From assembly GCA_030535235.1 (NCBI GenBank), contig JAUNCL010000008.1, positions 23,701 through 87,700 of the forward strand: a DNA stretch of 64,000 bases, given 5' to 3'. Source of the stretch: Bacillota bacterium. Lineage in GTDB: Bacteria > Bacillota > Clostridia > Oscillospirales > Oscillospiraceae. Position 1 is the stretch's first letter, and each line of letters begins with the position of its first letter. This document shows, piece after piece, positions 1 to 64,000 of the stretch. The translations under genes were made by a program, and so were the position numbers. The notes under the pieces were generated by a model. The model saw only the letters and a program-made list of their open reading frames with translations, was not told the origin of the DNA and made no database searches.

Positions 1-767
1 GCGGCCTCCTGGAGTTCGATCTTTCCCTGGAGCAGAGCGTAGTTGTACTCCAGGAAACTGCCGTCGAAGGTCTGCAGATCCCCGTTTTCCAGGTGCCAGA
101 TCTGGTCAAAGCAGTGGGCCAGGAGGAACCGGCTGTGGGTGACCACCAGCAGGGTGCCCTCGTAGGCGTTGATCAGGTCCCGCAGGCCACTGAGATTTTC
201 AAAGTCCAGGAATACGTCAGGCTCGTCCATGATGAGAAGCCCCGGGCGGCGGAGCATCTGCCGGATGACCTGCACCAGCTTGTACTCGCCGCCGCTGAGC
301 TTGGACAGCTCCAGGCCGGCCTTGTTCTCCAGCTCGGCCAACTGAAGCTGGCGGCGGATATTCTGCTCGTAGTTGTCCGCGTCCATGGACTCCCCTTCGT
401 CCAGCAGGCTCTGGTACCGCTCCAGCAGGGCCTCCAGGTCCTCCGCCGACTCCATCGCCTCACAGACGGCGGCGGTCTCCCGCTGCAAGTGGAGGAAATC
501 CTCGCTGAGATAGTCCTGGACGGTGACCGCACGGTCCTTCTCCCGGCTGGCGAACTGGCTGACATAGCCGATGCGCCCCACCTCTTTTACCATCTTTCCG
601 TCAAAGAGGTAGGCCTCCGGCCGTCGGATCAAATCCACCAGGGTGGTTTTCCCCGTGCCGTTGCCGCCGATCAGCCCGCAGTGCCGCCCCTCCTCCAGGG
701 TGAAGGAGATGCTGCGATATAACTCCTTCTCCGGGAATCCAAAGGACAAGTTTTCCGCTTTTATCAT
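1..767 (-). CDS. ABC-F family ATP-binding cassette protein (3' end beyond window)
   Basis: Only the first 255 codons are present; the gene runs off the left edge. The first ABC domain shows Walker A GGNGTGKTT (about residues 34-42), the Q-loop YVSQF (68-72), signature LSGGE (157-161), Walker B LLIMDEP (177-183) and a switch His in VVTHSR (208-213). There are no membrane segments, as expected for soluble tandem-ATPase ABC-F proteins, which act on the ribosome (translation or antibiotic protection). The usual DEPTNHLD reads DEPDVFLD here, so this is a divergent subgroup. The ATG at 767 follows AGAGGG at good spacing. Whether it confers antibiotic resistance cannot be told from this half. Confidence 0.85.
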   Translation of the reverse strand, partial: MIKAENLSFGFPEKELYRSISFTLEEGRHCGLIGGNGTGKTTLVDLIRRPEAYLFDGKMVKEVGRIGYVSQFASREKDRAVTVQDYLSEDFLHLQRETAAVCEAMESAEDLEALLERYQSLLDEGESMDADNYEQNIRRQLQLAELENKAGLELSKLSGGEYKLVQVIRQMLRRPGLLIMDEPDVFLDFENLSGLRDLINAYEGTLLVVTHSRFLLAHCFDQIWHLENGDLQTFDGSFLEYNYALLQGKIELQEA

Positions 768-808
768 GGTTATCCCTCTGTCATAAAGTGTTTCATTCTT
801 ATTTTTAT

Positions 809-837
809 ATATTATCGGGAATTGTCGTACTTTGCAA
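809..837 (-). promoter_or_regulatory. Promoter for the ABC-F gene
   Basis: On the minus strand TTGCAA (837-832) is 17 bp from TAATAT (814-809), about 35 bases upstream of the start codon. Confidence 0.6.
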
Positions 838-879
838 GGGTCATTTCCGGGATTCCACGGTTTTCCCATAACGTGAACA

Positions 880-911
880 CTCCTGTCCGAGTGCGTATTC
901 TCAGACAGGAG
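880..911 (-). terminator. Hairpin after trxB
   Basis: CTCCTGTC (880-887) and GACAGGAG (904-911) form a perfect 8-bp stem just past the trxB stop. No U-tract follows on the minus strand, so termination is uncertain. Confidence 0.4.
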
Positions 912-923
912 CGTCATGATTGT

Positions 924-1847
924 TTACTGTTTGGACGCCAGATATTCATCGGCGTAATGGGAGGCCACCGCACCGTCGGCAGCGGCGGTGACGACCTGCC
1001 GCAGGACCTTGGTGCGCAGGTCCCCCACGGCAAAGACCCCGGGGATGCTGGTCCGGGTGGATTCGTCCGCCTTCACATAGCCGGCCTCGTCCAGCTCCAG
1101 GATCCCTTTCACCAGCTCCGAGGCCGGCGCACGGCCGATGCTCACAAAGAGGCCGTCGCAGGGGATGATCTCCTCCTGACCGGTGACGGTGTCCTGCACC
1201 TTCACGCCGGTGAGCCGCTCCTCCCCCAGGAGCTCCGTCACGGTGCTGTTCCAGCGGAAAGTAAGGTTCTCTGCCTCCATGAGGGGCTTGTGGTAGACCT
1301 TGGTGGCCCGGAGGGTATCCCGCCGGTGGACCAGGATCACCTTTTCACACACCCTGGCGAGAACCATGGCGTCAGCCGCCGCAGAGTTCCCGCCGCCTAC
1401 CACCACCACGGTTTTTCCCCGGAAAAACATGCCGTCGCAGGTGGCGCAGTAGCTGACTCCCCGGCCGGTTAATTCCTTTTCTCCGGGAAGCCCCAGTTCT
1501 CTGGTGGCTGCGCCGGTGGCCAGGATGACCACCCGGCCGGAAACGGTCCCGCCGGTGGTCTCCACCTCCTTGACCTCTCCCTCCAGGCGGACCGACAGGA
1601 CCTCCGCCGTCACGGTCTCCGCGCCGAACCGTTCCGCCCCGTTCTTCATCTGCTGGCCCAGGGTAAAGCCGTCGATGCCCTGGTCAAAGCCGGGGTAGTT
1701 GTCAATTTGCTCGGTCAGGGCCATCTGCCCTCCGGGCATCATCTTTTCCAGAAGCACAGTGCGCAGGCCGGCCCGGGCGCAGTAGAGAGCTGCGGTGTAC
1801 CCGCCGGGGCCGCCGCCGACCACGATCACATCATAGAGCTGCTGCAT
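924..1847 (-). CDS. trxB: Thioredoxin reductase (NADPH, FAD)
   Basis: A 307-residue flavoprotein that passes electrons from NADPH to thioredoxin in the cytosol. The N-terminal FAD site reads GGGPGG (11-16), the redox-active cysteines are CATC (134-137), the NADPH site is GGGNSAAADA (about 151-160), and the C-terminal FAD motif is GVFAVGD. Length is normal for low-molecular-weight TrxB. The ATG at 1847 follows GGAGGT. No thioredoxin gene is next to it. It is transcribed alone, divergent from the small gene at 2021. Confidence 0.95.
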   Translation of the reverse strand: MQQLYDVIVVGGGPGGYTAALYCARAGLRTVLLEKMMPGGQMALTEQIDNYPGFDQGIDGFTLGQQMKNGAERFGAETVTAEVLSVRLEGEVKEVETTGGTVSGRVVILATGAATRELGLPGEKELTGRGVSYCATCDGMFFRGKTVVVVGGGNSAAADAMVLARVCEKVILVHRRDTLRATKVYHKPLMEAENLTFRWNSTVTELLGEERLTGVKVQDTVTGQEEIIPCDGLFVSIGRAPASELVKGILELDEAGYVKADESTRTSIPGVFAVGDLRTKVLRQVVTAAADGAVASHYADEYLASKQ

Positions 1848-1910
1848 AGGAATACCTCCACCCGTCAGTTTTTCTTTGGTTCAGTATACCCCGCAGAGGT
1901 CCCGGTCTTC

Positions 1911-1925
1911 CGTGATAACATCACG
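1911..1925. promoter_or_regulatory. Inverted repeat upstream of trxB, possible operator
   Basis: CGTGAT-AAC-ATCACG is a perfect 6-bp inverted repeat. It lies just upstream of a TATACT -10-like box on the minus strand (1888-1883). No good -35 matches that box, which would suit an activator or repressor site. This is inference only. Confidence 0.3.
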
Positions 1926-1961
1926 CAGGTCGATCCGTTTCCATGATAATCTACCCATTTC

Positions 1962-1990
1962 TTGACAAGGCCCCGGCAGCGGAGTAGAAT
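1962..1990 (+). promoter_or_regulatory. Promoter for the 2021 gene and nuclease
   Basis: TTGACA (1962-1967), a 17-bp spacer, then TAGAAT (1985-1990), about 30 bases before the ATG at 2021. Confidence 0.7.
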
Positions 1991-2020
1991 GAAGCACACA
2001 TTGCAGGAGGTCCCATCCCC

Positions 2021-2434
2021 ATGATTTTGATCGTATGTGTTGACAACAAAAACGGTATACTCTTCAATCGGCGCAGGCAAAGCCAGGATCGCCTGCTGCG
2101 GGCCCGGGTCCTGGAGCGGACCGCCGGGTCCCGGCTGTGGATGAACGCCTATTCCGCCCAACAGTTTGGCGACCCCGGCCCCCAGGTCTGTGTGGCGGAG
2201 GATTTTCTCTCCCGGGCCGGTTGGGGTGAATCCTGCTTCCTGGAGAACACCGACCCCACCCCCTGTCTGGACAGGCTGGAGCAGGTGATCCTTTACCGCT
2301 GGAACCGGGACTACCCCGCCGATGTCCGGTTTAACCTGGACCTGTCCGGGTTCCGGCTGTGTCAGCAGACCGACTTTGCCGGTTCCTCCCACAAAACCAT
2401 CACAGAGGAGATCTATATCCCATGCGAAACATAA
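2021..2434 (+). CDS. Small conserved protein of unknown function
   Basis: A 137-residue soluble protein with no signal peptide or membrane segment. It has the feel of a conserved Clostridia family (starts MILIVCVDNKNG, with central WMNAYSA and ILYRWNRDYPAD). I recall similar proteins sometimes being labelled ribonuclease Z, but no metallo-beta-lactamase HxHxDH motif is present, so I do not assign that function. A good GGAGG lies 10 bases before the ATG. The last 13 bases overlap the nuclease gene, so the two are translationally coupled and probably related in function. Confidence 0.75.
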   Translation: MILIVCVDNKNGILFNRRRQSQDRLLRARVLERTAGSRLWMNAYSAQQFGDPGPQVCVAEDFLSRAGWGESCFLENTDPTPCLDRLEQVILYRWNRDYPADVRFNLDLSGFRLCQQTDFAGSSHKTITEEIYIPCET

Positions 2435-3285
2435 AACGACTTCTTCCCCTGCTCCTGCTGGCCCTCTGCGCCGCCCTGACCGCCTGTACCGCCAGCATCC
2501 AGATATCCGCCCCCGACGTCTCCCTGGACGCCATCCCCGCCTACTCCGGGGAACCCTACGTGGCAGTCAACGGAAACCAGCCCTTCTTTGAGGAGGGGGA
2601 CCTGACCACCACCTCCTACGAATCCTATAGTGAGCTGGACGCACTGAACCGCTGCGGCGTGGCCATGGCCTGCGTTTCCACCGACATCATGCCCACCGAG
2701 GACCGGGGGAACATCGGTCAGGTGAAGCCCACCGGCTGGCAGACCGTCAAGTATGACTGCGTGGACGGCAAGTATCTCTACAACCGCTGCCATCTCATCG
2801 GTTTTCAGCTCACCGGGGAGAACGCCAACAACCGGAACCTTATCACCGGCACCCGTTCTCTCAACGTAGACGGTATGCTCCCCTTTGAGAACATGGTGGC
2901 CGACTATGTGCAGGAGACCGGGAACCACGTGCTCTATCGGGTCACCCCTCTCTTTGAGGAGGAGGAGCTGGTGGCCCGGGGCGTGCTGATGGAGGCCCAG
3001 TCCGTGGAGGACGGAGGGGACAGCATCTGCTTCAACGTCTACTGCTACAACGTCCAGCCCGGCGTTGTCATCGACTACGCCACCGGGGACAGCTGGCTGG
3101 AGGGCAGCGCTCCCGCTGTCTCCGCACAGGTGGAGTATGTGGTCAACACCGACAGCGGCAAGTTCCACCTGTCCACCTGCTCCAGCGCGAAAAATCTGTC
3201 TGAGGAGGACAAGCTGGTCTATACCGGAAGCCGGGACGACCTGATCGACCGGGGATACATCCCCTGCGGCCGGTGTAAACCTTGA
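2422..3285 (+). CDS. Lipoprotein DNA/RNA non-specific endonuclease (EndA/NUC1 type)
   Basis: 287 residues. Start chosen at the ATG at 2422, which follows GAGGAG and gives a clean lipoprotein signal (MRNIKRL, hydrophobic stretch, lipobox LTAC with Cys22); upstream in-frame starts give no signal. The betaBeta-alpha-metal nuclease core reads NRCHLIGFQLTGEN, where His is the expected general base (classic form DRGH), followed by NRNLITGTR. The last ~50 residues contain HLSTCSSAKN and GYIPCGRC, a Cys-pair module found at the end of many secreted Firmicute nucleases. Expected to be tethered outside the membrane, degrading extracellular DNA/RNA or processing incoming DNA. The two roles cannot be separated from sequence. 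Confidence 0.88.
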   Translation: MRNIKRLLPLLLLALCAALTACTASIQISAPDVSLDAIPAYSGEPYVAVNGNQPFFEEGDLTTTSYESYSELDALNRCGVAMACVSTDIMPTEDRGNIGQVKPTGWQTVKYDCVDGKYLYNRCHLIGFQLTGENANNRNLITGTRSLNVDGMLPFENMVADYVQETGNHVLYRVTPLFEEEELVARGVLMEAQSVEDGGDSICFNVYCYNVQPGVVIDYATGDSWLEGSAPAVSAQVEYVVNTDSGKFHLSTCSSAKNLSEEDKLVYTGSRDDLIDRGYIPCGRCKP

Positions 3286-3349
3286 TCGTTGTTCCTGTGA
3301 AGTCGAGGACTCTCTCCAGGAGACAGCCGCCTATCCCTCAAAACTCTGA

Positions 3350-3385
3350 CACGGAGGCTCCCGCTGTGGGCAGCCTCCGTGTTTT
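3350..3385. terminator. Bidirectional terminator
   Basis: CACGGAGGCT (3350-3359) pairs with AGCCTCCGTG (3372-3381), followed by TTTT on + and preceded by AAAA-rich sequence serving the minus strand. It separates the convergent nuclease and PHP genes. Confidence 0.85.
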
Positions 3386-3386
3386 C

Positions 3387-4235
3387 TCAGTCTGTCAATC
3401 GGTTCAGGATGGTCAACGCCTTCTCTGTCACCTCTTGTCCATAGGCGTTCAGGGTGCCCAGGGGAATGTCCTTGGCTGTGCCGTGGTAGTCGCTGCCGCC
3501 GCTGATCAGCAGGCCGTGGGTCGCTGCCTGCTCCCGAAGAAAGGCAACTTCCTCCGCTGTGTAGCGGGAGTAATGACATTCCAGCCCCTGGATCCCCAGG
3601 CCGGTCAGCACCCCAAGCTGGGCGGCGAAGGTCTCCCGGGACAGGTGTTTCTCTCCTTCTCCTCCCAGGGGATGAGCCCAGACGGGGATGCCCCCCGCCC
3701 CCAGGATTCCCTCGATGGCGATGGCCGCGTCGATCCGGTCATCGCCGCCCTTACAGCCGTCGATGTAGGCTCTGATGGCCTCGGCTCCCGTGGCCGCTCG
3801 CCCTTGCTTCACAATAAGCTCGGCCAGATGGGGCTTGCCCGGGCTGTGCAGGCTGTAGAGCCAGTCCAGCTCTGCCTGACTGAATCGGATTGCATGGACA
3901 GATTCCAGATGCTCCAGCCGCCGGGTCAGCTTGGCCAGCCGCAGGGTCCGTCCGGCCTCCAGGGCCCGGGCCATGGAGGAGGCGTCGGGCCGATATCCAT
4001 AGCCCAGGATATGGCACTTCCCTGCCCCGGTGATGCAGGAAAACTCAACGCCGGGAACAAAGGTGATCCCCTCCGGGGTGATGGCCTCCATCTGGGCGCA
4101 GCCGTCTATGGCATCGTGGTCGGTCAGGGAAAAGATTCGGATCCCCACCTGTTTGATCTGTTCCAACAGTTCCTCCGGCGTGTCGGTGCCGTCGGACGCT
4201 GTGCTGTGCATGTGCAGATCGAGTTTGCTCTTCAC
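3387..4235 (-). CDS. PHP-domain phosphoesterase (TrpH/YciV-like)
   Basis: 282 residues, with GTG start at 4235 after GGAGGGAG. The PHP metal motifs are all present: HMHSTASDGT near the N terminus, SLTDHD, VPGVEFS, WAHPLGG, LECHYS and GGSDYHG. Members of this family (RNase AM, 3',5'-nucleotide bisphosphate phosphatase) remove phosphates from nucleotides or trim the 5' end of RNA in the cytosol. The exact substrate is not fixed by sequence. A single-gene unit ending at the shared terminator. Confidence 0.9.
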   Translation of the reverse strand: MKSKLDLHMHSTASDGTDTPEELLEQIKQVGIRIFSLTDHDAIDGCAQMEAITPEGITFVPGVEFSCITGAGKCHILGYGYRPDASSMARALEAGRTLRLAKLTRRLEHLESVHAIRFSQAELDWLYSLHSPGKPHLAELIVKQGRAATGAEAIRAYIDGCKGGDDRIDAAIAIEGILGAGGIPVWAHPLGGEGEKHLSRETFAAQLGVLTGLGIQGLECHYSRYTAEEVAFLREQAATHGLLISGGSDYHGTAKDIPLGTLNAYGQEVTEKALTILNRLTD

Positions 4236-4307
4236 AGTCTCCCTCCACTCCCCTTTGGGATTTTTTCTTGATTATACGACAGAATACCCTGGAAAGGAAG
4301 TCCGGCC

Positions 4308-5303
4308 ATGAAAATCATCACCACCGAAGAACACGTCGCCATTCCCCTGCTGGCCAAGGCGCTGCAGAAGTATCCCTCCCCGGACGCTGTGCGCAGCGCC
4401 GCCGCCACCTCTCCCGACCTGCCCTTCTGCCCGGATATGGACCTGTATCGGGATGTGGGAGACAAGCGCCTGGCCGACATGGATGCCCACGGCATCACCA
4501 GGCAGATCCTGTCCTGTCCCCTGCAATCCCAGCGCCTGCCCGCCGCCGAAGGGGTCTCCGTGGTAAGGGACGCCAACGATTTTTTGGCAGACGCCGTTTC
4601 CAGGCACCCTGACCGCTTCTCTGCCCTGGCCGTCCTCCCCTGGTCCAACCCCGAGGGAGCCGCTGCGGAGCTGGAGCGGGCAGTGACCCGGCTGGGGTTG
4701 AAAGGGGCCATCCTGGCGGGCAGGGCCTCCGGGGAAAATGCCTTTCTGGACGATTCCCGCTTCTCCCCCGTTCTGGAGGCCGCCCAGGCGCTGGAGGTCC
4801 CCATTTATGTCCACCCGTCGGCCACCATGGCGCAGGTACAGGACCTGTACTACGGCGGTTTGGGAGAGCAGCTCAGTGCCAGACTCTCCCTCTACGGCTG
4901 GGGCTGGCACCATGAGGCGGGGGTGCAGATCCTGCGCATGATCCTCTCCGGCGCCTTTGAGCGGTTTCCCCGCCTACAGCTCATCGCCGGACACTGGGGA
5001 GAGATGGTCCCCTTCTACCTGGCCCGCCTGGATCAGGCCCTCCCCCGAAAAGCGACCGGACTGAGCCGGACCATCACGGAGACCTTTGCCCAAAATGTCT
5101 GGGTGACTCCCGGCGGGATCTTTGACTACCACCAGCTTCAGTTTGTCATACAGACATTGGGGGCTGGCCGCATACTCCACGCCGCGGATTTTCCTTTCCT
5201 GGGAAATGACGGCGCAAAGACTTTTATGGAACAGGCCCCCATCCCGGAGGCGGACAAGACCAAAATCGCTTATCAGAACGCGGAAAACCTGTTCCGGCTC
5301 TGA
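4308..5303 (+). CDS. Amidohydrolase-2 family protein, decarboxylase-like
   Basis: 331 residues, metal-dependent TIM barrel. The N terminus carries E-x-H (E7-E8-H9, TTEEHV) instead of the hydrolase HxH, together with YVHPSA, IAGHWGEM and HAADFPF. This pattern matches the gamma-resorcylate / 2,3-dihydroxybenzoate decarboxylase branch (ACMSD superfamily), which carries out non-oxidative decarboxylation of aromatic acids. The substrate here is unknown. The ATG at 4308 follows GGAAAGGAAG. It stands directly before the thiamin promoter, but a separate promoter argues against co-transcription. Confidence 0.82.
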   Translation: MKIITTEEHVAIPLLAKALQKYPSPDAVRSAAATSPDLPFCPDMDLYRDVGDKRLADMDAHGITRQILSCPLQSQRLPAAEGVSVVRDANDFLADAVSRHPDRFSALAVLPWSNPEGAAAELERAVTRLGLKGAILAGRASGENAFLDDSRFSPVLEAAQALEVPIYVHPSATMAQVQDLYYGGLGEQLSARLSLYGWGWHHEAGVQILRMILSGAFERFPRLQLIAGHWGEMVPFYLARLDQALPRKATGLSRTITETFAQNVWVTPGGIFDYHQLQFVIQTLGAGRILHAADFPFLGNDGAKTFMEQAPIPEADKTKIAYQNAENLFRL

Positions 5304-5326
5304 TCCGGCAAAAAATTCCGCCGGAT
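5303..5326 (+). terminator. Weak hairpin after the amidohydrolase
   Basis: ATCCGGC (5303-5309) pairs with GCCGGAT (5320-5326). No U-tract follows, so it is at best a weak terminator or 3' stabiliser. Confidence 0.35.
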
Positions 5327-5331
5327 TCCCC

Positions 5332-5360
5332 TTGCAGAACCATTCAGACCAGTATATAAT
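5332..5360 (+). promoter_or_regulatory. Promoter of the thiamin operon
   Basis: TTGCAG (5332-5337), a 17-bp spacer and a perfect TATAAT (5355-5360), placing the transcript start near 5367, just before the riboswitch. Confidence 0.85.
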
Positions 5361-5370
5361 GAGAGAGAAT

Positions 5371-5517
5371 TGAACAGCGGGGAGCTTGTGTGACAGGCTG
5401 AGAGGAAGGTATCACCTTCGACCCTTGAACCTGATTTGGATAATACCAACGTAGGGAAGCCTGAGTTCGCTCATGTGTGGAGCGGGAAGCTGCCAAATCG
5501 GTGGCTTCCCGTTTTTT
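5371..5517 (+). ncRNA. TPP riboswitch with terminator expression platform
   Basis: The THI-box core is recognisable: CTGAGA (5398-5403), GACCCTTGAACCTGAT (5420-5435) and GGATAATACC (5438-5447), closing with GTAGGGAAGC. The aptamer spans about 5371-5469. Downstream, CGGGAAGC (5483-5490) pairs with GCTTCCCG (5504-5511) followed by six T (5512-5517), an intrinsic terminator. The aptamer's own 3' strand GGGAAGCC (5454-5461) is exactly complementary to GGCTTCCC (5503-5510), so an antiterminator can form when TPP is absent. Bound TPP should therefore switch the thi operon off by premature termination. Confidence 0.95.
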
Positions 5518-5543
5518 GTTTATGATATCCGGGAGGTGTACCC

Positions 5544-5738
5544 ATGATAACAATCAACGGCATCAGCACTGCGGCCGACGGAAAGACCCTGGCCCAGTAT
5601 TTGGAGACCACCAACTACGACCCCAAGCGTATCGCGGTGGAACGAAACGGCGACATCGTCCCCAAAGCCCAGTACGGGGAGACCCTGCTGCAGGACGGCG
5701 ATGTGGTCGAGATCGTCAGCTTTGTGGGAGGTGGCTGA
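5544..5738 (+). CDS. thiS: Sulfur carrier protein ThiS
   Basis: A 64-residue beta-grasp protein ending in VGGG. The C-terminal Gly-Gly is adenylated by ThiF and then thiocarboxylated to carry sulfur to ThiG for the thiazole ring. It follows GGGAGGTG at normal spacing and is the first gene after the TPP riboswitch. Its stop is one base from the thiF start, so the two are coupled. Confidence 0.95.
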   Translation: MITINGISTAADGKTLAQYLETTNYDPKRIAVERNGDIVPKAQYGETLLQDGDVVEIVSFVGGG

Positions 5739-5739
5739 T

Positions 5740-6381
5740 ATGGCCCCACTCCCCACCCAGGAGGAAATGAGAACCGCCCTGGAGCAGCGGCAAGGGAAAG
5801 CCCTTCAGGAAAAACTGGAAGGAGCCACCGTGGCCGTCTGCGGCCTGGGTGGGCTTGGCTCCAACGTCGCCATCTCCCTGGCCCGGGCCGGCGTGGGCCA
5901 CCTGATCCTCATTGACTTCGATCAGGTGGACATCACCAACCTCCACCGCCAGCAGTACAAGGCAACCCAGCTGGGCCGGTACAAAACCGACGCTCTGGCA
6001 GAAAATTTACGGGAGATCGCCCCCTATGTCAGGCTGACCACCCACACCGAAAAGATTACGGAGGAAAACTACGCCCAACTCCTCTCCCCGGCAGAGGTCA
6101 TTTGCGAGGCCTTTGACGACGCCGGGGCCAAGGCCATGCTGGTCAACGGGGTCCTGGAGAACTTTCCGGAAAAATACCTGGTCGCCGCCTCCGGCATGGC
6201 GGGCCTGGGTCCGGCCAACGAGATCAGGACCCGGAAAATCACGAAACGATTCTATCTCTGCGGGGACGGCGTCAGCGATGTGGCTGACGGGATGGGGCTG
6301 GTCTCCTCCCGGGTCATGCTGTGCGCCGCCCATGAGGCCCATGCGGTCCTCCGGATCCTCGCAGGACAACACGATATTTAA
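5740..6381 (+). CDS. thiF: ThiS adenylyltransferase ThiF
   Basis: 213 residues, E1-like enzyme that adenylates the ThiS C terminus using ATP. The nucleotide site GLGGLGS is at residues 35-41, followed by LILIDFDQVDITNLHRQQY (56-74), the acidic/Arg ATP-contact region. The start is the ATG at 5740, directly after the thiS stop, with GGGAGGTG upstream; an in-frame upstream start would overlap thiS. This is the short clostridial form, lacking the paired zinc cysteines of E. coli ThiF. Confidence 0.93.
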   Translation: MAPLPTQEEMRTALEQRQGKALQEKLEGATVAVCGLGGLGSNVAISLARAGVGHLILIDFDQVDITNLHRQQYKATQLGRYKTDALAENLREIAPYVRLTTHTEKITEENYAQLLSPAEVICEAFDDAGAKAMLVNGVLENFPEKYLVAASGMAGLGPANEIRTRKITKRFYLCGDGVSDVADGMGLVSSRVMLCAAHEAHAVLRILAGQHDI

Positions 6382-6399
6382 GAAAGAAGGCTCTGTATC

Positions 6400-7173
6400 A
6401 TGGAGAACAAGGACAAGCTGATCATCGGCGGGCACGAATTCAACTCCCGCTTCATCCTCGGCTCCGGGAAGTATTCCCTGAAACTCATCGAAGCCGCCGT
6501 TCGGGACGCCGGGGCGGAGATCATCACCCTGGCCGTCCGCCGGGCCAACACCAAGGAGCACGAGAACATTCTGGACTATATCCCCCAGGGGGTCACTCTC
6601 CTGCCCAACACCTCCGGCGCCCGCACCGCTGAAGAGGCCGTCCGCATCGCCCGTCTGGCCCGGGAGCTGGGCTGCGGCGACTTCGTAAAGGTGGAGATCA
6701 TGCGGGACTCCAAGTACCTGCTGCCCGACAACTACGAGACCATCCAGGCCACCGAGATCTTGGCCAAGGAGGGCTTTGTGGTCATGCCCTACATGTACCC
6801 CGATCTGAATGTGGCGAGAGACCTGGTGAACGCCGGGGCCGCCGCCGTGATGCCCCTGGCCGCCCCCATCGGCTCCAACAAGGGTCTGGCTACCCGGGAG
6901 TTCATTCAGATCCTGGTGGATGAGATCGACCTCCCCATCATCGTGGATGCGGGCATCGGCCGTCCCTCCCAGGCCTGCGAGGCCATGGAGATGGGGGCCG
7001 CCGCCATCATGGCAAACACCGCTCTGGCCACCGCCGGCGACCTGCCCATGATGGCCTCCGCCTTCCGCCAGGCCATCGAGGCCGGCCGGAAGGCCTACCT
7101 GTCCGGTCTGGGCCGGGTGCTGGTCCGGGGGGCTTCCGCCTCCGATCCCCTCACCGGCTTTCTCCACGACTGA
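6400..7173 (+). CDS. thiG: Thiazole synthase ThiG
   Basis: A 257-residue TIM-barrel enzyme that condenses deoxyxylulose 5-phosphate, dehydroglycine and ThiS thiocarboxylate into thiazole phosphate. It has the typical [14 protein letters not shown] opening, the Schiff-base Lys region in FVKVEIMRD, and the phosphate-binding [17 protein letters not shown] and [11 protein letters not shown] stretches. It starts with AGAAGG eleven bases upstream and lies between thiF and thiH with small gaps. Confidence 0.97.
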
Positions 7174-7184
7174 GGGGGGTAACC

Positions 7185-8438
7185 ATGGAAAACCAATTCT
7201 TTGTTGACTCCGAGCATCTCTCCCAGGAGGCTCTGGACAAAAAGCACCGGCTGGAGACCGACCCCTCTGCCCGAAAGAATCACATGGAGTACCTGCCGGG
7301 GATGGAGCAGATCCAGTCCGATGTCTGTGACAACGTCATGGCCCAGATGGAATCCTACGACTACAGCAAATACACCGCCCGGGATGTGAAGGCCGCCCTG
7401 GAGCATGACACCTGCACCGTGGAGGATTTCAAGGCCCTCCTCTCCCCGGCAGCAGAACCCTTCCTGGAGGAGATGGCCCAAAAGGCCAGGATCGAAACCA
7501 GCAAGCACTTCGGCAACACGGTCTATCTCTTCACCCCCCTGTACATCGCCAACTACTGCGAGAACTACTGCGTCTACTGCGGCTTCAACTGCTACAACCA
7601 CATCAGCCGCATGAAGCTGACCATGGAGCAGATCGAGCACGAGATGCAGGTTATTGCCGACTCCGGCATGGAGGAAATCCTCATCCTCACCGGAGAGAGC
7701 CGGACCCAGAGCAACGTGGCGTACATCGGCGAGGCCTGCAAGCTGGCCCGGAAGTATTTCCGCATGGTGGGCCTGGAAATTTACCCCGTGAACACCGACG
7801 AATACCGCTACCTCCACGAATGCGGCGCGGACTATGTGACCGTGTTCCAGGAGACCTACGACACGGAGAAGTACGAGAAGCTCCATCTGCTGGGGCACAA
7901 GCGGGTCTGGCCCTACCGGTTCAACGCCCAGGAGCGCGCCCTCATGGGCGGTATGCGCGGCGTGGCCTTCTCCGCCCTGCTGGGTCTGTCCGACTTCCGC
8001 AAGGACGCTCTGGCCAGCGCCCTCCATGTCTACTATCTCCAGCGGAAGTATCCCCATGCGGAGATGTCCCTCTCCTGCCCCAGACTCCGCCCCATCATCA
8101 ACAACGACAGGATCAATCCCCTGGACGTGGGAGAAAAGCAGCTCTGCCAGGTCATCTGCGCCTATCGCATCTTCCTGCCCTTCGTGGGCATCACGGTGTC
8201 CTCCCGGGAGAGCGCCAGCTTCCGCAATGGCATTGTGAAGATTGCTGCCACCAAGGTCTCCGCCGGGGTCTCCACCGGCATCGGCGACCACGAGAGCAAG
8301 TACACCGGCAAGGAGGCCGACACCGACCAGGGCGACGAGCAGTTTGAGATCAACGACGCCCGCAGCTTCCAGACCATGTACCAGGATATCTCCGAGGAAG
8401 GCCTCCAGCCTGTCCTGAACGATTACCTCTATGTCTGA
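7185..8438 (+). CDS. thiH: 2-iminoacetate synthase ThiH (radical SAM)
   Basis: 417 residues. The [4Fe-4S]/SAM motif is C125-ENY-C129-VY-C132. It cleaves tyrosine to dehydroglycine and p-cresol for ThiG. Using ThiH rather than the oxygen-dependent ThiO fits an anaerobe. It opens 11 bases after thiG with GGGGG upstream. Its last 8 bases overlap the next gene. Confidence 0.97.
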   Translation: MENQFFVDSEHLSQEALDKKHRLETDPSARKNHMEYLPGMEQIQSDVCDNVMAQMESYDYSKYTARDVKAALEHDTCTVEDFKALLSPAAEPFLEEMAQKARIETSKHFGNTVYLFTPLYIANYCENYCVYCGFNCYNHISRMKLTMEQIEHEMQVIADSGMEEILILTGESRTQSNVAYIGEACKLARKYFRMVGLEIYPVNTDEYRYLHECGADYVTVFQETYDTEKYEKLHLLGHKRVWPYRFNAQERALMGGMRGVAFSALLGLSDFRKDALASALHVYYLQRKYPHAEMSLSCPRLRPIINNDRINPLDVGEKQLCQVICAYRIFLPFVGITVSSRESASFRNGIVKIAATKVSAGVSTGIGDHESKYTGKEADTDQGDEQFEINDARSFQTMYQDISEEGLQPVLNDYLYV

Positions 8439-9048
8439 TATCCTGTGTGTGACCAACCGGGCCCTCTGCCGGGGGGATTTCCTCCGGCAGCTGGAAGAAA
8501 TCGCCGCATCCAAGCCCGCCGGGATCATTTTGCGGGAGAAGGACCTGTCGGAAGCAGACTATAAAGAACTGGCGCGGCAGGTTATGGAACTCTGCGCCGC
8601 CCATCAGGTCCCCTGCATCCTCCACACCTTTGTGGGGGCGGCCAGGGAGCTGGGGGCGACGGCCATCCATCTGCCCCTGCCCATCCTGCGGACCATGACT
8701 GAGGCAGAAAAGACCTGCTTTTCTGTCATTGGGGCCTCTTGCCACAGCGTAGAGGATGCCCTGGAGGCCCAGGAGCTGGGCTGCACCTATATCACCGCCG
8801 GTCACATCTTTGAAACCGACTGCAAAAAGGGCCTGCCGGGGCGGGGAGTGGAGTTCCTGAACCGCGTCTGCCAGCAGGTCTCCCTTCCCGTGTATGCCAT
8901 CGGCGGGATCGCCCCCGGCAACCTGGACACCGTCCGACAGGCAGGGGCAAAGGGGGCCTGCATCATGAGCGGCCTCATGCAGTGTGAGAATGTCTCCGCT
9001 TTTTTTACTGAGATAGAAAGGACAAGGGAAGAATATGTCCATCCTTAA
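8431..9048 (+). CDS. ThiE/TenI-family protein, likely thiazole tautomerase
   Basis: 205 residues, TIM barrel related to thiamin phosphate synthase. It keeps LREKDL, the GASCHSVEDA phosphate/thiazole region, the HIFETDCKKGLPGRG loop and the IGGI phosphate loop. Where ThiE has the pyrophosphate-binding N-D pair it reads LHTFVG. That suggests it is not the true synthase but a TenI-like enzyme that aromatises the ThiG product. It starts inside thiH without an obvious Shine-Dalgarno sequence and overlaps thiE by 14 bases, so translation is coupled. Family placement is firm; the tautomerase role is inferred. Confidence 0.82.
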   Translation: MSDILCVTNRALCRGDFLRQLEEIAASKPAGIILREKDLSEADYKELARQVMELCAAHQVPCILHTFVGAARELGATAIHLPLPILRTMTEAEKTCFSVIGASCHSVEDALEAQELGCTYITAGHIFETDCKKGLPGRGVEFLNRVCQQVSLPVYAIGGIAPGNLDTVRQAGAKGACIMSGLMQCENVSAFFTEIERTREEYVHP

Positions 9049-9676
9049 AGAACAACTGCTGCTGTATGCCGTCACCGACCGGGCCTGGGTGGGCAGACAG
9101 ACCCTGCTGGAACAGATCGAAGACGCCCTCAAGGGGGGCGTGACCCTGGTCCAGCTGCGGGAAAAGGATTTGGAGGAAGGGGAATTTCTCCGGGAGGCCA
9201 TCCAGGTCCGGGCGCTCTGCCGCCGGTATCATGTTCCCCTCATCATCAACGACAACGTGGACATCGCCCTGCAGAGCGGCGCAGACGGGGTCCATGTGGG
9301 GATCGAGGACGCCCCTGTGGCGGAAATCCGTCAGCGAGTGGGCAAAAACTTTATCATCGGCGCCACAGCCAAGACCGTCCAGCAGGCCCGGCTGGCAGAA
9401 GAGGGCGGGGCCGACTATCTGGGTGTGGGGGCGGTCTTCCCCTCCCCCACCAAGCAGAGCGCCATTCGGATCACCAACGAGCAGCTCAACGAGATCTGTT
9501 CCTCCGTGTCCATCCCCGCCGTGGCCATCGGCGGCATCACCCGGGACAACCTGTCCCAACTGAAGGGCAGCAGGATCGACGGCGTCGCCGTGGTATCCGC
9601 CCTGTTCTCGGCGGAGGATATCAAAGCCACCGCGGAACAACTGAAACAGGAAGCAGTCAGCGTGGTTTCCCGCTGA
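9035..9676 (+). CDS. thiE: Thiamin phosphate synthase ThiE
   Basis: 213 residues. It joins HMP-pyrophosphate and thiazole phosphate to thiamin phosphate. QLREKDL, the N-D of IINDNVDIAL, HVGIEDAPV, YLGVGAVFPSPTK and AIGGITRDN are all in place. It is the catalytically complete member of the two adjacent ThiE-family genes. AAGGACAAGGG precedes the ATG. A short stem (CCGCTGA/TCAGCGG, 9670-9687) covers its stop codon. Confidence 0.95.
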   Translation: MSILKEQLLLYAVTDRAWVGRQTLLEQIEDALKGGVTLVQLREKDLEEGEFLREAIQVRALCRRYHVPLIINDNVDIALQSGADGVHVGIEDAPVAEIRQRVGKNFIIGATAKTVQQARLAEEGGADYLGVGAVFPSPTKQSAIRITNEQLNEICSSVSIPAVAIGGITRDNLSQLKGSRIDGVAVVSALFSAEDIKATAEQLKQEAVSVVSR

Positions 9677-9754
9677 TTCTTCAGCGGCAGATTGGGGGCA
9701 CCACCTTCTGTCGCTTAATAAAAATAATGCTGAAATTTGAAAGGAGCAACCTCA

Positions 9755-10561
9755 TTGAAAAAAGCGTTATCAATCGCTGGCAGTGACTGCAGCGGAGGCG
9801 CCGGTATCCAGGCTGATATCAAGACCATGTCCGCCCACGGCATCTATGCCATGAGCGCCATCACGGCCTTAACAGCCCAAAACACCACCGGCGTCACAGA
9901 CATTTTAGAGGCAACCCCCGACTTTTTATCCGCCCAGCTGGATGCCGTGTTTTCTGACATTTTTCCTGACGCGGTGAAGATCGGCATGGTTTCCTCTGCC
10001 GCCCTCATCGATGTGATCGCCCAAAAACTGCAGCAGCACCAGGCACGGCACATCGTGGTGGACCCCGTCATGGTGTCCACCTCCGGCTCCAAGCTGCTCC
10101 AGGACGAGGCCCTGGAGGCCCTGAAAACCAAGCTTCTGCCCCTGGCAGAGGTGGTCACCCCCAACATTCCCGAGGCGGAAATCCTGGCCGGCAGGAAGAT
10201 CGAAAGCCCCGCCGACATGGAGGAAGCCGCCAAAACCATCAGCGAGCAGTATCACTGCGCCGTGCTCTGCAAGGGTGGCCATGATTTGAACGATGCCAAC
10301 GACCTGCTCTGGAAGGACGGCGTGGGCCGGTGGTTCAAGGGCAAGCGCATTGACAACCCCAACACCCACGGCACCGGCTGCACCCTGTCCAGCGCCATCG
10401 CCTCCAACTTGGCCAAGGGCATGGAACTGGAGGAAGCCGTCCGCCAGGCCAAGGAGTACATCTCCGGCGCCCTGGCCGCCATGCTGGATCTGGGTAAGGG
10501 CCGTGGGCCTATGAACCACCTGTTCGACCTGGACAGCCGGTTCATCCGGGAGGTGGAGTGA
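9755..10561 (+). CDS. thiD: HMP / HMP-phosphate kinase ThiD
   Basis: 268 residues, ribokinase-fold kinase that phosphorylates hydroxymethylpyrimidine twice. The start is taken as the TTG at 9755 because AAGGAG (9741-9746) is at ideal distance and the protein then begins MKKALSIAGSDCSGGAG; an in-frame TTG further up would place the Shine-Dalgarno inside the gene. The C-terminal anion-hole motif THGTGCTLSSA with the catalytic Asp family pattern is intact. It ends one base before tenA. Confidence 0.95.
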   Translation: MKKALSIAGSDCSGGAGIQADIKTMSAHGIYAMSAITALTAQNTTGVTDILEATPDFLSAQLDAVFSDIFPDAVKIGMVSSAALIDVIAQKLQQHQARHIVVDPVMVSTSGSKLLQDEALEALKTKLLPLAEVVTPNIPEAEILAGRKIESPADMEEAAKTISEQYHCAVLCKGGHDLNDANDLLWKDGVGRWFKGKRIDNPNTHGTGCTLSSAIASNLAKGMELEEAVRQAKEYISGALAAMLDLGKGRGPMNHLFDLDSRFIREVE

Positions 10562-10562
10562 G

Positions 10563-11228
10563 ATGGCAGAATCCGTATCTTCCCGTCTTCACGAGGCCGC
10601 CGCACCCATCTGGCAGGCCTGCCTGGACCATCCCTTTGTCACCGGCATTGGGGACGGTTCCCTTCCGGTGGAGAAGTTCCGGCACTTCATGCTCCAGGAC
10701 TACCTCTACCTCTTTGACTACGCCCGGGTGTTCGCCCTGGGGGTGGTCAAGGCCCGGGACCCGGAGCTGATGCGGACCTTTGCCCAGAATGTGGACGCCA
10801 TTCTCGGCGGGGAAATGAACATCCACCGGGCCTATATGGCGCGCCTGGGCATCACAGAGGAGCAGGTGTTTCAGGTAAAACCCTCCCTCGATAACCTTTC
10901 CTACACCAACTACATGCTCTCCGTAGCCAACGCAGGCGGCCCCATGGAGATCGTGGCCGCCATCCTGGCCTGCTCCTGGAGCTACGCCGAGATCGGTCAG
11001 GCCCTGGCCGCCCGGCCCGGTGCGGCGGAGCACCCCTTTTACGGCGAGTGGATCCGGGGCTACGCCTCGGAGGACTATGCCGCCACCAACCAGGCCCTGA
11101 TCCAACTGATGGACCGGCTGGCCACCGATGCCACCGAAGAGCAGATCGCCTATCTGACGGACATCTTTGTGAACTGCAGCCGCTATGAGCTGGGGTTCTG
11201 GGATATGTCCTGGGAACTGCGCCTATGA
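10563..11228 (+). CDS. tenA: TenA-family aminopyrimidine aminohydrolase
   Basis: A 221-residue all-helical protein. It has the TenA pattern F-x-x-Y-(L)-x-Q-D as FRHFMLQDYLYL, a conserved Cys in ILACSWSY (about residue 139, nucleophile of TenA_C type) and a C-terminal ELGFWDMSW. TenA hydrolyses aminomethyl-pyrimidine from degraded thiamin to HMP. It sits between thiD and the pyrimidine importer, which fits salvage of thiamin breakdown products. Its stop overlaps the ATG of the next gene (ATGA). Confidence 0.95.
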   Translation: MAESVSSRLHEAAAPIWQACLDHPFVTGIGDGSLPVEKFRHFMLQDYLYLFDYARVFALGVVKARDPELMRTFAQNVDAILGGEMNIHRAYMARLGITEEQVFQVKPSLDNLSYTNYMLSVANAGGPMEIVAAILACSWSYAEIGQALAARPGAAEHPFYGEWIRGYASEDYAATNQALIQLMDRLATDATEEQIAYLTDIFVNCSRYELGFWDMSWELRL

Positions 11229-11986
11229 GCATCCTGGACTTTGACCGGGTCTCCTATCAGTATCCCGGGGAGGACTTTGACATCATCGATCAGCTCTCCT
11301 TCTCCGTGGAGCCCGGGTCCTTCCACTGCATGCTGGGGGTCAGCGGCTGCGGAAAGAGCACCATCTTCCGCATGACCAACGGCCTGCTCCAGCCCAAGGC
11401 CGGCACCATCCGGGTGGGCGGCAGGCCCATCGGGGAACAGAAGCACTACTGTGGCTACATGCCCCAGAAGGACCTGCTCTTCCCCTGGCGAACCATTGGG
11501 GAAAACCTGGCCCTGCCTATGGAGATCCAAGGCGGTTTCTCCAAGCAGGAACAGCGGGAGCGGGTGGACGCCGCTCTGACCGACGTTGGGCTGGCAGGCT
11601 GCCGGGACAAGCGACCCACGGAACTCTCCGGCGGTATGCGTCAGCGGGCGGCTTTCGCCCGCACCATGCTCACGGGAAGCGACCTTCTCCTCCTGGACGA
11701 GCCCTTCTCCGCCCTGGACTTTCTGACCCGCATCACCATGCAGGAGTGGCTGCTGGACCAGTGGCAGCGACACCGAAAGACCATCCTCTTCATCACCCAC
11801 GATGTGGAGGAGGCCCTGTTTCTCTCCTCCAGCGTGCTGGTGGTGGAGTCCACCCCCATCCGGGCTCTGCGGGAGGTTCCGGTCCCCCTGGACTACCCCC
11901 GCAGCCGCCACGACCTGACCCGTCCCGAGATCGTGGACCTGCGGGAAGGTCTGGTTGAGCTGCTGAGAAAGCAGGTGAAGGAATGA
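11225..11986 (+). CDS. thiZ: ABC importer ATPase, ThiZ-like
   Basis: 253 residues. Walker A GVSGCGKST (38-46), signature LSGGMRQR, Walker B LLLLDEPFSALD and switch His FITHDVEEA are present. It belongs to the nitrate/taurine/sulfonate-type (SsuB/TauB) subfamily that also serves HMP precursors. ATGA overlaps on both sides couple it to tenA and to the permease. The assignment to pyrimidine precursor uptake (ThiXYZ) rests on the operon and on the binding protein. Confidence 0.85.
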   Translation: MSILDFDRVSYQYPGEDFDIIDQLSFSVEPGSFHCMLGVSGCGKSTIFRMTNGLLQPKAGTIRVGGRPIGEQKHYCGYMPQKDLLFPWRTIGENLALPMEIQGGFSKQEQRERVDAALTDVGLAGCRDKRPTELSGGMRQRAAFARTMLTGSDLLLLDEPFSALDFLTRITMQEWLLDQWQRHRKTILFITHDVEEALFLSSSVLVVESTPIRALREVPVPLDYPRSRHDLTRPEIVDLREGLVELLRKQVKE

Positions 11987-12738
11987 AAAAAGCCAACCGA
12001 AGCAATCTTCCGGCGCTGATCTTCCTCTTCATCCTGCTGATGCTGTGGCAGCTGGGGGCCATGAAGGTGAACGCCGCCTATATTCTGCCCACCCCAATTC
12101 AGATCCTGCAAAAGCTCTGGGATCTGCGGGAGGTTCTCTTTACCGTTCACCTGCCGGCCACCATGCTGGTGACCCTGGTGGGTCTTGCCATCTCCCTGGT
12201 GCTGGGTCTGGGTTTGGCTGTGCTCATGGATGCCAGCCCCTTCTGGCAGAAAGCCCTGTACCCGGTGGTGGTGGCCTCCCAGACCATCCCCACCACTGCC
12301 ATCGCCCCGCTTTTCGTGCTCTGGTTTGGGTACGGGATCTGGAGCAAGGTCCTGGTGACCGTCCTCATCACCTTCTTCCCCATCACCATCACGGTGTATG
12401 ACGGCCTCCAATCGGCCCGGGTGGAGATGGCCGAGCTGCTGATAACCTACGGCGCCACCAAGCGGGACATCTTTTTCAAGATCAAGGTCCCCTGCACCCT
12501 GCCCTACTTCTTCTCCGCCATCAAAATGGCCATCCCCATGAGCATCATCGGCGCCGCCATCGGCGAGTGGCTGGGCGCCCAGAGCGGTCTGGGCTACTTC
12601 TCCCGCCGGATGATGACCCAGTTGGACGGCGCCGGGGTCTTCGCCCCCATCGTTCTGCTGTCTGTGGTTGCCATGCTGGCGGTTGCCCTGATCTCCCTGC
12701 TGGAAAAGCGTGTGGTGCGCTGGCGGGGTGAATTTTAA
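11983..12738 (+). CDS. thiX: ABC importer permease, ThiX-like
   Basis: 251 residues with about six membrane helices, BPD_transp_1 fold. The cytoplasmic EAA loop is visible as EMAELLITYGATKRDIFFKI, which docks to the ATPase. It overlaps the ATPase gene by four bases and lies 26 bases before the binding-protein gene. It belongs to the SsuC/TauC-like group; the substrate is inferred from the locus. Confidence 0.87.
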   Translation: MKKANRSNLPALIFLFILLMLWQLGAMKVNAAYILPTPIQILQKLWDLREVLFTVHLPATMLVTLVGLAISLVLGLGLAVLMDASPFWQKALYPVVVASQTIPTTAIAPLFVLWFGYGIWSKVLVTVLITFFPITITVYDGLQSARVEMAELLITYGATKRDIFFKIKVPCTLPYFFSAIKMAIPMSIIGAAIGEWLGAQSGLGYFSRRMMTQLDGAGVFAPIVLLSVVAMLAVALISLLEKRVVRWRGEF

Positions 12739-12764
12739 CTCTGAAAAAAGGAAAGGTTTTTGTT

Positions 12765-13772
12765 ATGAAACGTTTACTCTCTCTCATCCTGGCCCTGTCC
12801 CTCCTGCTGCTGTGCGGTTGCGGCGCTGCCGGAACCAACGAAAGTGAAGATACCGCAGAAGACCTGAAGGAACTGGATGTGGTTCTGGACTGGTACCCCA
12901 ATGCCCTCCACGCCTTCTTATATGTTGCCATCGACAAGGGCTACTATGAAGAGGAGGGCCTGAAAGTCAACATCCGCTTCCCCTCCAACGCCAACGACGC
13001 CATCTCCCTGGTGGCCGCCGGTCAGGCGGACATCGGCCTGTACTATCAGCAGGATGTCATCCAGGCCCGTGCCGAGCAAAACGTGCCGGTGAAGTCCATC
13101 GGCGCCGTGGTTCAGGCCCCTCTGAACATCGTCCTCTCTCTGCAGGAGAAGAACATCACCAAGCCGGAGGATCTGGTGGGCAAGACCATCGGCTACGCCG
13201 GCACCGAGCTCTCCGAGGCCCTGATCCGCAGCATCATGGAGTATGCTGGGGCTGACTACAGCGATGTGACCATGGTGGATGTGGGCTTTGACCTGATGAG
13301 CTCTATGACCACCGGCAACGTAGATGCCACCATCGGCTGTCTGGTGAACCACGAGGTCCCCCAGATGGAAGAGGAGGGCTTTGCCGTCAACTGGTTCGAT
13401 CTGGACGACTACGGCGTTCCCACCTACTATGAGGGCATCTTCCTGGCCAACGACGAAATGATCGCCAACGACAGCGACACTCTGGCCGCCTTCCTGCGGG
13501 CCTCCGCCCGGGGCTTTGCGGACATGAAAGCCGACCCCGAGGCCGCTCTGGCCACCCTCCTGGCGAATCAGAACGAGGAGAACTTCCCCCTGTCCGAGAC
13601 CGTGGAGCGCAAGAGCATGGAGACTCTGCTGCCCCTGATGGAGACCGCCGAGGCCGCCTTCCTGTCTCAGTCTGACGCCTGCTGGCAGGAGAACATCGAC
13701 TGGATGCTGGCCCAGGGTCTGATCGAGACCACCGTTTCTCTGGATGACGTCCGTGTGAATCTGGAATTCTGA
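12765..13772 (+). CDS. thiY: Pyrimidine precursor-binding lipoprotein, ThiY / NMT1-THI5 like
   Basis: 335 residues. A lipoprotein signal with C-G-C at residues 17-19 anchors it outside the membrane. The mature part starts LDVVLDWYPNALHAFLYVAIDKGYY, a signature of NMT1/THI5-like proteins that bind hydroxymethyl- or formylamino-pyrimidine, followed by SLVAAGQADIGL. It follows a strong AAAGGAAAGG and is the last gene before the operon terminator. Together with TenA it suggests salvage of base-degraded thiamin. Confidence 0.88.
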   Translation: MKRLLSLILALSLLLLCGCGAAGTNESEDTAEDLKELDVVLDWYPNALHAFLYVAIDKGYYEEEGLKVNIRFPSNANDAISLVAAGQADIGLYYQQDVIQARAEQNVPVKSIGAVVQAPLNIVLSLQEKNITKPEDLVGKTIGYAGTELSEALIRSIMEYAGADYSDVTMVDVGFDLMSSMTTGNVDATIGCLVNHEVPQMEEEGFAVNWFDLDDYGVPTYYEGIFLANDEMIANDSDTLAAFLRASARGFADMKADPEAALATLLANQNEENFPLSETVERKSMETLLPLMETAEAAFLSQSDACWQENIDWMLAQGLIETTVSLDDVRVNLEF

Positions 13773-13795
13773 TGATTCCAAACTGACAAAATTCA

Positions 13796-13841
13796 ACCAG
13801 CGCCGTGGTGAGCTGTCTGCTTGCCGCAGCGCTGGTTTTTT
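13796..13841 (+). terminator. Terminator of the thiamin operon
   Basis: ACCAGCGC (13796-13803) pairs with GCGCTGGT (13829-13836), followed by a run of T to 13841. Confidence 0.85.
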
Positions 13842-13932
13842 CTCCGGGTCCGTGTGCGGAACCCACACATAGACTGCTCCGGGAGGGACATACTATCCCT
13901 GCAATCCGTTCAAAGAAACAGGAGGAGCAACT

Positions 13933-15369
13933 ATGGAACAGCAGCATTCTTCCCATTACATGCGGGGATTTATCCCCTACGGGGCGGCGGCCTTCCTGGT
14001 GGGCATTGTCGGCGGCTTCACCACCGTCCTGTCCCCGGCCTTCGTCCAGGATATCGGCATCGCGTACAACAACACCACCTGGACCGCCCTGGCCATGGCT
14101 ATCTCCACCGCCACCTTCGCCCCCATCCTGGGGAAGCTGGGGGACATGATCGGGCGGCGGGTCACCCTGCTCCTGGGCATCGCCGTCTTTACCCTGGGCA
14201 ATATCCTGACGGCGGTGGCCCAGAACCTCCCCTTCATGCTGGCGGCCCGCTTCGTGGTGGGCATCGGCGCCGCCGCCATCGCGCCGGTGATCATGGCCTA
14301 TATTGTCACCGCCTTTCCCCCCGACGCCATGGCAAAGGGCTTCTCCCTCTATATGCTCATCGCCAGCGGCGCGGTGATCTTCGGGCCCACACTGGGTGGC
14401 CTGATGCTCCAAGCCGCCGGCTGGCGGTCCATGATGTGGGTCTGTGTGGGTATCTCCGTTCTGATCTTCGTTCTCTGTCTGTTTACCTGCGACAAGACCC
14501 CCTTTGAACGCAAGTCTCTGGCGGGGTTCGACTCCCTGGGCTCGGTCTTTATCGTCCTCTTTTTCAGCTTTATCCTCTGCATCCCCTCCTTTGGGCAGAA
14601 CTTCGGCTGGGCTTCCCCGGCCTTCTGGACCGTGCTGGTGGCTGCCGCCCTGTCCCTCTGGCTCCTGGTGCTGGTGGAAAAGCGGGCGGAAAACCCCATT
14701 CTGCAGGGCAGCTTTCTGGCCCGCAAGGCCTTTGTCCTCCCCATCCTGGCCCTGTTCCTGACCCAGGGGCTGATGCAGGCCAACATGACCAACATCATCG
14801 TCTTCGTCAACTACACCCAGCCGGAAAACACCCTCATCTCCAGCTACGCCATCTCCATCATGTATCTGGGCATGTCTCTGGGTGCGGTCATTCTGGGGCC
14901 CCTGGCCGACCACCGGGAGCCCAAAGACATTCTGACCGGCTCCCTGATCCTGACCGGCATCGGCTGTGGGGCCATGCTCCTCTTCTCCGCCCATTCCTCT
15001 GCCGTTCTGCTGGCCGGCGCCCTGGGCGTCCTGGGCTTTGGTCTGGGGGGCAACGGGACCATCTTTATGAAGGTCGTCCTCTCCGGCCTGTCTCCCCAGG
15101 CGGCGGGGGCCGGGACGGGGACCTATGGGCTCTTCCGTGACCTCTCCGCTCCCTTCGGCGTGGCCGTCTTCGTCCCCATGTTTACCAACGGGATCACCGC
15201 TCGCATCGCCGCCGGCACCACGGCAGGACTCAGCGAGGTGGCCGCAGCGGCGTCCGCCGCCGTCCACTCCATCCGGGTCCTGGCCCTCACCGAGCTGGCC
15301 TGCGTGGCACTGGGCATCGTTGTGGTGCGTCTGATCCCCAGGATCCACCCCAGAGCAGCGGCAGAATAA
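13933..15369 (+). CDS. MFS transporter, DHA2-like (about 14 TM)
   Basis: 478 residues, hydrophobic throughout, with the MFS loop GKLGDMIGRR between helices 2 and 3 and the motif-C-like stretch LIASGAVIFGPTLGGLML in helix 5, typical of drug:H+ antiporters. The substrate is not predictable. GGAGGA lies seven bases before the ATG. It follows the thi operon terminator by 90 bases with no clear -35/-10, so its promoter is unassigned. A role in thiamin export is not supported. Confidence 0.85.
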   Translation: MEQQHSSHYMRGFIPYGAAAFLVGIVGGFTTVLSPAFVQDIGIAYNNTTWTALAMAISTATFAPILGKLGDMIGRRVTLLLGIAVFTLGNILTAVAQNLPFMLAARFVVGIGAAAIAPVIMAYIVTAFPPDAMAKGFSLYMLIASGAVIFGPTLGGLMLQAAGWRSMMWVCVGISVLIFVLCLFTCDKTPFERKSLAGFDSLGSVFIVLFFSFILCIPSFGQNFGWASPAFWTVLVAAALSLWLLVLVEKRAENPILQGSFLARKAFVLPILALFLTQGLMQANMTNIIVFVNYTQPENTLISSYAISIMYLGMSLGAVILGPLADHREPKDILTGSLILTGIGCGAMLLFSAHSSAVLLAGALGVLGFGLGGNGTIFMKVVLSGLSPQAAGAGTGTYGLFRDLSAPFGVAVFVPMFTNGITARIAAGTTAGLSEVAAAASAAVHSIRVLALTELACVALGIVVVRLIPRIHPRAAAE

Positions 15370-15467
15370 CAGAGGGCAGGATGACGGCCCCCAGCCATTT
15401 TCTGATGAAATCTCCCATATTGACAAAAATAACGGGAAAAAAAACCAGCTTTTTTGCAAGTCTTTGA

Positions 15468-15496
15468 TTGACTCCCTGCGTTTTTGGGTGTATAGT
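15468..15496 (+). promoter_or_regulatory. glnN promoter
   Basis: TTGACT (15468-15473), 17-bp spacer, TATAGT (15491-15496), giving a start near 15503, about five bases before the leader hairpin. Confidence 0.8.
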
Positions 15497-15507
15497 ATGC
15501 CGTATTA

Positions 15508-15556
15508 AGAGACACTGTCGTCTCAGAGGGATTCCTCTGCGCCAGTGTCTCTTTTT
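15508..15556 (+). promoter_or_regulatory. glnN leader: hexaloop hairpin overlapping a terminator
   Basis: GAGAC (15509-15513) and GTCTC (15520-15524) enclose the hexaloop ACTGTC, with A at position 1 and G at position 4, the bases ANTAR proteins are known to read. The same 5' strand, AGAGACACTG (15508-15517), alternatively pairs with CAGTGTCTCT (15543-15552), which is followed by TTTTT. A second hairpin, CAGAGG-GATT-CCTCTG (15524-15539), lies between. The two folds exclude each other, as expected for antitermination. The second hairpin lacks the A1/G4 loop, so this is not a textbook dual-hexaloop element. Confidence 0.7.
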
Positions 15557-15594
15557 CTATTTTGTAATCCATTCTTTGAAAGGGTGAAAGCGAT

Positions 15595-17691
15595 ATGTTG
15601 ACCATACCGGAATATTTTGGGAGCCTGGTGTTTGACGACCGCATCATGAAGGCCCGGCTCTCCAGTCAGGTATACCGTTCTCTAAAGCAGACCATGGAAC
15701 GGGGGACCAAGTTGGACCTGTCCGTGGCTGACGCCGTGGCCGCCGCCATGCGGGACTGGGCTGTCGAGAACGGAGCCACCCATTTCACCCACTGGTTCCA
15801 GCCCCTCACCGGTATCACCGCGGAGAAGCACGACAGCTTCATCTCTCCCGCCCCCGACGGCCGGGTCATTCTGGAGTTCTCCGGCAAGGAGCTCATCAAG
15901 GGAGAGCCCGACGCCTCCTCCTTCCCCTCCGGCGGCCTGCGGGCCACCTTCGAGGCCAGAGGCTACACCGCCTGGGACCCCACCAGCTACGCCTTTATCA
16001 AGGGCAAGACCCTCTGCATCCCCACGGCTTTCTGCGCCTACGGCGGGGAGGCCCTGGACAAAAAGACCCCTCTGCTCCGCTCCATGGAGGCCCTGAACAA
16101 GCAGGCTCTGCGAATCCTGCGGCTCTTCGGCAGCACCGAGGTGAAGCGGGTCACCTCCATGGTGGGACCCGAGCAGGAATACTTCCTGGTGGATCAGGCC
16201 ATGTACAACGCCAGAAAGGACCTGGTCTACACCGGCCGGACCCTCTTCGGCGCCAAACCTCCCAAGGGTCAGGAGCTGGACGACCACTACTTCGGCTCCA
16301 TCAAGCCCCGGGTGGCCGCCTACATGGAGGATCTGAACGACGAGCTGTGGAAGCTGGGTATCCTGGCCAAGACCGAGCACAACGAGGTGGCCCCCGCCCA
16401 GCACGAGCTGGCCCCCATCTACACCACCGCCAACATCGCCGCTGACCACGACCAGCTGACCATGGAGATCATGCAGAAGGTAGCCGCCAGACACGGCCTG
16501 GTCTGTCTGCTCCACGAAAAGCCCTTCGCCGGCGTCAATGGCTCCGGCAAGCACAACAACTGGTCCATCGCCACCGACACCGGCATGAACCTCCTCTCCC
16601 CCGGTGAGACTCCCTATGAGAACGCCCAGTTCCTCCTCTTCCTGGTGGCCGTCATCAAGGCGGTGGACGAGTATCAGGGCCTCCTCCGCATGGCCGTGGC
16701 CACCGCCGGCAACGACCACCGTCTGGGGGCCAACGAGGCCCCGCCCGCTGTGATCTCCATCTTCCTGGGGGACGAGCTCACCGCCGTGCTGGAGGCCATT
16801 GAGAACGATGCCCCCTACGCCGGCATGGAGAAGAAGAAGATGCGGCTGGGGGTCAACGCCCTGCCCCGCTTCATCCGGGACACCACCGACCGGAACCGGA
16901 CCTCCCCCTTTGCCTTCACCGGCAACAAGTTTGAGTTCCGTATGCTGGGCTCCAGCAACTCCATCGCCTGCGCCAACATGATGCTCAACACCGCCGTGGC
17001 AGAGGTCCTCCGCCAGTTCGCCGATGCCCTGGAGGCCTCCACGAACTTCGATGACACCCTCCACGAGCTTCTCAAGAGCACCGTCATCGCCCACAAGCGC
17101 ATCATCTTCAACGGCAACGGCTACGACGACACCTGGATCAGGGAGGCCGTGGAGGAGCGGGGTCTTCTGAACCGGCCCACCACCCCCGACGCCATGGGGG
17201 CCGTGCTGGAGAAGAAGAACCAGGATATGCTCATCGCCCACCAGGTCTTCTCCAAGGCCGAGCTACTCTCCCGCTATGAGATCCAGATGGAGAACTACTG
17301 CAAGACCGTCCGCATCGAGGGTCTGACCATGGTGGACATGGTCAGAAAGGAGATCTTGCCCGCCGTAGAGGCCTATCTGGCCGACATCGGCTCCGCCGCC
17401 GCCGCCAAGCAGGCAGTGAGCCCCGAGCTTCCCTGTACTTACGAAAAGAAGCTGCTCAAGAAACTGGACCTGCTGGTCAACCTGATGGATGAGAGAACGG
17501 AAGCCCTGGAGCAGGCCATGGTGAACCTGGAGACCCTGGGGGACATCACCCAGGAGGCCTACGCCATCCGGGATGTGGTCCTGCCCAGGATGCGGGAGCT
17601 GCGGGCCGCCGCCGACGAGGCCGAGACCTGCACCGCCAGAAAATACTGGCCCTTCCCCACCTATGGCGACCTGCTCTTTGGGGTGAGATAA
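15595..17691 (+). CDS. glnN: Glutamine synthetase type III
   Basis: 698 residues, the length of GSIII (about 700) and far longer than GSI. It makes glutamine from glutamate, ammonia and ATP. Diagnostic stretches: [47 protein letters not shown] and [19 protein letters not shown]. The ATG at 15595 follows AAAGGGTG. It lies behind a promoter and an antiterminator-like leader, and an asparagine synthetase gene follows 45 bases later without an intervening terminator, so the pair is likely one nitrogen operon. Confidence 0.97.
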
Positions 17692-17736
17692 CAGACATCG
17701 CAACCATGACAACGAAAGAAAAGACGGAGGGGTTTT

Positions 17737-19317
17737 ATGTGTTCTATTATGGGATATTGCTCTGACAGCGTGGAACCGGAGCGGTTCCAGGAGGGCTTTG
17801 CCCGCACCAAATCCAGAGGGCCGGATGACAGCCGGGTCCTCTCTACAGGAAAGGGACTGCTGGGCTTCCACCGCCTGTCCATCATGGGCCTGCACCCCGA
17901 GGGGATGCAGCCCTTCACCCTGGACGGCAGTTATCTGGTCTGCAACGGGGAGATCTATGGATTTCAGCCCATCAAGCAGGAGCTTCAGGAAAAGGGCTAC
18001 GTCTTCCAGAGTGACTCGGACTGCGAGGTCCTCCTCCCCCTCTATCGGGAATACGGGGTGGACATGTTCGCCATGCTGGACGCGGAGTTCGCCTGCATCC
18101 TCTATGACGGGGAGCAGGAGACCTTTGTAGCCGCCCGGGACCCCATCGGGATCCGCCCCCTGTACTACGGCTACGACGAGAACTGCTCCATCGTCTTTGC
18201 CAGCGAGGCCAAAAACCTGGTGGGGTTGGTGGAGCACATCATGCCCTTCCCCCCGGGGCACTACTACAAAAACGGTCGGTTCATCTGTTACCATGACATC
18301 ACCGCCGTGAAGCAGGTGTCCCGGGATGACCTGGAGACCGCCTGCACCAAGATCCGGGAAAAGCTCACCGCCGGCATCCGGAAGCGCCTGGTGGCCGACG
18401 CCAAGGTGGGCTTCCTCCTCAGCGGCGGTCTGGACTCCTCCCTGGTCTGCTCTGTGGCCCAGCGGTACTCCGACGCCCCTATCCGTACCTTTGCCATTGG
18501 CATGAGCGAGGATGCCATCGACCTGAAGTACGCCAAGGAGGTGGCCGAGTACATCGGCAGCGACCACACCGAGGTCATCATCTCCAAGGAGGACGTCCTG
18601 GACGCCCTGGACACCGTGGTCCATCTGCTGGGGACCTTCGACATCACCACCATCCGTGCCAGCATCGGTATGTATCTGGTCTGCAAGGCTATCCATCAGA
18701 ACACCGACATCCGGGTCCTGCTCACCGGCGAGATTTCCGATGAGCTCTTCGGCTACAAATATACCGACTTTGCCCCCTCGGCAGAGGAATTCCAAAAGGA
18801 GGCCGTTAAGCGCTTGCGGGAGCTCCACATATACGACGTCCTCCGGGCAGACCGCTGCATCTCCGTCAACTCCCTGGAGGCCAGAGTGCCCTTTGGGGAC
18901 CTGGATTTCGTGGAGTACGTCATGTCCATCGACCCCGAGCTGAAAATGAACAAATACAACAAGGGCAAGTACCTCCTCCGCCACGCCTTCGAGGGGGACT
19001 ACCTGCCGGAGCGCATCCTGTACCGGGAAAAGGCCGCCTTCTCTGACGCGGTGGGCCACTCCATGGTGGACTACCTGAAGGAGTACGCCGAGAGCCGCTA
19101 CACCGACGAGGAGTTCCAGCAGAACCGGCTGGCCTACACCCACGCCCAGCCCTTCACCAAGGAGTCCCTTCTCTACCGGGAGATCTTTGAGCAGTATTAT
19201 CCCGGTCAGGGGGAGATGATCGTGGATTTCTGGATGCCCAACAAAGCCTGGGAAGGCTGCAATGTAGACGACCCCAGCGCCCGCGTTCTCTCCAACTACG
19301 GCCAGAGCGGCCTTTAA
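17737..19317 (+). CDS. asnB: Asparagine synthase (glutamine-hydrolysing)
   Basis: 526 residues. N-terminal Ntn glutaminase with catalytic Cys2 (MCSIMGY), GFHRLSIMG and CNGEIYGF; C-terminal synthetase with the ATP PP-loop SGGLDSS (229-235) and the EARVPFGD substrate stretch. It converts aspartate, glutamine and ATP to asparagine and glutamate. GGAGGGG precedes the ATG. Its place after glnN means the glutamine made upstream is a direct substrate. It ends at a strong terminator. Confidence 0.95.
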   Translation: MCSIMGYCSDSVEPERFQEGFARTKSRGPDDSRVLSTGKGLLGFHRLSIMGLHPEGMQPFTLDGSYLVCNGEIYGFQPIKQELQEKGYVFQSDSDCEVLLPLYREYGVDMFAMLDAEFACILYDGEQETFVAARDPIGIRPLYYGYDENCSIVFASEAKNLVGLVEHIMPFPPGHYYKNGRFICYHDITAVKQVSRDDLETACTKIREKLTAGIRKRLVADAKVGFLLSGGLDSSLVCSVAQRYSDAPIRTFAIGMSEDAIDLKYAKEVAEYIGSDHTEVIISKEDVLDALDTVVHLLGTFDITTIRASIGMYLVCKAIHQNTDIRVLLTGEISDELFGYKYTDFAPSAEEFQKEAVKRLRELHIYDVLRADRCISVNSLEARVPFGDLDFVEYVMSIDPELKMNKYNKGKYLLRHAFEGDYLPERILYREKAAFSDAVGHSMVDYLKEYAESRYTDEEFQQNRLAYTHAQPFTKESLLYREIFEQYYPGQGEMIVDFWMPNKAWEGCNVDDPSARVLSNYGQSGL

Positions 19318-19385
19318 ACTTTGCTACCCAGAGAAAAACCGTCTTTTTCAAGACATTTTTCTCCTTACCTTTTTCTTCCTCTCCC

Positions 19386-19421
19386 AAAACCGCCGTATCC
19401 ATTGAGATACGGCGGTTTTTT
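19386..19421 (+). terminator. Terminator after asnB
   Basis: AAAACCGCCGTATC (19386-19399) pairs with GATACGGCGGTTTT (19406-19419) over a six-base loop, followed by T. Confidence 0.9.
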
Positions 19422-19432
19422 CCTTTTTATAG

Positions 19433-19461
19433 TTGACATCTCTCCCATTCCGCCGTATAGT
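19433..19461 (+). promoter_or_regulatory. Promoter of the HD/nucleotidyltransferase operon
   Basis: Perfect TTGACA (19433-19438), 17-bp spacer, TATAGT (19456-19461). The -10 is identical to that of glnN. Confidence 0.85.
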
Positions 19462-19472
19462 AAATATTGTAT

Positions 19473-19525
19473 TGAGACAAAGATGTCCCGGAAACTGTTT
19501 CTGCGGCGTCCTTGTCTCAGTTTTT
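19473..19525 (+). promoter_or_regulatory. Leader: hexaloop hairpin overlapping a terminator
   Basis: GAC (19476-19478) and GTC (19485-19487) close the hexaloop AAAGAT, again A1 and G4; the stem extends weakly outward with one mismatch. TGAGACAA (19473-19480) can instead pair with TTGTCTCA (19512-19519), followed by G and five T. Between them CGGAAA-CTG-TTTCTG forms a second small hairpin. Layout and distance from the promoter match the glnN leader, though the stem is weaker. Confidence 0.6.
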
Positions 19526-19563
19526 ATTTTCATTAGAATTTATTTCTCCGGAGGTGGCAACCC

Positions 19564-22500
19564 ATGACAGATCCCATGGCAGCAAAGGACGCATTCAACC
19601 AGGCCCTGCTCCAGCTCTCCCAGGCTGCCCCGGCCGTCGGCGGCCTGCTCATCCAGGAGGCAGAGGCCCTGATGGCCCTATCCGCCCACGACAGCCGGGT
19701 TTGCCGACAGACCCTGGCCCTCTGCCAGCCAGCCATGGCGGCCCTGGGGGCCCAGGTGGACGACCGGTGGCTGGCGGCCCTGTATGACCAACTCACAGCC
19801 AACCTCTTCCCCGATGAGACCACCGGCCATGTGCGGCGCCCCCTGGACCCCGCCGAGACTCTGTATCTGGCCGTTCTGGAGCTGGTCCTCTCCCAGCCCG
19901 TTTCGGTCTCTGACTCTCTGCTGGACCTGCTTCCCCTCCCCGAGGATTCCATTCCCGGCAGCCGTGTGGAGCTCCAGTACCGGCGTTTCCGAAAACTGTT
20001 TGGAGAAAACCATGTGGTGACCCTCATGCGGCTGGGCCGGGAGATCATGCCCTTCGATCCGGCCTCCCACACCATCGGCGTCCACAACGTGGCCCTCCAC
20101 ACCGCCAAGATGGCCAAACTGGCGGGTATTCCCGTGGACCTGCCCCTGGTGAGCGCCGCCGCCCTGGGCCATGACGTGGGAAAATTCGGCTGCCGGGGGG
20201 AGGACGCCCAGCGGATCCCCTACCTCCACTACTACTACACCTGGCAGTGGTTCAGCGAGCACGACATGGAGGACATCGGCTACATCTCCGCCAACCACTC
20301 CACCTGGGACCTGGAATTTGAGAACCTGCCCATGGAATCCCTCCTTCTCATCTATGCGGACTTCCGGGTTCGGGGATCCAGGGAGAACGGAAAGGAGACC
20401 ATGGCCATCTACAGCCTGGCCGAGGCCTATGACATGATCTTCTCCAAGCTCTATAACATGACCGAAGAAAAGCAGCTCCGGTACCGGACGGTCTACGCCA
20501 AGCTGCGGGATTTCGAGACCTATCTGACCTCCCACGGGGTCCCGGTGGACCTGGATCGGGAACAACTGGAGGAGGTGCAGTCCACCGACCCCGCCCTCCT
20601 CTCTCCCGACCAGGCCCTCCAGGGTCTGCGGAACATGACCCTGGAAAACTCCATCCGGCTCATGAACATGGTCAGCACCGATGAGTCCTTTGAACAGCTT
20701 CTGGAACAGGCCAAGGGAGAAAAGAACCTCCAGCGCATCCGCACCTACCTTCACCTTCTGGAGGAGTACAGCACCTACATGACCAAGGCCAACAAGCAGA
20801 AGGCCCTGACCCTCCTCTACGAACTGCTCATGCACCCCGACGGGGACGTCCGCCGGAAGGCAGGCAGCCTCATGGGGCAGATCCTGGCCAACAGCGGCCC
20901 CAAGTATCGGAAGGAGCGGCCAGGAGGTGCCCGGAAGGAGGCCATCACCCCCACCATGATGGCCCTGTTGGACGAGTCCGTGAGCCTGTGGGAAAAATAC
21001 ATCCACCTGTGCCTCCGGCCCCAGCAGAGAGTCTCCCCCAGCCATGCCCTTCGAATTTCAAACTCCCTGAAAACCATCTGTCACAGTCTTTTCGCCCATT
21101 GTGACGGAAAGGAGGCCCAACCCCTGCTGGAGCCCCTTCTCCACCTGATCTGGGAGACCGATGACCCCCGGGAGCAGTTCATCCTGATCGACGCCCTGGG
21201 CAAGATCCCCTGGGCCTGTCTCCCCAAAGACGCCGAGGCCCCCACCATCCAGGCCCTGGGACGGATGCTCCACAGCCAGGAGGTGAGGCTCCAGATCGCC
21301 GCGCTGCTCCGCCTGGAGGAGCTCTGCCGTCAGCGGCCTGGGCTGATCCCCCAGATCCGCCCCCAGGCAGAGAGTTTTGTACCCTGGGATGGAGAGCACC
21401 GGTTGGTGCTGACCACCCTGCGCTGCCGGGTTCTGGGGCTGCCCGCACCCTCCCTCAGCTCAGAGGAGGCCTCTGAGATCTACCTGAGCAACCTGAAGGC
21501 TGCCGTCCACTGGATGGTGAAGCTGGTCCAGATCGACCTGCTCTGCGCCCGGGTGGATACCTGTCCCGACAGCATCTTTCACACCGCCATGCACCTGTCC
21601 AACCTTCTCTCGGTCAGCGAACACCTGCCCGTCCGGGAGTACGCCGGTCAGTGCCTGATCCGTCTGGCTCCCCGGCTGGCGGCGGAGCAGATCAACGAGA
21701 TCGCCATCGACCTGCTTCGGGAACTGGAGAGCGGGCAGGAGCAGATCTCCCAGTTCATCCCCCCCTACGCCGGCCCCATTCTCTGCCTGCTGCCGGAAAA
21801 GGAGCTGCGGGAGGCCATCGTGATCCTGGAAAATCTCGTGCGGCGCGCTTCCGGCCGGGCGGCCCGGGCAGCCCTGTATACCCTGGGAGAGATACTAAAT
21901 GTATGGACCGGAGACGAAGATATGGTCCACCGGGTCCTGGGGATCCTCATGTCGGGGGTCAGCCACTATGAGGAGGACATTCACCAGACCGCTCTGGCCG
22001 TCCTCTGCCGGGAGGTCTTCGGCAGCCGCCGCCTCTCCCCGGAACGGAAGAATCGCTGCTTCACCTTCCTGCATAAAAAGCTGCTGACCATCCTGTCGGA
22101 GCCCCGGGAGGGCCGGCTGACCTTCTTCAACCGGGCCGCCATGCTCAACCACCTCTACCGGTTCCTGGTCCAGTATGAGGTCACCCGGGGGCCCTTCGTC
22201 TTCCCAGCCAGAAAGCCCGCCGCCTTTTTCCCCGGCACCTTCGACCCCTTCTCCGTGGGCCACAAGCGCATCGTGGAGGAGATTCGGTCCCTGGGATACG
22301 AGGTCTACTTGGCGGTGGACGAGTTCTCCTGGAGCAAGCAGACCCTGGCCAAGCTCCTGCGGCGGCAGATCGTCAGCATGTCCGTGGCCGACCAATGGGA
22401 CACCTATCTCTTCCCCGACGATATCCCCATCAATATCGCCATGCCCCGGGATCTGGCCCGCCTGCGGTCCTTCTTTCCGGACCAGGACCTCTGTCTGGTG

Positions 22501-24264
22501 GCGGGCAGCGATGTGATCCGCCACGCCTCGGCCTACCGCAGCACCCTTCCCTGCTCCGCTCCCGACTTCGACCACATCATCTTCTGCCGGGACCGGGAGG
22601 AGGGTCCCCCCATGGAGGAGATCATCCGGGGCAAGGTCCGGCTGATCTCCCTGCCCGCCTTCTTTGACACGGTGAGCTCCACCCGGATCCGGGAGTATGT
22701 GGACCAGAACCTGGACATCTCCATGCTGGTAGACCCTGCCGTCCAGTCACTGATCTACCAGTACAGCCTGTACCTCCGCTCCCCGGAGCGAAAGGACATC
22801 CTCCGGCGGCAGGACCTCTTCTTCCGCACGTACCGAAGCCGGACGGGAGAACTCCCGGAAACCATGAACCGTCTGCTGACCCGGGGACGGGATGCTCTGG
22901 GGTCCGCCCTCTTCCTGCGGCCCTCCACCCTGTGGGGATGGACCGTGGGGCACACCCTCCACTCCGCCGACCTCTACGAGGTCATCGGCACCCTGGAGGG
23001 GGCCAGCTTCGTCCGGCAGAACACCTCCGGCCGCATCCTCTTTGTGGACCAGGTCTGCCTGGAGTGCCCCAAGGACCAGGAGCCAGCCGCCTGCCGGATG
23101 CTCCTGAACGAGCTGCTGGCCCGCAGTCTGGAGCGGGACCACACCTACGCCCTCTGCCGGTGCCAGGAGACCGAAGGCCCTCTGGCCTACGCCTTGGAGC
23201 AGCTGGGCTTTCTTCCCATTCCGGGGCAGGAGGATATCTTCTGCGTGGATATGCGCTCCCCCATGATGCTCCTCCAGGACGGCTTTCTCCACATCAAAAA
23301 GCCCTACCGGGACAGCGACCGGGTGAAGGCCGTCGTGGCCCGGATCCGCCCCCGCCTCCGCTCCACCCTGGCGGGCATGTTCCCCGGCAAGCTGGTGCTG
23401 TGCTTCGACTCCGAGATGCTCAACCAGGCCCTGATGGAGCGGGTAGAAACCCTCAACGGCGTCAAGGACGTTCCCCCCGGCCAGCGCCGGCTGGGGCCCT
23501 GCATGTGCGTCCCCTACGGCAAGATTCTGGCCGACGAGATCGTTCCCAACACTGTCACCAAGACCCTCCATGTAGAGAAGAGCTTTGACCCGGACATCCA
23601 CAGCTTCCAGGTCACTGAGTACCCCGGCTACTCCCCCCTGAAGAACCAGGTCCGCACACTCCTCTCCTTCCAGCGGCCGGTGATCCTGGTAGATGACCTG
23701 CTCCACAAGGGCCACCGCATGGAGAAGCTGGACCGCATCCTGAAGGAGGAGGGACTGGACATCCAAAAAATCATCGTGGCGGTCATGTCCGGCTACGGAC
23801 GGGATCTGATGCGCCTTCAGGGGCGGCAGGTGGACTGCGAGTATTTCATTCCCAACCTCCACTACTGGATGACCGAGAGCCTGCTCTACCCCTTTTTAGG
23901 GGGCGACAGCGTGGCCGGACGGCGGGTCACCGAGGGAATGCTCCCCTCCATCAACCTCATTCTTCCCTACATCTATCCCAACTTCCTGGCGGACGCCTCC
24001 GACGGCGCCATCCGCCAGCTCTCCCAGGTGGCCCTGGAAAACGCCTGCGCCCTGATGAAGGCCCTGGAGCAGGAGCACCAGCAGATCTGCAGCACCGCCT
24101 TATCCCTGCGGCGGCTGGGGGAGGTCCTCCAGCGGCCCCGTCTCCCTGACCGTGGAGGCTGCCTGGGCTATGACGTTTCCCTGCCCCCGTCGGCCTGCCT
24201 GGAGGATGATCTCATCCAGCTCCGGCGGCTCCATCGAAAGGAGGGTCACTATTATGAAGTATAG
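19564..24264 (+). CDS. 1566-residue HD / HEAT-like / nucleotidyltransferase / PRTase-like multidomain protein
   Basis: The function of the whole is unknown to me. Visible parts: (1) an HD-type phosphohydrolase domain, about 150-290, with H174/H179, H203-D204 in LGHDVGK, H245 and D266; (2) a long helical, HEAT-like region, about 330-870; (3) a cytidylyltransferase/NadD-CoaD-like domain, about 885-1060, with GTFDPFSVGH (891-900) and SSTRIRE (1038-1044); (4) a possible GNAT-like segment, about 1100-1230, ending EQLGFLPIPG; (5) a PRTase-like segment with VILVDDLLHKGHR (1373-1385), near the PRPP-binding VDD-TG motif; (6) a helical C terminus. It has no signal or membrane segment. The start follows GGAGGTGG. 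It is the first gene of a three-gene operon and overlaps the next by 11 bases. Confidence 0.85.
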   Translation: MTDPMAAKDAFNQALLQLSQAAPAVGGLLIQEAEALMALSAHDSRVCRQTLALCQPAMAALGAQVDDRWLAALYDQLTANLFPDETTGHVRRPLDPAETLYLAVLELVLSQPVSVSDSLLDLLPLPEDSIPGSRVELQYRRFRKLFGENHVVTLMRLGREIMPFDPASHTIGVHNVALHTAKMAKLAGIPVDLPLVSAAALGHDVGKFGCRGEDAQRIPYLHYYYTWQWFSEHDMEDIGYISANHSTWDLEFENLPMESLLLIYADFRVRGSRENGKETMAIYSLAEAYDMIFSKLYNMTEEKQLRYRTVYAKLRDFETYLTSHGVPVDLDREQLEEVQSTDPALLSPDQALQGLRNMTLENSIRLMNMVSTDESFEQLLEQAKGEKNLQRIRTYLHLLEEYSTYMTKANKQKALTLLYELLMHPDGDVRRKAGSLMGQILANSGPKYRKERPGGARKEAITPTMMALLDESVSLWEKYIHLCLRPQQRVSPSHALRISNSLKTICHSLFAHCDGKEAQPLLEPLLHLIWETDDPREQFILIDALGKIPWACLPKDAEAPTIQALGRMLHSQEVRLQIAALLRLEELCRQRPGLIPQIRPQAESFVPWDGEHRLVLTTLRCRVLGLPAPSLSSEEASEIYLSNLKAAVHWMVKLVQIDLLCARVDTCPDSIFHTAMHLSNLLSVSEHLPVREYAGQCLIRLAPRLAAEQINEIAIDLLRELESGQEQISQFIPPYAGPILCLLPEKELREAIVILENLVRRASGRAARAALYTLGEILNVWTGDEDMVHRVLGILMSGVSHYEEDIHQTALAVLCREVFGSRRLSPERKNRCFTFLHKKLLTILSEPREGRLTFFNRAAMLNHLYRFLVQYEVTRGPFVFPARKPAAFFPGTFDPFSVGHKRIVEEIRSLGYEVYLAVDEFSWSKQTLAKLLRRQIVSMSVADQWDTYLFPDDIPINIAMPRDLARLRSFFPDQDLCLVAGSDVIRHASAYRSTLPCSAPDFDHIIFCRDREEGPPMEEIIRGKVRLISLPAFFDTVSSTRIREYVDQNLDISMLVDPAVQSLIYQYSLYLRSPERKDILRRQDLFFRTYRSRTGELPETMNRLLTRGRDALGSALFLRPSTLWGWTVGHTLHSADLYEVIGTLEGASFVRQNTSGRILFVDQVCLECPKDQEPAACRMLLNELLARSLERDHTYALCRCQETEGPLAYALEQLGFLPIPGQEDIFCVDMRSPMMLLQDGFLHIKKPYRDSDRVKAVVARIRPRLRSTLAGMFPGKLVLCFDSEMLNQALMERVETLNGVKDVPPGQRRLGPCMCVPYGKILADEIVPNTVTKTLHVEKSFDPDIHSFQVTEYPGYSPLKNQVRTLLSFQRPVILVDDLLHKGHRMEKLDRILKEEGLDIQKIIVAVMSGYGRDLMRLQGRQVDCEYFIPNLHYWMTESLLYPFLGGDSVAGRRVTEGMLPSINLILPYIYPNFLADASDGAIRQLSQVALENACALMKALEQEHQQICSTALSLRRLGEVLQRPRLPDRGGCLGYDVSLPPSACLEDDLIQLRRLHRKEGHYYEV

Positions 24265-25495
24265 CGCCTGGCACGGCTTCTGCCTCTGCGGACAGGAGAG
24301 GCAATTCCCCCCGGAGGCCCGGCCGGTGGATGTCCCCTTCTCCCCTCTGGTCTTTCTGGTCACCCGGGACCCCAGAACCGCCCGGGGCTGGTTCACCATC
24401 TCCCACCCGGCGGAACTCTACGAGCCCGAAGGGCTGGCCGCTCTGACCCCCTGCGATGGTGAAATCCCCCGGGACTTCCCCCGGGAGCTGGTGGGTCTGG
24501 TGGAGGCCCACGGCGCATGCGTGCTGAACACCGCCTTCGCCCGGGCCTTCCCCTGGCTCCTCCACCAGAAAACAGTCCGCCGGGAGGGCTTCAAGATCAC
24601 CCTGGTGGGCCTGGGGGATGTGGGCGGCACCGTCCTCACCGGATTAAAGCTTCTGGGCCGGGAGTTGAGGGAGATCGCCATCTTCGATCCCAACGCCGCC
24701 CTGTGTGCCCGGTATGAGATGGAGCTGAACCAGATCCTCCCGGAGACCGCCGGCGGCACAACGCCCCGGGTCACCATCTGTCCGGAAGCCGACCTCTTTC
24801 ACTGCGACCTGCTGGCCTTCACCGCCTCCCGGGGCGTGCCCGGTCTGGACAGCGGCGTGCAGGATGTCCGCATGGCCCAATTTGAGGCCAACCGAGCCAT
24901 GATCGCCCCCTACGCCCGTCGGGCCAGGGAGGAGGGGTTCCTGGGCGTCTTTTGTCAGATCTCCGACCCGGTGGACAACCTGGCCCGGGAGGTCTTTCTC
25001 CAGAGCAACCAGACACAAACCGGCGACTATGACTTCGCTGGCCTGCTCCCCGAGCAGGTCCAGGGCTTCGGCCTGGGGGTCATGGCAGCCCGGGCGGCCT
25101 ATTATGCGGAAAAGGAAGGGGTGGACTTTTCCCAGGGCGGAGCCTACGGCCCCCACGGCCAGGGACTGGTCATCGCCAACCACAAGGGGAACGGGTACGA
25201 CGAGGCCCTCTCCCAGCGGCTCACCCGCCTGACCCGGGAGGCCAACCTCCGGGTCAGGGACCTGGGCTTCAAGCCCTATATCGCCCCGGGGCTCTCCTCC
25301 GCGGCCGTCTCCCTCCTCCAGCTCCTCCGGGGAGAGGAACACTACGGCGCCGTCCCCCTGGGGGGCGTCTACTTCGGCTGCCGCAGCCGGTATACCCCCC
25401 AGGGCCTCGCCATCCAACGGGAACCCATCAACCAGGGTCTCATGGCCCGTTTGGCCCAGACCCACCGCGCATTGTGGGAGTTTGATACACCATGA
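24254..25495 (+). CDS. LDH/MDH-superfamily Rossmann protein with N-terminal extension
   Basis: 413 residues. Start at the ATG at 24254 after AAAGGAGGG; it overlaps the upstream gene by 11 bases. The first ~110 residues match nothing I recognise. Then the dinucleotide motif VGLGDVGG, an Asp at the end of strand 2 (IFDPN, favouring NAD), and an ISDPVDNLA stretch like the NPVD of lactate/malate dehydrogenases. It is longer than a normal LDH (about 315), and the LDH active-site His region is not obvious (GPHGQG may correspond). So it may be a dehydrogenase of an unusual substrate or a binding protein. Its stop overlaps the next start (ATGA). Confidence 0.75.
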   Translation: MKYSAWHGFCLCGQERQFPPEARPVDVPFSPLVFLVTRDPRTARGWFTISHPAELYEPEGLAALTPCDGEIPRDFPRELVGLVEAHGACVLNTAFARAFPWLLHQKTVRREGFKITLVGLGDVGGTVLTGLKLLGRELREIAIFDPNAALCARYEMELNQILPETAGGTTPRVTICPEADLFHCDLLAFTASRGVPGLDSGVQDVRMAQFEANRAMIAPYARRAREEGFLGVFCQISDPVDNLAREVFLQSNQTQTGDYDFAGLLPEQVQGFGLGVMAARAAYYAEKEGVDFSQGGAYGPHGQGLVIANHKGNGYDEALSQRLTRLTREANLRVRDLGFKPYIAPGLSSAAVSLLQLLRGEEHYGAVPLGGVYFGCRSRYTPQGLAIQREPINQGLMARLAQTHRALWEFDTP

Positions 25496-26559
25496 AACAA
25501 CCGACTATTACCCTGGTGCAGGTGGGCAACACCCACCGGCTGGAACAGATTTTGCCCAAAGCCTTAAAGGGGGTCTCCGTCCAGTGGATCCCTCCTCAGC
25601 TCATCGGCGTGGAGGACCTGCGAAACCGTCGGCTCCTCTTTGCCGTGGGCATGGACGCCTTCGGGCCGGACCCCTCCTTCTATCTGCTGGTCCGCCGCCT
25701 GCGCCAGCACCCCAACTGTCTGGCCGGCTGCGCCGCCGGGCTGGTGGTGGACGGCTGCGGAGAGCTCTACACCAAGCAGGCCGCCCAGACCCTGGTCATG
25801 GCCGCCAATCTGGCCGGCTGCGCCTTCCCCGGTAAGCCCCTGGTGGAGGGGACCGGCTCCCTGTACAACCAGCACATCCTGGCCAATCAGCTGGGGATCA
25901 CCTGGGAGGAGACCTATTTCCTCCGGGTCCGGGAGCTGGCCCAGCGGGTGGCTGCCTTCACCCCGCCCCGCTTCGACCACCCCAGGCTCCTGATGATCCA
26001 CGCCTCGGACAACGCCCGGTCCAACACGGTCTGGCTGGGACGGCAGGTTCTGCAGCATCTGCCAAAGCGGTTCTCCTTCCAGGAGGTCTCCCTCCAGAAC
26101 GGGACCATCCAGGACTGCCGGGGCTGCTCCTACAGGGCCTGCCGCCACATGGCCCGGCAGAACACCTGCTTCTACAGCGGACCCCTGTCCCAGGAGATCA
26201 TCCCCGCCATCAACGCCTGCGACGTCATGCTCTTCCTCTGCCCCAACTACAACGACGCCGTCAGCGCCAACATCATGGCTCTGTTCAACCGACTGACCAA
26301 CCTGCTCCACCAGCACGAGCTGTATGAGAAATACCTCTTCGGCATCGTGGTCTCGGGCTACTCCGGCAGCGACCTGGTGGCCCAGCAGCTTCTGGGAGCC
26401 ATGTGCTTTAACAAAACCGCCCAGCTTCCCCCGCAGTTCTGCCTGATGGAGACTGCCCACGAGTCCGGCTCCGCCCAGAAAAAGGCAGGCATCCAGGAGG
26501 ATATCCTCCGGTTCGCCTCCCACATCGAGTCCGCCGTTCTTCGGCGGACCTCCGCGTGA
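25492..26559 (+). CDS. Flavodoxin-fold NAD(P)H:FMN reductase-like protein with Cys cluster
   Basis: 355 residues. The C-terminal ~190 residues look like an NADPH-dependent FMN reductase or iron-sulfur flavoprotein: LLMIHASDNARSNT as the phosphate loop, then DCRGCSYRACRHMARQNTC, which holds four cysteines, and FLCPNYNDAVSANI as the flavin-contact region. The N-terminal ~160 residues contain a second Rossmann-like part (FAVGMDAFGPD, LAGCAAGLVVDGCGELYTK) without a family I can name. Third gene of the operon, coupled by ATGA. Likely an electron-transfer partner of the preceding dehydrogenase-like protein; this is inference. Confidence 0.72.
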   Translation: MKQPTITLVQVGNTHRLEQILPKALKGVSVQWIPPQLIGVEDLRNRRLLFAVGMDAFGPDPSFYLLVRRLRQHPNCLAGCAAGLVVDGCGELYTKQAAQTLVMAANLAGCAFPGKPLVEGTGSLYNQHILANQLGITWEETYFLRVRELAQRVAAFTPPRFDHPRLLMIHASDNARSNTVWLGRQVLQHLPKRFSFQEVSLQNGTIQDCRGCSYRACRHMARQNTCFYSGPLSQEIIPAINACDVMLFLCPNYNDAVSANIMALFNRLTNLLHQHELYEKYLFGIVVSGYSGSDLVAQQLLGAMCFNKTAQLPPQFCLMETAHESGSAQKKAGIQEDILRFASHIESAVLRRTSA

Positions 26560-26629
26560 CTTCGGAGAACTACCGGCTCTGCTGACAAAAAATCGGCAGA
26601 GCCGGCCGGTGCTTTTGCCAACCTGTCCA

Positions 26630-26658
26630 TTGACAAAATCCCCCACCGGGAGTAAAAT
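26630..26658 (+). promoter_or_regulatory. glnA promoter
   Basis: Perfect TTGACA (26630-26635), 17-bp spacer, TAAAAT (26653-26658). Confidence 0.85.
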
Positions 26659-26666
26659 CTGCCTGT

Positions 26667-26731
26667 GAACGAGGATGTTCGGAGAGGGAAGCTGTGCGCT
26701 TTTTTACGGAACCATCCTCGTTATTCTTTTT
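26667..26731 (+). promoter_or_regulatory. glnA leader: hexaloop hairpin overlapping a terminator
   Basis: GAAC (26667-26670) and GTTC (26677-26680) enclose the hexaloop GAGGAT; G is kept at position 4 but position 1 is G rather than A. AACGAGGATG (26668-26677) can instead pair with CATCCTCGTT (26713-26722), followed by a T-rich tract to 26731. The hairpin begins within a few bases of the predicted transcript start, as in the glnN and 19.5-kb leaders. The ANTAR gene that could act on it is the next gene after glnA. Confidence 0.65.
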
Positions 26732-26761
26732 GAAACAAGGGAAAGGACGGTGGGTTTGACC

Positions 26762-27976
26762 ATGAAGTTCACCCCAGAGGAAGTCATACAGTATGTGGAG
26801 GAGGACGACATCAAGTTCATCCGCCTGGCCTTCTGCGATATTTACGGCCAGCAAAAGAACGTCGCCATTATGCCCACCGAGCTCAGGCGGGCCTTCCGGA
26901 GCGGCATTGCCATCGACGCCTCGGCCATTGCCGGGTTTGGCGGCGAGGTCCGGTCCGACCTGTTCCTGCGCCCGGACCCCTCCACCCTGGTCCAACTCCC
27001 CTGGCGGCCGGAGAGCGGGAAGGTGGTCCGCATGTTCTGCGACATCACCCATCCCGATGGGACCCCACTGGCGTCCGATCCCCGGGGGATTCTGAAGAAC
27101 GCCATCCACGCCGCCGCTGCGGAGGGGATCACCTTTGACTTCGGCGCGGAGATGGAGTTCTATCTGTTCAAGACCGATGAAAACGGCGAACCCACCCAGC
27201 AGCCCTACGACAAGGCCGGCTACATGGACATCGCCCCCGACGACAAGGGGGAAAATGTGCGCCGGGAGATCTGCCTGACCCTGGAGGCCCTGGGCATCCA
27301 GCCGGAGAGCTCCCACCACGAGGAGGGCCCCGGCCAGAATGAGATCGACTTTCGCTATTCCGACGCCCTCTCCTCCGCCGACAACGCCATCACCTTCCGC
27401 TCGGTGGTCAAGACCGTGGCCCTTCGGAACGGCCTGGCAGCGGACTTCTCCCCCAAACCCCTCCGGGACCAGGCTGGCAGCGGACTGCACATCAACATCT
27501 CGGTGAACGACGCCGACGGGCGGGATCTCCTGCCCCACGTTATCGCCGGCATGATGGCCCATATCCACGACATGACGCTCTTTCTGAACCCCTGTGAGAA
27601 CTCCTACGAGCGTCTGGGCCGGAACAAAGCCCCCGGCTACATCACCTGGTCCAGAGAGAACCGCTCTCAGCTCATCCGCATCCCGGCGGCGGACAAGGAC
27701 CATCCCCGGGCGGAGCTGCGCTCGGCCGACCCCTCCGCCAACCCCTATCTGGCCTTCGCCCTGCTCATCCACGCCGCTCTGGACGGCATCAAGCAAGAGC
27801 TGACGCCGCCCCCCAGCACCGACGTCAACCTCTACGCAACCCCTGCCCACAAGCTGGCCACCTACCAGAAGCTTCCCTCCTCCCTGCAGGAGGCCAGATT
27901 CCTCGCCAAAGAGAGTTCCTTCCTTCGCGCCCATCTGCCGAACCCTGTGATCTCTGCCTATTGTGACCAGCCCTGA
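26762..27976 (+). CDS. glnA: Glutamine synthetase type I (short form)
   Basis: 404 residues from the ATG at 26762, preceded by GGACGGTGGG; a TTG two codons upstream is also possible. Motifs: GAEMEFYLF, HHEEGPGQNEIDF (ammonia/glutamate site), GSGLHINIS (ATP), NSYERLGRNKAPGYITWSRENRS and RAELRSADPSANPYL. It is shorter than typical GSI (about 440-470) and lacks the adenylylation segment. Second glutamine synthetase in the window, 9 kb from glnN. The ANTAR regulator follows 17 bases later, an order known for clostridial glnA-nitR. Confidence 0.93.
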   Translation: MKFTPEEVIQYVEEDDIKFIRLAFCDIYGQQKNVAIMPTELRRAFRSGIAIDASAIAGFGGEVRSDLFLRPDPSTLVQLPWRPESGKVVRMFCDITHPDGTPLASDPRGILKNAIHAAAAEGITFDFGAEMEFYLFKTDENGEPTQQPYDKAGYMDIAPDDKGENVRREICLTLEALGIQPESSHHEEGPGQNEIDFRYSDALSSADNAITFRSVVKTVALRNGLAADFSPKPLRDQAGSGLHINISVNDADGRDLLPHVIAGMMAHIHDMTLFLNPCENSYERLGRNKAPGYITWSRENRSQLIRIPAADKDHPRAELRSADPSANPYLAFALLIHAALDGIKQELTPPPSTDVNLYATPAHKLATYQKLPSSLQEARFLAKESSFLRAHLPNPVISAYCDQP

Positions 27977-27993
27977 CCCAAGGAGGGATCCCC

Positions 27994-28590
27994 ATGGTTT
28001 TTCAGGAGCGAACCTATCGTGTCCTCATCGTCTCTTCCTCAGAAAAATTCAATACCTCCGTCCGTCAGCTCCTCCCCACGGCGGAATACTGGCCCATCAC
28101 CACCGCACGAAGCGTCGCTGAGGCCAAGCGCTGCCTGCTGGAACAGCCCTGCGACATCATCCTCATCAACGCCCCCCTGCCCGATGACTTCGGCATGCGT
28201 CTGGCCATCGACATCTGCAACAGCAGCAACGCCGGCGTGCTTCTGCTGGTCAAAAGCGAGGTGTACAGCGGGATCTATGCCAAGGTCGTGGGCTACGGCG
28301 TCATGACCCTCTCCAAGCCCACCTCGGTGCAGATGATCGCCCAGTCCCTGCGGGTCCTCTGCGCCACCCGGGAACGGCTGCGGAAGGTGGAGGAGCGGCA
28401 GGCCTCTCTGGAGGAGCGCATGGAAGAGATCCGCCTGGTGAACCGGGCAAAGTGGATGCTCATCCAGTGCCTGGGCATGACCGAGGCCGAGGCCCACCGA
28501 TACATCGAAAAACAGGCCATGGACCGTCGTATTTCCAAACGAAAGGTCGCGGAAAGCGTGCTGGAAACCTACCAGTCCCAGACCCCGTGA
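27994..28590 (+). CDS. nitR: ANTAR-domain RNA-binding antiterminator, NitR-like
   Basis: 198 residues. The N-terminal half (1-120) has a response-regulator fold, but the acidic pair is replaced (VSSSEK, residues 13-18) and the phospho-acceptor Asp is Asn59 ([11 protein letters not shown]). It is thus a pseudo-receiver unlikely to be phosphorylated; the SKP lysine is kept. A coiled-coil linker (about 120-135, [17 protein letters not shown]) leads to the ANTAR domain (about 136-190: [43 protein letters not shown]). ANTAR domains bind hexaloop hairpins in nascent RNA and prevent termination. GGAGGGAT precedes the ATG. Downstream of glnA and upstream of pyrG. Confidence 0.9.
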
Positions 28591-28610
28591 CCATTGACAG
28601 GAGGATCGTC

Positions 28611-30218
28611 ATGACAAAGTACATTTTCGTCACAGGGGGTGTGGTGTCCGGCCTGGGCAAAGGCATCACCGCTGCCTCCTTGGGCCGACTGTTAAAAGCC
28701 CGGGGGCTGAAGGTCGCCGCCCAGAAGCTGGACCCCTACATCAACGTGGACCCCGGCACCATGAGTCCCTACCAGCACGGGGAGGTCTATGTCACCGAGG
28801 ACGGGGCGGAGACCGACCTGGACCTGGGCCACTATGAGCGGTTCATCGACGAGGACCTGAATCAGTACTCCAACCTGACCACCGGCAAGGTCTACTCCAA
28901 CGTCATCGCCAAGGAGCGCCGGGGAGAGTATCTGGGGGCCACCGTCCAGACCATCCCCCATATCACCGATGAGATCAAGCGCTTTATCTACAGCGTGGGC
29001 AGCAAGACCAACGCCGACGTGGTCATCACCGAGATCGGCGGCACCATCGGCGACATCGAGAGCCAGCCCTTTTTAGAGGCCATCCGCCAGGTGGGCCGGG
29101 AGCAGGGGGCGGAAAACACCCTCTATCTCCATGTGACCCTGGTCCCCTACCTTAAGGCCTCCGGCGAGCACAAGTCCAAGCCCACCCAGCACTCGGTGAA
29201 GGAGCTGCAGGGGGTGGGGATCTCCCCGGACATCATCGTCCTCCGCTGTGATGAGCCCATCACCGATCCCTCCATCTTCCAAAAAATCGCCAACTTCTGC
29301 AACGTAAAGCCGGATTGCGTCATTGAGAACCTGACCCTCCCCATCCTCTATGAAGCCCCCCTCTATCTGGAGCAGTCCAACTTCTCCTCCATCGTCTGCC
29401 GGGAGCTGGGCATCCAGGCCACCGCCCCTGATCTGGGAGAGTGGATCCGCATGGTGGAGCGCATCAAGCAGCCGGAACACAACGTGGTCATCGGTCTGGT
29501 GGGAAAGTATGTTCAGCTCCACGACGCCTATCTGTCCGTAGCCGAGGCCCTGCGGCACGCCGGCTTTGCCCTCCACACCGCAGTGGAGATCCGCTGGATC
29601 GACGCCGAGACCCTGACCCCGGAAACCTTTGCCTCCATTTTGGGAGAAGTCCATGGCATCCTGGTCCCCGGCGGCTTCGGAGACCGCGGGGTGGAGGGCA
29701 TGATCCTGGCCGCCCAATACGCCCGGGAGCAGGCCGTCCCCTACTTCGGCATCTGCCTGGGAATGCAGATCGCCGTCATCGAATACGCCCGGAATATCCT
29801 GGGCCTGCCGGAAGCCCATTCCGGCGAGTTTGCCCCGGACTGCCCCTGCAAGGTCATCGACTTCATGCCGGGCCAGAGCGACGAGATCGACAAGGGGGGC
29901 ACCCTGCGGCTGGGCAGCTATCCCTGCCAAGTGGCCGCCGGCTCCGCCCTGGACCGGTGCTACGGCGCCGACCTCATCCGGGAGCGTCACCGCCACCGCT
30001 ATGAGTTCAACAACGACTACCGCACACAGATGCAACAGGCGGGGCTTACCCTCAGCGGTCTCTCCCCGGACGGCTCCCTGGTGGAGGCCGTGGAGCTCAC
30101 CGATCGCCCCTTCCACATCGGGGTCCAGTTCCACCCGGAATTCAAAAGCCGCCCAAACCGGCCCCATCCCCTCTTCCTGGGCTTTATCGAAGCCGCTTTG
30201 GGACAGACCAAGATTTGA
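28611..30218 (+). CDS. pyrG: CTP synthase
   Basis: 535 residues. Makes CTP from UTP, ATP and glutamine. N-terminal synthetase: [16 protein letters not shown] and [22 protein letters not shown]-terminal class I glutamine amidotransferase with PGGFGDRG, nucleophile Cys in FGICLGMQ and GVQFHPEF. The ATG at 28611 follows AGGAGG; longer in-frame starts overlap nitR and are unlikely. Apparent third gene of the glnA-nitR unit, linking glutamine supply to pyrimidine nucleotides. Confidence 0.97.
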
Positions 30219-30234
30219 TTTTGCAAAAATGAAC

Positions 30235-30276
30235 AAACGGGCAGGCCCACGGAACCAACCGTGGACCTGCCCGTTT
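30235..30276 (+). terminator. Strong hairpin after pyrG
   Basis: AAACGGGCAGG (30235-30245) pairs with CCTGCCCGTTT (30266-30276), with an inner CCACGG/CCGTGG continuation. Only three T follow. Confidence 0.7.
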
Positions 30277-30329
30277 CCTCTGGCCGCAAAAGTTCAGACA
30301 ATCCAGCGGCACTGTCGAAGGGATGGGAC

Positions 30330-30358
30330 TTGACAGGAAAAAATGATTCGTGTACCCT
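30330..30358 (+). promoter_or_regulatory. Probable promoter of the cardiolipin synthase gene
   Basis: TTGACA (30330-30335), 17-bp spacer, TACCCT (30353-30358), a poor -10. Confidence 0.5.
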
Positions 30359-30410
30359 AAATGATACGATGGAAATGATTGGTACAAGCGTCCCGGAAGG
30401 GAGGTTCTAC

Positions 30411-31991
30411 ATGGAAACACACGAGAATGAGAGCACGGGAATCACCCTGCTGCAGCGGGGACGGAAAGGGTTATTGCGTGCGTTGTTCAGCCGGTTGGGG
30501 ATCATCGTCCTCCTTCTGCTGCTGCAAATTGCGGTAATTCTGCTGCTGTTCTACTCCTTCGCGGAATACGCCCCCCATATCTACACCGCTACCACGATCC
30601 TGGCCGCCGCTGTGGTCCTGTATCTGATCAACAGCGGCGTCGATCCCACAGGAAAGGTCACTTGGCTTATTGTGATTACTCTGATTCCGGTTTTCGGCGG
30701 TCTGCTCCTGCTGTACACCCAGCTGGATGTGGGGCACCGCACCGTGAAAAGCATGGTGAGCCACGCCATCGACAGCACCCGGGATGCTATCCCCCAGGAC
30801 CCCAAGGTCCTGGAAAACCTGGCAGCGGAAAACCCCGACGCCGCGGCCCTGGCCCACTATATCAGCCGAAGCGGATGCTATCCCGTCTATGACAGCACCG
30901 ATGTGACCTACTTCCCCCTGGGGGAGGATATGTTTGAGGCCCTTTTGCCCCAGCTGGAGCGGGCGGAGCGGTTCATTTTTCTGGAGTATTTCATCATTGA
31001 TGAGGGCCTTATGTGGGGCCGGGTGCTGGATATCCTGGCCAAAAAGGCCCGGGCCGGGGTGGACGTCCGGGTGATGTACGATGGGACCTGCGAGTTTTCC
31101 ACCCTGTCCCGGGACTACCCCAAGCTGCTGAGAGGGTTAGGAATCCAATGCAAGGTCTTCTCCCCTGCCACCCCCTTCCTGTCCACCCACTACAACTACC
31201 GGGACCACCGAAAGATCCTGGTGATCGACGGCCACACCGCCTTTACCGGCGGCATCAACATGGCCGATGAGTACATCAACCGCATTGAGAAGCACGGCCA
31301 CTGGAAGGACACCGCCATCCTGCTCCAGGGCGAAGCCGTCAGGAGCTTTACCCTGATGTTCCTCCAGCTCTGGAATCTCTTTGAGAAGGAGCCGGTCTAC
31401 GAGCCCTTCCTGTCCTGCCCCACCTATCCCCCCAGACAGGCCAAGGGCTTTGTGATCCCCTATGCCGACTGTCCTCTGGACCGGGACAAGGTGGGGGAAC
31501 GGGTCTACATGGATATCCTGAACCGGGCCCGACATTACGTCCACATCATGTCCCCCTATCTGATCCTGGACGGAGAGATGGAAACTGCACTGAAATTTGC
31601 CGCCGAACGGGGGGTGGACGTAGCCCTGATCCTCCCCGGTATCCCGGACAAGAAGATCCCCTTTGCCCTGGCCCTGACCCACTATGCCTCCCTGCTGGAG
31701 TCCGGGGTCCGGCTCTACGAATACACCCCCGGCTTTGTCCACGCCAAGGTCTTTGTCAGCGACGACAGCAAGGCAGTGGTGGGCACCATCAACATGGACT
31801 ACCGTAGCTTCTATCACCACTTCGAGTGTGCCGCCTATCTGTATGGGACCCCGTGCATCCTCGCCATTGAGCGGGATTTCCAGGACACCCTGCAAAAATG
31901 CCGGCCTGTCACCAGGGAAACCCTGAAAAACGAGAGCGCCAAAAGAAAACTCACCGGCTTCCTCTGCAAAACCGTAGCCCCCCTGATGTAA
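30411..31991 (+). CDS. cls: Cardiolipin synthase (phospholipase D superfamily)
   Basis: 526 residues from the ATG at 30411 after GGAAGGGAGG. Joins two phosphatidylglycerols to cardiolipin at the membrane. N-terminal membrane helices lie around 24-45, 53-73 and 84-100. The two PLD active-site motifs are HRKILVIDG (HxKx4D form) followed by GGIN, and HAKVFVSDD followed by GTINMDYRS. Gene ends at a bidirectional terminator. Confidence 0.95.
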   Translation: METHENESTGITLLQRGRKGLLRALFSRLGIIVLLLLLQIAVILLLFYSFAEYAPHIYTATTILAAAVVLYLINSGVDPTGKVTWLIVITLIPVFGGLLLLYTQLDVGHRTVKSMVSHAIDSTRDAIPQDPKVLENLAAENPDAAALAHYISRSGCYPVYDSTDVTYFPLGEDMFEALLPQLERAERFIFLEYFIIDEGLMWGRVLDILAKKARAGVDVRVMYDGTCEFSTLSRDYPKLLRGLGIQCKVFSPATPFLSTHYNYRDHRKILVIDGHTAFTGGINMADEYINRIEKHGHWKDTAILLQGEAVRSFTLMFLQLWNLFEKEPVYEPFLSCPTYPPRQAKGFVIPYADCPLDRDKVGERVYMDILNRARHYVHIMSPYLILDGEMETALKFAAERGVDVALILPGIPDKKIPFALALTHYASLLESGVRLYEYTPGFVHAKVFVSDDSKAVVGTINMDYRSFYHHFECAAYLYGTPCILAIERDFQDTLQKCRPVTRETLKNESAKRKLTGFLCKTVAPLM

Positions 31992-32026
31992 AACCATCCC
32001 CTCCGGAAAAACCGAAGGGGATGGTT
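31992..32026. terminator. Bidirectional terminator
   Basis: AACCATCCCCT (31992-32002) pairs with AGGGGATGGTT (32016-32026); T-rich on + (CCGTTTTATAT). It serves cls and the convergent hydrolase gene. Confidence 0.8.
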
Positions 32027-32055
32027 CCGTTTTATATATACAGTTCGGGAACGGA

Positions 32056-32571
32056 TCAGAGAATGTCGATCTGACACATGGTCATGGCTGACAGGGCGTT
32101 GTCGTGGCTCTCCGGCGTGACCCCGGCGCAGCAGGACTTCCAGACCCCGATGGGAGTCTCCCACAGCCGGGACTTCAGACACAGCGCGTTGGAAATGACG
32201 CAGATATCCGTGCAGAGACCCACCAGTTCAATGGAGTCATACCCGCCGGCGGCCGCGAAGTCGCAGAGCGCCCCGGAGCCAAAGGTGGGCTTGTTAATGA
32301 CGGCGGCGGTCTTTCCCTCCCCGGCGGCATACACCTCGGGATGGATCTGCCAGCCCTCGCTTCCCCGGATGCAGTGGGGGACCGGCAGCTTCCTCCCCTC
32401 TGCGGTGTCCAGGTAGTTCTCCTGGTGGGTATCCCGGGTGTAGACCACATCGCCGTTAAATTCCGTGATTTTCTCAATCACAGCCGGGACAATGGCCTCC
32501 GCCTCCCTGGTGCCCAAGGCGCCATGGATGAAGTCCACCTGCATGTCAATGACAACCAACAGCTTCTTCAC
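32056..32571 (-). CDS. Cysteine hydrolase, nicotinamidase/isochorismatase family
   Basis: 171 residues. Catalytic triad candidates are Asp in VVIDMQVDF, Lys in VINKPTFG and Cys in LVGLCTDICV; the DTHQENY stretch and HCIRGSEGW match nicotinamidase metal and substrate regions. Nicotinamidase turns nicotinamide into nicotinate for NAD salvage. The start is the GTG at 32571 after AAGGGAG: a longer reading frame would begin at the predicted transcript start and could not be ribosome-loaded. Nicotinamidase is the most likely activity, but related hydrolases share these motifs. Confidence 0.82.
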   Translation of the reverse strand: MKKLLVVIDMQVDFIHGALGTREAEAIVPAVIEKITEFNGDVVYTRDTHQENYLDTAEGRKLPVPHCIRGSEGWQIHPEVYAAGEGKTAAVINKPTFGSGALCDFAAAGGYDSIELVGLCTDICVISNALCLKSRLWETPIGVWKSCCAGVTPESHDNALSAMTMCQIDIL

Positions 32572-32607
32572 ATGCTTCTCTCCCTTCTTTTTCGCAGGAT
32601 TCAACCC

Positions 32608-32636
32608 ATTATAACACTGGAATATTCAGGTGTAAA
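32608..32636 (-). promoter_or_regulatory. Promoter of the nicotinamidase-like gene
   Basis: Minus strand TTTACA (32636-32631), 17-bp spacer, TATAAT (32613-32608). Confidence 0.85.
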
Positions 32637-32648
32637 GAAGCGTGTCAA

Positions 32649-33212
32649 TCAAATTCCTCCGATGGTGCGGCTCCGCGTCATGTCATAACGGCGGAGGAAT
32701 CTGCTCACATCCAGCCCCTTCCCCAGATAGTTCAGCAGGAGCCGGGCGCAGCCCTCACTGTCGCTGCCGGCGTCGTGGTGGTTCAGGGGGATTTTCAGGG
32801 AATGGCAGAGGGTGTTCAGCCGGTGGTTTTCCAGGGCCGGATAGCAGGCCTTCCCCATCCGACAGGTGCAGGCGTAGATTGCCTGATCCGGCCACGGAAT
32901 GCCATAGGCCCGCAGGCACTTGGACAGGACCCCCATGTCGAAGGGAGCATTGTGGGCGATCAGAATGCCGCTGCCCAGCACAGGACCGATGGTCTCCCAG
33001 AGTTCCGGAAAGGTAGGGGCGGCCGCCGCCATCTCCGGGGTGATACCGGTAAGCTGAACGTTGAAGGGATGAAAATATGTCTCCGGATTGACCAGGGTGG
33101 AAAATTTCTCCACTATGGTTCCGTCCTCCACCACGGTGATCCCGATGGCACTCATGCGGTCGTTGGCGGAGTTGGGGGTCTCCACGTCAAAGGCAATAAA
33201 ACGGTCTGCCAT
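32649..33212 (-). CDS. DnaQ-like 3'-5' exonuclease
   Basis: 187 residues, start at ATG 33212 after GGGGAGAGG. DEDDh exonuclease: ExoI FDVETPN (Asp and Glu), ExoII region AHNAPFDMGVL, ExoIII HDAGSDSEGCA with catalytic His and Asp. Stand-alone proteins of this type resemble the epsilon proofreading subunit, but the long replicative PolC of Firmicutes carries its own. So this is probably a repair or nucleotide-processing exonuclease. Confidence 0.88.
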   Translation of the reverse strand: MADRFIAFDVETPNSANDRMSAIGITVVEDGTIVEKFSTLVNPETYFHPFNVQLTGITPEMAAAAPTFPELWETIGPVLGSGILIAHNAPFDMGVLSKCLRAYGIPWPDQAIYACTCRMGKACYPALENHRLNTLCHSLKIPLNHHDAGSDSEGCARLLLNYLGKGLDVSRFLRRYDMTRSRTIGGI

Positions 33213-33245
33213 AGTCCTCTCCCCTTTTCGGGTAAATTTGACACC

Positions 33246-33275
33246 ATTATATTCCAATGGCAGAGGAGATGTCAA
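33246..33275 (-). promoter_or_regulatory. Promoter of the exonuclease gene
   Basis: Minus strand TTGACA (33275-33270), 18-bp spacer, TATAAT (33251-33246). It overlaps the very end of the upstream gene's downstream region. Confidence 0.8.
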
Positions 33276-33278
33276 ACC

Positions 33279-34214
33279 TTACATCAAACTGTCGAAGAGG
33301 AAATCCAGGTTTTCCTGGGAATACTCCACCTCCGCTGAGTACAGGCGGGCGTACTCCTCCTGGTCTTTCAGGGTAAACTCCCCGTGGCGCTGCCAGTGGA
33401 GGGCCCCCAGCAGGCGGAGAAAACGAAGGCTGCACACTGCAAAAGACACCTTGCTGCCCGGGTCGCCGTCCTCCCAGGCCGTCAGGAGATGGCGGTAGAG
33501 GAAGTAGACCAGCAGTTGCTCGTACTCGGTCTGCCGGTCCGCCATATACGCCGCAAAAGCGGCCAGGTCCAGGGTATCGCCCTCCTCTCGAAGGGCCTCC
33601 AGATGCCCCGTCCAGGACTCGTCCAGCCGCTCCAGCCCCAGGTAAACTTCCGCCCACTGGCCAGGGGACAGCGCCGGAACCCAGCCCTGAAACTGTGCCA
33701 GCAGTTCCTCCTCTCGCTGGGCGATGGATTTCGTTCTGTCCTGGGCGATGGACAGGGCCTGCTGTCGCAATGCAAGAAGTTCCTCCCCTTCCCCCTCATC
33801 CTCTTCTCCGGAAACCAGGAGTCGGACGGGGTCCTTCCGGGTCAGAATCAAGTGAGCGGCAGCCTCACAGCAAAGCCCTACTCCCAGCTCTGTCCGCCCC
33901 GGCAGGAAGTTCCGAAACCGGGGGTGGTCGGTGCAGATCTGGCAGAGAAGCGCCTCGCCGCCGTACAGAATCAGATCACAGAGGTTCTCCTGATTCAAAA
34001 AAGGACAGCGCTCCTCCTTGCCCAGAATGAAATGGGGGTCCTCTTCCTCCGAAATACAGGTTTTCAGCCGATCCCCCATGGGACCCTCCATAGACCGGTA
34101 CCGGGCCAGGGTCTCCGGGTCGATGTCGATCTCCCAGCCGATGCAGCAGCTATGCTGACAGCGGGAGGCAATGCAGGAAAATGCCGGGTAGTAGTCCGGC
34201 CAGACGTACCGCAT
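33279..34214 (-). CDS. FliB-like protein (flagellin lysine-N-methylase family)
   Basis: 311 residues from the ATG at 34214 after AGGGGAAG. Cysteine-rich N-terminal half: CIASRCQHSCCIGW, CPFLNQENLC, LLCQICTDHPRF and GLCCEAA, a pattern of the FliB/YkgJ-like family annotated as flagellin lysine methylases and likely binding a metal cluster. No flagellar gene occurs in the window, so the methylase label is by family only and the substrate may be different. Confidence 0.75.
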   Translation of the reverse strand: MRYVWPDYYPAFSCIASRCQHSCCIGWEIDIDPETLARYRSMEGPMGDRLKTCISEEEDPHFILGKEERCPFLNQENLCDLILYGGEALLCQICTDHPRFRNFLPGRTELGVGLCCEAAAHLILTRKDPVRLLVSGEEDEGEGEELLALRQQALSIAQDRTKSIAQREEELLAQFQGWVPALSPGQWAEVYLGLERLDESWTGHLEALREEGDTLDLAAFAAYMADRQTEYEQLLVYFLYRHLLTAWEDGDPGSKVSFAVCSLRFLRLLGALHWQRHGEFTLKDQEEYARLYSAEVEYSQENLDFLFDSLM

Positions 34215-34276
34215 CGTTTTCTTCCCCTCTCTCACCGTGCTTCCATTGTCCGGGCAGCAACAGAAAATTTTAGGTC

Positions 34277-34305
34277 ACTGTAGCACCATCCTATGGGTTT
34301 GTCAA
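34277..34305 (-). promoter_or_regulatory. Promoter of the FliB-like gene
   Basis: Minus strand TTGACA (34305-34300), 17-bp spacer, TACAGT (34282-34277). It is back to back with the rsmH promoter. Confidence 0.75.
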
Positions 34306-34317
34306 CTCTTTTCGCTC

Positions 34318-34346
34318 TTGCATCCCAGGCCGATTCACGGTACAAT
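34318..34346 (+). promoter_or_regulatory. Promoter of the rsmH-like gene
   Basis: TTGCAT (34318-34323), 17-bp spacer, TACAAT (34341-34346). Confidence 0.75.
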
Positions 34347-34378
34347 AGCCAAGATATAAAATAAAGGAGCTGATCTCC

Positions 34379-35416
34379 ATGGAACAGGAGCACAAGCGCC
34401 GGGTCCGTTACAAAGGCACCCACCCCCGGAACTATCAGGAGAAATACAAGGAGCTGAACCCCGAAAAGTACCAGGAGGACGTGGAGAAGATCCTCCGCAG
34501 CGGCAAGACCCCCGCCGGGATGCACCGCTCCATCATGGTACAGGAGATCCTGGACTTTTTGGATATCCAGCCCGGGCAGACCGGCCTGGACGCCACCCTG
34601 GGCTACGGCGGCCACACCCGAAAAATGCTGGAACAGCTCCAGGGCCGGGGCCACCTGTACGCCACCGACGTGGACCCCATCGAATCGGAAAAGACCCAGG
34701 CCCGTCTGGCGGCCCTGGGCTACGGCCCCGAAATTCTCACCATCCGGCGGATGAACTTCGCCGACCTGGACCAGGTGGCCCCCGGGGTACCGTTCGACTT
34801 CGTCCTGGCTGACCTGGGGGTGTCCTCCATGCAGATTGACAACCCGGAGCGGGGATTTACCTTCAAGCACGACGGCCCCCTGGACCTGCGGCTGGACCCC
34901 ACCGCCGGGGTCCCTGCTGCCCAGCGCCTGCGGGAGCTGGACCGGGAGGAGATGGCCGCCATGCTGGTGGAGAATTCTGACGAGCCCTACGCCGACCAAA
35001 TCGCCAAAACCATCACGGCGATTTTCAAGAAGGGCGGCGCCATCGAGACCACCCGGCAGTTGGCCGATGCCGTGGAGCAGGCTCTGTCCTTCCTGCCCCC
35101 CAAGGAGCGGAAGGAAGGGGTCAAAAAAGCCTGTCAGCGGACCTTCCAGGCCCTGCGGATCGATGTGAACAGCGAGTTTGAAGTCCTCTACGCCTTTCTG
35201 GAAAAGCTGCCCACCGTCCTGAAGCCCGGCGGCAAGGCGGCAATCCTCACCTTCCACTCCGGCGAGGACCGGTTGGTGAAGCAATCCTTCCGTCAGCTCC
35301 AGCGGGAGGGAATTTACCGTGATGCGGCCAAAGAGGTGATTCGTCCCTCCGCCGAGGAGTGTTTTCAGAACCCCCGGGCCCGCTCCACCAAGCTGCGCTG
35401 GGCCATCAAAGCCTGA
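34379..35416 (+). CDS. rsmH: RsmH/MraW-family SAM-dependent methyltransferase
   Basis: 345 residues. RsmH methylates N4 of C1402 in 16S rRNA. SAM site LDATLGYGGHTRKML, ADLGVSSMQIDNPERGF and the C-terminal LTFHSGEDRLVKQSF are family hallmarks. The ~45-residue N-terminal extension (basic, rich in Lys/Tyr/Glu) makes it longer than the usual ~310. It stands alone rather than in a division/cell-wall cluster, so it may be a paralog of the housekeeping enzyme. AAAGGAGCTG precedes the ATG. Confidence 0.85.
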   Translation: MEQEHKRRVRYKGTHPRNYQEKYKELNPEKYQEDVEKILRSGKTPAGMHRSIMVQEILDFLDIQPGQTGLDATLGYGGHTRKMLEQLQGRGHLYATDVDPIESEKTQARLAALGYGPEILTIRRMNFADLDQVAPGVPFDFVLADLGVSSMQIDNPERGFTFKHDGPLDLRLDPTAGVPAAQRLRELDREEMAAMLVENSDEPYADQIAKTITAIFKKGGAIETTRQLADAVEQALSFLPPKERKEGVKKACQRTFQALRIDVNSEFEVLYAFLEKLPTVLKPGGKAAILTFHSGEDRLVKQSFRQLQREGIYRDAAKEVIRPSAEECFQNPRARSTKLRWAIKA

Positions 35417-35421
35417 CAGAT

Positions 35422-35464
35422 CCCCTTCCGGGCCACCTCTCTGGTGAACCCCGGAAGGGGTTTT
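35422..35464 (+). terminator. Terminator after rsmH
   Basis: CCCCTTCCGGG (35422-35432) pairs with CCCGGAAGGGG (35450-35460), followed by TTTT. Confidence 0.85.
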
Positions 35465-35489
35465 CTTATGGGAAGTAGCCGGTGTCCTC

Positions 35490-35518
35490 TTGACAAAACC
35501 TTTCAGTTACCCTATGAT
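35490..35518 (+). promoter_or_regulatory. Promoter of feoAB
   Basis: TTGACA (35490-35495), 17-bp spacer, TATGAT (35513-35518). Confidence 0.8.
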
Positions 35519-35575
35519 AACTTACAGGCAAATTCGTCCATCCTTCGACTTTATTTCACAGAGAGGACACCTGCT

Positions 35576-37936
35576 ATGACCCTGAAAGATTTGGAGCTGG
35601 GCGCCTCCGCCGTCATTACGGCAGTGGGCGGCGAGGGCTCCCTCCGGCAGCATTTTTTAGATATGGGTGTGATCCCCGGCGCGGAGGTCACACTGATGAA
35701 ATACGCCCCCATGGGGGACCCCATGGAGCTGCGCATCCACGGCTATGAGCTGACCCTTCGGCTGGCGGATGCGGAAAAGATCAACATTCAGCCCGCCCCC
35801 CGGCGGGAAGCCAGACCCCAGGAGACCACCCCCTCCCAGGGTGAATCCCTGGCCCACCCCGGTCTGGGCGAGGGGGGCAAGTACCATGTGAAGGCCGATG
35901 AAAATCCCCTGCCTGAGGGGACCCAGCTGACCTTCGCCCTGGCCGGCAACCAGAACTGCGGGAAGACCACCCTCTTCAACCAGCTCACCGGCTCCAACCA
36001 GCACGTGGGCAACTTCCCCGGCGTCACTGTGGACCGGAAAAACGGCGAGATCCGGGGCCACGGCAACACCCTGGTCACCGACCTGCCCGGCATCTACTCC
36101 CTCTCCCCCTATACCAGCGAGGAGATCGTCTCCCGCCAGTTCATTTTAGAGGAGAAGCCCACGGGCATCATCAACATCGTGGACGCCACCAATATCGAGC
36201 GGAACCTCTACCTCACCATGCAGCTCATGGAACTGGACGTCCCCATGGTCCTGGCCCTGAACATGATGGACGAGGTCCGGGGCAACGGCGGCTCCATCCA
36301 CATCAACGAGATGGAGGAGTTTCTGGGCATCCCGGTGGTCCCCATCGTGGCCGCCAGAAACGAGGGCGTGGAGGAGCTGGTGCGCCACGCTCTCCACATC
36401 GCCCAGTACCAGGAGCGACCCGGCCGCACGGATTTCTGTGACAAGGACGACCACGGCGGGGCGGTCCACCGCTGTCTCCACGGCATTATGCACCTGATCG
36501 AGGACCACGCCAAAATCGCCGGGATCCCGGTCCGCTTCGCCGCCAGCAAGCTGGTGGAGGGGGATGCCCTGGTGCTGGAGGCCCTGAATCTGACCCAGAA
36601 CGAAAAGGAGATGCTGGAGCACATCATCTGCCAGATGGAGGAGGAGCGGGGCCTGGACCGGGCCGCCGCCATCGCCGACATGCGGTTCTCCTTCATCCAA
36701 AAGCTCTGCGGCCAGACGGTGGTAAAGCCCAGGGAGAGCAAGGAGCACGAGCGCAGCCGGAAGATCGACAGGTTCCTCACCGGCAAGTACACCGCCCTCC
36801 CCGCCTTCGTTGGCATCATGGCCCTGGTCTTCTTCCTGACCTTCAACGTGGTCGGTGCCTGGCTCCAGGGCCTGCTGGAGGAGGGGATCGGGTGGTTCAC
36901 AGCAGTCACCGACAGCGCCCTCACCGCCTGGAAGGTCAACGGGACCCTCCACAGTCTGATTATCGACGGCATCTTCAGCGGCGTGGGCAGCGTGCTGAGC
37001 TTTGTCCCCATCATCGTGGTTCTCTTCTTCTTCCTGTCCCTGCTGGAGGACAGCGGCTACATGGCCCGGGTGGCCTTCGTGATGGACAAGCTTCTGCGAA
37101 AAATCGGTCTCTCCGGCCGGAGCATCGTCCCCATGCTGGTGGGCTTCGGCTGCACAGTGCCCGGAGTCATGGCCAGCCGGACCCTGCCCTCAGCCCGGGA
37201 CCGGAAGATGACCATCATGCTCACCCCCTTCATGAGCTGCTCGGCCAAGCTGCCCATCTACGGGTTCTTCACCGCCATCTTTTTCCCGGGGCGGGGCGGC
37301 CTCATCATGGTGGGGCTGTACTTCCTGGGGATCCTGGTGGGCATCCTGGCGGCCCTGGTGTCCAAGAACATCATGTTCCGGGGGGAGGCCGTCCCCTTTG
37401 TCATGGAGCTGCCCAACTATCGGCTGCCCGGCCTGAAAAATGTCTCCCACCTCCTGTGGGACAAGGCCAAAGACTTTCTCCAGCGGGCCTTTACTGTTAT
37501 CTTCCTGGCCACCATCGTGGTCTGGTTCCTCCAGACCTTTGACTTCCACCTGAACCTGGTCAGCGACTCCCAGTTCAGTATGCTGGCTGTGGTGGCTGGC
37601 ATGCTCTCTCCCCTGCTGGCCCCCCTGGGCTTCGGCGATTGGCGGGTCTCCACCGCCCTGATCGCCGGGTTCATGGCCAAGGAGAGCGTGGTCTCCACCC
37701 TCTCCGTCCTCTTCGGCGACACCGGGACCATGCTGACTGTCCTCTCCCCCCTGGCAGCGGCCTCCCTGCTGGTCTTCTGCCTGCTCTACACCCCCTGCGT
37801 GGCGGCCATAGCCTCGGTGAAACGGGAGCTGGGGGGCAAGTGGGCCCTGGCCATGGTCATCGGGCAGTGTCTCATCGCCTGGGTCTGCGCCTTTGCTGTC
37901 CGGCTCGTCGGTCTGCTGCTGGGGGTGGGACTGTGA
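35576..37936 (+). CDS. feoB: FeoA-FeoB fusion, ferrous iron transporter
   Basis: 786 residues from the ATG at 35576 (GAGAGG upstream). Residues 1-75 are a FeoA SH3-like domain (LGASAVITAVGG, FLDMGVIPGAEVTLM), then a ~45-residue linker. The G domain has G1 GNQNCGKTT (123-131), G3 DLPG (about 168) and NMMDE (G4); the usual Pro of G1 is Gln. The membrane part (about 400-786) contains the Gate regions GCTVPGVMASRT and SCSAKLPIY. It imports Fe2+ driven or gated by GTP. Its stop overlaps the next small gene. Confidence 0.95.
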   Translation: MTLKDLELGASAVITAVGGEGSLRQHFLDMGVIPGAEVTLMKYAPMGDPMELRIHGYELTLRLADAEKINIQPAPRREARPQETTPSQGESLAHPGLGEGGKYHVKADENPLPEGTQLTFALAGNQNCGKTTLFNQLTGSNQHVGNFPGVTVDRKNGEIRGHGNTLVTDLPGIYSLSPYTSEEIVSRQFILEEKPTGIINIVDATNIERNLYLTMQLMELDVPMVLALNMMDEVRGNGGSIHINEMEEFLGIPVVPIVAARNEGVEELVRHALHIAQYQERPGRTDFCDKDDHGGAVHRCLHGIMHLIEDHAKIAGIPVRFAASKLVEGDALVLEALNLTQNEKEMLEHIICQMEEERGLDRAAAIADMRFSFIQKLCGQTVVKPRESKEHERSRKIDRFLTGKYTALPAFVGIMALVFFLTFNVVGAWLQGLLEEGIGWFTAVTDSALTAWKVNGTLHSLIIDGIFSGVGSVLSFVPIIVVLFFFLSLLEDSGYMARVAFVMDKLLRKIGLSGRSIVPMLVGFGCTVPGVMASRTLPSARDRKMTIMLTPFMSCSAKLPIYGFFTAIFFPGRGGLIMVGLYFLGILVGILAALVSKNIMFRGEAVPFVMELPNYRLPGLKNVSHLLWDKAKDFLQRAFTVIFLATIVVWFLQTFDFHLNLVSDSQFSMLAVVAGMLSPLLAPLGFGDWRVSTALIAGFMAKESVVSTLSVLFGDTGTMLTVLSPLAAASLLVFCLLYTPCVAAIASVKRELGGKWALAMVIGQCLIAWVCAFAVRLVGLLLGVGL

Positions 37937-38079
37937 ATCTCCCCTCCCTTGTCCTCCTTCTGCTCCTCCTGGCCGCTGTGGCCCTGGCCCTCCGGTCCAT
38001 CCGGAAAAGGGGGGCCTCCTGCGGGTCCTGCGACGGCTGCTGTGCCGCCTGCCGGAGGGACTGCGGCAAAGAGCAATAA
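37933..38079 (+). CDS. FeoB-associated Cys-rich membrane protein, 48 residues
   Basis: A short gene with a GTG start at 37933 overlapping the feoB stop by four bases (GTGA). It encodes one N-terminal membrane helix (residues about 5-20, Leu/Ala-rich), a basic RSIRKRG stretch, then CGSCDGCCAACRRDC, six cysteines in 15 residues. This matches the small proteins found after feoB in many Firmicutes, thought to help iron handling at the FeoB cytoplasmic face. Metal binding is inferred from the cysteines. Confidence 0.85.
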   Translation: MNLPSLVLLLLLLAAVALALRSIRKRGASCGSCDGCCAACRRDCGKEQ

Positions 38080-38116
38080 GCCTCTTATTCTTTCTTCACT
38101 TTCTTCTTATAAAAGG

Positions 38117-38145
38117 TTGCAAAAAAGCAAAAAGTACGATACAAT
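38117..38145 (+). promoter_or_regulatory. Promoter of the NSS transporter
   Basis: TTGCAA (38117-38122), 17-bp spacer, TACAAT (38140-38145). Confidence 0.75.
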
Positions 38146-38201
38146 TCAACATACTGTCTGTATTGTTACAGAGGGATAATATTTTGTAGGGAGAAGAAAC
38201 T

Positions 38202-39572
38202 ATGGAACGAGAACGTTTAGGCAGCCGTCTCGGCTTTATTCTGCTGAGCGCCGGTTGTGCGATTGGTGTGGGAAACGTGTGGAAATTCCCATACATGGCA
38301 GGGCAGTACGGCGGCGGCGCCTTCGTGCTGATCTACCTGTTTTTCCTGGTCATCCTGGGCCTGCCCATGCTGACCATTGAGTTTTCCCTGGGCCGCGCCA
38401 GCCAGAAGAGCCCCGTCATGCTCTATCAGCAGCTGGAGACCAAGGGGAGCAAGTGGCACCTCCACGGCTACGCCTGCATGATCGGCAACTATGTGCTGAT
38501 GATGTTTTACACCACCGTGGCCGGCTGGATGGTCCAGTATTTCGTCAACACCGCCCGGGGTAAATTCACCGGTATGGACCCGGAGCAGGTGGGTGAGGCC
38601 TTCGGTGCGGTCTGCGCCAACCCCACCACCATGATTCTCTATACCTCTCTGGTGGTCATCATCGGCTTTTTCGTCTGCTCCTTCAGCCTGCAAAAGGGCC
38701 TGGAGCGGGTCACCAAGTACATGATGCTGGCCCTGCTGGCCATCATGGTCCTGCTGGCTGTTCACAGTTTCACCATGAACGGGGCCTCCGAGGGTCTGTC
38801 CTTCTACTTAAAGCCTGACTTGGGCAAGATGCGGGAGATCGGCATGGGCAACGTCATCGTGGGCGCCATGAATCAGGCTTTCTTTACCTTGAGTCTCGGC
38901 ATCGGCCCCATGGCCATCTTTGGCAGCTATCTGGACAAGAAGCGCTCCCTCATGGGGGAGTCTTTGAACGTGGTTTTGCTGGACACCTTCGTGGCTCTGA
39001 CCTCCGGTCTCATCATCTTCCCCGCCTGCTTTACCTACAATGTTGAGGTAGGAGCAGGCCCCAGCCTGATCTTTGTGACCCTGCCCAATGTGTTCAACAA
39101 CATGCCCCTGGGCAACCTGTGGGGGACCCTGTTCTTCATCTTTATGACCTTCGCGGCCCTGTCCACCGTCTTCGCCGTGTTTGAGAACATTCTGGCCTGC
39201 TGCATGGACCTGTTCGGCTGGAGCCGAAAAAAGGCCTGCGTCATCAACTGCGTGGCCCTGATCATTCTGTCCCTGCCCTGCGCCCTGGGCTTCAATGTCC
39301 TCTCCGGCATCCATCCCCTGGGTGGCTCCACCAACATACTGGATCTGGAGGACTTCCTGGTCAGCAACATCCTGCTGCCCCTGGGCTCCGTGGCCTTCCT
39401 CCTCTTCGCCACCTCCAAGCGTGGCTGGGGCTGGAAGAATCTTATGGCCGAGGCCAACGCCGGCAACGGCCTCAAGCTCAAAAACTGGATGCGGGGCTAT
39501 ATCACCTATGTGCTGCCCGTCATCGTTCTGGCCCTCTTTGTCATCGGCATCATCTCCTATTTCAGCCACTGA
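38202..39572 (+). CDS. Sodium:neurotransmitter symporter family (NSS/SNF) transporter
   Basis: 456 residues, about 11-12 membrane helices of the LeuT fold. The N-terminal signature LGSRLGFILLSAGCAIGVGNVWKF is the first sodium/substrate site, and helix 6 carries FTLSLGIGPMAIFGSYL. Bacterial members import amino acids such as leucine, tryptophan or tyrosine with Na+; the substrate here is not fixed. GTAGGGAGAAG precedes the ATG. Single-gene unit with its own promoter and terminator. Confidence 0.93.
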   Translation: MERERLGSRLGFILLSAGCAIGVGNVWKFPYMAGQYGGGAFVLIYLFFLVILGLPMLTIEFSLGRASQKSPVMLYQQLETKGSKWHLHGYACMIGNYVLMMFYTTVAGWMVQYFVNTARGKFTGMDPEQVGEAFGAVCANPTTMILYTSLVVIIGFFVCSFSLQKGLERVTKYMMLALLAIMVLLAVHSFTMNGASEGLSFYLKPDLGKMREIGMGNVIVGAMNQAFFTLSLGIGPMAIFGSYLDKKRSLMGESLNVVLLDTFVALTSGLIIFPACFTYNVEVGAGPSLIFVTLPNVFNNMPLGNLWGTLFFIFMTFAALSTVFAVFENILACCMDLFGWSRKKACVINCVALIILSLPCALGFNVLSGIHPLGGSTNILDLEDFLVSNILLPLGSVAFLLFATSKRGWGWKNLMAEANAGNGLKLKNWMRGYITYVLPVIVLALFVIGIISYFSH

Positions 39573-39584
39573 GTTTTCCTGTTC

Positions 39585-39619
39585 ATCCCCACCGGAAACC
39601 AAGTCCGGTGGGGATTTTT
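39585..39619 (+). terminator. Terminator after the NSS gene
   Basis: ATCCCCACCGGA (39585-39596) pairs with TCCGGTGGGGAT (39604-39615), followed by TTTT. Confidence 0.9.
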
Positions 39620-39639
39620 CTATACAAACACAGCGAACC

Positions 39640-39668
39640 TTGACGAAAAGAGGGGTTTTGGATAAAAT
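39640..39668 (+). promoter_or_regulatory. Promoter of the GNAT/methyltransferase locus
   Basis: TTGACG (39640-39645), 17-bp spacer, TAAAAT (39663-39668). Confidence 0.75.
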
Positions 39669-39700
39669 AAAGCTGATACTCTCATAACCAGAGGAAGAAC

Positions 39701-39976
39701 ATGGAAAACGCAAAGATGTTACAGTTTCGCATGGCGGTTCCCGCAGATACCGATTGTGTAATTTCCATCGTCCGGCGGGCTGTCATTCACATGAGACAAC
39801 AAGGAATCGAGCAATGGGAGGAGATGTATCCCACCAAAGAAATCCTGGCCCAGGATATCCAAAATCACCACATGTATGTGGGGGTGCTGTCCCAGCGCAT
39901 CGTTTTATTGTATGTAATAAACCAAGCGTGTGACGCAGCGTACGTCAATGGAAGGCTGCGGATCCCTGGTGCGTAG
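39701..39976 (+). pseudogene. GNAT acetyltransferase, N-terminal part, cut by a frameshift
   Basis: 91 codons matching the first half of a GNAT: MAVPADTDCVISIVRRAVIHMRQQG, EQWEEMYP and YVGVLSQRIVLLYVINQ. The frame closes at 39974-39976. The next frame immediately continues the expected sequence (CVVHRLCVDPNFQNLGLA, the acetyl-CoA loop), reading TGC-GTA-GTG-CAC across the stop. One base missing near 39963-39967 explains this. Either a real inactivating mutation or a sequencing error. AGAGGAAG precedes the ATG. Confidence 0.75.
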
Positions 39977-41166
39977 TGCACCGTCTCTGCGTAGACCCCA
40001 ACTTTCAGAACCTTGGTCTGGCCGCCCAGGCAATGAAGCATCTGGAGCACCAAGCCTATACCCTTGGGTTTCGGTCCGTGCGTCTGGATGCGTTCCACTA
40101 TAATCCCTATGCCCTGCGTCTCTACCAAAGATTGGGATATACTACCGTTGGCTTTGCCCAGTGGCGGAAAGGAAGGTTTCACCTGATGGAAAAGGATCTG
40201 ACGTCCCCTTTCTCCACTGCCTTCGCCCGGGGAGAACGCTTTCTCATGGAGGGGGCGCTGGGCGAGCGGCTGAAGCGGGAATTTGGACTACTCCCTCACC
40301 CTGAGGTCGCCCTGGCCGTTCACGGAACCACAGAGGCCGGACAAGCAGCCCTGAAGGCCCTGTGGTGGGAGTACGCCGCCATCGCCCATGACCACGGACT
40401 TCCCTTCCTGGCCACAACACCTACCCGCCGGGCCAACCAGGCCAGAGCGGCCAAGGCTGGTTTCGATCAGACGCTGATTCGGGAAAACGTCCGGTTTCTC
40501 CGCTCGGTTTTAGATACCTGTCCGGGGACTTCTTATCTCGGCGGCATGGTGGGCTGCCACGGAGACGCTTACACGGGAGAAGCTGCTCTGTCGGAGGGAG
40601 AGGCCCGGGACTTCCACCGCTGGCAGGTAGAAGCCTTGGCGGAAGAACAGGTTGACTTTCTGTACGGCGCGCTGCTGCCCACCCTGCCGGAGGCTGCCGG
40701 CCTTGCCCGCACCATGGCAGAAACCGGGCTGCCCTATATTCTGAGCTTCACCATACAAAAGGACGGGTGTCTCATTGACGGCACGCCCCTTTCCCATGCC
40801 ATCCAGCTCATCGACGGCATGGTTCATCCCGCCCCTCTCTGCTACATGACCAACTGCGTACACCCCTCCATCGTGTATGAAGCGCTGTCCGTTCCCTGCA
40901 ACGAAGTTCCCCTGGTGAAGTCCCGCTTTCTGGGCATCCAGGGCAACACCTCTCCCCTATCCTATGCGGAGCTGGACAGAGCCACAGACCTGCTGACCTC
41001 TGATCCCATATCCTTTGCTGCCGCTGCGGTCAGGCTTCTGGAGCTGGCCCCCTTTCAGATTTTTGGGGGATGCTGCGGCACCGATGGCCGCCATCTGCGG
41101 CAAATTGCCCACAGACTCCAATCACTCCAATACAGAAAGAAGACGATCCCTTGCCTCATCCACTGA
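39976..41166 (+). CDS. GNAT C-terminal part in frame with homocysteine S-methyltransferase
   Basis: The first ~75 residues are the second half of the GNAT begun at 39701 (LCVDPNFQNLGLAAQAMKHL, ending RFHLMEKDL). Without a stop it passes into a homocysteine/betaine methyltransferase domain (FLMEGALGERL, then zinc-ligand Cys in MVGCHGD, MTNCVHP and GGCCGTD). Such enzymes methylate homocysteine to methionine, often from S-methylmethionine. The methyltransferase can start separately at ATG 40196, with AAGGAAGG nine bases upstream, so it is probably functional despite the frameshift. The GNAT fusion may be natural or produced by loss of a stop. Confidence 0.78.
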   Translation: MHRLCVDPNFQNLGLAAQAMKHLEHQAYTLGFRSVRLDAFHYNPYALRLYQRLGYTTVGFAQWRKGRFHLMEKDLTSPFSTAFARGERFLMEGALGERLKREFGLLPHPEVALAVHGTTEAGQAALKALWWEYAAIAHDHGLPFLATTPTRRANQARAAKAGFDQTLIRENVRFLRSVLDTCPGTSYLGGMVGCHGDAYTGEAALSEGEARDFHRWQVEALAEEQVDFLYGALLPTLPEAAGLARTMAETGLPYILSFTIQKDGCLIDGTPLSHAIQLIDGMVHPAPLCYMTNCVHPSIVYEALSVPCNEVPLVKSRFLGIQGNTSPLSYAELDRATDLLTSDPISFAAAAVRLLELAPFQIFGGCCGTDGRHLRQIAHRLQSLQYRKKTIPCLIH

Positions 41167-41915
41167 TTACCTCCAAAACCAAGCCCGCCCTGTCCTTCCG
41201 GATCCTGTTTTACGCCCTTGGCCTGTTGATCCTGGCCCTGGGCATCACCATGAACACCAAGGCCGGTCTGGGGGTCTCCCCTCTGATTTCCGTCCCCTAC
41301 AGCATCTCCCAGATCTGGTCCTTTAACTTCGGCAACGCCACCTTTGTCAGCTATATCGTTTACGTCTCCATTGAGTTCCTCCTGCGGATCCTTCGGGCCA
41401 AAAAAATTGCCGGGCCTCCCCTGCCGCCCGGCCAAAAGCTCTCCCTGGCCCTGCTGATGGACGGGCTTCAGCTCCCCATGAGCCTGCTCTTCACCCGGTT
41501 CCTCAACCTCTTCAACGACCGCCTTCCCAACCTGGCCGTGGACTGCGCCGGGACCTTCTGGGGGACCCTGCCGGGCCGGGTCCTCTTCCTGGCCCTTGCC
41601 ATCGTCCTCACCGGCATCGGCGCCGCCCTCTCCATGAACATGCGGATCATCCCCAACCCCGGGGACGGGGTGGTGCTGTCCATCGCCGACTTCACCGGCA
41701 AGAACGTAGGACTCACCAAAAATTGCGTGGACCTCCTGAGCGCCCTCATTACCATTGCGGTAAGCCTCCTGGCCACGGGGCATCTGGTGGGGGTAGGCCT
41801 GGGGACCATCCTGTGCGTCCTGGGCGTGGGCCGGGTCATCGCGGTCTTTAACCGGCTCACTCTGAAGAAGACCCTGTCCCTGGCGGGACTCCCCCTCTCC
41901 CCCGGCCATACCTGA
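41151..41915 (+). CDS. YczE/DUF6198-like integral membrane protein
   Basis: About 254 residues, five to six membrane helices. It opens LSFRILFYALGLLILALGITMNTKAGLGVSP, a typical stretch of the YczE/YitT-like family (unknown function, sometimes regulator- or siderophore-linked). The start is uncertain: TTG 41151 is chosen because it minimally overlaps the methyltransferase gene, but its Shine-Dalgarno is weak; longer forms reach back to 41070. The overlap with the upstream gene implies one transcript. Confidence 0.7.
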   Translation: MPHPLITSKTKPALSFRILFYALGLLILALGITMNTKAGLGVSPLISVPYSISQIWSFNFGNATFVSYIVYVSIEFLLRILRAKKIAGPPLPPGQKLSLALLMDGLQLPMSLLFTRFLNLFNDRLPNLAVDCAGTFWGTLPGRVLFLALAIVLTGIGAALSMNMRIIPNPGDGVVLSIADFTGKNVGLTKNCVDLLSALITIAVSLLATGHLVGVGLGTILCVLGVGRVIAVFNRLTLKKTLSLAGLPLSPGHT

Positions 41916-41959
41916 TCCGCGAATCCTTTACCCTCCCCCAAGAAGGTGAACACCGCAGC

Positions 41960-42661
41960 ATGAAAACACCAAACGAACGGACCCGGAAAAAGTGGATGGC
42001 CTGGGCCGCCGTCCTCCTCTTCTTTACCGCCACAGCCCTTATCTGCTGGCAGGTGGGCATTCCCATGGTGCGCCTGGCCTCGGAGCCGGAGCACTTCCGT
42101 CAGTGGATCGAACAGCAGCGGCTGGGGGGACAGCTGATTTACATCGGCATGGTTGCCCTTCAGGTCCTGGCCGCCATCATTCCCGGAGAGGCCCTGGAGA
42201 TCGCCGGCGGCTATGCCTTCGGCGCCCTGGAGGGGACGATCCTGTGTTTGATCGGCGGGACGCTGGGCAGCTTTCTGGTCATCTGTCTGGTGCGGCGATT
42301 CGGTATGCCCTTGGTAGAGTTCTTCTTTTCCCAGGAAAAGCTCCACACCGTCCGGTTTCTGAAAAGCTCCCCCAAACGGACCGTGCTCTTTCTTCTGATC
42401 TTTATGATCCCGGGGACCCCCAAGGATCTGCTGTGCTATTTTGTGGGGCTGACTGATATCAAGCTCTCCACCCTGCTGCTCATCTGCTCTCTGGGTCGCC
42501 TGCCGGCCATCGTGACCTCCACCATCGGCGGCAACGCCCTGGGCAGCCAGCAGTACGGGTTTGCTGTCCTGGTTTTTCTTGTCACCTTCCTCCTCAGCGG
42601 GTCAGGGCTGTTGCTCTACAACCGCATCTGCAAGGCCCATAACCACAATGGCAAGAAGTAA
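41960..42661 (+). CDS. TVP38/TMEM64 (VTT domain) membrane protein
   Basis: 233 residues with about five to six membrane helices. The VTT-domain core is seen in IPGEALEIAGGYAFGALEGTI, GSFLVICLVRRFG and IPGTPKDLLCYFVGLT. These DedA-related proteins are thought to move lipids or couple proton motive force in envelope homeostasis. AAGAAGGTG precedes the ATG, 44 bases after the previous gene. Confidence 0.88.
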   Translation: MKTPNERTRKKWMAWAAVLLFFTATALICWQVGIPMVRLASEPEHFRQWIEQQRLGGQLIYIGMVALQVLAAIIPGEALEIAGGYAFGALEGTILCLIGGTLGSFLVICLVRRFGMPLVEFFFSQEKLHTVRFLKSSPKRTVLFLLIFMIPGTPKDLLCYFVGLTDIKLSTLLLICSLGRLPAIVTSTIGGNALGSQQYGFAVLVFLVTFLLSGSGLLLYNRICKAHNHNGKK

Positions 42662-42737
42662 GGAAGTAAGAACGCAAGATTTCAGAAAACATCTCTGGGT
42701 CTTTTTGCTACAATGGCCTCCGAAAGGAAGGTGAACC

Positions 42738-43586
42738 ATGGAAGAACAACGAATCGCCCTGCTCTCGGAAGGCATTGCTTTCATCGAAGCAAATTTAAGG
42801 GAAAACCTGGATCTGGACCAGGTGGCCGCTGCCCTGCACTATTCCAAATATCACCTGCACCGGATGTTTACCCAAACCGCGGGCCTCACCATACACGAAT
42901 ACGTCCGGCGTCGGAGGCTCACCGAGGCGGCCAGGGCGCTGGTTTTCTCCAGGCAGTCTATCCTGGATATTGCCCTGTCGGCCGGGTACAACAGCCAGCA
43001 AACCTTTTCCGGTGCATTCAAGGAACTGTATAAGAGCACGCCCGCCCGGTTCCGTCAGGCGGGCTCCTTTTATCCTCTCCAGTTGGAATATGCCCTGACC
43101 CCACCCGGCAAATCTCCGCTGACCAAAGAGGACATCCGCCTGGCACGGCAGGAGGACATCCCCGCCTGGATGTCCCTGACCAGACAGGTGATCGACGGCT
43201 TCCCCCATTGGGTGGAGACCGACTACCGGAAGCGCCTGCGCCAGAGCATCGCCTACCGGCGGGCCTTCCTCCTGTTGGACGGCTCCCTGGCTGTCGGGGC
43301 CATGATCTTCTCCCGGCGCTCCGGGCACATCCACTTCTGGGCGGTCCACCCTCAGTACCGGGACCGGGGCCTTTGGGAGCTCTTTCTGGACAAGCTCACC
43401 GGGGACCTGCTGCCTGGCCGGGTCCTCTCCACCACCACCTACCGGGCCGGTGACAAGGCGGACACCGGCTACCGGCAGGTTTTGCTCCGCCTGGGCTTTC
43501 AGGCAGACGCCCTGCTGACAGAGTTCGGATACCCCACCCAGCGATTCCTGTATCTTCCGCCCAACCATGAGCAACCCCATCCATAG
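42738..43586 (+). CDS. AraC-type HTH regulator fused to a GNAT-like domain
   Basis: 282 residues. Residues ~1-105 form an AraC/XylS two-helix-turn-helix unit (LDQVAAALHYSKYHLHRMF; DIALSAGYNSQQTFSGAFK; STPARFR). The C-terminal ~150 residues look like a GNAT acetyltransferase (DIRLARQEDIPAWMSL, IHFWAVHPQYRDRGLWELFLDKL). AraC proteins usually sense small molecules through their second domain; here it may bind or acetylate a ligand. The gene ends 20 bases inside the following MFS gene, so it likely controls that exporter. Confidence 0.88.
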   Translation: MEEQRIALLSEGIAFIEANLRENLDLDQVAAALHYSKYHLHRMFTQTAGLTIHEYVRRRRLTEAARALVFSRQSILDIALSAGYNSQQTFSGAFKELYKSTPARFRQAGSFYPLQLEYALTPPGKSPLTKEDIRLARQEDIPAWMSLTRQVIDGFPHWVETDYRKRLRQSIAYRRAFLLLDGSLAVGAMIFSRRSGHIHFWAVHPQYRDRGLWELFLDKLTGDLLPGRVLSTTTYRAGDKADTGYRQVLLRLGFQADALLTEFGYPTQRFLYLPPNHEQPHP

Positions 43587-44763
43587 CTGGAAACTTCCCG
43601 CATTCCGATTTCTCCTCAGCCAGTCTATCTCCCTCTTTGGCTCCACCCTGGTTCAAATGGCCATCGTGTGGTATGTGACCCTGGAGACCTCCTCCGGGGG
43701 CTGGGTAGCCGCCTTTACCATCTGCTCCTATCTGCCCCAATTTCTGATCTCCTTTTGGGGCGGCGTCTGGGCGGATCGGTATGACCGTAAACTTCTCATC
43801 CTCGGGGCCGATGCCATGATCGCCGCCGTCACCCTGCTCCTCCTGATTGTCCTGCCCTATTTGCAGGAGCAGTCCGTCCTGTTTCCTGTCATTCTGGCGG
43901 TCTCCGTCCTCCGCTCATTCGGTGCCGGGATCCAAACCCCGGCAGTCAACGCGGTGATCCCCCTATTGGTCCCCGAGGACCGCCTCATGTCCTTCAACGG
44001 TATCTGCGCTGCGCTCCAGGCGGCGGTCCAGTTTGCCGCGCCGGCCGCCGCCGGGATCCTTCTAAGTCTCTCCTCCCTACGGCTCTCCCTTCTGGCGGAC
44101 ATTGTCACCGCCCTGGTGGGGATTGGTCTGCTGGCGGGACTGCGGCTTCCTCAGCAGAAAGGAAGCGGTGGCACCGCCGACTGCTTTTCCGATTGGAAGG
44201 CAGGTCTTCGATACGCCTTTTCTCATCCTGCCATCGGCCGGGTGCTGATTCTTTACGGGCTGTTTATCTTTTTCGCTGTCCCTGGGGGCTTTCTGGCCCA
44301 GCTTCTGGTCAGCCGGGTCTTCGGGGCTGACTACTGGTATCTGACCGCCGCAGAGCTGACCGGCTTTGCCGGGATGACCGTCGGTGGGCTGATCCTGGGT
44401 GCCTGGGGCGGGTTCCAACAGAGAGAAACCACCCTAACCCTGGGCCTTGCCGCCTTCGGCCTTCTCTCCGTGGGAATGGGGCTGACTGACTGCTTTCCTC
44501 TTTATCTGGCCCTCATGGCCCTCTATGGGATCGCCATGACCACCGTTCAGACCGCCGTGACCACGATCATCCAGGAGCAGGCCGATAAATCGGTCCAGGG
44601 ACGGATCTTTGGCCTGATGGGCACCCTGTATGCCGGGGCCCTTCCCCTGGGGATGGCGATATTCGGCCCGCTGGCGGACGTCGTTTCCATCCAGGCCCTG
44701 GTGGTGCTGGCCGGGATCGCCCTCCTGCTGGCTTCACCGGCTGCACGGCGGATTTCCCGGTAA
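43567..44763 (+). CDS. MFS transporter, macrolide-efflux-like (12 TM)
   Basis: 398 residues, about 12 membrane helices, with the MFS loop GGVWADRYDRKLL between helices 2 and 3. It resembles the MefA-type/DHA3 exporter group. It overlaps the AraC-GNAT gene by 20 bases, a common regulator-exporter pairing; drug or metabolite efflux is likely but the substrate is open. It ends at a clear terminator. Confidence 0.88.
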   Translation: MSNPIHSWKLPAFRFLLSQSISLFGSTLVQMAIVWYVTLETSSGGWVAAFTICSYLPQFLISFWGGVWADRYDRKLLILGADAMIAAVTLLLLIVLPYLQEQSVLFPVILAVSVLRSFGAGIQTPAVNAVIPLLVPEDRLMSFNGICAALQAAVQFAAPAAAGILLSLSSLRLSLLADIVTALVGIGLLAGLRLPQQKGSGGTADCFSDWKAGLRYAFSHPAIGRVLILYGLFIFFAVPGGFLAQLLVSRVFGADYWYLTAAELTGFAGMTVGGLILGAWGGFQQRETTLTLGLAAFGLLSVGMGLTDCFPLYLALMALYGIAMTTVQTAVTTIIQEQADKSVQGRIFGLMGTLYAGALPLGMAIFGPLADVVSIQALVVLAGIALLLASPAARRISR

Positions 44764-44769
44764 TTTTCA

Positions 44770-44796
44770 AAAAAGGACTGCACAGCAGTCCTTTTT
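44770..44796 (+). terminator. Terminator after the MFS gene
   Basis: AAAAAGGACTGC (44770-44781), loop ACA, GCAGTCCTTTTT (44785-44796). Confidence 0.9.
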
Positions 44797-44797
44797 A

Positions 44798-44806
44798 TGG
44801 TATAAT
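44798..44806 (+). promoter_or_regulatory. Extended -10 promoter for the radical SAM pair
   Basis: TGG-TATAAT forms an extended -10 directly after the upstream terminator. The -35 position falls inside the terminator stem and matches poorly (CTGCAC). Confidence 0.6.
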
Positions 44807-44864
44807 ACTGTGAATTGTTTCATTGAAATCCGCAGAGCACCCCTCTGCTGCGCTGGAGGTCCCC

Positions 44865-46703
44865 ATGGATCATAAACTGGAAAAAATCCTGGCCCGGGTC
44901 CAGAAGCCCGGCCGCTATGTCGGCGGCGAATACAACGCCGTCCAGAAAGACAAGTCCGAGGTAGATTGCCGCTTTGCCTTCTGCTTCCCGGACACCTACG
45001 AGATCGGCATGTCCAACCTGGGGCTGCGCATCCTCTACGGCGTCATGAACGAGATGGAGGGGGTCTGGTGCGAGCGGGTCTTCGCCCCCTGGGGAGATAT
45101 GGAGGAGGAAATGCGCCGGGAGGGGCTCCCCCTCTACGCCCTGGAAAGCGGCGACCCGGTGAGGGACTTTGACATCATCGGCTTCTCCCTGGGCTATGAG
45201 ATGGCCTACACCAACGTGTTGAACCTGCTGGACCTGGCCGGACTGCCCCTGCGCAGCGCCGACCGCCCGGATCTGACCCCTCTCATCATCGCCGGGGGCA
45301 CCTCCACCTATAACCCGGAGCCTCTGGCCCCCTTCGTGGACATCGTCTCCCTGGGAGAGGGGGAGGACGTGACCTGTGAGCTTATCCAACTCTACCGGAA
45401 GGCCAGGGACGAGGGCTGGTCCAAGGACCGGATGCTGCGGGAAGCCGCCAAGATCCCCGGCCTGTACGTCCCCTCGCTCTACGAGGTCTCCTACCACGAG
45501 GACGGCACCATCGCCGCCATCACTCCCCAGGAGGGCGCGCCGGAAGTCGTCACCAAGCGCATCGTCAAGGACATGGACGCCTCCTACTATCCTGTAAAGA
45601 CCATTGTCCCCTCCACCGAGGTCACCCACGACCGGGTCATGCTGGAGCTCTTCCGGGGCTGCATCCGGGGCTGCCGCTTCTGCCAGGCCGGTTTCGTCTA
45701 TCGTCCCGTCCGGGGCCGCAGCCATGAACTGCTGGCCCAGCAGGGGGTGGACGCCTGCAAGGACTCCGGCTACCAGGAGATGACCCTGATGAGCCTCTCC
45801 TCCAGCGACTACCCCGACCTGCTGCCCCTGTGCGACGGTTTGCTGGAATGGTGCCAGCCCAACAAGGTCAGCCTCTCCCTGCCCTCCCTCCGGGCGGACA
45901 ACTTCTCCATGAAGCTCATGGAAAAGCTCCAGGCCGGCGGCCGGAAGAGCGGTCTGACCTTTGCCCCCGAGGCCGGTTCCCAGCGGCTCCGGGACGCCAT
46001 CAACAAGAACGTCACCGAGGAAGACCTGCTGAACTCCTGCCGCACTGCCTTCGCTGGCGGGTGGAGCAGTGTGAAGCTCTACTTCATGCTGGGTCTGCCC
46101 ACAGAGACCGACGAGGACGTGCTGGGCATCGCCGATCTGGCCACCAAGGTCTACCATGTCTGGCGGAACAACACCCCCAACCGTTCCCGGGGCGTGCGCA
46201 TCACCGTCTCCACCTCCTGCTTCGTGCCCAAGTCCCACACCCCCTTCCAGTGGGAGGCCCAGAACACCCAGGAGGAATACATGCGCAAGGTCACCCTCCT
46301 GCGGGAGAACCTGCGCAACAAGTCCATCACCTACAACTGGCACGACCCGGAGACCAGCTTCCTGGAAGCCTGCCTCTCCCGGGGGGACCGCCGTCTGGCC
46401 GACGTGCTGGAAACCGCCTGGAAAAACGGCGCCAAGTTTGACTCCTGGAGCGAGTATTTCAACCTACAGACCTGGCTGGACGCCTTTGAGGCCAACGGCC
46501 TCTCCCCGGCCTTCTACGCCAACCGGGAGAGAGCCAGGGACGAGATCCTCCCCTGGAAGGTCATCTCCGACGGCGTCAAGGAGAGTTTCCTGTGGAAGGA
46601 ACGGGAGGCCGCCTATCAAGGGGTCATCACCCCTGACTGCCGGGTGAAGTGCTCCGGCTGCGGCGCCAACAAGCTGTGCGAAGGAGGGGTTTGCCATGGC
46701 TGA
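44865..46703 (+). CDS. TIGR03960-family radical SAM protein
   Basis: 612 residues from ATG 44865 after CTGGAGGT. The N-terminal half resembles a B12-binding-like Rossmann domain (CFPDTYEIGMSNLGLRILY, GFSLGYEMAYTNVL, GGTSTYNPEPLA). The radical SAM motif is C-IRG-C-RF-C in RGCIRGCRFCQAGF, and cysteines at the C terminus (CSGCGANKLC) may hold a second cluster. The reaction is unknown. It overlaps the TIGR03936 gene by 8 bases, its usual partner. Confidence 0.92.
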   Translation: MDHKLEKILARVQKPGRYVGGEYNAVQKDKSEVDCRFAFCFPDTYEIGMSNLGLRILYGVMNEMEGVWCERVFAPWGDMEEEMRREGLPLYALESGDPVRDFDIIGFSLGYEMAYTNVLNLLDLAGLPLRSADRPDLTPLIIAGGTSTYNPEPLAPFVDIVSLGEGEDVTCELIQLYRKARDEGWSKDRMLREAAKIPGLYVPSLYEVSYHEDGTIAAITPQEGAPEVVTKRIVKDMDASYYPVKTIVPSTEVTHDRVMLELFRGCIRGCRFCQAGFVYRPVRGRSHELLAQQGVDACKDSGYQEMTLMSLSSSDYPDLLPLCDGLLEWCQPNKVSLSLPSLRADNFSMKLMEKLQAGGRKSGLTFAPEAGSQRLRDAINKNVTEEDLLNSCRTAFAGGWSSVKLYFMLGLPTETDEDVLGIADLATKVYHVWRNNTPNRSRGVRITVSTSCFVPKSHTPFQWEAQNTQEEYMRKVTLLRENLRNKSITYNWHDPETSFLEACLSRGDRRLADVLETAWKNGAKFDSWSEYFNLQTWLDAFEANGLSPAFYANRERARDEILPWKVISDGVKESFLWKEREAAYQGVITPDCRVKCSGCGANKLCEGGVCHG

Positions 46704-47367
46704 TCAGAGAATCCTGTTTGCCAAGTCCGGTACTGCCAAATATATCTCCCATCTGGACCTGATGCACACCATGGAGCGGGCCTTCCTGCGGGCGGGCATC
46801 ACCATCCGCCACACCGCCGGGTTCCATCCCCATCCCTATGTCTCCATCCCCCTGCCCCTCCCCCTGGGCTTTTCCAGCCAGTGCGAGATCCTGGAGTTCG
46901 GCCTGGAGGCCGGCTCCACCGTGGAGACCCTGCCGGAGCAGATGAACAAGGCCCTCCCCGCCGGCATCGAGATCCTGTCCTGCTACGAGGGCGGTCTGGC
47001 CTTCAAGAAGCTGGCTTTTGTCCGGTATGAGATCAGCCTGGAGTTTGACGCCCCCGTGGCGGAGCAGGCAGCGACAGCTTTTCAGGAGTTGATGGCCCGG
47101 GAGAGTTTTATCGTGAAGAAGCGCAGCAAGAAGGCCAAGAGCGGCTTTACCGAGGTGGACATCATTCCCCTGGTGGAAGCCGTGGAAGAGATTCACCCGG
47201 ATGGCACCTGGCTCCGCCTGACCCTTCTGCTGAAAGCCCAGAACCCCGGTCTGAACCCCGATGTGCTCCTCCAGGGATTCCGAAGCGAATACCCCGACCT
47301 GCCCGTTATTTACACCGCCTGCCACCGGCGGGAAATCCTGGATGATGATAAAAACGTATACCGATAA
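46696..47367 (+). CDS. TIGR03936-family radical SAM-associated protein (DUF2344)
   Basis: 223 residues. The start RILFAKSGTAKYISHLDLMHTMERAFLRAG and GFHPHPYVSIPLPLPLGFSS are hallmarks of this family, whose genes nearly always follow TIGR03960 genes. A tRNA or RNA modification role has been suggested, but I know of no proven function. In many Firmicutes RNase G and L21/L27 genes follow; here they do not, and a long hairpin ends the unit instead. Confidence 0.9.
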   Translation: MADQRILFAKSGTAKYISHLDLMHTMERAFLRAGITIRHTAGFHPHPYVSIPLPLPLGFSSQCEILEFGLEAGSTVETLPEQMNKALPAGIEILSCYEGGLAFKKLAFVRYEISLEFDAPVAEQAATAFQELMARESFIVKKRSKKAKSGFTEVDIIPLVEAVEEIHPDGTWLRLTLLLKAQNPGLNPDVLLQGFRSEYPDLPVIYTACHRREILDDDKNVYR

Positions 47368-47373
47368 TGTCAA

Positions 47374-47403
47374 ACAGCCGAAAGACCTTGGTCTTTCGGC
47401 TGT
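47374..47403. terminator. 13-bp perfect hairpin between convergent genes
   Basis: ACAGCCGAAAGAC (47374-47386), four-base loop, GTCTTTCGGCTGT (47391-47403). No U-tract on either side. Probably a bidirectional end signal or RNA stabiliser for the pair above and the serpin gene. The rest of 47404-47499 shows nothing. Confidence 0.55.
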
Positions 47404-47499
47404 CAGTCTGTCGAGAGCGTTTTGCAACATGCAGAACACACCTATGCAGGAAATGGGCATACCCGTTCCGCTTGGGTCACGGCGTGAAAGCCAACGCTA

Positions 47500-48750
47500 T
47501 CAAGATGCAATGTCCGTCACCGTACCCATGAAAACCGGCAGGCCGGCTTCCCGGTCCACGATCAGGTAGAGGAAGGGCCGGTCCAGGTACACCGTCTTGA
47601 CCTCGGTAGGCGGCGCTGCACCTGCCCCTTCCGCCACAACGGTAGCTGCTCCCGCCTTGGTCCCTCGCTCATCCACAGAGATATAGGTCTTATGGAGGAC
47701 CTGATTGATATACAGCAGGCCGGTGGAGGTTTCCCCGACGCCGGACAGATCTGCCTGCCCAGGGTCAAAGGCGTCGGTCATTCCCAGGGTCTGGAGAATC
47801 TCCTTCAGTTCCACAGCGTACTCGCTCTGGAACTTGGGGATGGCGGTCTCTACCTTGGTATCCTGGACGCCGGAAAGCATGGCCCGGAGGCCCTCTCCTG
47901 TCAGGGACGCCACATAATCCGAAAGACTCACGCCCTCCTTGGGCAGCAGCGCCACAAAGGCATACGCTGCGTCGGCATAGTTTTTCATGACGCCCACAGC
48001 GCCGGCGTCCTCCAGGTAGGCGTACTCGTCCGAGTACATCATCTCCACATCCCGTTCCGTGCCATCCTCCCTGGTGAAAACGCCCTCCTGAACCTGGAAG
48101 TCATAATAGATGCTCTGCCACTCCGCATCGAAGGCCAGGGTATTCACCAGATACAGAACTGTGTCGTCGGGGATGTGATCCAAAACGCCCTGGATCATGC
48201 CGTGGGTGTTTTCCCTGACCCAGACGTTGATGTCCTTCACCGTGGACTGGTCAAAGGGGGCCTGATAGACCCCCGCGTCATACCATGCAGCGTTGGTCCG
48301 CAAAAACTCTTCCTCCACCTGGATGCTGCCGTCATCCCGAATCCAGAGGGAGTTGGCCAGGTCCAACTGATACGTCTGCCCCAAAGGAAGCGACTGGGTA
48401 TAGGCATAGAGTGATTCGTTCAACTCCTCTATCGGTATGCCAAAGAGGGTCTCCATCTGGGCCAGGGTCTCTCCCCGGGCGCCGTTGGCGGTCATGGCCA
48501 GGGCGCAGAGGACGGACAGCGGAGAAACCAAGGTGTTCTCCCCCTCCTCCATGCTCTCCCGGAACAGGTTCACACCGAACGAGGTGACTGCCAGAGCCCC
48601 CGCTTCCCTGTCTTTGGCCTCCACGGAAACAGGTGGGGTTTCGACCTGTATGCCCGCCATCAGATCTTCCGCCAGGACCTGGCTTCCGCAGCCAACCAGA
48701 GAAAGGGTCAGCGCAAGGCAAAGTCCAAGGGTAAGGATTCGTTGCTTCAT
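47500..48750 (-). CDS. Serpin-family protease inhibitor, lipoprotein
   Basis: 416 residues. Lipoprotein signal with lipobox LVGC (Cys21), so it should be displayed on the cell surface. Serpin fold stretches: LVSPLSVLCALAMTANGARGET, a shutter/hinge region with EERGTKAGAATVV-like sequence (DERGTKAGAATVV) preceding a reactive-centre loop VAEGAGAAPPTEVKT, and the closing DRPFLYLIVDREAGLPVFMG. Small-residue hinge means inhibitory function is plausible. Targets could be host or competitor serine proteases. GGAGCG lies before the ATG; 67 bases separate it from the MgtC-like gene. Confidence 0.93.
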   Translation of the reverse strand: MKQRILTLGLCLALTLSLVGCGSQVLAEDLMAGIQVETPPVSVEAKDREAGALAVTSFGVNLFRESMEEGENTLVSPLSVLCALAMTANGARGETLAQMETLFGIPIEELNESLYAYTQSLPLGQTYQLDLANSLWIRDDGSIQVEEEFLRTNAAWYDAGVYQAPFDQSTVKDINVWVRENTHGMIQGVLDHIPDDTVLYLVNTLAFDAEWQSIYYDFQVQEGVFTREDGTERDVEMMYSDEYAYLEDAGAVGVMKNYADAAYAFVALLPKEGVSLSDYVASLTGEGLRAMLSGVQDTKVETAIPKFQSEYAVELKEILQTLGMTDAFDPGQADLSGVGETSTGLLYINQVLHKTYISVDERGTKAGAATVVAEGAGAAPPTEVKTVYLDRPFLYLIVDREAGLPVFMGTVTDIAS

Positions 48751-48817
48751 AGGGATTCGCTCCTTTCCTTTGTTTCTGTCCCATTAGACGCAGAGAAAGG
48801 AAAAAAGTTCCCGCCCT

Positions 48818-49507
48818 TTACATTTCTAAGCGAATCACACTCTCCTGCTCCCGCAGAAGCTGGATGGTGGAGATATCCCCCCGCAAAGCCTGGTCAGACT
48901 CCAGATCCATGCGCACCGCCAGGACATCCGGACGACCGGAGGGAAACTCCTTGATCTCCCGCACCATCCAGCCGATCTCATGGACGAACCGGATGGCGTC
49001 CCCCAGGCCGGCCTCCCGCTTTACCTCCAGGTAAATGGACGTGCTGGTCTCGATCTTCAGATACCGATCGTCCAGAACGCTCATGAGCAGAAGGATGAAG
49101 ATCATCAGGATGTACATGATCAGGGCGCACTCGTAAAACCCGGACCCCACCGCCAGGCCCATACAGGCGGTGGCCCAGAGGGTGGCCGCCGTGGTCAGGC
49201 CCTTGATCTGGTTGCGGCGGGTGATGATAATGGTGCCGGCCCCCAGGAAGCCGATGCCGCTGAGAACCTGGGCGCTGAGCCGGGCCGGGTCCCCCACCCC
49301 GTAGCTGGCGTACATGAACTGACTGACCAGCATGGTGGACGTGGAGCCCACGCACAGGAGCATGTGGGTCCGCAGACCGGCCGCCCGCTGCCGCAGGCCC
49401 CGCTCCAGCCCGATGGTGCCGCCAAAGATCATGGCAAGGACCAGCCGAATGGCCACAGACAGCAGATTCAGATCCCGCAGGTTCCCGATCAAATCCAGTT
49501 GGACCAT
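48818..49507 (-). CDS. MgtC/SapB-family membrane protein
   Basis: 229 residues from ATG 49507 after GGGAGGC. N-terminal membrane part with IFGGTIGLERGLRQRAAGLRTHMLLCVGS, LSGIGFLGAGTII and GLTTAATLWATACMGLAVGSG, the MgtC signature; the C-terminal ~80 residues look like a cytosolic ACT-like domain. MgtC proteins affect magnesium homeostasis and F-ATPase or phosphate balance. Possibly co-transcribed with the serpin gene 67 bases downstream, since no terminator is visible between them. Confidence 0.92.
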   Translation of the reverse strand: MVQLDLIGNLRDLNLLSVAIRLVLAMIFGGTIGLERGLRQRAAGLRTHMLLCVGSTSTMLVSQFMYASYGVGDPARLSAQVLSGIGFLGAGTIIITRRNQIKGLTTAATLWATACMGLAVGSGFYECALIMYILMIFILLLMSVLDDRYLKIETSTSIYLEVKREAGLGDAIRFVHEIGWMVREIKEFPSGRPDVLAVRMDLESDQALRGDISTIQLLREQESVIRLEM

Positions 49508-49623
49508 ATTGGTTTGCCTCCCTTCCTTTCGTTTCACAAGAAATGAGTTCGGGCTTTTTTCTCTCATTTATGCTATCATATTGCCATGAATTCAGAGACT
49601 TGTCAAATCTTAATCATTTTTCA

Positions 49624-49652
49624 TTGCTTTTTTTCCAGGAATAGGATATACT
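49624..49652 (+). promoter_or_regulatory. Promoter of the 49695 gene
   Basis: TTGCTT (49624-49629), 17-bp spacer, TATACT (49647-49652). Confidence 0.65.
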
Positions 49653-49694
49653 AACCAATATTCCTATCTTTTGACGCAACGAAAGGAGTCTGCC

Positions 49695-51443
49695 ATGTCC
49701 GAAAGTCAGGCAAAACGAACGATGCCTCGGGTCCTGATCAGCCTGCTGATCACCCTGGTCATCGGCGCGGTTTGGTTCTATGTATCCCTGCCCGCCCTCA
49801 ACCTGCACAACACCGGGTTTTTCAGCTTCATCCTGGTGCTTCTGCTGATTTACATTCTTGTCTTCATGATCGCCCTGGGTGTGGATACCGGCAGCCAGGG
49901 GATCCATCTGCGGGATTACCTCTCCTTTGCCAAAAACCAGTGCAAGGTAGTGGTCATCCTGGTGCTCATCCTGGCCGCCATTTTCGTGGTGGGCCAGATT
50001 ATCTCCGCCCCCGTCCTCCGCTCCGGCACCTATCGGGAGCTTCTTGAGGTGGACACCGGTGACTTCGCCACCGAGATCGAGCAGGTCTCCTACGACGAGG
50101 TCCCCATGCTGGATGAGTCCTCCGCCCGCCGCCTGGGCAACCGCAAGCTGGGCGAGCTGTCCGACATGGTCAGCCAGTTTGAGGTTGCCTATGACTACAC
50201 CCAGATCAACTACAAGGGCCGGCCCGTCCGGGTGGCCTCCCTGGAATACGGCGATTTCTTCAAGTGGTTCATCAACACCAAGGAGGGTCTGCCCGCCTAC
50301 ATGACCGTGGATATGGTCACCCAGGAGGCCCAGGTCATCCGCCTCTCCGACCTGGGGCTGGGCGGGATGCGCTACTCCCCCTCGGAATACTTCAACCGGG
50401 ACCTGAACCGCGCCCTGCGCTTCCGCTACCCCACCTACATGTTCTCCTCCGCCCACCTGGAAATTGATGAGGAAGGCCAGCCCTGGTGGGTCTGCCCCCG
50501 GGAGACCCGCACCATCGGCCTCTTCGGCGGCGCGGACATCATCGGCGCCGTTCTCCTCAACGCCTGCACCGGCGAGTCCGTCTACTACGACATCGCCGAC
50601 ATCCCCACCTGGGTGGACCGGGTCTACTCCGCCGAGCTCATCTGCACCCAGTACAACTACCACGGCGTGTATGTGAACGGCTTCATCAACTCCCTGATCG
50701 GCCAGAAGGACGTCACCGTCTCCACCGACGGCTACAACTACCTGGCCATGAACGACGACGTGTATATGTACACCGGCATCACCTCCGTCAGCAGCGACGA
50801 GTCCAACATCGGCTTCCTGCTGTCCAACCAGAGAACCAAGGAGACCACATACTATGCGGCCCCCGGCGCCATTGAAACCTCCGCCATGGCCTCCGCCGAA
50901 GGCGTGGTCCAGGACCTGGGGTACACCTCCACCTTCCCCCTGCTGCTGAACATCGGCGGGGAACCCACCTACTTCATGTCCCTGAAGGACAGCTCGGATC
51001 TGGTCAAGATGTACGCCATGGTCAATGTCTCCCAGTATCAGATCGTGGCCACCGGCGTCACCGTGGCCGCCTGTGAGAGCAACTACCTGTCTCTCCTCCA
51101 GCAGCATGGCATCGCTGTGAATGTGGATGAGGACAGCGAGATCGTCATCGACCAGTCCAACATCTCCGGCACCGTGGCCGAGATCCGCACCGCAGTCCTG
51201 GACGGCAGCTCCTGGTACTATATCCGCCTGGAGGGCTCCGAGGTCTTCTACGCCATCTCCGCCACCGCTGACCGGAACGTGGTAATCCTCAACGTGGGCG
51301 ATCCGATCACCGTTCAGGTTGCCCCCGACAGCCAGGGTGACATCCAGAACGCCTCCGCCATCTCTCGGGACGGGTCCACCCCCGACCCCGTAGAGCCAGC
51401 CGCTACCTCCGAAGCCACTGCGGAAGTCCCGGCGGAAGAATAA
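49695..51443 (+). CDS. Unrecognised membrane protein with large soluble domain
   Basis: 582 residues from ATG 49695 after AAAGGAG. Three predicted membrane helices near the N terminus (about 11-31, 37-60, 84-104), then ~480 residues rich in Tyr, Asp, Ser and Thr with no family I can name (for example KWFINTKEGLPAYMTVDMV and GLFGGADIIGAVLLNACTGESVYY), ending in a low-complexity acidic/Ala/Thr/Pro tail. The loop arrangement suggests the large part is outside the cell, though this depends on topology. It is followed 33 bases later by an HdeD-like gene, likely in the same unit. Confidence 0.7.
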   Translation: MSESQAKRTMPRVLISLLITLVIGAVWFYVSLPALNLHNTGFFSFILVLLLIYILVFMIALGVDTGSQGIHLRDYLSFAKNQCKVVVILVLILAAIFVVGQIISAPVLRSGTYRELLEVDTGDFATEIEQVSYDEVPMLDESSARRLGNRKLGELSDMVSQFEVAYDYTQINYKGRPVRVASLEYGDFFKWFINTKEGLPAYMTVDMVTQEAQVIRLSDLGLGGMRYSPSEYFNRDLNRALRFRYPTYMFSSAHLEIDEEGQPWWVCPRETRTIGLFGGADIIGAVLLNACTGESVYYDIADIPTWVDRVYSAELICTQYNYHGVYVNGFINSLIGQKDVTVSTDGYNYLAMNDDVYMYTGITSVSSDESNIGFLLSNQRTKETTYYAAPGAIETSAMASAEGVVQDLGYTSTFPLLLNIGGEPTYFMSLKDSSDLVKMYAMVNVSQYQIVATGVTVAACESNYLSLLQQHGIAVNVDEDSEIVIDQSNISGTVAEIRTAVLDGSSWYYIRLEGSEVFYAISATADRNVVILNVGDPITVQVAPDSQGDIQNASAISRDGSTPDPVEPAATSEATAEVPAEE

Positions 51444-51476
51444 CAAGGAACGATAAGAGAGAAAGGAACTGACCTG

Positions 51477-51995
51477 ATGAAAACTGTGCTCTGTGTATTG
51501 GGCGTCCTGATGGGCCTGTGCGGCATCTCCCTCGCCGCCACCCCCATTGTCACCTTCTGGGAAACCAGCTACTTTTTCGTGCTCCTTCTCCTGGTCTATG
51601 GCGCTGCGTCCATCGCCCGGGGCATCACCAAAAAGGAGTACGGCGGAAACTTCTTCTTTGGCATTCTCAGCGTTGTGGCCGGCCTCCTCATCCTGTTTGT
51701 CCCCGGCCTGAAGTTCATGACCAGCAGCACCATCATCTATCTGATGGCTGTCTGGTTCCTGCTCCAGGGCGCAGTCTCCCTCCTCCTGGGCCTTCGCAGC
51801 AAGAAGGCCGGTGGGGAAACCAAGAAGTGGCTGGGCAGCCTGGTGATGGGCATTTTCAGCATCATCCTGGGTATCTATTCCCTGGTCCATCCCGTGGCTC
51901 TGGCCTTCTCGGTGGGTGTGCTCATCGGCATCTACTTTATCATCTCCGGCATCAACCTGGTGTTCCTGGGGATCCAGCTGGAAAAGAAAGCATAA
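51477..51995 (+). CDS. HdeD/DUF308-family membrane protein
   Basis: 172 residues, six membrane helices in three hairpins, with repeats of the form GxLxxxxGxxxL (FFFGILSVVAGLLILFVPG, LVMGIFSIILGIYSLVHP). HdeD-like proteins are linked to acid resistance in enterics; the function in Firmicutes is unknown. It lies directly after the 49695 gene and ends at a strong terminator. Confidence 0.87.
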   Translation: MKTVLCVLGVLMGLCGISLAATPIVTFWETSYFFVLLLLVYGAASIARGITKKEYGGNFFFGILSVVAGLLILFVPGLKFMTSSTIIYLMAVWFLLQGAVSLLLGLRSKKAGGETKKWLGSLVMGIFSIILGIYSLVHPVALAFSVGVLIGIYFIISGINLVFLGIQLEKKA

Positions 51996-52006
51996 CAAGT
52001 TATGAT

Positions 52007-52043
52007 AAAACGGAAGGAGCCAATGCGGTTCCTTCCGTTTTTT
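52007..52043. terminator. Bidirectional terminator
   Basis: AAAACGGAAGGA (52007-52018) pairs with TCCTTCCGTTTT (52030-52041), with T on + to 52043 and an A-run for the minus strand. It lies between the convergent HdeD-like and ABC exporter genes. Confidence 0.88.
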
Positions 52044-52050
52044 ATCTCTG

Positions 52051-53814
52051 TCAGCCATGAGATTGTCCCATGACCTGCTCCTGGGCCCGGACCAGGCTGG
52101 CGTATTCGCCGTTTTTCTCCATGAGCTGCTCATGGGTGCCCTGCTCCATGACCTGGGACTGGTCGATGACCGCGATGCGGTCGGCGTTGCGGATGGTGGA
52201 GAGCCGGTGGGCGATGATGATGGAGGTACGGCCCTCGCACAGGCGGTCGAAGGAGGCCTGGATCTTCGCCTCGGTGACGCTGTCCAGGGCGCTGGTGGCC
52301 TCGTCCAGAATCACGATGGGGGGATTCTTCAAAAAGACCCGGGCGATGCTGATCCGCTGCTTCTGCCCGCCGGAGAGCATCACGCCCCGCTCCCCCACAT
52401 AGGTATCGTACCCGTCGGGCATGTGCATCACGTCCTCGTGGATCTCTGCCAGCCGGGCCGCCTGAATGACTTCCTCATCGGTGGCCTCCGGTCGGCCGTA
52501 GCGGATGTTCTCCATGACGGTATCCGCAAAGAGAAATACATCCTGCTGGACCACGCCAATCTGGCGGCGGAGGGAGCTCTGGGTCACCTGCCGGACGTCG
52601 CGGCCATCCACCAGGAGCCGCCCTGCCGTCACGTCGTAAAACCGGGGAATGAGCTGGCAGATGGTGGTCTTGCCGCCGCCGCTGGGACCCACGAAGGCGA
52701 ATTTCTCCCCGGCTCTGATGTTCAGGCTTACCTCCCGCAGGACCTCCGCCTGGTCATTGTAGCGGAAGGACACCTGCTCAAAGGTCACCTCACCCCGGAC
52801 CGGGCCCAGCTCCTCAGCGTCGGGGGCATCCTGGATCTCCGGGTCCAGGCGCATCAGCTCCAGGAACCGGGAAAAGCCCGCCGAGCCCTGCATGAACTGC
52901 TCCACGAAGGTGGACAACTTCCGCACCGGGGTGACAAAGGTGGTCACATACAGGGTGAAGGCCACCAGGTCGGCGTAGTCCACCGTCCCCCGCATGATAA
53001 AGAAGCCGCCGGCCCCGATCACCAGCACCGGCATGATGGAGGTGCTGAACTCCATGCCCCCCATAAAGGCCGCCATGGTCTTGTAGTACCCCCGCTTGGC
53101 CTGGACGAACTGGGCGTTCATGGCGTTGAACTTCGCCTTCTCGTTCTCCTCGTTCTGGAAGGCCTTGGCGGTGCGCATGCCGGAAATTCCCGACTCGATG
53201 GCCGCGTTGATCTCCGCCGTTTTGGCCTTCAGCTTCAAGTTCGCCTTGCGCATCCGCCGCCGCTGGTAGAGGGTGAAGGCCAGGAAGAAGGGGACGATGC
53301 AGAAGGCCATCACCGCCAGCCGCCACTCGATGGTACACATGATGCAGAAAGCCCCCACCAGGGTAACGGTGGAAATGAACAGGTCCTCCGGGCCGTGGTG
53401 GGCCAGCTCGGTGATCTCAAAGAGGTCGTTGGTCACCCGGGACATCAGGACCCCCGTGCGGTTTTTGTCATAAAAGCTGAAGCTCAGGCTCTCCATGTGG
53501 GCGTAGAGATCCCGCCGCAGGTCGGCCTCCACCCGGACGCCGAAGAGGTGGCCCCAGTAGGAGACCGTGAAGTACAAAAGGCCCTTGCAGATATAGGCTA
53601 GGATGAAAAAGGCCACCACCCAGAAGAAGGCCCGGTATTCCTGGTTGGGCAGGAGGTTGTTCAGGGCCGCCCGGGAGGCATAGGGAAAGGCCAGGTCGAT
53701 CAGGCAGATCAGAAAGGCGCAGCACATGTCCAGAATAAAGAGGTTCTTGTGGGGACCGTAGTAGGACAGAAATATTTTTAACGGATGGGTGGTTTTATAG
53801 TCAATCTTTTGCAT
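52051..53814 (-). CDS. ABC exporter, fused membrane and ATPase domains
   Basis: 587 residues. Six-helix ABC_membrane domain (about 20-310) and ATPase with Walker A GPSGGGKTT, signature LSGGQKQR, Walker B PPIVILDEATSALD and switch His IIAHRLS. A half-transporter of the MsbA/LmrA type that should work as a homodimer, or as a heterodimer with a partner not present here. The substrate is unknown. CCGGAGGATC precedes the ATG. Divergent from a MarR gene, which may regulate it as well as the RND operon. Confidence 0.93.
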   Translation of the reverse strand: MQKIDYKTTHPLKIFLSYYGPHKNLFILDMCCAFLICLIDLAFPYASRAALNNLLPNQEYRAFFWVVAFFILAYICKGLLYFTVSYWGHLFGVRVEADLRRDLYAHMESLSFSFYDKNRTGVLMSRVTNDLFEITELAHHGPEDLFISTVTLVGAFCIMCTIEWRLAVMAFCIVPFFLAFTLYQRRRMRKANLKLKAKTAEINAAIESGISGMRTAKAFQNEENEKAKFNAMNAQFVQAKRGYYKTMAAFMGGMEFSTSIMPVLVIGAGGFFIMRGTVDYADLVAFTLYVTTFVTPVRKLSTFVEQFMQGSAGFSRFLELMRLDPEIQDAPDAEELGPVRGEVTFEQVSFRYNDQAEVLREVSLNIRAGEKFAFVGPSGGGKTTICQLIPRFYDVTAGRLLVDGRDVRQVTQSSLRRQIGVVQQDVFLFADTVMENIRYGRPEATDEEVIQAARLAEIHEDVMHMPDGYDTYVGERGVMLSGGQKQRISIARVFLKNPPIVILDEATSALDSVTEAKIQASFDRLCEGRTSIIIAHRLSTIRNADRIAVIDQSQVMEQGTHEQLMEKNGEYASLVRAQEQVMGQSHG

Positions 53815-53849
53815 GGGAGATCCTCCGGAAAAACAAATGATACTATCTC

Positions 53850-53878
53850 ATTATATCGTTTCCCGAATCCTCTGGCAA
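53850..53878 (-). promoter_or_regulatory. Promoter of the ABC exporter
   Basis: Minus strand TTGCCA (53878-53873), 17-bp spacer, TATAAT (53855-53850). Confidence 0.75.
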
Positions 53879-53920
53879 TTCTCAGGCGGGAGATGTTTCC
53901 AACCTCTCTCTGGCTTTTTA

Positions 53921-53949
53921 TTGACACTTTTGTGAAGATGGTGTATCAT
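53921..53949 (+). promoter_or_regulatory. Promoter of the marR-adaptor-RND operon
   Basis: TTGACA (53921-53926), 17-bp spacer, TATCAT (53944-53949). Confidence 0.75.
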
Positions 53950-53989
53950 CTCTATATTGTACGATTTCTAACATTTGGAGGTGTGCTCC

Positions 53990-54457
53990 TTGTTAAAGGC
54001 AAACTGTCCCAATCTGACTGTCATGCAGCTGGCCCGCATCGTGAACCAGCTCCACCGCATCGCCATCTCCCACTCCGGCGACTGCGACGCCCTCTCCCCG
54101 CCCGGCGGGATGACCGTCTCCCAGGTCGCCACCATCGGCTATCTGCTCCTCCAGGACGGGACCGACGTCTATCAGAAGGACATCGAACAGTTCTTCAAGC
54201 TCCGCCGTTCCACCGTGAGCAGCATGCTCAGCACCCTGGAAAAGAAGGGGATCCTGCTGCGGCAGCCCGTCCCCCATGACGCCCGTCTGAAAAAACTGGT
54301 GCTCACCGACTTTGGCCGCCAGCTCAGCAGCATGGCCTCCCGGATCTTTTTCCAGACCAACGAGCTGATGATCCAGGGTCTGGCCCCGGAGGAACTGGAG
54401 TCCCTATCCTCCATCCTGGACAAGATCGAAACCAACCTGAGCAAAGCCGACATCTAA
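53990..54457 (+). CDS. MarR-family transcriptional regulator
   Basis: 155 residues. The start is the TTG at 53990 because GGAGGTG (53977-53983) is then correctly spaced; longer frames would put the Shine-Dalgarno inside the gene. Winged helix: MTVSQVATIGYLL, DIEQFFKLRRSTVSSMLSTLEKKGIL (recognition helix), and the wing QPVPHDARLKKLVLT, the standard D-x-R motif. First gene of an efflux operon, so probably its own ligand-relieved repressor, and perhaps that of the divergent ABC exporter. Confidence 0.9.
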   Translation: MLKANCPNLTVMQLARIVNQLHRIAISHSGDCDALSPPGGMTVSQVATIGYLLLQDGTDVYQKDIEQFFKLRRSTVSSMLSTLEKKGILLRQPVPHDARLKKLVLTDFGRQLSSMASRIFFQTNELMIQGLAPEELESLSSILDKIETNLSKADI

Positions 54458-54491
54458 TCACTCCACGCACCATTCCCAGGAGGTATCCACA

Positions 54492-55652
54492 ATGAAAAAG
54501 CGCATCCTTCCCCTCTCCCTGGTTCTGGCCTTTCTCCTGCTGCTGTGCAGCTGCGGCGAAGAGACCCCCCAGGAGGTTGACAACACCACCCCTGTTGAGA
54601 TCGCTATGGTAGAAAAGGGTTCGATCTCAGCCGAGAACCAGGTCTCCGGCCAGGTGTCCTCCGGCGATCAGCAGTCGGTCTTCGTGGCCCTCTCCGTCCG
54701 CTGCACCAACGTATATGTAGAGGTGGGCGACTATGTCACCGCCGGTCAGACCATCTGCACCCTGGACCTGGCCTCCACCTGGGCCAACTATGAGACCGCG
54801 GTCAAAGGCTACCAAGCCGCCCAGAAGAGCTACAACGACCAGTCCGCCGTCCTCTCCCAGCAGGTGGCCATGGCCGAGAAAAACGTGGAGGACACCCAGG
54901 CCCTCTTTGAGATCGGTGCCGCCTCCCAGCTGGAGGTGGACAACGCCAAGCTCCAGCTGGAAAACGCCCGGGCCGGCATGAACTCCGCCCTCAGCCAACT
55001 GGAGGTCAGTATGCAGAACTACCAGGCCACCATTACCCAGCTGGAGTCCTCCCTGGCCAACATCGACCGCAGCGGCAACGTATCCGCCCCCATCTCCGGC
55101 AATATCCTGTCTCTGAACGCCGCCAAAAACTCCTTCGTCGCCCCCAGCGCCCCCGTGGCCACCATTGATTCCACCGCCGACATGGAGATCTCCGCCTCGG
55201 TCTCGGAAGCGCTGGTGTCCAAGTTGTCCGTGGGCGGAAAGGTCAACGTCTCCATTTCCTCCGCCGGGAAGGAGTTTTCCTCCACCATCGCCTCGGTAGA
55301 CCGGTCCCCCAATCCCCAGACCCACCTCTACGGCGTGACCATCCGCATCCCCTCGGGCTCCGCCAGCGGCCTGCTCTCCGGCATGTTCGCCGACATCACC
55401 TTCTACACGGATACCCAGAGCAACGTGGTGGTGGTTCCCTCGGAGGCCATCCAGACCGGGTTGGAAGGGCAGTACGTCTACACGGTGGACGGGAACAATC
55501 TGGCCCACAAGGTGCCCGTGGAGACCGGCCTGGTAGGCGACGGCGTCACCGAAGTCACCTCCGGTCTCACCGGCGGGGAGAAGCTGGTCACCGTGGGGCA
55601 GTTCTACCTCTCCGAAGGCGCCGAAGTCCGCATCGTTTCCGCCGAGGTGTAA
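54492..55652 (+). CDS. RND efflux adaptor lipoprotein (MFP/HlyD-like)
   Basis: 386 residues. Lipoprotein signal with lipobox L-C-S-C (Cys21). Lipoyl-like halves flank a helical hairpin of ~100 residues (about 95-190, heptad-rich, YQAAQKSYNDQ to MQNYQATITQLE), followed by beta-barrel and membrane-proximal domains (VVVPSEAIQTG, VETGLVGDG). Such adaptors clamp RND pumps. AGGAGGTATCC precedes the ATG, and only three bases separate it from the pump gene. Confidence 0.93.
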   Translation: MKKRILPLSLVLAFLLLLCSCGEETPQEVDNTTPVEIAMVEKGSISAENQVSGQVSSGDQQSVFVALSVRCTNVYVEVGDYVTAGQTICTLDLASTWANYETAVKGYQAAQKSYNDQSAVLSQQVAMAEKNVEDTQALFEIGAASQLEVDNAKLQLENARAGMNSALSQLEVSMQNYQATITQLESSLANIDRSGNVSAPISGNILSLNAAKNSFVAPSAPVATIDSTADMEISASVSEALVSKLSVGGKVNVSISSAGKEFSSTIASVDRSPNPQTHLYGVTIRIPSGSASGLLSGMFADITFYTDTQSNVVVVPSEAIQTGLEGQYVYTVDGNNLAHKVPVETGLVGDGVTEVTSGLTGGEKLVTVGQFYLSEGAEVRIVSAEV

Positions 55653-55655
55653 GCC

Positions 55656-58600
55656 ATGAAGATCGCATCCTTTTGTATCAAGCATAAAGTCACCACCATC
55701 ATGGCCTTCATTATGATTGCCCTGTTCGGCGTGACCTTCTATTCCAACCTGAAGCTCTCCCTCATGCCCAACATGGAGTACCCCGCCGCCGTGGTGGTCA
55801 GCACCTATGTGGGCGCCAGCCCCGAGGACATCGAGGAGCTGGTCACACGGCCCCTGGAATCCAGCATCTCCACCCTGGCCGGTGTGGATTCCCTCGAGTC
55901 CTCCTCCTCGGAGAACGTCAGCATGGTCATGATCACCTACCAGAACGGCACCGACGTGGACGCCGCCGCCATCAAGCTGCGGGAAAAGTTCGACTTGCTG
56001 ACTCTGCCCGACGGCTGCTCTGAGCCCATCATCTACAACTTCAACATCAGTGACATGATGCCTGTGGCCGTCATTGCCCTCACCGGCAGCGACCTGGTCC
56101 AACTCCAATCCATCGCCGACGACACCGTGGGCCCCGCCCTGGAGCGTCTGGACGGCGTGGCCTCGGTGGACATCACCGGCGGCATTGAGCAGCAGATCAC
56201 CGTGGAGACCAACGCCACCGCCCTGTCCGGCTACGGTCTGAGCATCACCGATGTATCCAGCTATCTGGCGGCGGCCAACGTCCTCATCCCCGGGGGCGAT
56301 GTTCACAACGGCACCAACGTCCTCACCGCCACCACCAACGGACAGTATCAGACCGTGGAGGATGTGGCCAACACCATCATCTTCCTGCCCACCGGCGGCA
56401 CCGTCCGCCTGAATGAAATCGCCTCGGTTTATCTGGAGTCCAGCCTGGGAGGCAGCTCGGCCAAGGTGGACGGCGACCACTGCGTCATCCTCACCGTCAA
56501 CAAGCGCTCCGGGGCCAACGAGGTGGAGATCTCCAACAAGATCACCAAGGCCCTGGACGAACTCCAGGAGGACAACGCCAGCGTGAATCCCCTGGTGGTC
56601 TACAAGGCCAGCGACTACATCATGCAGGTGGCCAACAACGCCCTTCAGAACATCATCCTGGGCGTCCTCCTGTCCGCTGTGGTGGTCTTCGCCTTCCTGC
56701 GGAAGGGCGGCCCCACTATCACCATCTCCCTATCCATGCCTTTCTGCGTTCTCACCGTCTTCCTGATGATGAACGTCTTTGACCTCTCCCTGAACATGAT
56801 GAGTCTGGGGGGCATCGCCATGTGTATCGGCATGGTCGTGGATAACTCCATCGTGGTTCTGGAAAACATCTACCGGTACGCCGGCGACGGGTACAGCAAG
56901 TACGACAGCTGCGTGCTGGGTACCGGCGAGGTGGTCAACTCCATCACCGCCTCCAGCCTGACCACCATCGCCGTCTTCCTGCCCATCGGCCTCAGCGGCG
57001 GCATGGCGGGGATGATGTTCAAGGACTTCTCCCTCACCGTAGCTTTCCTGATCTTCTCCTCCCTTCTCATCGCCCTCACCCTGGTCCCCCTCCTGTGCTA
57101 CTTCCTGCTGGATGAGAACGCAGTGCGCCTGCAAAAGCTCACCGGCCGGAAGAAAACCTCCCGGCTCAGCGAGAAGGTTTCCCGACTCTCCGCCGGATAT
57201 CACCGGCTCCTGAACCACTTCATCCGGCACCGGCTCAAGGCCTGCCTGATCTCTGTGGCCCTGGTGGTGGGCTTCCTGCTCAGCTGCATGACCACCAACC
57301 TGGTCCTCCTCCCCGACATGGACCAGGGCATGGTGAGCATCGACCTTTCCATGCCCACCGGCACGGAGCTGGAGGATACCTCCGCCTACGCCGACCGGAT
57401 CGCAGCGTTGGTTCAGGAAAACTGCCCCGAGCTGGATAAGCTCTACATGACCATCGGCGGTGGAATGATGAGCAGCGGCACCGAGTCGGCCTCCATCACC
57501 GTCAACCTGGTGGAAAAGAGCCAACGGCACCGGTCCAGCGAGGAGGTGGCCAACGCCCTGAAACCCATCTTCCGGGACATCGCCGGGTGTGAGATCACCG
57601 TGTCCTCCTCCAGCATGATGTCCTCCATGACCGGCGGCAATGATATCCAGGTGAATATCAGCGGATCTGATTATGACACCCTCACCCAGATCGCCACCGA
57701 CCTGACCCAACAGATCGCCGCTCTGCCCGACGCCACCGAGGTAACCAACTCCCTGGAAAACAACATCCCCGCCATCACCGTCTCGGTGAACCACGGGGCG
57801 GCGGCCCAGTACGGCCTGACCTCGGCCACCATCGGTGCAGCGGTCCGGTCGGAGCTCACCGGCGCCACCGCCACCACCGTGACCCTGAACGGCAGCGACC
57901 TGGATGTGGTGGTCAAAGGCAGCGGCGTCAGCGCGGAGAGTCTGGACGCGGTGCGCTCCATGCCCATCGCCACCCCCATGGGGGGGACCGTCCCCCTGTC
58001 CTCGGTGGCAAACGTGACTGTGGAGCTGACCCCCCAAACCATTTCCCGAACCGATCAGATCCGGCAGGTCCAGGTCACCGGTGACTCCGTCAGCGGCAAC
58101 ACCACCGCCATCACCGCCGACGTCCAGGCCGTTCTGGACGGCTATGCCCTGCCCGACGGCTATCAGGCGGAGATCAGCGGCTCCTATTCAGACATGATGG
58201 AGAACTTCCGTTCTCTGCTGCTGGCCATGGTGGTGGCCATTGGTCTGGTCTACTTCATCCTGGCCGCCCAGTTTGAGTCCTTTATCATGCCCGTCATGGT
58301 CATGCTCATCCTGCCCATCGCCTTGCCCGGCGCCCTCTTCGGCCTGCCCCTGACCCGGCAGGATATCTCCATGGTGGTTCTGCTGGCCCTCATCATGCTG
58401 GTGGGCACCGTGGTCAACTCCTCCATTGTCCTGGTGGACTACATCAATATCCGCCGGGCCAACGGCATGGAAAAGAACGAGGCCATTCTGGCGGCCTGTC
58501 CCCTCCGTGTGCGGCCTATCCTGATGACCACCATGACCACCGTGCTGGCTCTGATCCCCATGGCAGTGGGCACCGGCGAAGGCAACGAGATGCTCCAGCC

Positions 58601-58865
58601 CATGGGCATCGTCATGATCTTCGGCATGGTGATCTCCACTGTGGTCACCCTGCTCTTCACCCCCGTCTACTACTCCCTGCTGGACAGCCTCTCCAATCGG
58701 ATCGGCCGGCCTGTCAGGGAGCGCGGCGAACGCAAGCGCCGCGCGCTTCTCAGCAAGATCGCAGAAGCAGAAGCGGCACAGACCCAGCCCGCGTATGCAG
58801 ACCCTTCTCCCATCCCGGGGGGGCCTGCGGAATCTCCGGGAGATAACGAGGATACGCCCCAATAA
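55656..58865 (+). CDS. RND-family efflux pump (AcrB/MexB-like)
   Basis: 1069 residues, 12 membrane helices with two large extracytoplasmic loops, the normal RND length. N-terminal SLMPNMEYPAAVVVSTYVGASPEDIEELVTRPLE is a hydrophobe/amphiphile RND pattern; proton-relay helix 4 has MCIGMVVDNSIVVLENIYR. The C-terminal tail (about 1035-1069) is low-complexity Pro/Ala/Glu-rich. Functions with the preceding adaptor; no TolC-like channel is expected in a Gram-positive. It probably exports amphiphiles or drugs across the membrane. Confidence 0.95.
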   Translation: MKIASFCIKHKVTTIMAFIMIALFGVTFYSNLKLSLMPNMEYPAAVVVSTYVGASPEDIEELVTRPLESSISTLAGVDSLESSSSENVSMVMITYQNGTDVDAAAIKLREKFDLLTLPDGCSEPIIYNFNISDMMPVAVIALTGSDLVQLQSIADDTVGPALERLDGVASVDITGGIEQQITVETNATALSGYGLSITDVSSYLAAANVLIPGGDVHNGTNVLTATTNGQYQTVEDVANTIIFLPTGGTVRLNEIASVYLESSLGGSSAKVDGDHCVILTVNKRSGANEVEISNKITKALDELQEDNASVNPLVVYKASDYIMQVANNALQNIILGVLLSAVVVFAFLRKGGPTITISLSMPFCVLTVFLMMNVFDLSLNMMSLGGIAMCIGMVVDNSIVVLENIYRYAGDGYSKYDSCVLGTGEVVNSITASSLTTIAVFLPIGLSGGMAGMMFKDFSLTVAFLIFSSLLIALTLVPLLCYFLLDENAVRLQKLTGRKKTSRLSEKVSRLSAGYHRLLNHFIRHRLKACLISVALVVGFLLSCMTTNLVLLPDMDQGMVSIDLSMPTGTELEDTSAYADRIAALVQENCPELDKLYMTIGGGMMSSGTESASITVNLVEKSQRHRSSEEVANALKPIFRDIAGCEITVSSSSMMSSMTGGNDIQVNISGSDYDTLTQIATDLTQQIAALPDATEVTNSLENNIPAITVSVNHGAAAQYGLTSATIGAAVRSELTGATATTVTLNGSDLDVVVKGSGVSAESLDAVRSMPIATPMGGTVPLSSVANVTVELTPQTISRTDQIRQVQVTGDSVSGNTTAITADVQAVLDGYALPDGYQAEISGSYSDMMENFRSLLLAMVVAIGLVYFILAAQFESFIMPVMVMLILPIALPGALFGLPLTRQDISMVVLLALIMLVGTVVNSSIVLVDYINIRRANGMEKNEAILAACPLRVRPILMTTMTTVLALIPMAVGTGEGNEMLQPMGIVMIFGMVISTVVTLLFTPVYYSLLDSLSNRIGRPVRERGERKRRALLSKIAEAEAAQTQPAYADPSPIPGGPAESPGDNEDTPQ

Positions 58866-58871
58866 CCCATA

Positions 58872-58916
58872 AAAAATCGACCGCACGGCGCTTGACGCTC
58901 TGTGCGGTCGATTTTT
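58872..58916. terminator. Bidirectional terminator
   Basis: AAAAATCGACCGCAC (58872-58886) pairs with GTGCGGTCGATTTTT (58902-58916), a 15-bp stem with A- and T-runs. It ends the RND operon and the minus-strand six-gene operon. Confidence 0.93.
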
Positions 58917-58929
58917 ATTCTGTGTCAGA

Positions 58930-59877
58930 TCAATAGAAGGTTGCCACGTCCTGCTCGGGCGGGGTGCCGGGCTCCACGGAAATGACCCCCAGAACGGGGC
59001 CTTTCTTGTTATACACCCGGTTGTGCTTGATCGAGATCTTGGCAGTCAGCTCGATCCACTGGTTGTCCTCCAGCTGCTTGGGGTCATAGCCGGTGCACAG
59101 CATCCCGGCGAAGGTGATGTCGTCCACACAGCAGGTCATAAGGCGTCGGCCAAAGATGAAGCTGCCGCTGGGGAGCTTGTCCCGCAGCATAGTGAATCCG
59201 CCGATCTGGATGGTCTTGCCTTTGTACTTCTCCGGCTCCTCGGAGATATCCTGGTACCAGATGGCGTAGTCCTCGGGTTGGATGCGGATGACGGGGGCGT
59301 TGATGTCGAAGGGCAGCTCCTCGGGGGTGTCGTCGTAGTAGACCTCGCCGGTCTTGTCCTCGTAGGCGATGTTGGTACGGCGGCTCACCGCCCGGATGAT
59401 CTTGTGGATCTCCAGCTTGTCCACCTTCTCGTCGGCCCGGTTCAGAACCACCATCTCACAGCTCTTCAGCTTGTCCACCACCAGGCCCCGCATGTTGGCA
59501 TTATAGGTCAGGAAGGTCTGGGAGTCGGCAAACATGAACTCCTGATAGACCAGCCAGGCATCGGGCATGTTCTGATACAGGTCGTCCAGCATCCACATGC
59601 CGTTGTACTCGATGACCACCCGCTCCACGGCGTGCTTCTTCTGAAGCCGCTCCAGGTTGGTGGGGGTCAGCTCAGACTGGTCGTCGATCAGCTCGATAAA
59701 GACGTTGTGACCGGAGAAAGCGGCGGGGTCGTACTCCTCCTCCCCCTCCTCACAGAGAAGGAGCAGGGTGCTCTCCCCGTTGTTGAAGCGGACGTCCTCC
59801 AGGGTCTCCTGGATGAACTTGGTCTTGCCCGCGTCCAGAAAGCCGGTAAAGAGATAGACTGGGATTTCTTCCATCAT
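58930..59877 (-). CDS. CobW/COG0523-like GTPase with TIGR03943-type C terminus
   Basis: 315 residues. N-terminal P-loop GTPase with Walker A GFLDAGKTK (12-20) and VVLNRADE (G4-like). The metal-binding CxCC of COG0523 metallochaperones is missing. The C-terminal ~110 residues (GKTIQIGGFTMLRDKLPSGSF, RRLMTCCVDDITFAGMLC) look like the TIGR03943/DUF1980 domain found in YcgQ-like proteins near zinc genes. Last gene of the operon, 20 bases after the other COG0523 gene. A metal-trafficking role is inferred. Confidence 0.82.
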   Translation of the reverse strand: MMEEIPVYLFTGFLDAGKTKFIQETLEDVRFNNGESTLLLLCEEGEEEYDPAAFSGHNVFIELIDDQSELTPTNLERLQKKHAVERVVIEYNGMWMLDDLYQNMPDAWLVYQEFMFADSQTFLTYNANMRGLVVDKLKSCEMVVLNRADEKVDKLEIHKIIRAVSRRTNIAYEDKTGEVYYDDTPEELPFDINAPVIRIQPEDYAIWYQDISEEPEKYKGKTIQIGGFTMLRDKLPSGSFIFGRRLMTCCVDDITFAGMLCTGYDPKQLEDNQWIELTAKISIKHNRVYNKKGPVLGVISVEPGTPPEQDVATFY

Positions 59878-59896
59878 AGCGTTGATCCTCTCTCCT

Positions 59897-60976
59897 TCAG
59901 TTCAGGTGGAACAGGCCTTCCAGCTCGTGCTCCTTCAGCTCCGCGCCGATGACGCACAGACGGCCGGTGATGCCTGCGGGGCCCCGGCGGACGTTCTCCT
60001 CCCCGGGCACATAGTCAAAGTGGAGCCAGGTGCCGTCGGTACAGGGCACGATGCCCTTGGCCCGCAGGACCATGCCATAGTGCTCCTCCTGGCCCAGGGC
60101 GGACAGGGCGCCGGCAATCTCCTCCTCGGTGTACTTCCGGGGCGTCTCGGCACCCCAGCTGATGAAGACCTCGTCGGCATCGTGGTCATGGTCGTGATGA
60201 TGGTGGTGATGCCCGTGGTCGTGATCATGGTCATGGTGGTGGTGCTCGTGCTCCTCGTGGTCATGGTCGTGGTCATGATCGTGATCGTGGTCATGGCAGC
60301 CGCAGGTGCAGTCGGGGCCGTGGTCGTGGATGTCCTTGGCGGCCTGCTCGGCGGCCAGACGGGCCAGCTCCTCCTTCAGGGTGTCCTTGTTTTCCATGGT
60401 CTCCAGGATCTGCTTGCCGTCCAGCTCCTCCCAGGGGGTGGTGATGATGGGGGCGTTGGGGTTGTGCTCCCGCAGCAGCTTTACTGCGTCCAGGAGCTTC
60501 TTCTCGCTCATACCGCCGGTGCGGCTGAGGACGATGGCAGCGGCGTGCTCGATTTGGTTGTTATAGAACTCACCAAAGTTCTTCATATAAATCTTGCACT
60601 TGGAGGCGTCGGCCACGGTGACAAAGGCGTTGAGCACGATGTCGTGGTTGTCCACCTTCTGGACTGCGCCGATGACGTCGGACAGCTTGCCCACGCCAGA
60701 GGGCTCAATGATGACCCGGTCGGGCTTGAACTGGAACAGCACCTGCTCCAGGGCCTGGCCGAAGTCGCCCACCAGGCTGCAGCAGATGCAGCCGGAGTTC
60801 ATCTCGGTGATCTCCACGCCAGCGTCCTGCAGGAATCCGCCGTCAATGCCGATCTCACCGAACTCGTTCTCAATGAGGACCAGCTTTTCTCCCTGATATG
60901 CCTCCTCGATGAGCTTCTTGATCAAAGTGGTCTTACCGGCTCCCAGAAAGCCGGAAAAAATATCAATTTTCGTCAT
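59897..60976 (-). CDS. COG0523 metallochaperone GTPase with His/Asp-rich tract
   Basis: 359 residues. Walker A GFLGAGKTT (9-17), the metal site GCICC (62-66) between Switch-like regions, and a tract around residues 222-268 of alternating His and Asp with about 25 histidines, preceded by CTCGCH. COG0523 proteins insert or store zinc, nickel or cobalt; the tract should bind several metal ions. C-terminal CobW_C domain present (RAKGIVPCTDGTWLHFDYVPGE). AAAGGAGG before the ATG; the ATG overlaps the stop of the radical SAM gene (ATGA). Confidence 0.92.
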   Translation of the reverse strand: MTKIDIFSGFLGAGKTTLIKKLIEEAYQGEKLVLIENEFGEIGIDGGFLQDAGVEITEMNSGCICCSLVGDFGQALEQVLFQFKPDRVIIEPSGVGKLSDVIGAVQKVDNHDIVLNAFVTVADASKCKIYMKNFGEFYNNQIEHAAAIVLSRTGGMSEKKLLDAVKLLREHNPNAPIITTPWEELDGKQILETMENKDTLKEELARLAAEQAAKDIHDHGPDCTCGCHDHDHDHDHDHDHEEHEHHHHDHDHDHGHHHHHHDHDHDADEVFISWGAETPRKYTEEEIAGALSALGQEEHYGMVLRAKGIVPCTDGTWLHFDYVPGEENVRRGPAGITGRLCVIGAELKEHELEGLFHLN

Positions 60977-61908
60977 GTCAATTCCTCCTTTGTTTGTCTC
61001 GGTTCATAGCGGCTCCCCTGCCGGACGCCGTCCCGCCGGAAGGCCGACTGGATGGCGTTGAGGACCCGCTTCTTATCGGCGGTCCACAGGGGGGCCAGCA
61101 GATTCTTCTTAGCCCCGTCGCCGGTGAGCCGGTGAACCACCATATCCGGCGGCAGCACCGCCAGGCAGTCCTCCAGCAGAGTGATGTATTCCTCCAAGGT
61201 CAGTATGGGCACTTTTCCCGCCTGATAGTCCCGGGCCAGGTCGGTCCCCTCCAGCACATGGAGAAGCTGGAGTTTTATGCCGTCCCCACCCATCTGCCCC
61301 ACATAGCGGACGGTCTCCACCATGTCCTCGCGGCTCTCCCCGGGCAGGCCCAGGATCACGTGGGTAATGACCTCCAGGTCGGCGGCCTTCAGCCGCGTTA
61401 CCGCATCCTCGTAGACCGACAGGTCATAGCCCCGGCGGATGTAGCAGGCGGAATTGGGATGGATGGTTTGCAGCCCCAACTCTACCCACACAGGTTTCTC
61501 CCGATTCAGCCGGCAGAGCAGGTCCACCACCGCCTGGGGAAGACAGTCCGGCCGGGTGGCAATGGAAAGGGCTGCGATCTCCTCCGGCTTTAGGGCCTGA
61601 CGGAAGAGGCTCTCCAGGTAGGGCAGCGGGGCGTAGGTGTTGGTAAAGCTCTGGAAGTAGGCGATATACTTTCCGCCCTTGTTCTTCTTCTCTACCCTAA
61701 CCTTGGCCTGCTGGATTTGCCAAACAATATCCCCGCAGGCTGGGGCGGCGAAGTCTCCGGAGCCCACATCGCTGCAGAAGATACAGCCCCTGGTCCCCAG
61801 GGTCCCGTCCCGGTTGGGACAGGTCATGCCCCCGTCCAGGGCCAGCTTGTAGACCTTGCAGCCAAACCGCTCCCTCATGGCCTGGTGAAAGGAACGATAG
61901 GCCGTCAT
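60973..61908 (-). CDS. TIGR01212-family radical SAM protein
   Basis: 311 residues from ATG 61908 (overlapping the previous stop as ATGA). N-terminal CPNRDGTLGTRGCIFCSDVGSGDF is the family's cluster motif (C-x10-C-x2-C spacing, unlike CxxxCxxC). SFTNTYAPLPYL and LGLQTIHPNSACYIRRGYDLS support the assignment. E. coli YhcC is a relative; its exact function is not established. Fourth gene of the minus-strand operon, directly before the His-rich COG0523 gene. Confidence 0.92.
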   Translation of the reverse strand: MTAYRSFHQAMRERFGCKVYKLALDGGMTCPNRDGTLGTRGCIFCSDVGSGDFAAPACGDIVWQIQQAKVRVEKKNKGGKYIAYFQSFTNTYAPLPYLESLFRQALKPEEIAALSIATRPDCLPQAVVDLLCRLNREKPVWVELGLQTIHPNSACYIRRGYDLSVYEDAVTRLKAADLEVITHVILGLPGESREDMVETVRYVGQMGGDGIKLQLLHVLEGTDLARDYQAGKVPILTLEEYITLLEDCLAVLPPDMVVHRLTGDGAKKNLLAPLWTADKKRVLNAIQSAFRRDGVRQGSRYEPRQTKEELT

Positions 61909-62321
61909 GTCTCGGGAAGCTCGTCCAGCCTGCCGGTGCAGAAGAGGGTGAAGGTCCCGCCGCACAGGAGCTCTCCTGTGCCGTCGCGGAGCTCCACCTC
62001 CGCCACACAGAGGGTCTTGCCCCGGTTTTTGATCCGGCCCTCGGCGATGAGGTGGTCATCCTCGGTGTTCCGGTAGAATTCAAAGCTGCTGCTCACCGTC
62101 ACATAGCGCATCCCGTTGCTCCGGGCCGCGCCGCCGGCGGCGCAGTCGGCCATGGTCAGGAACATGCCCCCGTGGACGGCCCCGTAGAGGTTGCGGTTCT
62201 CCCGGCTCAGGTGGGCCTCCACCCTGGCGCAGTCCGGCCCCATGTGGGTGAGCCGGATGCCGTTGTGGAGCATGAAAGAGTTTTGGGTGTTGGTGGCGTT
62301 GATCTTATCGGTAAAATCCAT
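61905..62321 (-). CDS. PaaI/hotdog-fold thioesterase
   Basis: 138 residues. Start at ATG 62321: GGAGAGGAGG is six bases away, whereas an ATG two codons earlier abuts it. The 4HBT motif NLYGAVHGGMFLTMADCAAGGAA holds the conserved Gly-His-Gly-Gly and the Asp/Ala helix. PaaI-type enzymes hydrolyse acyl-CoA, often phenylacetyl-CoA derivatives. The substrate is unknown. Stop overlaps the next start. Confidence 0.88.
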   Translation of the reverse strand: MDFTDKINATNTQNSFMLHNGIRLTHMGPDCARVEAHLSRENRNLYGAVHGGMFLTMADCAAGGAARSNGMRYVTVSSSFEFYRNTEDDHLIAEGRIKNRGKTLCVAEVELRDGTGELLCGGTFTLFCTGRLDELPET

Positions 62322-62341
62322 ACACATCCTCCTCTCCGGGG

Positions 62342-62698
62342 TCACAGCACGAGAAAGGTCACGCCGTTGTTATAGCGGTCCAGGTCCCTGTCCCGGCGCA
62401 GGTCGCCGCACCGGGAAAAGGCCTGGCGGGTGGTCTCCTCAAAGATGGAAAAGGCCTCGCCGGGGATCACCTCCCGGATCTCCCCCTTGGTTTTGAGCTG
62501 CATCAGATACCTTCGGGAAGCCGTGCGGATCTTCCCGCCTGTGCCGGAGGACCCGTAGCCGTGGATGATCTTCAGCACCGTGCAGCCCATGCCCCGGGTG
62601 CGGCCGACCTCCAGGGTCAGCCGCTTCATGGCCTGGTCCACCGTGGGCTTTCCCAATTCCAGGTTCACTTCCCGGAGCTTTGATGGTTCCCTGGCCAT
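62342..62698 (-). CDS. Smr-domain protein
   Basis: 118 residues from ATG 62698, one base after the upstream stop. The Smr core is LELGKPTVDQAMKRLTLEV (LDLHG-like helix), VLKIIHGYGSSGTGGKIR (HGxGxGxLR with variation) and a C-terminal region. Small stand-alone Smr proteins nick or bind nucleic acids, and some act on stalled ribosomes or mRNA. The usual D-L-H-G reads E-L-G-K, so activity may be altered. Confidence 0.82.
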   Translation of the reverse strand: MAREPSKLREVNLELGKPTVDQAMKRLTLEVGRTRGMGCTVLKIIHGYGSSGTGGKIRTASRRYLMQLKTKGEIREVIPGEAFSIFEETTRQAFSRCGDLRRDRDLDRYNNGVTFLVL

Positions 62699-62699
62699 A

Positions 62700-63365
62700 T
62701 CAGCCGCCGCAGAATTTGCGGCACTGCTCCAGGAAGAAGTCAAAGATCTTCTGGCCGTCGGCGGTGCCGTCCTCCCCGGTCATCTGCTCCGGGTGGAACT
62801 GGACGGTCCAGATGGGCAGGGTGCCGTGCTGCATGGCCTCCACCACCCCGTTTTCATCCCAGGCTGTGCGATACAGGCCCTGGCCGAACTTGTAGATGGC
62901 CTGGTGGTGGGAGCTGTTGACCGTCATCTCTCCGCCGTAAAGGGTGTCCAGCATGGTCATGACCCCCACCTTGACGGGATGTACCTTGGACTTGCCGTCG
63001 GCGTCCTGGGCGTGCATCTCCACAAGCCGTTCGTTCATGTCCTGGTATATGTTGCCGCCCAGAGCGATATTCACCACCTGATGGCCCCGGCAGATCCCCA
63101 GGATGGGTTTATTCTCATAGATGCAGCGGTTGACCAGATAGAGCTCCACCTTGTCCCGGGGGCGGTCGATGTCCGTGGAACCCAGGTTGGGCTCCTGGAA
63201 CTCCGAGGGGTCCATGTCCCCGCCGCCGGCCAGGATGAGGCCGTCGAAGTCCATCTCCGGGTCCGGGCAGTGGAAGGAGAGGGCTTCGCCCCCGGCCTTC
63301 TCCACCGCCGCTTCGTACAGTCCGCTGCTCTCGGGCGAACGGGAGATCAAGATACGAGGTTTCAC
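62700..63365 (-). CDS. Gamma-glutamyl-GABA hydrolase family (PuuD-like, class I GATase)
   Basis: 221 residues. The GTG at 63365 is seven bases from AGGAGG; the ATG two codons upstream (63371) almost touches it, so GTG is preferred. GATase triad: nucleophile Cys in GICRGHQ, and the His-Glu of FHPEQ; LAGGGDMDPSEF and NSSHHQAIYKFG complete the pattern. PuuD relatives split gamma-glutamyl amides (polyamine breakdown). First gene of the six-gene operon. Confidence 0.88.
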   Translation of the reverse strand: MKPRILISRSPESSGLYEAAVEKAGGEALSFHCPDPEMDFDGLILAGGGDMDPSEFQEPNLGSTDIDRPRDKVELYLVNRCIYENKPILGICRGHQVVNIALGGNIYQDMNERLVEMHAQDADGKSKVHPVKVGVMTMLDTLYGGEMTVNSSHHQAIYKFGQGLYRTAWDENGVVEAMQHGTLPIWTVQFHPEQMTGEDGTADGQKIFDFFLEQCRKFCGG

Positions 63366-63395
63366 AAGCATTCCTCCTATAGAATTTAACACTAT

Positions 63396-63424
63396 ATTAT
63401 AGCACAGCCACAGATGTTTGGAAA
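63396..63424 (-). promoter_or_regulatory. Promoter of the minus-strand six-gene operon
   Basis: Minus strand TTTCCA (63424-63419), 17-bp spacer, TATAAT (63401-63396). Confidence 0.75.
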
Positions 63425-63442
63425 CTGTTTTCTTTTCATATG

Positions 63443-63476
63443 CCAAAGACGCACCGAAGTCTCGGTGCGTCTTTGG
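63443..63476 (-). terminator. 15-bp perfect hairpin after groEL
   Basis: CCAAAGACGCACCGA (63443-63457) pairs with TCGGTGCGTCTTTGG (63462-63476). It stands 27 bases beyond the groEL stop but has no U-run on the minus strand (it reads into CATATG). Termination is likely but may need help. Confidence 0.6.
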
Positions 63477-63502
63477 AAAAAGCGGATGGCCTTGTAAGCA
63501 GA

Positions 63503-64000
63503 TTAGTACATATTGCCGCCCATGTCTGCTGCGGGCATGCCTGCGCCGGTGGCGGAGGGGGGAGCCAGACGGTCGCCCACCAGAGCCTCGGTGGTCAGCA
63601 GCATAGCGGAGATGGAGGCTGCATTCTCCAGGGCGGAACGGGTGACCTTGGTGGGGTCAACGATACCGCTGGAGATCATGTCGCAGTACACTTCCTTGTA
63701 GGCGTCGAAGCCGTAGCCGATCTCGCCGCTGCTTCTGACCTTCTCCAGGATGACGGAGGAGTCCAGGCCGGCGTTGGAGGCGATCTGACGCAGAGGAGCA
63801 GTCAGGGCGCGGCAGATGATCTGCACGCCGGTCTTCTCGTCGCCTTCCACTTCTGCCACCAGCTTCTCAACCTCGGGGATGGCGTTGACGTAGGCAGTGC
63901 CGCCGCCGGCCACGATGCCCTCTTCCACAGCGGCGCGGGTTGCGTTCAGGGCGTCCTCGATGCGCAGCTTCTTCTCCTTCATCTCGGTCTCGGTAGCAGC
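63503..64000 (-). CDS. groL: Chaperonin GroEL, C-terminal part (5' end beyond window)
   Basis: The last 165 codons; the gene continues past the right edge. The equatorial-domain stretch [44 protein letters not shown] and [28 protein letters not shown] are strongly conserved in GroEL. The Met/Gly-rich tail is short ([14 protein letters not shown]). It forms the 14-mer folding chamber with GroES, whose gene would be upstream on the minus strand outside this window. Confidence 0.97.

Follow-up and report, generated by a model that had tools for sequence, protein, structure and literature searches.

A conserved three-gene unit of Clostridia encoding a multi-domain NadD-like and HD protein, an LDH-like protein and a flavoprotein

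NadD-YqeK proteins, which carry an adenylyltransferase and an editing HD domain in one chain, as described in PMC9426524, are among the described systems closest to the locus analysed here. The six-residue, two-metal HD motif of YqeK type has been described in PMC8177086, as has, for HD phosphohydrolases, an arginine three residues before the first histidine of the motif. At the RNA level, ANTAR proteins bind hexaloop hairpins with A1 and G4, and their predicted target RNAs mostly precede nitrogen genes (PMC3369931).

The operon presented here lies in a window of 64,000 nucleotides (the whole stretch of DNA that was analysed, whose numbering is used throughout), and its first gene likewise combines a NadD-type adenylyltransferase with a domain of HD diphosphatase type in a single polypeptide, as in the NadD-YqeK fusions of JCVI-Syn3A (PMC9426524) and of this genome itself, which possesses an ordinary fusion of this kind (L103). 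Unlike these fusions, the big protein has the reverse domain order with ~600 residues in between, including a HEAT-like region, adds GNAT-like and PRTase-like domains as well as two redox partner genes, and its score stays far short of the NadD cut-off. Each part falls within a known superfamily, but we found no described system with the same domain chain or the same trio of genes. We would count the unit as new in the sense that it falls short in the equivalog-level or motif tests by which a function could be named, while passing the superfamily tests (PF01467, PF03358, LDH fold). In line with the initial annotation, which knew of no described pathway with this combination, searches of an open-access library listed no paper on the domain chain or the trio, and PADLOC and PHROGs gave no match; most subscription journals and bioRxiv preprints lie outside this scope and may contain a description.

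Architecture of the operon and its proteins

The three genes overlap on the plus strand, by 11 bases between the first and second and by ATGA between the second and third, and are flanked by asnB upstream and glnA downstream (Table 1); the open reading frame coordinates thus bear out both the overlaps and the location originally proposed. The source genome (2.25 Mb, 51 contigs) is 97.7% complete, and the ANTAR gene that directly follows glnA is the only one found in it. The likely start of glnA is the ATG given in Table 1, because the start of the longest frame (26675) falls within the glnA leader. The GC content is 0.64–0.67 for the operon genes and 0.60–0.64 for the neighbours. The HEAT-like region, the GNAT-like fold and the ANTAR gene were absent from the earlier description.

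Table 1. Positions of genes, protein domains and regulatory features in the window.
Feature	Position	Strand	Basis or detail
glnN promoter-like site and attenuator leader	15468..15556	+	site scan, folding (z -6.1)
glnN, glutamine synthetase type III	15595..17691	+	Pfam match
asnB, asparagine synthase (glutamine-hydrolysing)	17737..19317	+	Pfam and NCBIfam-type profile matches
Terminator-like site 3' of asnB	19386..19419	+	site scan
Operon promoter-like site, sigma-70 type (TTGACA-17-TATAGT, 11/12 matches)	19433..19461	+	site scan
Operon attenuator leader	19470..19527	+	hairpin and U-tract, MFE -25.5, z -6.5
Big protein (1566 aa): HD, HEAT-like, NadD-like, GNAT-like, PRTase-like	19564..24264	+	ORF, profile, structure comparison
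HD domain (H169, H203-D204, H222, H245, D266)	19978..20367	+	motif and profile alignment
HEAT-like middle region, borders approximate	20701..22203	+	Pfam matches below cut-off
NadD-like adenylyltransferase domain (residues 886-1072)	22219..22779	+	profile, structure match, motifs
GNAT-like fold (residues 1083-1233), without usual acetyl-CoA loop	22810..23262	+	structure comparison
PRTase-like domain (~residues 1274-1449; D1377-D1378 kept)	23383..23910	+	Foldseek, motifs
LDH-like NAD(H)-type protein (413 aa; start ATG 24254)	24254..25495	+	profile and structure matches
Flavodoxin-fold (FMN_red) protein (355 aa)	25492..26559	+	PF03358, E 1e-14
Four-Cys cluster of flavoprotein (C209-x2-C212-x4-C217-x8-C226)	26116..26169	+	78/78 rows
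glnA promoter-like site and attenuator leader	26630..26730	+	site scan, folding (z -4.3)
glnA	26762..27976	+	likely start ATG 26762
ANTAR response regulator gene, directly 3' of glnA	27994..28590	+	Pfam match

Close inspection of the big protein reveals domains in which the core motifs are strictly kept next to others whose customary loops are altered. The six residues of the HD motif (H..HD..H..H..D) are present in 71 of 71 alignment rows at every position, while the arginine described for HD phosphohydrolases is not kept (position 166 is T in 34, P in 22, L in 5 and S in 4 of the 71). Against PF01966 (HD), the domain of the window protein taken alone scores 16.7 bits and the full-length chain 13.5, both under the 22-bit gathering cut-off. 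With E up to 0.1, this family was matched by 25 of 30 rows, and hhalign of the HD profile with the YqeK of this genome gave only a probability of 2.7, with an E of 0.017 over 40 columns. The HEAT-like Pfam matches are confined to residues 408–442. The NadD-like domain exceeds the gathering cut-off of PF01467 (cytidylyltransferase-like; 24.7 against 21 bits), and the tested residues of its core motifs, GxFDPxxxxH and SSTxIR, are found in all 71 rows; its 29.6 bits against TIGR00482 (NadD) are far from the curated cut-off of 112.45. Its second-best match among solved structures (E 6e-8) is the PRK08887 or VPA0413-type adenylyltransferase for nicotinate/nicotinamide nucleotide (3h05), with which the alignment shows in common a W-x-K stretch and an aromatic residue facing Tyr991; the VPA0413-type enzyme differs in being only 177 residues long, and the score against NCBIfam PRK08887 is 24.5 against a cut-off of 164.

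The two remaining domains of this chain are recognised by fold. The GNAT-like part has the fold, but the acetyl-CoA loop [RQ]xxGx[GA] occurs in 1 of 56 rows. The PRTase-like domain resembles type I PRTases (uracil, xanthine) in its fold (Foldseek E 2.8e-5, probability 1.00, with a target-normalised TM of 0.43 and an rmsd of 9.2 for a multi-domain model) and in its acidic DD pair; unlike in these enzymes, the TGGT phosphate loop is replaced by H-x-G-x-R in most rows. The PRPP motif [DE][DE]xxxTG is present in 4 of 56 rows and not in the window protein, the PF00156 (PRTase) score is 17.7 bits against a gathering cut-off of 26.3 (allowing E up to 0.1, the family is matched by 9 of 56 rows), and a sequence profile search of the PDB with the C-terminus returned a single match, at E 2.

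The second protein has an LDH/MDH fold with its NAD-binding aspartate, starting at about residue 108; it gave no Pfam match. Residues 1–107 of the model found no counterpart in the structure search, although this does not by itself establish a new fold. Unlike L-lactate and malate dehydrogenases, it has these ~107 extra N-terminal residues, an aspartate in the glycine-rich loop and, in all 58 alignment rows, methionine (M277) in place of LDH D168 and aspartate (Asp238) in place of N140. H195 corresponds to H301, invariant in the 58 rows, so that only the histidine of the D168-H195 dyad is kept; the residue mapping was done on an alignment with two ordinary LDHs (L123, L124) and one unrelated L124 reading frame, without the LDHs of L125 and L126. 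Because of the two substitutions, ordinary LDH chemistry is doubtful. The gene was also considered as a duplicate of a local LDH, a candidate rejected as PF00056 has no match in this genome and was found in 13 of 14 control genomes.

The third protein matches PF03358 (FMN_red) with 54.8 bits against a gathering cut-off of 24, like NADPH-dependent FMN reductases and iron-sulphur flavoproteins, and it has four invariant cysteines as the latter do. It differs from both in the cysteine spacing (C-x2-C-x4-C-x8-C) and in ~160 extra N-terminal residues. The cysteines could hold a cluster. Profile searches of the PDB gave no solved relative, and the NCBIfam search was likewise fruitless. The assignments made in the initial annotation (HD, nucleotidyltransferase, PRTase-like, LDH-like, flavodoxin) were all upheld at the level of fold or motif.

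Conservation of the three genes as a unit

To follow the trio beyond this genome, the LDH-like protein was used to scan 84,980 species genomes in a search that starts from two peptide patterns and yielded at least 331 relatives. The best 80 of these and two further loci were examined. Seventy-three of the 82 loci carry the big, LDH-like and flavin genes, in all 73 in the same order and on the same strand, which contradicts the possibility raised at the outset that the three rarely co-occur; in one of the 73 (L054) the big frame is split into three open stretches. Among the nine loci without the full trio, five stop at a contig edge (L018, L020, L021, L038, L060), two have no flavin gene found nearby (L024, L070) and two no big gene found nearby (L072, L079). 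A helicase gene separates the big and LDH-like genes in L020, and intergenic gaps reach ~1.2 kb in some other loci. A fourth conserved gene, whose sequence at first suggested a methionine gamma-lyase, proved to be a shadow frame on the strand opposite the LDH-like and flavin genes.

A sample of 398 genomes of the phylum was searched for two families only: the LDH-like family proper (E < 1e-100) and the big-protein C-terminus occur in the same 8 genomes, side by side in 7 of them and on different contigs in the eighth (G519), while six other LDH-profile matches (E 2.5e-6 to 1.5e-7) look like ordinary LDHs. That G519 has its genes on different contigs, and that L024, L070, L072 and L079 each lack one partner nearby, speaks against a single unit; the common order and strand in 73 of 82 loci is nevertheless beyond chance. 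Presence is patchy, with carriers in 3 of 197 genomes of the order and 3 of 16 of the genus, its own included in both counts. Named strains among the carriers include Anaerotignum neopropionicum DSM-3847, Oscillibacter sp. PC13 and Pseudoflavonifractor capillosus An827.

Leaders and the nitrogen neighbourhood

Between positions 15300 and 28700 we found five promoter-like sites, against 2.2 (sd 1.4) in shuffled sequence. Three of them, with 10 or 11 of 12 matches, precede glnN, the operon and glnA, each with a hairpin and U-tract directly 3'. The operon leader consists of a P1 hairpin, GAC[AAAGAT]GTC, a second hairpin, a terminator strand complementary to the 5' arm of P1, and the U-tract. We read all three leaders as one design, in which a six-base-loop hairpin and a second hairpin would be followed by a strand that pairs with the P1 5' arm to form the terminator; the antiterminator-like leader resembling those of both glutamine synthetase genes, as noted initially, was thus found again in the same layout at all three. 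For the glnA leader, 1 of 200 shuffles folds equally well. The automatic terminator scan listed none of the three attenuators and gave 4 terminator-like sites against 9.0 in shuffles.

As in the ANTAR regulons of EutV, NasR and AmiR (PMC3369931), a hexaloop hairpin stands before a terminator and nitrogen genes are involved. The P1 hexaloops are ACTGTC (glnN), AAAGAT (operon) and GAGGAT (glnA), so that A1 and G4 are present in the first two, and P1 fits the ANTAR pattern for these only; the glnA loop starts with a G. Similar loops (AAAGGC or AAAGGT) occur in the glnN leaders of L117, L118 and L056 and in the asnB leader of L031. Unlike in the regulons presented in PMC3369931, a second A1/G4 loop was not recognised in the leaders, and the P1 5' arm is itself part of the terminator. 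Against base shuffles the motif has a probability of 0.12 for glnN and of 0.015 for the operon, and it is absent from glnA; the operon figure counts two hairpins (shuffle mean 0.18), a single one of which we read as P1. The loop motif alone is weak evidence. In a crude scan and a hairpin scan of 13 other loci, neither of them exhaustive, the operon leader was recognised only in this species. The crude scan, which looked for hairpins with a T-run ahead of the big gene, returned hairpins that differed between loci, without a common leader. Two genomes of the same genus (L007, L014) have no such leader upstream of the operon.

Elsewhere, 13 of 80 loci (L014, L026, L027, L031, L035-L037, L039, L046-L048, L055, L056) have asnB and/or glnN in the flanking DNA that was examined, in what we read as about six distinct arrangements. 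In L056 an ANTAR gene, glnN and asnB stand beside the operon, with the next clusters read as putative purC and purA; in L014 the order is glnN, a probable purF (read from its translation) and the end of a probable pyrG, directly followed by the big gene. Glutamate dehydrogenase is near the operon in L005, L006 and L024. Among the 25 commonest of the 103 and 104 neighbour families listed in two scans, asparagine synthase is the most recurrent, and the others are varied, many of them housekeeping. By a Poisson estimate, the 13 loci exceed chance by a wide margin (P at most 1.1e-8), as do, less strongly, the six arrangements (P 4.5e-5 to 0.005); the estimate takes gene numbers and genome sizes as assumed, presupposes an independence that is not given and is uncorrected for shared ancestry. 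The link to nitrogen control drawn by the initial annotation stands for this genome, through its leaders and single ANTAR gene, and recurs in the neighbourhoods of 13 of 80 loci, but the scans described above recognised the operon leader in no other species.

Possible roles of the unit

A trio kept in order across many Clostridia, with LDH-like proteins of 37–70% identity, and for which we found no name or pathway, would represent a missing piece of the nitrogen and cofactor metabolism of anaerobes. It may stand for a novel cofactor of nucleotide type, for a nucleotide that signals nitrogen state or for a so far undescribed system of cofactor repair, alternatives that can be tested directly. 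What the sequences show is the unit, its domains and motifs and the design common to the leaders; the reactions, the substrate, the direction of flow and the dependence on ANTAR given below are what we infer.

Our tentative reading, held with less than even confidence, is that the operon forms one functional unit in which the big protein makes and/or edits an NAD-type dinucleotide that the other two proteins use. On the NadD-like domain a mononucleotide would receive AMP from ATP, dinucleotides that are wrong or in surplus would be cut by the YqeK-like HD domain, and the (phospho)ribosylated base would be supplied or bound by the PRTase-like domain, with the GNAT-like and HEAT-like parts as a putative scaffold. 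The LDH-like protein would bind an NAD(H)-type dinucleotide and act on a 2-oxo or 2-hydroxy acid, the flavoprotein may be its electron-transfer partner, and in this genome the operon would be induced together with glutamine synthetase through ANTAR antitermination. The original proposal that a nucleotide cofactor is made, repaired or salvaged remains a suggestion, one favoured by the invariant NadD-like and HD motif residues and weakened by the altered PRPP and GNAT loops. These loops, the absent HD arginine, the weak hhalign match to YqeK, the two substitutions in the LDH-like protein and the missed TIGR00482 cut-off all argue against this reading, as does the ordinary NadD-YqeK fusion of the genome, given which NAD itself does not need the operon.

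The altered PRPP and acetyl-CoA loops beside otherwise invariant residues would also suit a nitrogen or nucleotide sensor or signalling complex in place of a biosynthetic pathway. A nucleotide signal would then be formed by the NadD-like domain and broken down by the HD domain, with the PRTase-like, GNAT-like and HEAT-like parts serving as sensors or scaffold; redox state or a 2-oxo acid would be reported by the other two proteins, the LDH-like and the flavin one. This reading is possible if somewhat doubtful, and we place it next after the dinucleotide maker or editor because two domains have lost the loops of ordinary enzymes. The union of maker and breaker domains in one chain points the same way, as does the location among glnN, asnB, glnA and the ANTAR gene and, in a genome of the same genus, after purF-like and pyrG-like genes; however, the Pfam scan recognised no receptor or output domain, and two redox enzyme folds fit poorly in a pure signalling device.

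The invariant HD motif and the proofreading by YqeK-NadD reported in PMC9426524 would be in line with cofactor quality control. Here the HD and NadD-like domains, together with the LDH-like protein and the flavoprotein, would clear away or mend NAD-type dinucleotides that are damaged or wrongly made, as the YqeK domain does beside NadD. We consider this unlikely, as the genome already has a NadD-YqeK fusion and the patchy presence in the genus would be odd for housekeeping repair. A bolder and still less probable version of the favoured dinucleotide reading has gut Clostridia use the operon, under nitrogen control, to make and employ a dinucleotide redox cofactor that is distinct from NAD. The PRTase-like domain would then join a base to ribose phosphate, the NadD-like domain would adenylylate the product and the HD domain would police it; a dedicated LDH-fold dehydrogenase and the flavoprotein would use the cofactor, and the changes of D168 to Met and N140 to Asp could fit a different nicotinamide-like ring.

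Patchy distribution and several nucleotide-handling domains in one chain might equally be expected of the biosynthesis of a nucleotide-like secondary metabolite or antimetabolite, and ABC transporter domains were seen in 2 of 82 and 2 of 91 scanned neighbours and a cluster read as MATE-type transporters (c15) in 4 loci; yet neither transporters nor tailoring enzymes are strongly recurrent among the commonest neighbour families, where asparagine synthase leads, which makes this role quite improbable. An anti-phage defence system or mobile island, suggested by the patchiness and the large multi-domain HD/HEAT-like protein, was set aside as very improbable, since none of the three proteins has a PADLOC or PHROG match up to E 0.01, gene order is stable over distant loci with nitrogen and nucleotide neighbours, and the GC content is near that of the surroundings. 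Protein adenylylation of the GlnD/GlnE kind was set aside as well, as GlnD and GlnE use a nucleotidyltransferase fold different from that of the NadD-like domain.

Incomplete and altered operon loci

In four loci from other genomes, one of the operon's three genes is missing nearby: the flavin gene in L024 and L070, and the big multi-domain gene in L072 and L079. These loci could indicate which gene pair suffices. In L073 and L085, an extra small ORF (cluster c106) is inserted between the LDH-like and flavin genes; the L085 copy has no Pfam match up to an E-value of 0.001. In a same-genus carrier, L014, the operon is directly preceded by glnN, a purF-like gene and an apparent pyrG end.

Features of the operon loci and the window
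Feature	Location	Strand	Remarks
Big gene	L054 5116-9960		broken into several open stretches
Attenuator leaders	window 15468-15556, 19433-19527, 26630-26730; L117, L118, L056 (glnN); L031 (asnB)		common design
glnN, purF-like gene, apparent pyrG end, operon	L014 90-12336	all one strand	
TPP riboswitch	window 5369-5476		64.3 bits
NadD-YqeK fusion	L103 835-2040	minus	402 residues; YqeK part read from sequence

Attenuator leaders

As read from sequence, the tabulated leaders all begin with an ANTAR-type hairpin whose 5' arm doubles as that of the terminator, whereas in the scheme of PMC3369931 the second hairpin shares sequence with the terminator. The first-hairpin loop reads AAAGGC/T in the leaders from other Clostridia. 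The TPP riboswitch was the sole gathering-level match in an Rfam scan of the window.

A NadD-YqeK fusion

At L103, in the window genome, a single chain joins ordinary NadD and YqeK, a fusion that PMC9426524 reports for most mycoplasmas.
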